Assembly: GCA_913009315.1 (NCBI GenBank)
Contig: CAJVZA010000014.1
Coordinates: forward strand, 1 to 33,358
Direction: 5' to 3'
Length of the DNA stretch: 33,358 bases
From: an uncultured Hippea sp.
Lineage (GTDB): Bacteria; Campylobacterota_A; Desulfurellia; JAADFJ01
Made by a program: the position numbers and the translations under genes. The notes beneath the pieces were generated by a model. The model was given only the letters and a program-made list of their open reading frames with translations. It searched no databases and had not been told where the DNA came from. How positions within the stretch are numbered: position 1 is the first letter of the stretch; each line of letters opens with the position of its first letter. Of this stretch, positions 1-33,358 are shown in pieces.

Positions 1-9
1 TCTCTCTGT

Positions 10-60
10 CATCGTAAGCATTTTCCCCCTCCGTCATTGCGAGCGAAGCGAAGCAATCTC
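10..60. repeat. Short intergenic repeat, CGTCATTGCGAGCGAAGCGAAGCAATCTC type
   Basis: Sequence cgtcattgcgagcgaagcgaagcaatctc, self-complementary around GCGAAGC, preceded by a degenerate copy (gtcatcgtaagc). Resembles dispersed intergenic repeats seen in many bacteria. Confidence 0.45.
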
Positions 61-388
61 AGTTTCTTCAGTGTATCACAGGCATCCTGCCTGTGTTCTC
101 TTTTCTTATGTTCCGCATTTGAGAAAAGATGTCAAGAAAATCTTCTGATGAAGCGTATAAAAAATTAAGGGTAACTCTGATGGCCGGATGCTTCCATAGA
201 AGATAACTCGGGAGCAAGATAAAGTGATCTGTTTTTCGAAGGCTTAGCGGTATATATCTGTCTTCTATAGATCCGCATAGAACTTTTAGAGATACCGACA
301 ATGCTGCCTCTATCAGTTTCTCACGACATAAACAATCAGCCATATTGAAATTATACTCTCAAAATGCTATAGTTCCAAAAGCAATTGA

Positions 389-443
389 TAACTCACTTTA
401 CACACTTAATGCCGAGTAGTTATTGATGCGTAAAGTGAGTTAG
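389..443. repeat. Perfect 13-bp inverted repeat (TAACTCACTTTAC / GTAAAGTGAGTTA), 29-nt spacer, just upstream of rpiB
   Basis: Arms at 389-401 and 431-443; rpiB starts at 457. Confidence 0.8.
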
Positions 444-456
444 CAGGGGATAAATT

Positions 457-903
457 ATGAATAAAAAAAGAGTGGTTATAGGTTCCGATCATGCAGGATT
501 TGAGATGAAAGAACAGATAAAAAAATATCTGAAGCAAAATGGATACGATGTGCTTGACGAGGGAACCGATTCAACCGATTCGGTTGATTATCCTGATTTT
601 GCAGCTAAAACTGTAACAGAATGCCTGAAAAGCGGAGCCGCGGGAATTGTGATATGCGGAACAGGCATTGGTGCATCAATAAGCGCAAACAAGATTAAGG
701 GAGCAAGAGCGGCACTTTGCCATGATGCTTATACGGCAATTTATTCAAGACGGCATAACGACGCAAATATCCTTGCATTGGGCGGCAGAGTTACCGGAGT
801 TGATGTAGGAATTCAGATAGTCGATCTGTTTTTGAGCACAAAATTCGATGGCGGAAGACACCGGCTGAGGATTGATAAAATATCGAAATTGGAGGAAGAA
901 TGA
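457..903 (+). CDS. rpiB: Ribose 5-phosphate isomerase B
   Basis: [25 protein letters not shown]-like [38 protein letters not shown] motifs. Confidence 0.95.
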
Positions 904-2162
904 AAAAAATTGTATTAGATGAGCTTGCCCGGGTTGATAATGAGATATTCAGCGCGATAAAAGCTGAGCGGGACAGGCAAACCTACAGCATTGAACTTAT
1001 AGCTTCGGAGAATTTTGTATCATCGGCTGTAATGCAGGCCGCAGGCTCGGTAATGACGAATAAATATGCCGAAGGATATCCCGATCATCGTTATTACGGC
1101 GGATGCGAAAATATGGATATCGTGGAAAATCTTGCACGTGACAGAGCATGCAGACTTTTTAATGCAGATCATGCAAACGTTCAGCCTCACTCAGGCAGTC
1201 AGGCAAATATGGGTGTTTATATGGCCGCACTTGAGCCGTTTGATCGTATTCTGGGAATGGACCTAACCAACGGCGGACATCTTACGCACGGATCAAAGGT
1301 TAATTTTTCGGGTAAACTTTATCTGTCTGCCGGATATGGAGTGGATCCTGCCACGGGAAGAATAGATTATGATGAACTTCTCCAGATTTCCAAAGAATTT
1401 AAACCGCGTCTTATTGTGTGCGGAGCAAGTGCATATCCGAGAGTTATTGATTTTGAAAAATTCAGAGATATCGCCGATGAGGTCGGAGCATATCTTATGG
1501 CAGATATTGCCCATATTGCGGGACTTGTTATTACCGGCCTGCATCCAAGCCCATTTCCATCGTGCGATTTTGTAACTACGACAACGCATAAAACATTGAG
1601 AGGTCCTCGAGGCGGAATGATTCTCTGCAAAGAACCGTTCGCCAAAAAGATAGATAAGATCATTTTTCCTGGCATTCAGGGCGGCCCGCTGATGCATATA
1701 ATTGCGGCAAAAGCAGTCAGCTTCAAGGAAGCGGAAACAGATTCATTCAAAGATTATCAGGCTCAGATCGTTAAAAATGCCAAAGCTTTAGCGAAAGTTC
1801 TTATGAACAGGGGAATTGACCTGGTAAGCGGAGGCACCGATAATCATCTTATTCTTGTAGATTTGACAAAAACCGGTATGACAGGAAAAGAAGCCGAAGA
1901 AGCGTTGGGCAAATCAGGTATAACCGTAAACAAAAATACGGTACCCGGCGAAAGAAGATCTCCCTTTGTGGCGTCCGGAATAAGAATCGGAACTCCCGCA
2001 GTTACAACAAGAAAAATGAAAGAGGAGGAGATGAATATTATCGGCAATCAGATTGCCGATGTTTTGTCAAATCCTGACGAATCAACTATAAAAAGAGTTT
2101 CAGAAGAGGTAAAAGAGCTCTGCAGCCGCTTTATCTTTTATCCTGAGATAGTCTCACAATAG
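900..2162 (+). CDS. glyA: Serine hydroxymethyltransferase
   Basis: [49 protein letters not shown] (PLP lysine region). 4-bp overlap with rpiB stop. Confidence 0.97.
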
Positions 2163-2184
2163 AAAGTTATAATACATAAGGATA

Positions 2185-2328
2185 TTCTATTAATCCATGA
2201 GCTATCATCCTGAGGCCGTAATTAGCATTCTCTGCATCGCAGATCTTTGCAATAACCCTGCTTCCGGCTGCACTTGCGTCCTACCGGAGAATTCGGACTC
2301 TCAATTTGAAACGCAGGGAATTAATATT
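2185..2328. repeat. Dispersed imperfect palindromic repeat, copy A
   Basis: TTCTATTAATCC...GGAATTAATATTT termini; internal blocks shared with 20507-20666 (ATCATCYTGAG, CTGCAYTTGCGTCYT, CTCTCAATTTGAAACGC/TCTCAATTTGAAACGC). Confidence 0.7.
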
Positions 2329-2357
2329 TATAGACACATCAAAAACCGGAGGGAATT

Positions 2358-3551
2358 ATGGTTGTGAAATCCGACGATCTTTTTGTGCTTATTTCTGCGG
2401 CATTTGTAATGCTTATGACTCCCGGAGTCGCGATCTTTTACGGAGGCATGGTCTCAAGCAAAAATGTGCTCTCTTTACTTGGGCAATCCTTAGGAATTCT
2501 CGGGATAATATCGCTGCAGTGGTTCTTTTTCGGCTATACGCTGGCTTTTGGACCCGATATAGGCGGTGTTATAGGAAGTCTGAAGTATCTGTTTTTGTCC
2601 GGAATTTCAGGCAGCTCACAGATAGGCTCAATTCATCAAATGACCTTCGTTATTTTTCAAATGATGTTTGCTGTTATAACCCCGGCATTAATCATAGGCG
2701 CATTTGTCGAAAGGGTAAAATTTTTGCCCACTATGCTGTTTTGCCTGCTCTGGAGCAGCTTTGTTTATGATCCGGTCGCACATTGGGTATGGGGAGGCGG
2801 ATGGATTCAGAAACTCGGCGGTTTGGATTTTGCCGGAGGAGCCGTTATTCACATCAATGCGGGCGTTGCGGCTTTGGTTGGAGCTCTTTATATAGGCAGA
2901 AGAGACGGATTCAACAAACGGGCATTCACATTCCATAACATACCGTTTGTAGTATTGGGTGCCGCTATGCTCTGGTTCGGATGGTTTGGATTTAATGCAG
3001 GTTCGGCTTTGTCGCTCTCTTTTCAGGCTTTATCGGCATTTATAAATACGCATCTTGCTGCCAGCAGTGCACTTGTCGCGTGGGGAACAGCCGAGTATAT
3101 CGGAAGAGGGAAACCCACTGTGCTTGGTATGGCATCAGGTGCAGTTGCCGGACTTGCCGCAATCACGCCGGCAAGCGGTTATGTTAGTCCGCTTGGAGCT
3201 ATTTTTATAGGAGCTGCCGCCGGATTTTTGTGCTATCATGCAACGATCCTGAGGAATAAAATCGGGTACGATGATTCACTTGATGTATTTTCCGTCCATG
3301 GCATAGGAAGCATAACAGGAATGCTTGCACTCGGTTTTTTGGCAGTTCAACATGTAGGGGGCGTCTCAGGCAGCATACATCAAGTTTTACTTCAATTGAT
3401 AACAATTGTTGCAGTAGCACTTTACAGCGGAGCAATTAGCTTTATACTTTACTTTCTTGTAGATAAGCTTGTCGGGTTCAGGGTTGAACCTGATGAGGAA
3501 AAACAGGGAATTGATATTGTCGAGCATGGAGAACGAGCCTATGATATGTAG
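2358..3551 (+). CDS. amt: Ammonium transporter (Amt family)
   Basis: MTPGVAIFYGGMVSSKNVLS, FVERVKFLPT, VYDPVAHWVWGGGW, GGAVIHINAGVAALVGAL, WFGWFGFNAGSA, DDSLDVFSVHGIGSITG. Confidence 0.95.
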   Translation: MVVKSDDLFVLISAAFVMLMTPGVAIFYGGMVSSKNVLSLLGQSLGILGIISLQWFFFGYTLAFGPDIGGVIGSLKYLFLSGISGSSQIGSIHQMTFVIFQMMFAVITPALIIGAFVERVKFLPTMLFCLLWSSFVYDPVAHWVWGGGWIQKLGGLDFAGGAVIHINAGVAALVGALYIGRRDGFNKRAFTFHNIPFVVLGAAMLWFGWFGFNAGSALSLSFQALSAFINTHLAASSALVAWGTAEYIGRGKPTVLGMASGAVAGLAAITPASGYVSPLGAIFIGAAAGFLCYHATILRNKIGYDDSLDVFSVHGIGSITGMLALGFLAVQHVGGVSGSIHQVLLQLITIVAVALYSGAISFILYFLVDKLVGFRVEPDEEKQGIDIVEHGERAYDM

Positions 3552-3610
3552 CGTGCGTCGTATTTCCGTCTTGATGATTACAAAATATATGGATAATAAA
3601 GGAGATTATA

Positions 3611-3745
3611 ATGAAGAGAACATTTCAACCTCATAAGAAGAGAAGATTCAGGGTTCATGGTTTTAGAAAACGAATGAGCACCAAAAATGGAAGACGTATA
3701 ATATCGAGAAGAAGAAGAAAGGGGAGAGCTCGGCTATCTGTTTAG
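3611..3745 (+). CDS. rpmH: Ribosomal protein bL34
   Basis: Translates to [44 protein letters not shown]. Below the length cutoff of the supplied ORF track; RBS aaaggag upstream. Confidence 0.97.
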
Positions 3746-4098
3746 ACTATAAATTTCCCAAGAAAAGACATATCAGAAAATCTTCAGAATATAAGACCGT
3801 TTTTGACACAGGTAAAAAGTATGTTTCCGGAAGTTTTGTTATGTATATAAAAGAAAAAGAGAGTCCGCCCAGCAGGTTTGGAGTTATTGCAAGCAGAAAG
3901 GTTGGCGGCAGTGTCAAGCGAAACAGATTAAAAAGGCAGGCACGGGAAATCTTTAGAAAATTGATCTCCGAGAGGGAATGTCTGGATATTGTGTTTGTTT
4001 CCAGAAAAAGCATGCTGTATTCCGATTACAAAAAGATTGAAAAAGAGTTTAATAATATTATTGCTGCTTATTATAAAAAGCAAAGGAGAGTAATTTAA
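3736..4098 (+). CDS. rnpA: Ribonuclease P protein component; start codon apparently non-canonical
   Basis: Homology-like N-terminus [32 protein letters not shown] lies upstream of the track ATG (3841). Core [22 protein letters not shown]. No in-frame ATG/GTG/TTG between stop TAG 3664 and 3841; ATC at 3736 sits 9 nt after GGGGAG. Confidence 0.85.
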
Positions 4099-4102
4099 CA
4101 AG

Positions 4103-4351
4103 ATGATAAAAAGAGTTATGATTGGTGCAGTTAAGCTGTATCAATGGCTGATATCACCGATATTAGGTCATAATTGCAGATTTTATCCAAGTTGTTCCAA
4201 ATATGCTATTGGCGCTATAAAAAATTTTGGACCCATAGAAGGACTTTTGATGGCTATATGGCGATTATTGCGATGCGGTCCCTGGAGTAACGGCGGATAT
4301 GATCCTCCGGTAAAGTCACCATTCAGGCGATATGGAGGAGAACATGGATAA
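4103..4351 (+). CDS. yidD: Membrane protein insertion efficiency factor YidD
   Basis: LYQWLISPILGHNCRFYPSCSKYAIGAIKNFGPIEGLLMAIWRLLRCGPWSNGGYDPP. Confidence 0.96.
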   Translation: MIKRVMIGAVKLYQWLISPILGHNCRFYPSCSKYAIGAIKNFGPIEGLLMAIWRLLRCGPWSNGGYDPPVKSPFRRYGGEHG

Positions 4352-5915
4352 ACGTTTAATCATTGCAATTACGCTTTCTTTTGCTGTTCTCGCTGCATCG
4401 CAGTTCTTTTTTGCTCCAAAACAGAGCAGCAATGTAAATACAACAAAAGTAACGGCACAAACAACAGAAACCACAGCGAATTCCAAAAAAAAGATTCCGG
4501 TAAATATTAGCGGGACATTAAGTAAAGTTTCCGACAACACCTCGGTACCTGTAAAAGTAGTCCCTTCTGTAAAATTCAGAAACTCTTTAATGAGCGTTGG
4601 GTTTTATTCCGATGGCACCATAGGAAGCGTGAAACTTTTTAAATACAAGGACAAAAAAGGTATTCCTACCGAGCTCGTTTCCCCTCAGAATAATTTCAGG
4701 CCTTTGCAGATTGTATTTGCCGATAAAAAATTAAACAGCGAGGCCGACAAGGTTAAGTATAAAACTGCCGTTAATGGAGAAACGACACTGAGAGAAGGCA
4801 CAACAACGATTACCTTCACGGCACGTTTTAAAGAGTTTATCTTAAAGAAGATTTTCACATTTCATGCTGACAAATATATATATGATATACATATTGTTTT
4901 TGAGAATTACAGCGGTGATAAACTGTTGAAATCTCCCGTTTGGGGTATAGCCATCGGGCCGCATCTCGGTCATTTAAAGAAAAAGAAATACGGTTTTTTA
5001 GGCGCAGCGGTTTATTCTAACGGTAAACTTAAAGAATATAAAAAAATCAAGAAGGAGATTAATAAAAAAACCAGCGACATAAGCTGGATAGGGCTTGAAA
5101 GTAAATATTTTACAAGTCTGCTTATTCCGGGCAAAGATGCTCTTGGTTTTCAGATGAGTGAAGATGCGCTGAGCTCATCATTCTATACAACGGTGTTGTA
5201 TAGAAGCTCAGATGTAAAAAGCAGAGTATATATGGGACCCAAAGAGTATTTTAGACTTAAACCTTTAGGTCATAATCTTTTTTATATAATAAACTACGGA
5301 ATGCTGGGATTTTTGGCCAGGCCTCTTCTCGTGGTACTCCACTTTTTCTTCAAGTTGTTTGGAAATTATGGTGTTGCGATAATTGTTACAACATTTATTA
5401 TAAGGCTGTTTTTTGCTCCTCTCTCGCATAAAAGCTTTAAGTCGATGAAAAAGATGAAGGATCTCCAGCCGAAAATTAAGGAGCTGCGGCAAAAGTTTAA
5501 AGGTAAACCTGAACAGCTGAACAAAGCTACTATGGAACTTTATAAGCGATATAAGGTAAATCCTATGGGCGGATGCCTTCCAATTGTTCTTCAGATACCG
5601 GTGTTTTTTGCACTTTATAAGGTGCTTTTGAGTTCAATCGAGCTGAGAGGTGCACCGTTTATCTTTTGGATAAAAGATCTGTCTGCGGCTGATCCGTATT
5701 ATATCACGCCGATTTTAATGGGTGCATCGATGTTTTTACAGCAAAAACTTCAGCCTAGCGCAGTCGATCCGCGTCAGGCGAAAATTATGCTTGCACTTCC
5801 GATAGTGTTTACTTTTATGTTTCTTGGTTTTCCTGCCGGATTGGTTATCTATTGGCTGACAAATAATATACTGGCTATTGCTCAGCAGGTTCTGATAGAT
5901 AACAAGAGCAAATAG
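4344..5915 (+). CDS. yidC: Membrane protein insertase YidC
   Basis: MDKRLIIAITLSFAVL N-terminus (ATG 4344 preceded by GGAGGAG), C-terminal YNYGVAIIVTTFIIRLFFAPL-type core (NYGVAIIVTTFIIRLFFAPLSHKSFKSMKKMKDLQPKIKELR), NPMGGCLPIVLQIPVFFALYKVL. Confidence 0.96.
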   Translation: MDKRLIIAITLSFAVLAASQFFFAPKQSSNVNTTKVTAQTTETTANSKKKIPVNISGTLSKVSDNTSVPVKVVPSVKFRNSLMSVGFYSDGTIGSVKLFKYKDKKGIPTELVSPQNNFRPLQIVFADKKLNSEADKVKYKTAVNGETTLREGTTTITFTARFKEFILKKIFTFHADKYIYDIHIVFENYSGDKLLKSPVWGIAIGPHLGHLKKKKYGFLGAAVYSNGKLKEYKKIKKEINKKTSDISWIGLESKYFTSLLIPGKDALGFQMSEDALSSSFYTTVLYRSSDVKSRVYMGPKEYFRLKPLGHNLFYIINYGMLGFLARPLLVVLHFFFKLFGNYGVAIIVTTFIIRLFFAPLSHKSFKSMKKMKDLQPKIKELRQKFKGKPEQLNKATMELYKRYKVNPMGGCLPIVLQIPVFFALYKVLLSSIELRGAPFIFWIKDLSAADPYYITPILMGASMFLQQKLQPSAVDPRQAKIMLALPIVFTFMFLGFPAGLVIYWLTNNILAIAQQVLIDNKSK

Positions 5916-5967
5916 GTATATAATATTTGATCTATGAAAAGAGTGCTGCTGACAATATCATTGGAAT

Positions 5968-7326
5968 TTGAATAGTGACACTATAGCGGCAGTTTCGACT
6001 GCAACAGGTACTGCTGCAATTGCTATCGTAAGAATGAGCGGGCCGGATGCCGTCAAAATTGCAAAGGCGGTTTTTTATCCCTGCAATGATTTCAAGTCGC
6101 ATCGGATCTATTATGGCAAAATAATAGATCCCGCCTCAAGGGAGCCTATAGATGAGGTTATGATTGCGGCTATGCTTTCTCCAAAAAGCTACACCGGAGA
6201 AGATATGGTAGAGATCTATTGTCATGGCGGTATATTTGTAACATCAAAAGTTCTTGAGCTGCTTATGAAAAACGGGGCTTCTGCTGCGGAACCCGGTGAA
6301 TTTACCAAAAGGGCATATCTGAACGGGAAAATAGATCTCCTGCGTGCCGAAGCAGTTAACGAAATCATAAACGCCCGAACAGAAGCAGCTTTAAAAATTG
6401 CACAGAGGCAGCTGAGAGGAAGTATGAGTGACCGGTTTGCCCTGCTCAGAAAGAAGCTGCTGCTCATGTCCGCACAGATTGAGGTTGCTATCGATCATCC
6501 CGATGACGGCTATTTTTCCGATTATGATAAGCTTTGCAGGGAAGCTGCTGCAATAAAAAAAGAACTGCAAAAATTTTATGAAAGCTATGATATCGGATTA
6601 AAGCTTCGCGAAGGATTCAACATAGCCATAGTCGGCAGACCTAATGTAGGAAAATCGACTCTTTTTAATCAGCTTTTGGGTGACGGCAGAGCTATCGTGA
6701 CGGCAATTCCCGGCACAACGAGAGATGCAATTGATGCTCAAATCTCTCTGACCGGAAAAACGGCTAAACTGACAGATACCGCAGGCATCAGAGATAACGC
6801 AGGAGAAATTGAGAAAATAGGAATTGCAAAAAGCTGGAACGAGACAGAGAAAGCAGATCTGATTTTGTGGGTTATAGACAAATCATCCATGTTTGACGAA
6901 AATGACGAGATAATAATGAAAAGATTGGCCGGCAGCGACAAAAAGGTGATAGCAGTTTTAAATAAACAGGATAAACCTTCTGTCTTTGACAAGAGTATAT
7001 TAATGCAATCAATGAAAACCATAGAAATATCGGCAAAGTATTGTGAAAAAATAGAAAATCTGAAGAAAATGATCAGTGCTGAAATTGATATCAGAAAAGA
7101 TATAGACGATTACAATATCATAACAACCATCAGGCAGAAGCAGAAAATTTCAGAAGCGCTAAGCTTGATATCCGAACTGAGTCTGCACATAAAAGAGAGG
7201 TACGGAGATGAAATTATCGGAGCAGATCTTCTGTCGATTGTTTCCGTTCTGGATGAATTTATAGGCAAAATATCCAACGACGAAGTGCTGGAAACCGTGT
7301 TCAGCAATTTTTGTGTAGGAAAATAG
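5968..7326 (+). CDS. mnmE: tRNA modification GTPase MnmE
   Basis: DTIAAVSTATGTAAIAIVRMSG, GAxxAEPGEFTKRAYLNGKIDL, GRPNVGKSTLFN, AIPGTTRD, DTAGIR, C-terminal FCVGK. TTG start. Confidence 0.97.
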   Translation: MNSDTIAAVSTATGTAAIAIVRMSGPDAVKIAKAVFYPCNDFKSHRIYYGKIIDPASREPIDEVMIAAMLSPKSYTGEDMVEIYCHGGIFVTSKVLELLMKNGASAAEPGEFTKRAYLNGKIDLLRAEAVNEIINARTEAALKIAQRQLRGSMSDRFALLRKKLLLMSAQIEVAIDHPDDGYFSDYDKLCREAAAIKKELQKFYESYDIGLKLREGFNIAIVGRPNVGKSTLFNQLLGDGRAIVTAIPGTTRDAIDAQISLTGKTAKLTDTAGIRDNAGEIEKIGIAKSWNETEKADLILWVIDKSSMFDENDEIIMKRLAGSDKKVIAVLNKQDKPSVFDKSILMQSMKTIEISAKYCEKIENLKKMISAEIDIRKDIDDYNIITTIRQKQKISEALSLISELSLHIKERYGDEIIGADLLSIVSVLDEFIGKISNDEVLETVFSNFCVGK

Positions 7327-9234
7327 ATGTTCCACGTAGAACAGTTGTCCGATTATAGATACAGAAAAAGCTTCGATGTAGTAGTAGTGGGAGCGGGCCA
7401 TGCAGGCTGCGAGGCCGCCCTTATCTCCGCAAAAATGGGCTGCAGCACACTGCTTTTGACAATAGCTTTTGACAAAATTGCCCAGATGTCATGCAATCCG
7501 GCTATAGGAGGACCCGCAAAGGGACACCTTGTAAAAGAACTGGATATTCTGGGCGGACAGATGGCTGAAAACATTGATAACACCGGACTTCAGTTTAAGA
7601 TATTGAACAAAAGCAAAGGATCAGCCGTTTGGTCAAGCAGGGCGCAAGCCGATATGTCCGCTTATAGACTCAGAATGAAAAAAATCATAGAAAATCAGGA
7701 AAATCTTCTTGCCAGGCAAGAAATGGTTGATGAGTTAATAGTAGAAGATGACCATATCTATGGAGTAGTAACCAATATAGGAAATTTTTATCAATCAAAA
7801 GCAGTTGTACTGACTCCGGGCACCTTCATGAAAGGGAGAATCTGGATCGGTATGAACCAATACTCAGCAGGAAGAGCGTGGGAACCTCCATCTGAAAAAC
7901 TGTCCGACAGTTTGAGAAAAATCGGTTTTACGGTAGGAAGACTAAAAACAGGCACAACTCCCAGGCTGGACAGCAGGACAATAGACTTTTCAAAACTTGA
8001 AGCTGACTGGGGAGACGATCCCCCTGCCCCGTTCTCCTTTAGAACGAAAAGAATAGAGCGGCCGTTGAGACCTTGTTTTATTGCACATACAAACAAAAAG
8101 GTTCATGATGTTATAAGAGAAAATCTTGACAGGTCGCCTTTATACAGCGGAAGAATTCAAAGTATCGGTCCGAGATATTGTCCATCCATAGAAGATAAAG
8201 TAGTAAAATTTCCCGATAGAAATTCTCATCATGTGTTTCTTGAGCCTCAAACCGCCGAAAGTGTCGAAATCTATCCCGACGGTTTATCGACAAGTCTGCC
8301 TTATGATGTTCAGCTTAAATATCTGAGGGCGATTAACGGGCTTGAGAATGTAGAGATTATAAGACCCGGATACGCTGTTGAGTATGATTTTGTGCCTCCC
8401 GTACAACTTTATCCTACATTTGAAACAAAATTATTTAAAGGACTTTTTCATGCCGGGCAGATCAACGGGACAAGCGGCTACGAAGAAGCGGCTGCTCAGG
8501 GAACATATGCCGGTATAAATGCGGCATGCTTTGTTCAAAAACGAAGCCCGCTGGTATTAAGACGCGATGAGGCTTATATTGGGGTTTTGGTTGATGATCT
8601 TGTCACAAAAGGTACGAGAGAACCATATAGAATGTTTACTTCCAGAGCTGAGTATCGTCTCATTTTGAGAGAGGACAACGCCGATATCAGACTTGCCGGA
8701 AAGGCATTCAATCTGGGTCTCCTATCACAAGAACGTTATAATGAAATTAAAGATAGAGAAAGGCAGATATGCTCACACATCGACATAATAAAAAAAAGTT
8801 ATGTTACACCTTCAAATACTGTTGCCGAATTGCTCAAAAAGCATAATATTGCGGCTATAAACGACAAAACTCTGCTGGATAAGCTTCTGAGAAGACCTCA
8901 GGTTGATGTAGAGCTGTTTAGAGAGCTTTATGATGGGAACTGCAGCAAAGATGATCTGCAGTGCATCTTATACAGAATAAAATATGAGCCGTTTATAAAA
9001 AAAGAGCAGAGAGATATTGAAAAACTTATAAAAAATGAAAAACTAAGAATTCCTCTGAATTTTTCTTATGATAAATGCGAAAGCCTGTCAGTTGAAGTGC
9101 GGGAGAAACTTTCTGAAGTAAAACCTGCGACTCTCGGTCAGGCCTCCAGAATTCCGGGTGTTACTCCTGCAGCAATTTCCGTTTTAATGATATATATGAA
9201 AAAATTTAGACTATCCAAACATACCTTGGAATGA
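7327..9234 (+). CDS. mnmG: tRNA uridine-5-carboxymethylaminomethyl modification enzyme MnmG
   Basis: FDVVVVGAGHAGCEAALISAKMG, NPAIGGPAKGHLVKELDILGG, TPGTFMKGRIWIG, GRLKTGTTPRLD, SIEDKVVKF. Confidence 0.97.
   Translation: MFHVEQLSDYRYRKSFDVVVVGAGHAGCEAALISAKMGCSTLLLTIAFDKIAQMSCNPAIGGPAKGHLVKELDILGGQMAENIDNTGLQFKILNKSKGSAVWSSRAQADMSAYRLRMKKIIENQENLLARQEMVDELIVEDDHIYGVVTNIGNFYQSKAVVLTPGTFMKGRIWIGMNQYSAGRAWEPPSEKLSDSLRKIGFTVGRLKTGTTPRLDSRTIDFSKLEADWGDDPPAPFSFRTKRIERPLRPCFIAHTNKKVHDVIRENLDRSPLYSGRIQSIGPRYCPSIEDKVVKFPDRNSHHVFLEPQTAESVEIYPDGLSTSLPYDVQLKYLRAINGLENVEIIRPGYAVEYDFVPPVQLYPTFETKLFKGLFHAGQINGTSGYEEAAAQGTYAGINAACFVQKRSPLVLRRDEAYIGVLVDDLVTKGTREPYRMFTSRAEYRLILREDNADIRLAGKAFNLGLLSQERYNEIKDRERQICSHIDIIKKSYVTPSNTVAELLKKHNIAAINDKTLLDKLLRRPQVDVELFRELYDGNCSKDDLQCILYRIKYEPFIKKEQRDIEKLIKNEKLRIPLNFSYDKCESLSVEVREKLSEVKPATLGQASRIPGVTPAAISVLMIYMKKFRLSKHTLE
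7328..7343. promoter_or_regulatory. parS: parS-like 16-mer TGTTCCACGTAGAACA overlapping the mnmG start codon
   Basis: 13/16 match to the canonical TGTTTCACGTGAAACA; one change from the perfect palindrome TGTTCCACGTGGAACA. Confidence 0.6.
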
Positions 9235-9279
9235 TATGTAGCTAAATCGTATCTCAATAGCCGGTAAGACATAACCATG

Positions 9280-10167
9280 TCATTTGTACCGAATCTTTTT
9301 CTTATACGATTGAAGCAATATCCCAATAACAATCACAACTAATCCGATTACAGAACTAAATAATATCTTTTCATCTAAAAATAACCAAATGTATATTAAA
9401 GATATAAATGGCGTAAGATAAAGAGCGGTTGAAATTATATGAGTATCAACTTTTTCAAGTGCTTTGAACCACCATATATAAGTTACTCCATTTACTAATA
9501 TTCCATTATACAAAAGCCAGAACCATACATCCGGCGAGGGAATTTTTGGCGGTGAAAAAATAAAAACCGTGATTGTTGTAAAAATTAGCGCTGAAAGAAA
9601 ATATATGAATACGCTAATCGTCTTATCAAAATTATGTTTTTTACCTAAAATTGAGAATAGAGCGAAAACAAATGCTCCCGAAAGCGCAAGAAGATCTCCT
9701 GAAACATTAGTTAAAGCAAATGAAAAAATTTTGCCTCGAGTAACTATTATAATTATCCCGACAAAACTAATAAGAATAGTCAAAATTTTCTTTAATGTTA
9801 CCTGCTCTTTTAAAATCACAAATGCAAGCAGCAAAACTAATATCGGCCAGGTATAAACTAAAATAAATCCTTCTTGCGCTGTAGTTAATGCAAATGCTCC
9901 ATAAAGTAAGATATAATAAAGATAGGTTCCGAGAAATCCTAAAAGAATCATACTGAGATAATCTTTTATAGGAATTGTTTTCATCATTTTATGCTTTTTT
10001 TGAGCCAGTAGGAGCAAGCCCAAAATAATAAATGAAAATATCGTAGAATAAAAGAGCATTTGCAGATTATTCAGCTCAACTAATATTTTTTTGGAAGCAA
10101 CAGGTATCGATGCCCAAAAAATAATACATAATGCAAGATAGATATAACCTGAAATTTTTTTGCTCAT
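9280..10167 (-). CDS. EamA/DMT family transporter
   Basis: About 10 predicted TM segments in two repeats; FWASIPVASKKIL, VYTWPILVLLLAFVILKEQVTLKKILTILISFVGIIII, YLTPFISLIYIWLFLDEKI. Confidence 0.88.
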   Translation of the reverse strand: MSKKISGYIYLALCIIFWASIPVASKKILVELNNLQMLFYSTIFSFIILGLLLLAQKKHKMMKTIPIKDYLSMILLGFLGTYLYYILLYGAFALTTAQEGFILVYTWPILVLLLAFVILKEQVTLKKILTILISFVGIIIIVTRGKIFSFALTNVSGDLLALSGAFVFALFSILGKKHNFDKTISVFIYFLSALIFTTITVFIFSPPKIPSPDVWFWLLYNGILVNGVTYIWWFKALEKVDTHIISTALYLTPFISLIYIWLFLDEKILFSSVIGLVVIVIGILLQSYKKKIRYK

Positions 10168-10217
10168 ATTAAAACATAGTTAAAAGAGATGCATAAAGAC
10201 TTTTGCCCGGGAATTCG

Positions 10218-10329
10218 GCTTCGATATTTTGAAATTCACACCACATAATATTTTGTTCGGCATACTATATATTCCGAAAATTTATTTTCCATGTATACCA
10301 GCATAACTCAGATTCTAAAATATCGAAGC
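10218..10329. repeat. Inverted repeat GCTTCGATATTTT / AAAATATCGAAGC (13 bp, 86-nt spacer)
   Basis: Perfect arms at 10218-10230 and 10317-10329 in the AT-rich intergenic region. Confidence 0.75.
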
Positions 10330-10416
10330 TCACAAAAAGGGATTTTCAAATTTTGTCATATATTTTTTTCCGCAAAATAATAGTCGAAGGCGACAGCATA
10401 ATGCAGACCTGCCCTA

Positions 10417-10935
10417 TTATAAATAATATTCAATAACCTCTTTATCCGACCAGGGTTTGCAATCTTCTTTAGAAAATCCAAGAAGTTCGACATATTTATA
10501 TATTTCATTTATGTCTTCGACTTCAATTTCCAAGAATTCAGGAACAAAATCATACTCATCAAGAAAAGTATCAAATTCAAATCTTATATCAGCTAATTTA
10601 TAACTGACTCTTCTTTTTCTTATGCTTGCAAATTCTTTAAACCCTAAGGAAATAATTAATTTCCTTGCATTATCAAAATCCGATACTTCTATTTCCGTTT
10701 CTTCTCTAATTTTTACAGACTCAGAAGGGATCTTTTTCTTGTGTGTCATAAAAGCTTTGGACCCTTCCTTTCTAAGCCTAAAAGTTTCATTAGAATTTCT
10801 AATTTTAGAATCTTCCGTATCAAAAAAAATTGCATAAAGTTCATCATCAAATATTTTTTCAGCACCCAATGAAATTAATTTCGGTTCTAAATCTTTATGC
10901 GATACTTCCATAATTTTTACTTCAATTTCTTTCAT
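10417..10935 (-). CDS. CYTH domain protein (class IV adenylate cyclase-like)
   Basis: MKEIEVKI (ExExK motif), RLRKEG, EFDTFLDEYDFVPEFLEIE pattern typical of CyaB-like CYTH proteins. Confidence 0.82.
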   Translation of the reverse strand: MKEIEVKIMEVSHKDLEPKLISLGAEKIFDDELYAIFFDTEDSKIRNSNETFRLRKEGSKAFMTHKKKIPSESVKIREETEIEVSDFDNARKLIISLGFKEFASIRKRRVSYKLADIRFEFDTFLDEYDFVPEFLEIEVEDINEIYKYVELLGFSKEDCKPWSDKEVIEYYL

Positions 10936-11052
10936 ACAATTTTGTAAACCTCGGTCTCTTATTAACTGATGTTACACACTAAACACAGCTGCAGCGGCAC
11001 GCAAAAATTTTCGCCCACCATAAGCTGTAGCCTTTGCTGCCGGCTGACTTTC

Positions 11053-11556
11053 TTATTCAGTCTGTGTTGTAAATTCAACATCTCTTCCTTCGGCTCTTTC
11101 TTTTTTGACTAATTCTTGTAAGTTCTCAGGCAGTGACGATAATGGAACAATAAATCCGTCAACCATAACCATGTTGTTAAATGGATTATTTTCAGTCATG
11201 TGTTGAGTCGAAAATTCAGGACTAAAGTGCTCTATATCAAACATGTCTTTTATTTGCCGCGCTTTGCTTGAAACAGTCGAATTTTTTGTTCCAAAGTATT
11301 CACTTATTTGTTTTGCTGTCACATATGGTTCAAATGATTCGTCAAATAAAAAATTTATCGAACCAATCGCATACACAACTGCTGCCGCCCAAATTTCAAT
11401 TTTTCCTCTTTTGAAAGGTACGTCTCTTTTTCGCCCTAATTTTAATATTAGCTTTTCACACAGTTGATAATAGTCATCATCTAAATTTTCCGCACAAAAC
11501 GCACTTGTAAATTCCAATAACTGTTTTTCTTTGTTTTTAATTTCTTCTTTAGTCAT
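11053..11556 (-). CDS. Small hypothetical protein resembling DUF6398-type proteins
   Basis: GKIEIWAAAVVYAIGSINFLFD and TAKQISEYFGTKNSTVSSKARQIKDMF (HTH-like). Confidence 0.55.
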   Translation of the reverse strand: MTKEEIKNKEKQLLEFTSAFCAENLDDDYYQLCEKLILKLGRKRDVPFKRGKIEIWAAAVVYAIGSINFLFDESFEPYVTAKQISEYFGTKNSTVSSKARQIKDMFDIEHFSPEFSTQHMTENNPFNNMVMVDGFIVPLSSLPENLQELVKKERAEGRDVEFTTQTE

Positions 11557-11595
11557 AAGTTCACCTTCCTGTTGAAATTTTTTATTCCTGCAATA

Positions 11596-12031
11596 TTATC
11601 CGATATTTTTTGCTTGAGCAATACGAAAATCATTTACCTGCGGCGGATTTCTAAAAAACATGTCGTCAAGATCGATTTTGTCATAATTTTTCAGTTCATT
11701 TAATAGTTGTATTGATTTTTCAATAAAATTATTTTCATCTTTACATTCAGACGAAAGTAACCCAAATTGTAAAGTCAAATCATGATTAATCTTGTACGCG
11801 CAAAGCTGCAATGTCCTGAATGAACAAAATAGAAATTCCACTTTTTAAAATTATCCTCTCTATTGGCAAATTTTTATCTGCCAATAGATTATCATCGTCA
11901 GAAACGGTGATTTTATAGGTTGAAATAAAACTACTTTTCGCACAGTCTGTTAGATGGGGGGGATATTCCTTATAAAAGTCCCTTCGGGACAATTGAAAAA
12001 CTTTTCTTCGCATAGAGACGAGAGGTTTCAA
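11596..12031 (-). pseudogene. Possible frameshifted hypothetical gene
   Basis: Two short overlapping minus-strand ORFs (12031-11786 and 11841-11596) in different frames, in the same direction and adjacent to the 11053-11556 gene. Confidence 0.25.
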
Positions 12032-12100
12032 ACATCCCAGAAAGGGACACTAAAAGAATGAAGGATAACTTGCCATCGCTACTTTAACAACAAAGTGTAT

Positions 12101-12263
12101 CTCTATTAATCTCGGCATTCAGATTGAGAGTTCAAATCCGTCTTATAAACTCACCTTGCGCACATCGGATGATACTCTAAGCGACAACAACAATGTATGA
12201 GTATAGAGCAGCAATAAAAAAACAGCAGGCTATTGCAGAAATCGGCAACGCCCGGAATTGATA
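12101..12263. repeat. Dispersed imperfect palindromic repeat, degenerate copy C
   Basis: CTCTATTAATCTCGGCATTCAGATTGAGAGTTCAAATCCGTCTT matches one arm of copy B; GCTATTGCAGAAATCGGCAACGC...GGAATTGATAAAG resembles the complement of the other arm. Confidence 0.55.
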
Positions 12264-12283
12264 AAGGTACTCTATAGTCAAAA

Positions 12284-14404
12284 TTAGGTAACATCAATAA
12301 CTGTTCCGGTGGCATACCAGTGAAGCCATATGAACAGCAGCAAAGTCATTACAATTGCCACAGGCACGAATGAGCGCCACATGAGAGATGGTCTATGTAT
12401 ATTATGCTTTAACACGGAAACAGCCAGAATCAGACTCCAAATAAAGGTAACTCCGAGCAGGATAGCAGCGGCAGGCTGTGTGATATTGAGAAATTCCAGT
12501 GCATCATCTCCGAAGGCAATCAATGCGGTTCCGAATTCCATAGGCAGGAAGATATACCCAAGTTTTGTCAGAGAATCACGGAATTTGATATGTCCGACAA
12601 TTGATACTATGCCGCATAAAGCAAAATATATTACGACTGATACGGCCATAAGTGTAAAAAAAGTCAACGGATACGGCCAGTTCGCCAATATCACGCCCTG
12701 ACGAGCTGCAGCTATATACATTCCGAGAAGCGCAGAAACAAAAATTGCCTCAACGATATGCGGTGATTTTGGTTCCGTAAGTTCCGAACCCGGCAGTCTT
12801 AAACCGATCTTGAGAGCAGATTTTTCTACAGGACAGTTTGTAACGCAAGCCCAGCAGTCCAGGCAGTGACTGTTTGAATTCATTGTACTTGGATTGAGAA
12901 ATGACGGGCATTTAGGAGCCAGGTCGGTTCCATGCAAGCACGGCTTATCTTTGCAAACAGCGCATATATTATGATTGGCTCTTAAAGAGGTGGCGCTAAG
13001 CCGGGTAAGACGCGCAAGCCAGCCCCCGATTGGGCATACATATCGACAAAAAGCCCCCCTGCGGAATAAAGCACTAATCAGAACCGCTATAACCGTGAGT
13101 GCGATAAACATCATAGCACCATAAAATGCAATAGATTGCACCGGATAAATTCGTGTAATAAATGTTATAAAAACAAATGTTATAGGCAGCACCCACTCGG
13201 CATGACTATATGGTTTTGCAGCCTGTTTTGCGGGTTTAAAAATCTTATCCGTAACAGTTCTGCTGATATTAGTAATTAATCCAAGCGGACACAGATTTCC
13301 GCACCAGAATCGTCCCAAAAAAATGCCCGAGAGTGTAAGCAGCGGCAGCCAAACTATCCAGAGCAGAAAGTTAAAAAGATTATTGCCATCTTCGGTATTA
13401 ACGAATTTGCCCAGCTTTATGGGACCTTCATTATTAAACGGACCGACGTTCAGATGAAAAATCGCAACAGCCAAAAGCAGAACGAACACAAAAAACATCA
13501 TAATTCTGATGGCGTTAGTTGTAAACGGCATTCTTATGATTCTGTAAAGCAATCGCTCGTTATATTTGGAGCCTATCGGCAAAAAAGGCTCTCCATACGG
13601 CAAACGATCATTTATGGCAGATTTGTCAAGCCATAGATAAAATACAACTGAAAGATATGAGAAGTAAAAAATAACCTGCAGAATCGTCGGTTTAGCGGCA
13701 TAGCCGATCAGCGCACCAAGCAAACTGCCCATAATGCCTCCGTCGCTCACAAACCGGCTTGTGTCCCACGCCGCTATGGTGCCGGGAAGCAAGCCTCCCG
13801 CCTGAAGGACAAATGTAGCCTTTCCGACAAGCCCTGCGGCAAATATTATCATAATTATGCTCGTGTATTTGAAAAATTTGCTTACATTAAAGCTGTAGAT
13901 TCTTCTGAACATCAGAAATGATATCAGGCTTACCGTTATCAGTCCTATTAGGGCTCCGATAAGTGTGTTAACTGGTGCGGTTACAGCAAGATTGCCCAAG
14001 AACAGGACTGTTTCGACACCCTCACGAAAAACTACAGCAAATGATAACAACATTATTCCAATCACTTTTTTCTTTGAAATTGATAGATCAATCTTTTCCT
14101 GGATTTCACCCTTTATCATTTTTGAATTTTTTGCCATCCAGAATATCATGTATGTGAGAACTGCGGCGGCGGCAATACCGAAAAATCCTTCAAAAATCGC
14201 CGCTTCTGCGCCCTTAAATTCGCTGTCAACTGCCCTAAGAATAAAAGCCAGTCCTAAACTGGCAATAACTCCGCCGAAAGCACCGGCAAAAAGATAACGG
14301 CTCAAATATAATTTATTAATCTTTGCCAAATAGGCATAAATTATTCCTATAACAAGTGCTGCCTCAAGCCCTTCTCTAAATGTTACGATAAAACTTGCAA
14401 ACAA
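12284..14404 (-). CDS. FTR1-family iron permease fused to a NapH/NosR/YccM-like membrane polyferredoxin
   Basis: N-terminal FREGLEAALVIG and FREGVETVLF (two REGLE-type motifs). C-terminal FWCGNLCPLG, CRYVCPIGG, CAVCKDKPC...CP and CLDCWACVTNCP Fe-S motifs between TM segments, one uninterrupted 706-aa frame. Confidence 0.9.
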   Translation of the reverse strand: MFASFIVTFREGLEAALVIGIIYAYLAKINKLYLSRYLFAGAFGGVIASLGLAFILRAVDSEFKGAEAAIFEGFFGIAAAAVLTYMIFWMAKNSKMIKGEIQEKIDLSISKKKVIGIMLLSFAVVFREGVETVLFLGNLAVTAPVNTLIGALIGLITVSLISFLMFRRIYSFNVSKFFKYTSIIMIIFAAGLVGKATFVLQAGGLLPGTIAAWDTSRFVSDGGIMGSLLGALIGYAAKPTILQVIFYFSYLSVVFYLWLDKSAINDRLPYGEPFLPIGSKYNERLLYRIIRMPFTTNAIRIMMFFVFVLLLAVAIFHLNVGPFNNEGPIKLGKFVNTEDGNNLFNFLLWIVWLPLLTLSGIFLGRFWCGNLCPLGLITNISRTVTDKIFKPAKQAAKPYSHAEWVLPITFVFITFITRIYPVQSIAFYGAMMFIALTVIAVLISALFRRGAFCRYVCPIGGWLARLTRLSATSLRANHNICAVCKDKPCLHGTDLAPKCPSFLNPSTMNSNSHCLDCWACVTNCPVEKSALKIGLRLPGSELTEPKSPHIVEAIFVSALLGMYIAAARQGVILANWPYPLTFFTLMAVSVVIYFALCGIVSIVGHIKFRDSLTKLGYIFLPMEFGTALIAFGDDALEFLNITQPAAAILLGVTFIWSLILAVSVLKHNIHRPSLMWRSFVPVAIVMTLLLFIWLHWYATGTVIDVT

Positions 14405-14533
14405 TTAATCCCCTCCTCAACATTATATCGTTCCCTTTTCAATATTGATTACCGATCGGCAGTACACCCATTAACCGATACTTATGTTCATATATGCATA
14501 TAATTGCGAAAAAAAAATTCCTTCATTGCCGTT

Positions 14534-14959
14534 TCATTGTTTATTACGATTTAATCTTTCTTTTACGTGTTTCAGGCCTTCTTCAAACAGATAATTGATA
14601 TGTTTATCATTCAGAGAGTAGTAAGAAATTTTTCCATCCCTGCGATATTTCACTAAATCCAGATTGCGCAAAACTCTCAACTGGTGAGAAACTACAGACT
14701 GACTCATTTTAATATGAGCGGCTATATCATTAACGCATAGTTCTTCTTTCATCAGACAAAAGATTATTTTGGTTCGGGTAACATCGCCTAACACCTTAAA
14801 TGTAACGGCTAACTTCATAAAAACCTCTTCCGGTTCCGCAATACTATTTGTATAACTAACTTTTTGCTCAACCGCTGAGGACATTTTGTATTTGTCTGAT
14901 TTGTTGCTAATGTTTGTCACCGACTGCCTCACTCCTTTTTGTTCTTCTTGTATGAACAT
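14534..14959 (-). CDS. ArsR/SmtB-family metal-responsive repressor
   Basis: ELCVNDIAAHIKMSQSVVSHQLRVLRNLDLVKYRRDGKISYYSLNDKHI wHTH. C-terminal DKHINYLFEEGLKHVKE fits the alpha5 pattern DxHx10HxxE. Confidence 0.93.
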   Translation of the reverse strand: MFIQEEQKGVRQSVTNISNKSDKYKMSSAVEQKVSYTNSIAEPEEVFMKLAVTFKVLGDVTRTKIIFCLMKEELCVNDIAAHIKMSQSVVSHQLRVLRNLDLVKYRRDGKISYYSLNDKHINYLFEEGLKHVKERLNRNKQ

Positions 14960-14965
14960 ATGAAC
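14951..14965. promoter_or_regulatory. Possible ArsR operator: TATGAACATATGAAC direct half-sites over the arsR start
   Basis: Two ATGAAC half-sites 8 bp apart; ATGTTCATAT half-site also at about 14484-14493 upstream of the FTR1 fusion. Confidence 0.4.
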
Positions 14966-15094
14966 TTCTATAGACTATAAAGCCTGAATTCTAATTGTCA
15001 AGCATCACAAGCATGGTAATTTGTATCAATAAGCCGCCCGAAAAATAAGATAAAAGGTTTCGTTTGAATCTCTGATTTTACATCTTGAGGCCAC

Positions 15095-15132
15095 CGTACA
15101 ATGAGCAGCTGTGAATATTTGTTCATTGTACG
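15095..15132. repeat. Inverted repeat CGTACAATGAGCA / TGTTCATTGTACG between arsR and dctP
   Basis: 12/13 complementary arms, 12-nt loop, no poly-T tract. Confidence 0.7.
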
Positions 15133-15258
15133 ATAGTCTCCTATAACAAGACGGCAGTCAAAGTTACTATTCAATATAGAAATTTGTAAAAATAGTTGCA
15201 ATTTATTGTTGTTTTGGTAACATTAAAATTAAGTAAGATTAAACTTAAGGGGGAAATT

Positions 15259-16281
15259 ATGAAAAAATCAAGAAGGGAGTTTCTCAAAAAAAGCACAATT
15301 GTCGGTTCCGCTGCACTTTTTTCCAGCATAACGGGCGTAAATATTCTTCATGCAAAAAATAAAAAGATTGAGCTGACGTTCTCAACCATGTTTCCATCGA
15401 GCTATTTTTGGGTTCCGGTTTCAAGGCGATGGGTAAAGTATATAGAAGACGAAACAAACGGAGAAGTCAAGATAAACTTTTTCCACAGCGGTCAATTATT
15501 CAAGGCTAAAGCAGAATTGCCGGCACTTGAGCGCGGTGAGATTGATATAAGCATTCCAAATGCAAATTATCAGTCGGGTTCAATACCAGGTTCCGATGTA
15601 GGAGCACTGCCGTTTTTGATAAAAAATGAGGAGGGTGCATGGAAGGCTATTAAGGCCGGATTATGGAATCAGGGACTCAATCAGAAATGGCTGCAAAAAG
15701 ATATCAAAGTTCTGGCTCAAGCACCTGCCGGATTGTATCAATTCGGCAACCTGCGTCATCCGGTAAAATCACCTGAGGATGTCAAAGGATTGATCTGGGC
15801 AGTCTCAAGCAAAGCCCATGCCAAGGCCGTCGAAATTCTTGGAGGATCACCGACATTTATGTCATCATCTCGTCTTTACACTGCCTTGCAGCGCAAAACG
15901 ATCGATGGATGTTTAAGACCGTATCTAACGTATGAAGGAAGAAAGTTATATGAAGTAATGAAATATCTCAGCATAACAAATGCGGGAAATTACACCATTG
16001 TGTTTGCCATGAATGACAAAAGATTCAAATCGTTGCCCTCGGATGTAAAAAATTTGTTTAAAAAATCGGCATGGCAATGGGCACAATGGGCAGAAGATGA
16101 AGTAATGCGTACAAAAAAAGATTCACTCGCGCTGTTCGAGCAGAAAGGAATGAAAATTGAGAGATTGGATGCAAAAGTACTTGAACAGTTTAAGTCTAAA
16201 ATGTCTCCGGTATATGATTGGTGGCTGAGCAAAGTACCAAACGGAAGAAAATATATTGATTTTATAGAAAAACGACAGTAG
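15259..16281 (+). CDS. dctP: TRAP transporter substrate-binding protein (DctP family) with twin-arginine signal
   Basis: MKKSRREFLKKSTIVGSAALFSS (SRREFLK), then DctP-like fold motifs (FFHSGQLFKAKAELPALERGEIDI). ATG 15259 preceded by AAGGGGGA. Confidence 0.9.
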   Translation: MKKSRREFLKKSTIVGSAALFSSITGVNILHAKNKKIELTFSTMFPSSYFWVPVSRRWVKYIEDETNGEVKINFFHSGQLFKAKAELPALERGEIDISIPNANYQSGSIPGSDVGALPFLIKNEEGAWKAIKAGLWNQGLNQKWLQKDIKVLAQAPAGLYQFGNLRHPVKSPEDVKGLIWAVSSKAHAKAVEILGGSPTFMSSSRLYTALQRKTIDGCLRPYLTYEGRKLYEVMKYLSITNAGNYTIVFAMNDKRFKSLPSDVKNLFKKSAWQWAQWAEDEVMRTKKDSLALFEQKGMKIERLDAKVLEQFKSKMSPVYDWWLSKVPNGRKYIDFIEKRQ

Positions 16282-16312
16282 TAAGACGCTGGAATGAAAC
16301 AGCTCTCAAACT

Positions 16313-16795
16313 ATGTATAAACTTCAGTACATTTTAATAAGAGTTTCAGGCGCAATTTCTGCCGCATCGCTGCTTTTTCTTCTTCTACTTGTTTCATGGG
16401 GTGTTTTTTCGAGATATATTTTAAGATCTCCAAGTCTGGTAGCACTCGAGATCTCCGGATATGCGATGGTATTGCTCACATTCCTGCCTTCAGGATATCT
16501 GTCGTACAAAAACCAGCATGTGTCGTCTGAATTTTTTATTTCAAAACTGTCGCGAAGAAGAAAACGGATTGCTAAATTCATCTCCAATCTATTTGTTCTG
16601 CTGTATTGCGTAATTATCTTTTACGAAGGTGTAAAATCTGTCATAGTCATGTATCAGGGCAATTTCCGATCAACCACACTGCTTAATTTTCCAACCTGGG
16701 TGGTATATCTTTTAATACCGCTCGGTATCTCTTTTTTGATTCTGCAGACTGCAGCGGCGACAATTAAGTCAATATTGGAATACAAAAATAAATAG
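16313..16795 (+). CDS. dctQ: TRAP transporter small permease (DctQ family)
   Basis: Four hydrophobic segments; VSWGVFSRYILRSPSLVALEISGYAMVLLTFLPSGY, position between dctP and dctM. Confidence 0.88.
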   Translation: MYKLQYILIRVSGAISAASLLFLLLLVSWGVFSRYILRSPSLVALEISGYAMVLLTFLPSGYLSYKNQHVSSEFFISKLSRRRKRIAKFISNLFVLLYCVIIFYEGVKSVIVMYQGNFRSTTLLNFPTWVVYLLIPLGISFLILQTAAATIKSILEYKNK

Positions 16796-16802
16796 CTATA
16801 GC

Positions 16803-18089
16803 ATTGTTTTAATAATTATCGCCGCCCTTTTTATATTTTTAACGATAGGAATACCTGTATTCGCCTCTCTGGGAATCTCAAGCATAATCGGTATTCTACT
16901 TTTGGGCGGAATATCAGGACTCAACGCAATTCCCGATATTTTTATAGAAAAACTCGATAATTTTGTCCTTGTCGCAATTCCGCTCTATATCCTTATGGGC
17001 GAAATAGTGTTCAGAAGCGGAATGGGAGGCGAACTTTACACTGCGGCAAATAAATTCACCAGAGGAATACCCGGAGGACTTGCCGTAGGCACAGTTGTCG
17101 CAAGCGCTGTTTTTGGAGCTATGTGCGGAGTCAGTGTAGCAGGTGCCGCCACAATAGGTTCGGCAGCCATACCCGAGATGCTTAAACGAGGATACAGCAA
17201 GAGACTTGCCGCAGGATCAGTTGCCGCAGCAGGTGCACTATCGCTTCTTATACCTCCAAGCATAGGATTCATACTGTACGGCGCAGTGGCAGATGCATCG
17301 GTTGGAGCACTTTTTACCGCCGGTATAGTTCCCGGTATAATATTATCTGCCATGATGATGCTTTATATTATTGCCGCTGCATACATTAATCCGAATATCG
17401 CGCCCAAAACCGATAAAAGTGCGCCTAAGGATAAACTGAAATCTCTAATGAAATCTTGGCCTGCCGTTATTTTAATTATAACCGTTTTAGGAAGCATCTA
17501 TTTCGGAATAGCTACGCCGACAGAATCTGCGGCAATCGGATCGTTAGGAGCGTTTCTCATATCGATTTTTATACTGAAAAAGATGAATATTAAGCTATTT
17601 ATAGAAATTCTGTACGCTTCAACCAAAACAACCGGAATGATCCTTCTGATATTCGCAAACGCCATGCTGTTCGGATATCTTCTGACAAGATTGCAGATTC
17701 CCCAGCAAATGGCAAATTATGTCGCCAACCTGCATATAGCTCATTCAGCCATACTTTTTGCAGTTACTATTTTATTGATTTTTCTGGGAATGTTTTTAGA
17801 CGGAGCTTCGGTAATATTAATTGCGACACCAATTCTGCTTCCGATAATTACAACTCTCGGCTACAGTAAGATCTGGTTCGGCGTAATAATGATGATAACA
17901 GTTGAAATGGCGGTTATAACTCCTCCGGTAGGATTGAATCTTTATGTTATAAAATCGGTATCACCTCCATCAATACAACTGAGTGATATTGTGTCTGGCG
18001 CACTTCCATTTGTTTTCGTAGAACTCGCCGCCATCTTTCTATTTATGCTGTTTCCGCATATTATTCTATGGCTGCCGGCTCTCAGATAA
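16803..18089 (+). CDS. dctM: TRAP transporter large permease (DctM family); start codon unclear
   Basis: GMGGELYTAANKFTRGIPGGLAVGTVVASAVFGAMCGVSVAGAATIGSAAIPEMLKRGYSKRLAAGSVAAAGALSLLIPPSI. N-terminal helix IVLIIIAALFIFLTIGIPVFASLGISSI is encoded upstream of the track start TTG 16902. Confidence 0.9.
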   Translation: MVLIIIAALFIFLTIGIPVFASLGISSIIGILLLGGISGLNAIPDIFIEKLDNFVLVAIPLYILMGEIVFRSGMGGELYTAANKFTRGIPGGLAVGTVVASAVFGAMCGVSVAGAATIGSAAIPEMLKRGYSKRLAAGSVAAAGALSLLIPPSIGFILYGAVADASVGALFTAGIVPGIILSAMMMLYIIAAAYINPNIAPKTDKSAPKDKLKSLMKSWPAVILIITVLGSIYFGIATPTESAAIGSLGAFLISIFILKKMNIKLFIEILYASTKTTGMILLIFANAMLFGYLLTRLQIPQQMANYVANLHIAHSAILFAVTILLIFLGMFLDGASVILIATPILLPIITTLGYSKIWFGVIMMITVEMAVITPPVGLNLYVIKSVSPPSIQLSDIVSGALPFVFVELAAIFLFMLFPHIILWLPALR

Positions 18090-18113
18090 TCATATCTACA
18101 TAAAAACAATATA

Positions 18114-18141
18114 TTGACTGCAAATTTTTCTCACCTATAAT
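18114..18141 (+). promoter_or_regulatory. Sigma70-like promoter for the cytochrome c biogenesis genes
   Basis: TTGACT (18114-18119), 16-nt spacer, TATAAT (18136-18141). Confidence 0.65.
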
Positions 18142-18199
18142 CTTGAAAGCAATTTTGAAAAAGATCTTTTAGTGCGAATTTCAGGAGGTTCAATTTTTT

Positions 18200-19003
18200 A
18201 TGATAAATAGTTTGTTGCTTACAAAAATCGGTATATGGCTGTTTCTGGTCTCTTTTATCGTGGCGCTTTTTGATTCCGAGAAAAAGTTAAACAAGATTTT
18301 GATTGCAGTGTTTGTTGCCGCTACATTCACCTTTATTGTTGCATTCCTTATAAGATGGGGCGAGAGCTACAAGATGGGTATTGGACATTTCCCAATTTCG
18401 GATGCTTTTGAATCGTTTTTTGCTTTTGCAATGTTTCTCGGAATAATTACATCATTTCTTACTATAAAAGTCGGCATCAATCGAAATCTTCTCGGCGGTG
18501 CCGGAATTCTCAACTTTGCCGTTATGGGTTATATTAACTTTATGACAACATTACCTAAAACAATTGAGCCGCTTAACCCTGCGCTTCAGAGCAACTGGCT
18601 TACATGGCATGTTTTGGTCTCGTTCTTGAGTTATGCCGGATTCGGGATAAGTTTTATAGCGGCAATACTGTTTCTGATACGCATAAATAAACCTGACGCG
18701 AATAATTGGTCTGAAATAAGCAATTGGGGAATCATATTCGGATTTCCACTGCTAACGGCGGGAATAATACTCGGATCCATCTGGGCTCACTACGCATGGG
18801 GAACCTATTGGGGATGGGATCCCAAAGAAGTTTGGAGTCTTATCACATTTCTCGTTTATGCCATATATCTGCATCTTAAGCGATCCGGTAAAACACAGAA
18901 AACGTTGGCTATAGTTTCAATCATCGGATTTATATCGGTCATGATAACTTATGTGGGAGTAAATTTCTTTTTATCCGGACTTCACAGCTACGGCAGCGCT
19001 TAA
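18200..19003 (+). CDS. Cytochrome c biogenesis protein, CcsA/CcsB (WWD-domain) family
   Basis: WAHYAWGTYWGWDPKEVWSLITFLVYAIYLHLK WWD motif, multiple TM segments. Confidence 0.93.
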   Translation: MINSLLLTKIGIWLFLVSFIVALFDSEKKLNKILIAVFVAATFTFIVAFLIRWGESYKMGIGHFPISDAFESFFAFAMFLGIITSFLTIKVGINRNLLGGAGILNFAVMGYINFMTTLPKTIEPLNPALQSNWLTWHVLVSFLSYAGFGISFIAAILFLIRINKPDANNWSEISNWGIIFGFPLLTAGIILGSIWAHYAWGTYWGWDPKEVWSLITFLVYAIYLHLKRSGKTQKTLAIVSIIGFISVMITYVGVNFFLSGLHSYGSA

Positions 19004-19012
19004 TAAAAACCA

Positions 19013-20230
19013 ATGAAAAATATATTGGCATCATTTAAAACTGCTATCATTCTGCTTGTTCTCATTGTAATAGGGCTGATCCCCGGAACATATATCACTC
19101 CTAAATTTACAGAACATTTTTATGCAGCCGCAAGTCCGTTAATGATAAACATCTACAATTTTCTGCAGCTGAGCGATTCTTATCATTCTTGGTGGTTTAT
19201 TACACTTATTGCTTTATTGCTTATCAATATAATAGCCTGCAGTATTTACCGCTTTCCATCTCTATATAAAATGCTGACAAAACCTTCACTTAAAGTACCA
19301 AAAAAATTCGGAGGAAACTCTTTCAGCGCTCTTACGGTAAATAAAAACGGCGTTGAACGTCTTTTCAGGCGTATAAAAAAGCGCAGGTATCATATCATTG
19401 AACGGAAAGAAGGCGAAACCCGAAACATAGTTCTTCAATTCGGAAGATGGCGTCATTTTTCCGTATTTTTCATCCATCTTTCGATAATCACAATTGCTGT
19501 GCTCGGAGCAACAACGGCTTTTGTCGGTTTCAAAGGATATCTAACGCTGCCTGACGGAACAAGCAGCAACATCTGGCATAACAATAAAAATCAATCGGGT
19601 AATTTGCCGTTTTATATAAAAAACAACTACTTTGAGATAACTCATTACCGAACCGGGCAGATTAAAGCATTTATCACTCACGGAGAAGCGATTGACGGAT
19701 CAAAAATAATACCGTTTGAAATAAAGGTGAATCATCCGTTTGTATATAAAAATATTTGGTTTTATCAAACCGGATGGGACATTGACAAAGCCAATTCAAC
19801 ATTCGTCGTAAACATATCTTCCGATGGTACAGGCAAAACAAAAACCTTAAAACTCGGAAGCTCACTAACATACAAGGATATCGATCTTAAACTTATCAAC
19901 TATACAAACAGATTTCCGAAATTCGGCGACGCAGTGCTTGTTGAAGTAAAAAAAGGCAACTTTGATCGATCAGGATGGATATCTCCGGGATATCCTGTTA
20001 ATGTCGGCAATTTTACAATAGAGCTGCAAAGAATTATCCCAAGATATGTAACGATCATTCAGGCATCAAAAACACCCGGGGCATTTTTTATGCTTATTGC
20101 TCTTTATGGCGGGATATTTTTTACCATGGTCGGTCTTTTTCTGCCTTACAGAAGACATCATCTCTTCATTGTCCCTATTGAAAATGGAAAATATCGTATA
20201 TACAAGCGCAGAAAATCAATAAAAGGTTAG
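19013..20230 (+). CDS. resB: Cytochrome c biogenesis protein ResB family
   Basis: LASFKTAIILLVLIVIGLIPGTYI, HSWWFITLIALLLINIIACSIYRFP, large soluble domain with YKNIWFYQTGWD, C-terminal TM. Confidence 0.9.
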   Translation: MKNILASFKTAIILLVLIVIGLIPGTYITPKFTEHFYAAASPLMINIYNFLQLSDSYHSWWFITLIALLLINIIACSIYRFPSLYKMLTKPSLKVPKKFGGNSFSALTVNKNGVERLFRRIKKRRYHIIERKEGETRNIVLQFGRWRHFSVFFIHLSIITIAVLGATTAFVGFKGYLTLPDGTSSNIWHNNKNQSGNLPFYIKNNYFEITHYRTGQIKAFITHGEAIDGSKIIPFEIKVNHPFVYKNIWFYQTGWDIDKANSTFVVNISSDGTGKTKTLKLGSSLTYKDIDLKLINYTNRFPKFGDAVLVEVKKGNFDRSGWISPGYPVNVGNFTIELQRIIPRYVTIIQASKTPGAFFMLIALYGGIFFTMVGLFLPYRRHHLFIVPIENGKYRIYKRRKSIKG

Positions 20231-20319
20231 AGGAAAGCTTAGATGATAAGAGGCGGGTTCTTGCCGCCGCGGTACAGCTGCGGCGATAATGAGACCACTG
20301 CACAGTAAACAGATTCACA

Positions 20320-20419
20320 GAAGTCAAAGAAAGGGTGAGATTTAGAAATTAAAATTTGAGGTACTAACCGGTTAGTTTGAGAATTTTAATTTCCTGAAGA
20401 TTGCCCTTTATTTGACTTC
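20320..20419. repeat. 100-nt near-symmetric palindrome centred on ACTAACCGGTTAGT
   Basis: GAAGTCAAAGAAAGGGT (20320-20336) vs GCCCTTTATTTGACTTC (20403-20419); GAAATTAAAATT vs AATTTTAATTTC; centre 20363-20376. Confidence 0.85.
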
Positions 20420-20506
20420 CCTGCGGGCTTTATGAGGTTTCCCATATACTTCGTTAAACTTCTTTGAATTAACCCGTTAGTCCTTCAGAAGTTTGCCTTG
20501 TCTTCA

Positions 20507-20666
20507 GGGCAACTCTATTAATCCGTAAACGATCATCTTGAGTCTCAAATCCATCTCCTCTGCGTTACAAATTTTGGCAATAGCTCTGCTATTACCTGCA
20601 ATTTGCGTCTTGATGAGACGAATTTGAATTCTCAATTTGAAACGCTTAGAATTAATAGAGTTGCCC
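20507..20666. repeat. Dispersed palindromic repeat, copy B
   Basis: 16-bp perfect arms GGGCAACTCTATTAAT (20507-20522) / ATTAATAGAGTTGCCC (20651-20666) with imperfectly complementary interior. Confidence 0.8.
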
Positions 20667-20740
20667 TATAGAAAACCTCATAAAAAGCTGTGAATCTGCT
20701 TATTGTGCAGTGGTCTCATAATGTCACAAGACCGAATAAT

Positions 20741-20853
20741 CCTGCATTCCCGCCCTTATTGTAACGATGGATAATGCAAGGGAAATCTTGGCTAATTGAT
20801 GAATATCATTGCTTTATCAGTGATTACTCGTTACATTTTCGCGGGAATGCAGG
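20741..20853. repeat. Inverted repeat element CCTGCATTCCCGC / GCGGGAATGCAGG
   Basis: Perfect 13-bp arms 20741-20753 and 20841-20853, with inner TGTAACGA/TCGTTACA pair. Confidence 0.8.
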
Positions 20854-21000
20854 TATTAAGGAATTTGCGGCAGATTAGTGGCTATGGCTCAGGGCGGTTT
20901 TGCCTCTGAGGTGTCTTAAACCAGAACCAATTTTTGCAAACGCGCCGCTTATCTCCGGTGGCAGAGGTCGCCTGCAGCCGTGATTAGCGGGTATTCACTC

Positions 21001-21354
21001 TCAAACATCAACCCCAAGATCACCTAATATCACCCTGACTTGATCTTTCAGCACCGGCACATCTTGTGTAGCCGTCAGCCACACTGTATCAATATCTACC
21101 CCGAAATAATCGTGTATCAATTTGTTTCGCATCCCAGCAACATCTTGCCACAGGATTTCTGAATATTGCTCACGCAACGACTTGGACAAGTGACAAGTCG
21201 CTTCTCCTATGATCTACAATTGGCGAATAACACCATCTTGAAGCAAGGCCGTTTCAGCGAATTTCCTCTCGTTCACCCCTTTCAGGTAGCTTTCTATCTG
21301 CGCCGCAGCGTCATATATGTGTCGCAGATATACCATATCATCGTGATAACTCAT
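21001..21354 (-). pseudogene. hepT: HepT-like (DUF86) RNase toxin with an in-frame TAG
   Basis: Reads MSYHDDMVYLRHIYDAAAQIESYLKGVNERKFAETALLQDGVIRQL*IIGEATCHLSKSLREQYSEILWQDVAGMRNKLIHDYFGVD...; stop at 21214-21216; RX4HXY motif (RNKLIHDY) present downstream. Confidence 0.88.
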
Positions 21355-21676
21355 AGATTCCCTTCGCCGTCGCCATTACCGAAGACCGGATATACGGGCT
21401 TAACGACCGTTCTGTCACCAAATCAACCTTGCGACCGAACAATTCGCTCAACTCCCGCTCCAATCTGATGAGTTTCAACAAGCTCAACGGTTGGATAAAG
21501 CTAACCAGAATATCAATGTCGCTCCCCTCACCTTCTTCGCCGCGAGCCGCCGAACCGAAAACCTTTAACGACGCGACCCCATATTGACGGCAAAGATCCA
21601 GCAATCGCTCTTTGTCAACAGAAACAGTTTTATTATGGTTGGCCGTCAATTCATTCATGAGGTTATTGTACACCAA
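21338..21676 (-). CDS. mntA: MntA-like minimal nucleotidyltransferase antitoxin
   Basis: VFGSAARGEEGEGSDIDILVSF (GSX10DXD); overlaps the hepT start. Confidence 0.9.
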   Translation of the reverse strand: MVYNNLMNELTANHNKTVSVDKERLLDLCRQYGVASLKVFGSAARGEEGEGSDIDILVSFIQPLSLLKLIRLERELSELFGRKVDLVTERSLSPYIRSSVMATAKGIYELSR

Positions 21677-21883
21677 AACCGCATGAGAAGGAAATGCTTG
21701 TCCTTATTTTGTCTACTGACTTATTATTCAACGCTATCTCCGTTCTACTCTATCTATAACCGGAAATGATCAACCGGCATTAAACTAAACTTTATCAATC
21801 TACCTCTTATCTGTCAAACAGACATTAAGAAAACGCTGGTAGATAGGTCCAACATGGCCGTTGATCTTGCATAACAAATATGT

Positions 21884-23182
21884 TTATTGCACATTGGTCT
21901 CAGTGCTACGCTTCTCCGTTTTTTTGTAAATAAATTCCATAACAAAACAAGCAGTTATTATTCCTATTGAAACTAATACACCTATTTTGTTTGCTGAATA
22001 TTGTTGGATTATTAAAACAATCATAGCAATTAAGGATAAGATAAAACCTAAAAAGGGAATTAACTTTTTCCCTTTAATATCCTTTGATAATTTTAAACCG
22101 ACATAATTAACCATTGCGAAAATTAGTAAAAATCCCACACTTCCCGCCGTTGAAATACTTTCTAAATTAAGCGCATTTGCTAAAATAAGTGTCGCAGCGG
22201 TTGTTACCAATAATCCAACAGGATGATTCCACAGTTTACTTGTAAATTGATGCGGCAACTCATCATCTTCGCCAATCTCATAGTTCACTCTGCTTCCTCC
22301 GTACAGGGAAGCATTTATTGCTGAAAATGTAGATATGAGGGCTGCAATTGTAATAATAATAAAACCTGTTTTACCTAACATTGGTTTTGCGGCTTCCGCC
22401 AATACGTAGTCTTTTGCCGTTGCTATACCGCTAAAAGGTAATGAACCGACGGTAATGATTGCGATAACTATATATAAAATAATTACAAATATTACAGAAT
22501 AATAATAAGCTTTAGGGATATTTTTTAACGGATTAATTATATCCGGAGCTGCATTGGCAATAAGTTCAAAACCTTCATAGGCTACAAAAATAACCATTCC
22601 TGCGGTTACAAGTCTTAGAGGTGATTCCCAGTTCGCAACAGATAATTGATCTATATTCGGATTGCCAAAAAGTCCGTAAGCACCAATAAATACAAATGAT
22701 ATAAGAATAACCAATTTAATACCTACGGCATAAGATTCAATTACTCCTACAACTTTAATACTGTAGTAGTTAATTATGGTCGCAAAAACGACAATCGCAC
22801 TTAAATAAATATGATAATCCAATACTCTGCTGCTTGTCAATGCCAATAAATTCGGTGCATATGAACCAAATGCAGAAGCATAAAGTGAGAGCATTATTAT
22901 ATAACTGATCCAAAGCAAATTATTAATTCCGCCGCTGAAAACACCTTTTCCAAATCCTTGATTTATGAATTTAACTGTTCCGCCTCTATCGGGATACGAT
23001 AGCGAAAGTTTTACATAACTATAGGATGTTATGAGAGCAATAATTCCTGCAACTAAAAAGGAAATTGGCGTTCCTCCTTTTCCCAATGACACAGCTAAAC
23101 CCAAGACCGCAAAAATTCCCCCGCCTACCATTCCTCCAATCCCAATTGATATAGCTTCTCTTAATCCTATTTTTTTATTCAT
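21884..23182 (-). CDS. APC-family amino acid permease
   Basis: GLREAISIGIGGMVGGGIFAVLGLAV, about 12 TM segments, FVAYEGFELIANAAPDIINPLKNIPKAYYYSV. Confidence 0.92.
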   Translation of the reverse strand: MNKKIGLREAISIGIGGMVGGGIFAVLGLAVSLGKGGTPISFLVAGIIALITSYSYVKLSLSYPDRGGTVKFINQGFGKGVFSGGINNLLWISYIIMLSLYASAFGSYAPNLLALTSSRVLDYHIYLSAIVVFATIINYYSIKVVGVIESYAVGIKLVILISFVFIGAYGLFGNPNIDQLSVANWESPLRLVTAGMVIFVAYEGFELIANAAPDIINPLKNIPKAYYYSVIFVIILYIVIAIITVGSLPFSGIATAKDYVLAEAAKPMLGKTGFIIITIAALISTFSAINASLYGGSRVNYEIGEDDELPHQFTSKLWNHPVGLLVTTAATLILANALNLESISTAGSVGFLLIFAMVNYVGLKLSKDIKGKKLIPFLGFILSLIAMIVLIIQQYSANKIGVLVSIGIITACFVMEFIYKKTEKRSTETNVQ

Positions 23183-23476
23183 AAATATTTTTGTTTTAAA
23201 TTATCCTTATATTGTCATTTTTTAGTATTTACCAAAATAGTTTGTGTACGAGGCGTTGTGCATTTTGAAGCACTTTTTTTCCAGTTTAACATTACGTTTG
23301 TTTATATTTTCAATTTTCGGTTTATTGCTTATTGCTCAATGATTTATACACTTTGTTGTATGCCCGTGCTTTCATCTTCCGTGTGTCGGGGCAGGCATAC
23401 TCTTCAAGTTTCGGGTCAAGCATTGACTTGCAGGAATTGCAAGTGTGCATAACTTTCGGGTTGACTATTATTTCCA

Positions 23477-25804
23477 TCACGCTACTTTTATTTCATACAA
23501 ATGTTTCTGAAATCCGATAAACAACGAGCTTATATTTTCCACATCTCCCAATATTCCCTTAGCATCTTCCAACGATTGATATTTCGTTTGAAGTAGAATG
23601 GGTAATTTCTCCCGGTCGAGCTCACTCACTCCTGTTTCCACATATTTACTCAATACAAACTCTATAAACTCTTTTTGTTTATCATTCAGCAATGCAAAAA
23701 TTGCGGCTTTTGCTCTTGTCACCCTTTCTTTTCTTGTTATTGGTTGAATATCACTATTAAACACATATTCCAGTACATCGAATAAATCGCTTTTTTCTGC
23801 ATTTATTAGTTTTTGCAAGGTTATCAATTCTTCTTTTCCAAAACCTGCTTCATCTAATTTTTCAAGTAGTGTTTTTCTCGTTATAGGATTGCTCCAAATT
23901 TCTCGTAACTCATCTTCACTTTTGAAAAAGTTAGGAAGTTCGCCAAACAGATTCTCTAAAAATTCCTGTGCCGAAATTGGTTTACCGTCTGCGCTCCAAA
24001 ACGAAGTGGCAATAATATGTTGTATTTCTCGTTCTTTACCGTCTTTTAGTTTTATTTTTATTTTTGTGAGTCTCTCTTCGGTTTCGTAATTCTTTTCCTT
24101 TTCTTTTACTTCTCCTTTTCTACTTACATCTATTTCATATTCAGCCGGTTCAATTGGTTCTCCGTCCCATTCGGGGTCTAAAAATCGTTGATAAGCTTCT
24201 ACAAAATCATAGATTGTAAAAAATTCTTTTCCATCAAAAAGACGAGTTCCGCGACCTACAATTTGCTTAAACTCAATTATCTGGTTTACAGGTCGCATTA
24301 GAATAATATTGCGGATATTTCTGGCATTAACACCAGTTGAAAGTTTCTGTGAAGTGGTTAAAATTGTCGGGATTGTTTTTTCGTTGTCCTGAAATTTTCT
24401 TAAAAACTGTTCGCCTATCTCTCCATCATTTGCTGTTACACGAACGCAATAGTCTGTGTCTTTGCTTTTTTTGTATTGGTTTACTAAATCCCGAACAGCG
24501 GCTGCGTGGTCTTGTGTGGCACAAAAAACAATTGATTTTTCGTTTTGATTGATTTCGTCCATAAAAATCTGAACACGTTTTGCTTCCCGTTCTTTGATTT
24601 CAATTATTTTGTTAAAATCGGGTTCTTTATAAATTTTACCTTCTTCAATTTCGCCTTCAATTACATCATCATCACTTGTGTAAACATAATCATCAAGGGT
24701 GGTTTTAATTCGCTTTACTTTGAAAGGTGTCAAGAAACCGTCATTAATCCCTTCTTTTAGTGAATAGATATAAACAGGTTCGCCAAAATAAAGGTAGGTA
24801 TCAACATTATCTCTTCGCTTTGGTGTTGCCGTCAAACCTAATTGAACAGCCGGCGAGAAATAGTCCAATATTCCTCTCCAATTTCCCTCGTCATTTGCTC
24901 CGCCTCTGTGACACTCATCAATGATGATAAAATCAAAATAGTCTTTTGGATATCCGCCAAAATACGGCACAGGGTTTCCGTCTTTGTCAGTTCCCGACAT
25001 AAAAGTTTGAAAAATGGTAAAAAAGATGCTGCCGTTTGTAGGCACTTTCCCTTTTTTCTTTATCTCTTTGGGCTTTATGCGAACCATTGCATCATCGGGA
25101 AAGGCTGAAAATGCGTTAAATGCCTGGTCGGCGAGAATATTGCGGTCTGCAAGAAACAAAATTCGTGGTTGTCTTTTCCCGTCACGGTTTAAGTTCCAAC
25201 GAGTCTGAAACAGTTTCCAGGCAATTTGAAAAGCGATTGCGGTTTTTCCCGTTCCTGTGGCAAGTGTAAGCAAAATACGGTCTTTGTTTTGTGCCACTGC
25301 CTCCAATACATTTTTAACGGCAATTTCTTGATAATAACGAGGCCGCCAAGTACCTGATTTATCTTCAAAAGGAATTGAAGCAAATTTATCTCGCCATTCG
25401 TTTTGGTCGCCGTAAACTTCGTTCCATAATTCATCAGGCGAAAGAAAATTATCAACGAGTTTTTCCTCGCCTGTTTTCATACAGATTTGATAATTCTCTT
25501 TTCCGTTTGTAGAATAAGTATAATCTAATCTTAGTTTTTCTGCGTATTGCTTTGCTTGTGCAACCCCTTCGCCAACTTCCAATTCATCGCTTTTGGCTTC
25601 AACAACAGCAAGTTTAATCCCTTTGTAAACCAGAATATAATCGGCAATAAGCGGTTTTTTCCTACCACCGCCGACTTGTATTCTTCCGTCTGTAATTTTG
25701 CAGACATTTCGTTCACGAAGGATTTTTGAACCTTCAACCACGCCCCAACCGGCTTGTTTGAGTTTAGGGTCTATTAATTCTGCTCTTGTTTCGGCTTCGT
25801 TCAT
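23477..25804 (-). CDS. hsdR: Type I restriction endonuclease subunit R (EcoEI-like)
   Basis: N-terminal nuclease-like PLIADYILVYKGIKLAVVEAKS, Walker A LATGTGKTAIAFQIAWKL, DECHRGG, GLTATPKR, QIVGRGTRLFDGKEFFTIYDFV. Confidence 0.93.
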   Translation of the reverse strand: MNEAETRAELIDPKLKQAGWGVVEGSKILRERNVCKITDGRIQVGGGRKKPLIADYILVYKGIKLAVVEAKSDELEVGEGVAQAKQYAEKLRLDYTYSTNGKENYQICMKTGEEKLVDNFLSPDELWNEVYGDQNEWRDKFASIPFEDKSGTWRPRYYQEIAVKNVLEAVAQNKDRILLTLATGTGKTAIAFQIAWKLFQTRWNLNRDGKRQPRILFLADRNILADQAFNAFSAFPDDAMVRIKPKEIKKKGKVPTNGSIFFTIFQTFMSGTDKDGNPVPYFGGYPKDYFDFIIIDECHRGGANDEGNWRGILDYFSPAVQLGLTATPKRRDNVDTYLYFGEPVYIYSLKEGINDGFLTPFKVKRIKTTLDDYVYTSDDDVIEGEIEEGKIYKEPDFNKIIEIKEREAKRVQIFMDEINQNEKSIVFCATQDHAAAVRDLVNQYKKSKDTDYCVRVTANDGEIGEQFLRKFQDNEKTIPTILTTSQKLSTGVNARNIRNIILMRPVNQIIEFKQIVGRGTRLFDGKEFFTIYDFVEAYQRFLDPEWDGEPIEPAEYEIDVSRKGEVKEKEKNYETEERLTKIKIKLKDGKEREIQHIIATSFWSADGKPISAQEFLENLFGELPNFFKSEDELREIWSNPITRKTLLEKLDEAGFGKEELITLQKLINAEKSDLFDVLEYVFNSDIQPITRKERVTRAKAAIFALLNDKQKEFIEFVLSKYVETGVSELDREKLPILLQTKYQSLEDAKGILGDVENISSLFIGFQKHLYEIKVA

Positions 25805-25807
25805 AAT

Positions 25808-26596
25808 TTACACCATCCAAATTTCCTTATTATAAATTGTTTCTGTTTCTTTTATAATATTATTTTCAACAATATTTAATTTATCATAATTCCAATTTTT
25901 GGGATTATTTTCTATATATTCTGAAATCGCATAATACGAATTTTCATCACGAATTATATGTTCCCAATAATTACGTTGCCATAATTTACCATTAAACGAT
26001 TTCCAATTTTTTGTTTTTACACCGTGTATGTATTTAACGGTGGTGATCGATTGAAATGCCCCAACCATATCGCCCAACGTTTTTTTGGTAGGGGCAAACC
26101 CTTGTGGTTGCCCTTTTTCGATTTTAATATCATCACGGTCATTAATATTATTGTCATTTGGGGCGACCACGTCATTTGGGGCGACCACGTCATTTGGGGC
26201 GACCACGTCATTTGGGGCGACCACGTCATTTGGGGCGACCACAAGGGTCGCCCCTACGATTTCCAATATGGCGTGAAAATGGTTTGGCATTATGATGTAT
26301 TTGTGTAATTGTATGTTGGTAAATCGTTGGCGTATTTTTAACCATTCGTTTTTAATTATTATTCCCGCATCATTTAATAACATTTTACCATTTTCAACAT
26401 TCCCAAATAAATGTTCGCGATTTTGTGTGCAAATCGTTATAAAATACAATCCCGCCTGCGAATAATCGTATCCTTTCAAACGGATCGATTTACGATTGGG
26501 AAATTTGTTGTTGGTGGAAGTGGTATTCGTTTGGGCGGATGGTATTTGAGGGCAGACACATAGGTCTGCCCCTACGGGTTTTTGATTACTATTCAT
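25808..26596 (-). CDS. REP-associated tyrosine transposase (RAYT, Y1/IS200-like)
   Basis: YFITICTQNREHLFG, MPNHFHAILEI (HUH), NYWEHIIRDENSYYAISEYIENNPKNW. Confidence 0.92.
   Translation of the reverse strand: MNSNQKPVGADLCVCPQIPSAQTNTTSTNNKFPNRKSIRLKGYDYSQAGLYFITICTQNREHLFGNVENGKMLLNDAGIIIKNEWLKIRQRFTNIQLHKYIIMPNHFHAILEIVGATLVVAPNDVVAPNDVVAPNDVVAPNDVVAPNDNNINDRDDIKIEKGQPQGFAPTKKTLGDMVGAFQSITTVKYIHGVKTKNWKSFNGKLWQRNYWEHIIRDENSYYAISEYIENNPKNWNYDKLNIVENNIIKETETIYNKEIWMV
26086..26114. repeat. REP-like hairpin inside RAYT CDS (GGTAGGGGCAAACCCTTGTGGTTGCCC)
   Basis: GGGCAAACC ... GGTTGCCC arms. Confidence 0.7.
26153..26242. repeat. Five tandem copies of 18-bp GTCATTTGGGGCGACCAC
   Basis: Units start at 26153, 26171, 26189, 26207, 26225; encode (VVAPND)n on the minus strand. 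Confidence 0.97.
26232..26254. repeat. REP-like hairpin GGGGCGACC-ACAAG-GGTCGCCCC inside RAYT CDS
   Basis: Perfect 9-bp arms; last tandem unit supplies one arm. Confidence 0.85.
26550..26572. repeat. REP-like hairpin GGGCAGAC/GTCTGCCC at the 5' end of RAYT CDS
   Basis: Perfect 8-bp arms followed by CCTACGGG. Confidence 0.8.
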
Positions 26597-27009
26597 AATT
26601 CCCCGTTAAATACCTTTTGCAATATCGATTTCTTCAATTCTTCCAAATCCTCAATTTTATTTTGATAAATTGCTTCCAATTTTTTGGTTTGCTCCTGCAA
26701 TACGTCCAATTGGGCAACTATGCGTTTTTGTTCGGGTAGTGGGGGGATGGGGATTTGGATAACTTTTGAATTACCCTGATTTAATTTTGGAACGGTCATT
26801 CCTGAAACATAATCAGATAAGTCACTATGATTTAAATAATTTACAATCCACTCATCTATTAAAATACTTCTAGAGATCAAGCCGGCTGACCCCTTGATTT
26901 TTGGTTCTAGCTCAAAAAGTTGTGTGTTAAGTTTGTCACTCATTGAAAGGATCCTTCTGTCTGTTAGTTGTTGCTGCGTTCTCGACACGTTACTCGTGTA
27001 ACACTGCAC
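26593..27009 (-). pseudogene. hsdS: Type I restriction specificity subunit HsdS, C-terminal remnant
   Basis: GLISRSILIDEWIVNYLNHSDLSDYVSGMTVPKLNQGNSKVIQIPIPPLPEQKRIVAQLDVLQEQTKKLE; lacks the N-terminal target recognition domain. Confidence 0.85.
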
Positions 27010-27488
27010 ACATGCGAACTAACATAAGATTAGGCAGCATTAGTGAAAATAGCAAATATTGCTTTCTATGGCGGCCTAATTCAATAACATCATTAGTGTT
27101 CCATTCGGGGATGGTGGAAACCCCTCGCCTTCAGGCGAAAAAAGGGTAAAAGGTTGGCGTAGTTCTCAAAAAGGACAAGACTTGAAGTCAAAGAGTGGAA
27201 CGGAAGCGTCTAAAAATGATGGTTTTGAAAATGTGGGACGCAAAAGTTGCATTCATGCGACACGTACCGTGAATCCCTTGACTTGTAGTCGAGGGCTGTT
27301 CAGTATCTTTATCACCATAGATAAAGCATTATCAAACCATTGTGTATGCGCAATGCCTCCTATATGCATGTAGATAGCTTTCAATTTTCTGTAAGAGATT
27401 CAAAGGTTTCACCTTAATTTTATAATATCAAAAGTGGTATATTTAGATTGCAGTTGATAATTGGTTTACATAGTCATGCAGCTTGAGA

Positions 27489-27565
27489 TGGTGCGCCCAA
27501 GAGGGTTCGAACCTCCGGCCTCCAGTTCCGCAAACTGATGCTCTATCCAGCTGAGCTATGGGCGC
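27489..27565 (-). tRNA. tRNA-Arg, anticodon GCG, CCA encoded
   Basis: GCGCCCATAGCTCAGCTGGATAGAGCATCAGTTTGCGGAACTGGAGGCCGGAGGTTCGAACCCTCTTGGGCGCACCA folds as cloverleaf; anticodon loop TTGCGGA. Confidence 0.92.
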
Positions 27566-27724
27566 TTAAGTTGGTATTATAGCTCGGCGATATAACATTT
27601 CAAGGATGGATTGCCTAACATCGATCTGAATATCTGCGCTAATACTGGACTTGCAACTCTTTTTTCCACAAACAGTTAAGCACATTTTTTTAATATATCT
27701 CGCCATACCTGTTGTATTGAGTTT

Positions 27725-27838
27725 CTATTTACACAGTATTGAATATGAGACATCCAAATCCTCTGCCGTTTCTTTTATTGTTTTTCCATTTTCCAGTGTC
27801 AGTGTTGCTGTATCCGGCTTAAATTCTTTTTCCCCCAT
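27725..27838 (-). pseudogene. IS3-type OrfA transposase remnant
   Basis: MGEKEFKPDTATLTLENGKTIKETAEDLDVSYSILCK* resembles the HTH_Tnp_1 N-terminus. Confidence 0.5.
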
Positions 27839-27901
27839 ACTTTTTTAACCATCTTAGATACTTTATTAGTATTACCTTAACTGCTTGTATAAAAAAATAT
27901 A

Positions 27902-27957
27902 ATGAGACCACTGCACAATAAGCAAATTCACAGCTGTTTACTGTGCAGTGGTCTCAT
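27902..27957. mobile_element. 56-bp MITE-like derivative with ATGAGACCACTGCACA TIRs
   Basis: Perfect 16-bp TIRs at both ends; interior joins the termini of the 20289-20719 element in inverted orientation. Confidence 0.75.
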
Positions 27958-28192
27958 AATAGGTTAAATATATAACATTGACGATATTTCCAACACCGAC
28001 TCATATACTGTCTGCCTTTTTGCTCGTTATGCCTTCTAAGAATGCCGCTATTGTTTCTATTAAAAAATTTTAGATCACGATAAGAATTTTTTATAGATAA
28101 CTATATTTATTGTCTATTTCTACTTGATATCTTATTGTTTTTTAGTCTATCATAGAATTTAAGTTTTTTTCATAATCTTTTTCAGTATTTCT

Positions 28193-28220
28193 TTGACTTC
28201 CAACGCTTTCTTGATAGAAT
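28193..28220 (+). promoter_or_regulatory. Sigma70-like promoter upstream of the CDF transporter
   Basis: TTGACT (28193-28198), 16-nt spacer, TAGAAT (28215-28220). Confidence 0.5.
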
Positions 28221-28278
28221 TTCGCTCATTATGAAACACAGGTATAATAATGTTAGCTTTTAAGATTAAGGAATAAAG

Positions 28279-29181
28279 ATGTCTCATAATCATGATCATG
28301 AGATTAACAATTATAATAAAGCATTTGTAATCGGCATTACACTTAATGTTATTTTTGTTGTCATTGAAGCCGGTTATGGAATTGCTGCCGGTTCTTTGGC
28401 GCTGATTGCCGATGCCGGGCACAATTTAAGTGATGTAATAAGCCTTTTGCTTGCGTGGGGAGCAAGCTATCTCGCATTAAAACAACCGACGGAGAAAAGA
28501 ACTTACGGTTTTCGCAGAGTGACAATACTGGCTTCTTCAGTTAGCGCAATCTTGCTGCTTGTTGTGCTTGGCGGTATCGTATGGGAAGCTTTTGGGCGAC
28601 TCGCTAATCCGCAGCCCGTCAATAGCATGACTGTTATTATTGTTGCTGCCATCGGGGTTGTTATTAATACGGCAACCGCACTGCTGTTTGTCTCCGGTCA
28701 AAAGCATGATTTGAATATCAGGGGTGCGTACCTTCATATGGCTGCCGATGCCGGCGTTTCCCTTGGTGTGGTTGTTGCCGGGATAGTCATTATGATTACC
28801 GGTTGGCTATGGATTGATCCTGCAATAAGTCTTGTCCTTGTGGTAGTTATTTTAGTAGGAACCTGGAATTTGCTTCACGAGTCTATAAACCTTTCTGTTG
28901 ATGCAGTACCGCGAGATATCGATATATCCGGTATAAAAGATTATCTGACAAAAATAGAGGGTGTATCGGAAATACACGATTTGCATGTTTGGGCGTTAAG
29001 TACAACTCAAACAGCCTTGACCGCTCATCTGATTACCACCAAAAACTTGATAGATAACGAATTTCTAAAGGAGATACAGCAGCATCTTCATGATAACTTT
29101 GACATTGAACATGCGACAATTCAGGTGGAAAAAGAAAATACGGAAAATAACTGCATGTTGAATCGTTCGGAATGTGTTTGA
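28279..29181 (+). CDS. Cation diffusion facilitator (CzcD/ZitB-like)
   Basis: MSHNHDHE His-rich start, LALIADAGHNLSDVISLLLAWGA, HMAADAGVSLGVVVAG (HxxxD pairs), C-terminal DLHVWALS. Confidence 0.94.
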   Translation: MSHNHDHEINNYNKAFVIGITLNVIFVVIEAGYGIAAGSLALIADAGHNLSDVISLLLAWGASYLALKQPTEKRTYGFRRVTILASSVSAILLLVVLGGIVWEAFGRLANPQPVNSMTVIIVAAIGVVINTATALLFVSGQKHDLNIRGAYLHMAADAGVSLGVVVAGIVIMITGWLWIDPAISLVLVVVILVGTWNLLHESINLSVDAVPRDIDISGIKDYLTKIEGVSEIHDLHVWALSTTQTALTAHLITTKNLIDNEFLKEIQQHLHDNFDIEHATIQVEKENTENNCMLNRSECV

Positions 29182-29396
29182 AGGAATAAGCAGGATATTG
29201 CGTCACATTTTGATATCTATAAATATTTATTGCGTTTATTCTATCTGACATTTGATTCTGCAGCGGTCTCATTATCTTAAATTCCGGTTCTTGCTTTTTG
29301 AACTACCGGCTTGTCTGTAACTTGTAGCTCAGAGGAGATTGATTCGGGGCTCGAATAGTTGTCCGCAGATTAATGGAGGCACTCTTTGCGTTGCAT

Positions 29397-30041
29397 CTAT
29401 GCAGGTATTTTATCAGCTTTTTTCTTTATTGAAATCCGCCAGTTTTCTGAAATATAAGGACATTCCGCCAGCAGATTCAATTCATCTCTATTGTGCGAAT
29501 GGTAGAAAATATCGTTTACCTTTTGTATGCTCCAGTCGCTCTTTCTTTCTACGAGTTTGATCAGGCTGTTTTGCTGCACTGTTCCTTCATCTATTACTCT
29601 GAAATACCAACCGGTTTTGCCGGATTGAACAAAAATTCTATCAAGTTTTTCCATCCATCTTGCAGAAAGCTTCCAGCATGGCTGACGAGGTTGTGAAACC
29701 TGAAAAACAGCACCGCCAATCTGAAAAATGTCACCTATATAAACACTGTTTTCAATCAATCCTTCTGTAGTGAAATTTTCTCCAAATGCTCCTCCTGAAA
29801 GCTCCAAGGAATATTTCTCCATAAAGTAACGATAATGTTCGGAAGGATATACATTTACGGCTTTGTCGATTCCACCATGATTTTTGAGATCAGACTGGGC
29901 ATCTCCAACGAGATTAAGGCGTTTTGCATAGACCGGCACATCAATCTTATTTTTGAAAATCCCGCTTTCAAAAATATTGCCGTTTTTGCCTGCTGATTTT
30001 TTTGGTTTTCCTACCTGAATTGAGACAAGTTTTGCGTTCAT
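29397..30041 (-). CDS. MOSC domain protein (YiiM-like)
   Basis: NLVGDAQSDLKNHGGIDKAVNVYPSEHYRYF, GAFGENFTTEGL, QPRQPCWKLSARW. Confidence 0.9.
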   Translation of the reverse strand: MNAKLVSIQVGKPKKSAGKNGNIFESGIFKNKIDVPVYAKRLNLVGDAQSDLKNHGGIDKAVNVYPSEHYRYFMEKYSLELSGGAFGENFTTEGLIENSVYIGDIFQIGGAVFQVSQPRQPCWKLSARWMEKLDRIFVQSGKTGWYFRVIDEGTVQQNSLIKLVERKSDWSIQKVNDIFYHSHNRDELNLLAECPYISENWRISIKKKADKIPA

Positions 30042-30132
30042 ATCACCTCCCGTTTTTATATTTTAGGCGTTTGAGTAGATTCTTCAATAGTTTTTCGGCA
30101 TATTTAATTTGCTGAACTTCTTATGTCGTTAC

Positions 30133-30160
30133 TTGACAACGGACGATTTACACTTATATT
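30133..30160 (+). promoter_or_regulatory. Promoter of the ArsR/Met-rich operon
   Basis: TTGACA (30133-30138), 16-nt spacer, TATATT (30155-30160). Confidence 0.6.
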
Positions 30161-30186
30161 ACTATATAAATATCCATTTATGTAAT
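30158..30186. promoter_or_regulatory. Palindromic candidate ArsR operator overlapping the -10 element
   Basis: ATTAC(TAT)ATAAAT-ATCC-ATTTATGTAAT: inner arms ATAAAT/ATTTAT and outer arms ATTAC/GTAAT with an asymmetric 3-nt insertion. Confidence 0.5.
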
Positions 30187-30201
30187 GATATGGAGGGTAC
30201 G

Positions 30202-30597
30202 ATGAATATATTTTATGAAGCGATTGCCGCTTTTTACAAAGTTCTTTCAGATAAAAACCGTTTGATTATACTGTTTAAACTTGCCGGAGGGCAGAAGTCT
30301 GTTTCACAGATAATAGATGAAACAAAACTTTCCCAACCGCTGGTTTCTCATCATCTGAAAGAGCTGAAAAACAGTCTGCTTGTAAAAACGGAAAGGCGCG
30401 GCCCGTTTGTTTTTTGTGAACTTGCCGAACCGGCATTGACTGATTTCATCAGGCTTACAAATCAGCTTTTGTTTGAACTAAAGGAGAAAAACAGAAAGCC
30501 GCTTCCGAAAGGTGAAGATTTTGCAATGCCCTTTAACGAGATGATGAAGAATATGCTTGAGATAAGAAATAATTTTAGAAGGAGGAATGGAGAATGA
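30202..30597 (+). CDS. ArsR-family transcriptional regulator
   Basis: FYKVLSDKNRLIILFKLAGGQKSVSQIIDETKLSQPLVSHHLKELKNSLLVKTERRGPFVFCEL; ATG 30202 preceded by GGAGGG. Confidence 0.92.
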   Translation: MNIFYEAIAAFYKVLSDKNRLIILFKLAGGQKSVSQIIDETKLSQPLVSHHLKELKNSLLVKTERRGPFVFCELAEPALTDFIRLTNQLLFELKEKNRKPLPKGEDFAMPFNEMMKNMLEIRNNFRRRNGE

Positions 30598-31019
30598 TGA
30601 AAAAAATGATGGGAAATGGTATGCCAATGATGGGAATGATGAGAAAGATGATGGGAGATTCGGAAGATTTCAATCCGATGAAGATGTGTAAAACGATGAT
30701 GTCAACTATGCAAAAGGTTTCAGAAATTGCCTTTTATGCGACCCCTGAGATACGAGGTATGTTTGAGGAGTGGACTGAAAGCGTAGAGTCAGAGATATAT
30801 CAGTTTATCAGCGATAAGGAAAAGATAGACCGCAAAGAGATTGCCGGGCATTTTAAAATATCTGAAAATGCCGCTCAATTTTTCCTGAATCATCTTGCCG
30901 CTTCAGGAAAGATTAAGGCAGACTTTTCGGATAAAGTTTCAGACAAGGATGCGGGGACCGAGACAAAAAAAGATACGGCAAAAAATCCTAAATCCGATAC
31001 CGGAAGATGTAACTGCTGA
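30594..31019 (+). CDS. Methionine-rich protein with winged-helix-like middle region and Cys tail
   Basis: 16 Met in the first 39 residues (MMKKMMGNGMPMMGMMRKMM...MKMCKTMM), then IYQFISDKEKIDRKEIAGHFKISENAAQFFLNHLAASGKIKADF; ends RCNC. Overlaps arsR stop (ATGA). Confidence 0.85.
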   Translation: MMKKMMGNGMPMMGMMRKMMGDSEDFNPMKMCKTMMSTMQKVSEIAFYATPEIRGMFEEWTESVESEIYQFISDKEKIDRKEIAGHFKISENAAQFFLNHLAASGKIKADFSDKVSDKDAGTETKKDTAKNPKSDTGRCNC

Positions 31020-31061
31020 TAATAATTGTTTGAGTATATAAATTAAACAGGAGATATTGAT

Positions 31062-31325
31062 ATGAACAAAATGATGAGTTCAATGATGGATAAGATGATG
31101 AAACCTGAAGATATGCCTGAAATGATGAATTCAATGATGGATAAGATGTTTAATAAAATGTCAGCAAAAGATCGCCTCGATTTTGTATCAACGATGATGC
31201 CTAAATGCCTGAACATGATTTTTTCAGAGCTTGACTCTGATGAAAAGCATGATTTGGCCAAAGGGATGATAGAAAAGATGATCTCCATATTCAAGGATCA
31301 GCTGAAAACGGAAGCGGATAAGTGA
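31062..31325 (+). CDS. Small methionine-rich protein
   Basis: 14 Met in the first 33 residues; internal 27-bp direct repeat (31071-31097 / 31122-31148); RBS caggaga upstream. Confidence 0.82.
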   Translation: MNKMMSSMMDKMMKPEDMPEMMNSMMDKMFNKMSAKDRLDFVSTMMPKCLNMIFSELDSDEKHDLAKGMIEKMISIFKDQLKTEADK

Positions 31326-31374
31326 GCTTGTTTCATCTTTTAATTAGCAGATATTAGAACAAAGGAGATTAAAA

Positions 31375-31620
31375 ATGGGGCCAGGATATTTTTGGATGGG
31401 TGGTATGTGGATATTTCCCATAATTATGATTGTTGTAATGCTGATTGTTGTTTACCTTATATTCGGACATGGAACCATCAGGCCGCCTTGGTATTATTAT
31501 GATCAATATCCTGGTACCCCAAAGAATTCCGAATCTGCGTTGGATATATTAAAAAAGCGCTATGCCAAAGGCGAAATTACGAAGGAAGAATTCAAGCAAA
31601 TGAAAGGAGACATTGCTTGA
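31375..31620 (+). CDS. SHOCT-domain single-pass membrane protein
   Basis: Hydrophobic segment WIFPIIMIVVMLIVVYLIFG, then SALDILKKRYAKGEITKEEFKQMKGDI (SHOCT); RBS aaaggag. Confidence 0.88.
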   Translation: MGPGYFWMGGMWIFPIIMIVVMLIVVYLIFGHGTIRPPWYYYDQYPGTPKNSESALDILKKRYAKGEITKEEFKQMKGDIA

Positions 31621-31737
31621 AAGGCCGGCATTGCAAAGCTTTTGGCCATGATAATATCTACTGCGTCTTTTCTCAAATACGGCAAAAGAGATAATAAACT
31701 GCCTTGAATCGCCTGCTATGTCAAATGTTTACCCTGT

Positions 31738-31893
31738 GGAATGCGAAGCATATTTCACGGAGCAAAGACACTGTAGAGTTACAGGATTGAGATGCGTATC
31801 ATGTCTTTGAGCTGTTTCCCGAACTGAGCTTTCTTTCTTCAAAACTTCAATTGTAATCTTTGATTTAAATTCTTTGGAGTGTTTTTCTCCATA
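31738..31893 (-). pseudogene. IS3-type OrfA transposase remnant
   Basis: Minus-strand GEKHSKEFKSKITIEVLKKESSVRETAQRHDTHLNPVTLQ... resembles HTH_Tnp_1; no complete OrfA/OrfB. Confidence 0.55.
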
Positions 31894-32028
31894 ATGATTT
31901 CCTCCTTGGTTTTACCTTGCCAGGGCAAATTGTTTGAATTGTCAAATAAAAGGAGATTGAAGCCGTCTCATACTATGGATATTTTATTTTTCATCGGTAT
32001 GGGGAAAGTGTCTTCTGCTTTTATGTGA

Positions 32029-32190
32029 ATTCTACTTGCCTTTTCCACCTTAGCATTAAGCGGCGGCGTCTTCCAAAACGAGATAGTCTTAAGCGGTATA
32101 GCAAAAGGCTTGAAAAAACAAGGATTTGATCTGTTTTCCAAGCCGCAAATTCCAATAGAAGATGACGGCATTGCTCTGGATCAAATTTGA
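32029..32190 (+). pseudogene. hypF: HypF (carbamoyltransferase) C-terminal remnant
   Basis: LALSGGVFQNEIVLSGIAKGLKKQGFDLFSKPQIPIEDDGIALDQI* matches the HypF C-terminal pattern (LSGGVFQN...DGGIALGQ); no upstream domains. Confidence 0.72.
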
Positions 32191-32246
32191 CTTGTGTGAG
32201 AATTCGGTTATATGTGAAATTATTAAAAATCTATGCCTTATGCCTT

Positions 32247-33192
32247 TTAAAAATCAAGAGGGCTTTTTATATTGTCTTTATTTAGCTCTTTTATAATATG
32301 AACATAAATCATGGTTGTGCTGATATCTTTATGTCCCAGTAATTCTTGAATTGTTCTTATATCAATGCCGTTTTGCAACAGATGCGTTGCATAGGAATGT
32401 CGGAATGTATGAGAAGTAATCTTTTTTCAATCTTTGATTTATTAGCTGCAGCCTTGAGATTTCTTGCGAATGTGCTTGCTAAAACATGGTATCTCATAAT
32501 TTTTCCGGTTACCGGGTCTTTGGATAGTTTTTTCATGGGAAAAAGAAATTGCCATTTGAATTCTTTGTTTGCATTTGGGTATTTTCTCTCAAGCGCTTGG
32601 GGCAGATGAATTTCTCCGAATCCTTTTGATAAATCATTTTGATGTATTTTTCTTACTTCTTTAATATGTATTTTTAGCTCATCTTTTATTCTTTGAGGCA
32701 AAGGGACAACTCTGTCTTTTTGGCTTTTAGAATCAAAAATATAAACATTGTCAAAACCAAAATCGATGTCTTTTATTCTTAAATTTAAAAGTTCATTTAG
32801 CCTGAGACCGCAGCCGTATAGCAACTGAAGCATAAGCTTATAAATTCCATTCATATAATAAATTATTTGCTTTACCTCACCTTTGGTTAAAACAACAGGA
32901 ACATGCTCTTTTCTTTTTGCTCTTAAAGCAGAGATATTTTGGTCTTTTAACGAAATGCCAAGAACTTTTTCATATAGAAACAGAATAGCATTGAAAGCTT
33001 GATTTTGAGTGGAAGAAGCAACTTTTTATCTACTGCAAGATGCGTTAAGAACGCTTCTATCTGAGCTTTGCCAAGTTTGCTCGGATGCTTTTTGTTATGA
33101 AATAAAATAAAGTTTTTAATCCAGTTAATGTAAGTTATTTCGGTTTTATAACTGTAATGCTTCAATCTTAATTTTTCCCGAACAATATCCAA
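32247..33192 (-). pseudogene. intI: Integron-type tyrosine recombinase (IntI-like) with two frame breaks
   Basis: LDIVREKLRLKHYSYKTEITYINWIKNFILFHNKKHP; YGCGLRLNELLNLRIKDID; IntI-specific region GFGEIHLPQALERKYPNANKEFKWQFLFP; in another frame [42 protein letters not shown]. Confidence 0.88.
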
Positions 33193-33306
33193 AAATTTAT
33201 TTCCTTTTCCAGCAATAAGAAACTATCACATAATTGCATAACAATAGTGCATTTTTATCAGCTATGCAACTTATTTATTGTTTTTTAAGGGATAAAAATA
33301 AAAATC

Positions 33307-33335
33307 TTGACTAACAAAATTACATAGTATATAAA
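33307..33335 (+). promoter_or_regulatory. Sigma70-like promoter pointing rightward from the 5' side of intI
   Basis: TTGACT (33307-33312), 17-nt spacer, TATAAA (33330-33335). Confidence 0.5.
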
Positions 33336-33358
33336 AGTGTATGTCCAATAAAGAGTTA

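Follow-up and report, generated by a model that had tools for sequence, protein, structure and literature searches.

Tso, the 'three selenoprotein operon' described by Haft & Tolstoy (2025, via PMC13188914), includes genes for TsoA (NF045695), the 'LULAXC motif selenoprotein', and for an ArsR-type regulator, TsoR (NF045707). Among proteins with many sulfur side chains, Csp3 (PMC5171941) is small, helical and cytosolic, and holds Cu(I) with Cys residues inside a four-helix bundle. Proteins of the SilE/CusF type are periplasmic, and their short Met motifs are believed to be Ag(I)/Cu(I) ligands; SilE, a 'molecular sponge' (PMC5008109), uses His and Met.

The operon analysed here (Table 1) lies in a 33,358-nt stretch of DNA, the window; MetA and MetB are names coined here for its first and second Met-rich protein. 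It has in common with Tso an ArsR gene immediately upstream of the A gene, a homologous C-terminal domain in the A protein (these two being the membership features that MetA shares with TsoA) and the same operator type. Unlike Tso, MetA has neither Sec nor LULAXC, and its N-terminal domain is replaced by Met-rich helices. The window lacks genes for the selenoproteins TsoB and TsoC, and the operon adds MetB and a SHOCT membrane protein, with which it ends. The homology of MetA to TsoA and of ArsR to TsoR makes the operon a Met-rich relative of Tso that lacks Sec, and not an isolated invention; judged by its sequence, it is a sister of the Tso system and not a member.

Table 1. Features of the Met-rich operon (positions in the window)
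Feature	Position	Strand	Basis or remark
Sigma70-type promoter, TTGACA-16-TATATT	30133..30160	+	11/12 consensus positions
Operator palindrome ATATTACTATATAAAT-CCAT-ATTTATGTAATGATAT, core 30164-30183 ATATAAATATCCATTTATGT	30156..30191	.	Overlaps -10
arsR, ArsR/SmtB-type regulator with Met-rich C-terminal tail FAMPFNEMMKNML	30202..30597	+	PF01022, 1.6e-14
MetA, Met-rich N-terminus and winged-helix-like C-terminal domain, no Sec	30594..31019	+	TsoA homology, FeoC match
MetB, 87 aa, 22% Met, all-helical (model)	31062..31325	+	Composition, AlphaFold2
Single-TM SHOCT protein, Met/Trp/Phe-rich N-terminus	31375..31620	+	PF09851, 7.1e-10

The set of four genes is as described in the initial annotation. 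Its reading frames stand, while the position 30133 noted there is that of the -35 box and the best start of arsR is the ATG at 30202, preceded by GGAGG at 30192-30196. The metA ATG overlaps the arsR TGA (ATGA). Counts of 16 Met in the first 39 residues of MetA and 14 in the first 33 of MetB proved exact. With 12.1% and 21.8% Met, MetA and MetB rank as the top two among window ORFs of at least 60 aa, the median being 1.8% in 1720 ORFs of at least 80 aa from the loci collected here. In MetA the Met-richness is limited to the N-terminal ~40 residues, the remainder being a conserved winged-helix-like domain. By sequence inspection neither Met-rich protein carries a signal peptide, as had been claimed, and the N-termini of relatives are similar; MetA and MetB thus appear to be cytosolic. 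Genes for a metal pump, a methyltransferase, a rhodanese or a DsrE protein are absent from the operon.

Residues 24-102 of MetA match TsoA NF045695 (53.7 bits, 2.7e-14) at profile positions 63-141 only, under the curated cut-off of 170 bits over the whole protein. In place of the LULAXC motif with Sec, MetA has NPMKMCKTM, with no in-frame TGA. The best NCBIfam match of the window ArsR is TsoR NF045707 (99.5 bits, below the cut-off of 115), followed by a general metalloregulator model (68.7 bits). Since both score below curated cut-offs, the two proteins were filed as neither TsoA nor TsoR. MetA has the traits of a Met-rich MetA family, defined in this analysis from alignments and neighbours: a Pro-Met-x-Met-Cys-type motif within a Met-rich N-terminus, an ATPE..FEEW...KIS core and an ArsR or metal-sensor neighbour. 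Its C-terminal part matches Pfam FeoC (PF09012, 25.4 bits, cut-off 21, 1.6e-5), and HTH_24 is matched in the same domain of a relative (L059, 8.1e-5). A Foldseek search with MetA, whose AlphaFold confidence is low (62.6), found nothing below E 0.001, winged-helix structures being matched without significance. In a C-domain tree of only 77 columns, where the window has a long end branch, canonical TsoA (19 rows) was separated with support of 100/99 from a clade that contains the window together with every Met-rich member (20 rows). This clade also includes three Sec-containing intermediates and a long-branch TsoA (L041).

The promoter and the palindrome over its -10 were both confirmed. The promoter is the best-scoring of the region, where 7 promoter-like sites were found in total and 6.1 are expected by chance. 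The palindrome is imperfect, spanning 36 bp with 16-nt arms that are 81% complementary. An upstream palindrome ATATAAA-N6-TTTATAT, allowing up to 2 mismatches, precedes 10 of 20 TsoR-type genes, each site at p ≤ 0.003 against shuffles. The core of the window operator has one mismatch to it and is the sole match in 33 kb (0.17 expected). In Met-rich Deltaproteobacterial and Rokubacterial members the ArsR sites read TATATGAG-N6-CTCATATA (8/9 at ≤ 2 mismatches, L007 at 3). The recognition helix tracks the operator, QPLVSHHL occurring with ATATAAA sites and QTLVSFHL with ATATGAG sites.

The window ArsR resembles the ArsR/SmtB soft-metal sensors in fold and in having its operator over the promoter of its own operon. 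Unlike them, on inspection it lacks both the classical alpha-3 ELCVCDLC-type site, alpha-3 reading SVSQIIDETKLS, and the alpha-5 DxHx10HxxE-type site; its single Cys is in the wing region (FVFCEL), and it has a Met tail instead. C-terminal Met/Cys tails such as WPPWKMMCRMM and CPPMRFMRKWM are found on other ArsRs beside Met-rich MetA. At least two Met are present in the tails of 10/12 ArsRs paired with Met-rich MetA compared with 0/22 with TsoA-type partners (Fisher 5e-7, not corrected for kinship), the exceptions being L006 and L009, where a different, tail-less ArsR lies beside Met-rich MetA. These tails hint that sensing takes place at a site other than the classical ArsR ones. Because the core of the window ArsR clusters with TsoR, apart from the tailed ArsRs (support only 90/55), its tail could be an independent acquisition or serve some other purpose.

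No MetA relative was found among 24 other genomes of the host's small phylum, or in viral contigs, phages and PDB sequences. A single-sequence scan of genome contigs gave none either, probably because its patterns were over-strict. Scanning the contigs with the C-domain alignment yielded 15 MetA loci, from Deltaproteobacteria, one further bacterium, Rokubacteria, Methylomirabilis, an FCB-group bacterium, Halomonas and relatives of Zoogloea/Thauera/Accumulibacter; all have a Met-rich N-terminus, which is short in L005. A relative is also carried on a Thauera plasmid, and overall Met-rich MetA homologues occur in at least six unrelated lineages. In the phylum to which the Deltaproteobacterial locus belongs, 51/395 genomes had a family match, and in two other phyla 1/132 and 1/9 genomes; this patchy distribution outside suggests horizontal transfer.

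Four classes were seen within the 51 genomes: canonical TsoA (TGA in LULAEC), intermediates, and two kinds of Met-rich protein, one lacking Sec and the other having a TGA in frame. Those of the latter kind ('MEEKGCGPGMGMEMMKKMMEG...MVERUMQMCEQM'; L059, L060 and L061) come from one Deltaproteobacterial group, and their TGA stands where TsoA has Sec. A strong hairpin lies ~20 nt past the TGA in L059 (z -2.8) and L060 (z -2.5), and the L061 sequence after the TGA is identical to that of L060. SelB is encoded in G327 and G285, genomes of this group. As SelB is over its cut-off in 0/25 genomes of the window host's phylum, a Sec-free MetA is the form expected there.

The initial annotation had proposed conserved synteny as a check, and ArsR-MetA-SHOCT does recur in unrelated genomes. 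A same-strand ArsR gene is upstream of MetA in 11/11 Met-rich relatives with readable ArsR-side DNA, either directly (L005, L006, L007, L009, L058, L062-L064) or one gene off, with a VTT-domain protein between (L059-L061); L008, whose DNA ends too early, is outside this count. A homologue of the window SHOCT protein follows MetA in L009 (3.3e-25), L058, L059, L060 and L061. The operon is real and conserved and not due to chance, and the window gene order is one version of a recurring module.

Genes for metal(loid) handling are among the neighbours of the relatives. In Halomonas (L018/L019) a SHOCT homologue is followed by a methyltransferase and then MetA; in L018 these genes are preceded by a disrupted ArsR frame and a gene for a CopA-type copper ATPase (CopA-type 702 bits, TIGR01511 620 bits). 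A methyltransferase also accompanies MetA in L005. In Zoogloea/Thauera a Zn/Cd-type ATPase and CadR-PbrR (168.8 bits) are near MetA, and in Zoogloea L012 CadR-PbrR and MetA occur with a frame resembling a Thauera GDCCVxC gene. L063 has a divergent PadR-like gene (by eye) and an ArsP_1 permease, and L064 a PadR-like gene (by eye) and a heavy-metal P-type ATPase. In L059 the gene next after that for the SHOCT protein encodes an ArsM/DUF2284 double selenoprotein (L059:7471-8655, 582.9 bits, cut-off 575). Canonical TsoA genes have rhodanese/DsbD-type and DsrE-type proteins as neighbours (by eye).

Three further observations concern these neighbourhoods. An ArsM/DUF2284 double selenoprotein is likewise found behind the SHOCT gene in L060 and L061. 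In L012 an apparently exported, very Met-rich protein of 170 aa without family match (L012:4665-5177, - strand) is encoded between the Zn/Cd-type P-type ATPase and the divergent CadR-MetA; the ATPase gene, too, is on the strand opposite to MetA. Short DsrE-like proteins (by eye) follow canonical or intermediate TsoA genes in L065, L072 and L073, hinting at sulfur-relay chemistry in the Sec-containing branch.

MetB is rare. One relative was found in the 395 genomes (L078, 35%, 1.4e-5), which is also Met-rich, and none in plasmids. AlphaFold2 models MetB from its single sequence as four helices (pLDDT 84), with Met residues on one face of the first two (p 0.006-0.02) and a single Cys in the protein. 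Considered as a TsoA N-terminal domain that had split off, MetB scored 21.1 bits (top score of 5000 shuffles, 12.2), compared with 19.2 for an ArsR ORF and only 8.9 for its relative in L078. MetA and MetB are like Csp3 in being small, helical, apparently cytosolic proteins with many sulfur side chains, but theirs are Met thioethers with one to few Cys. Foldseek revealed no structural match of either protein to a Csp3-type bundle, and with MetB no match below E 1.7. Short Met motifs are shared with the SilE/CusF type, from which MetA and MetB differ in their cytosolic appearance and ArsR control. In L078 (1067-1722), a gene for a small membrane protein whose C-terminal tail is rich in Met directly precedes that for the MetB-like Met/Cys-rich protein (114 aa), without ArsR; this pair is possibly a second kind of Met-rich module.

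The operon is best read, with a probability of roughly 0.55, as a Sec-free, Met-rich TsoR-TsoA relative that acts as a cytosolic soft-metal trap, and in its working the module is probably akin to a soft-metal buffer equipped with a dedicated sensor. This reading is reasonable because the synteny recurs and relatives lie beside CopA- and Zn/Cd-type ATPases, ArsP-type permeases and CadR-type regulators. A soft-metal sequestration module had been suggested in the initial annotation; that part is strengthened by the recurring synteny and metal-type neighbours, although the homology of MetA and ArsR to TsoA and TsoR was missed. The TsoR-type ArsR would sit on the operator over the -10 and repress its own operon. 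The repressor would be released when thioethers, those of the ArsR Met tail included, bind a soft ligand, for which Cu(I) and Ag(I) are the likeliest candidates. Clusters made up of thioethers alone bind Cu(I) and Ag(I) in preference to As(III). The Met-rich N-terminal helices of MetA would bind metal, as relatives could through Met plus Sec or Cys, and its winged-helix-like domain may be an interaction module. MetB would add further Met-lined helices. From its conserved place in the neighbourhood, the SHOCT protein is a candidate membrane dock, where the load may be held or passed on. Copper is suggested directly by the Halomonas loci only, the other loci pointing to Zn/Cd/Hg/As families. Counted against a metal trap are ArsM/DUF2284, which points to arsenic or organometals, and the TsoA neighbours, which point to sulfur/selenium chemistry and not to copper. 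Also counted are the tail-less ArsRs of L006 and L009, the grouping of the window ArsR with TsoR, the lack of a pump in the operon and the low model confidence of MetA.

An alternative, rather unlikely but the best of the competing explanations, is that the module acts on reactive species, whether of sulfur, selenium or organometal(loid) nature, as Tso may, with Met replacing Sec as nucleophile or carrier. The homology to TsoA and TsoR is in keeping with it, as are the rhodanese/DsbD-type and DsrE-type neighbours in TsoA operons, the ArsM/DUF2284 double selenoprotein adjoining Met-rich Sec members and the methyltransferase in L005 and Halomonas. However, the window operon has none of the methyltransferase, rhodanese or DsrE genes, and the Halomonas and Zoogloea copies adjoin metal ATPases. 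The one Cys of the window ArsR precludes a dithiol switch of the BigR/SqrR kind, and thioethers are poor As(III) ligands and poorer nucleophiles than selenols.

It is very unlikely that the Met-rich regions are oxidant sinks, whose surface Met would be oxidised and then recycled by methionine sulfoxide reductases, even though the extreme Met content of MetA and MetB would suit this. MrpX-type proteins, the model for such scavengers, are periplasmic, act on hypochlorite and are controlled by an ECF sigma factor and not by ArsR, in contrast to the operon in the window. PMC8315932 and PMC5748585 mention MrpX and Met-rich proteins in connection with hypochlorite. An msr gene was noticed neither in the operon nor among the neighbours of the relatives examined, and the conserved Cys/Sec by the Met motif and the metal-pump neighbours fit metal better. 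Equally improbable is a role for MetA mainly as a DNA- or protein-binding co-regulator, a FeoC-like winged helix whose Met helices offer a flexible hydrophobic surface for docking, like the M domain of SRP54, which uses Met bristles for hydrophobic binding: the FeoC and HTH_24 matches favour it, but Foldseek gave MetA no significant hit, a dedicated ArsR/MerR nearly always beside MetA makes a second DNA-binding regulator less needed, and docking leaves the Met/Cys tail of ArsR unexplained.

If the soft-metal trap is extended to all the relatives, they may tentatively, at somewhat less than even odds, be seen as a widespread, undescribed family of cytosolic Met-rich scavengers built on the TsoA scaffold. 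Met thioethers would have replaced Sec, one lineage keeping both, and the ArsRs would have gained matching tails; sensor and sponge would then share the same ligand chemistry. Were Cu(I) or Ag(I) bound, the result would be a metal buffer that is cytosolic and based on thioethers, unlike both the well-known Met-rich metal proteins, which are periplasmic, and the known cytosolic copper stores, which use Cys. The Tso selenoprotein system, whose function is unknown, is here linked to a Sec-free family beside metal pumps, a link that offers a direct experimental handle on the role of TsoA-type proteins; standard laboratory strains of E. coli are able to express the Sec-free Met-rich versions.

The CDF and MOSC genes, which the initial annotation had called consistent though no proof, carry little weight and were rejected as parts of the system, since they encode ordinary ZitB-like and YiiM-like proteins and were not seen beside relatives. 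All that lies downstream of the operon is a remnant resembling an IS and a disrupted integrase gene, which together hint at a mobile-DNA edge beside it. The remnant is a degenerate frame (31745-31905, - strand; EKHSKEFKSKITIEVLKKESSVRETAQRHDTHLNPV) resembling the start of an IS3-type transposase OrfA. The integrase gene (32290-33192, - strand), for a tyrosine recombinase of the integron-integrase type, is split by frameshifts into three frames at the contig end and matches TIGR02249 in two pieces. Type I restriction-modification genes, comprising an R subunit and specificity-domain pieces (PF08463, PF01420), occupy 23477-27009 (- strand). Elsewhere in the window (12284-14959, - strand), a second ArsR-type gene (14534-14959, alpha-3 ELCVND) is directly before that for a 706-aa protein in which an FTR1/EfeU iron permease is fused to a NapH-like ferredoxin domain; such a metal-related pair is unusual.
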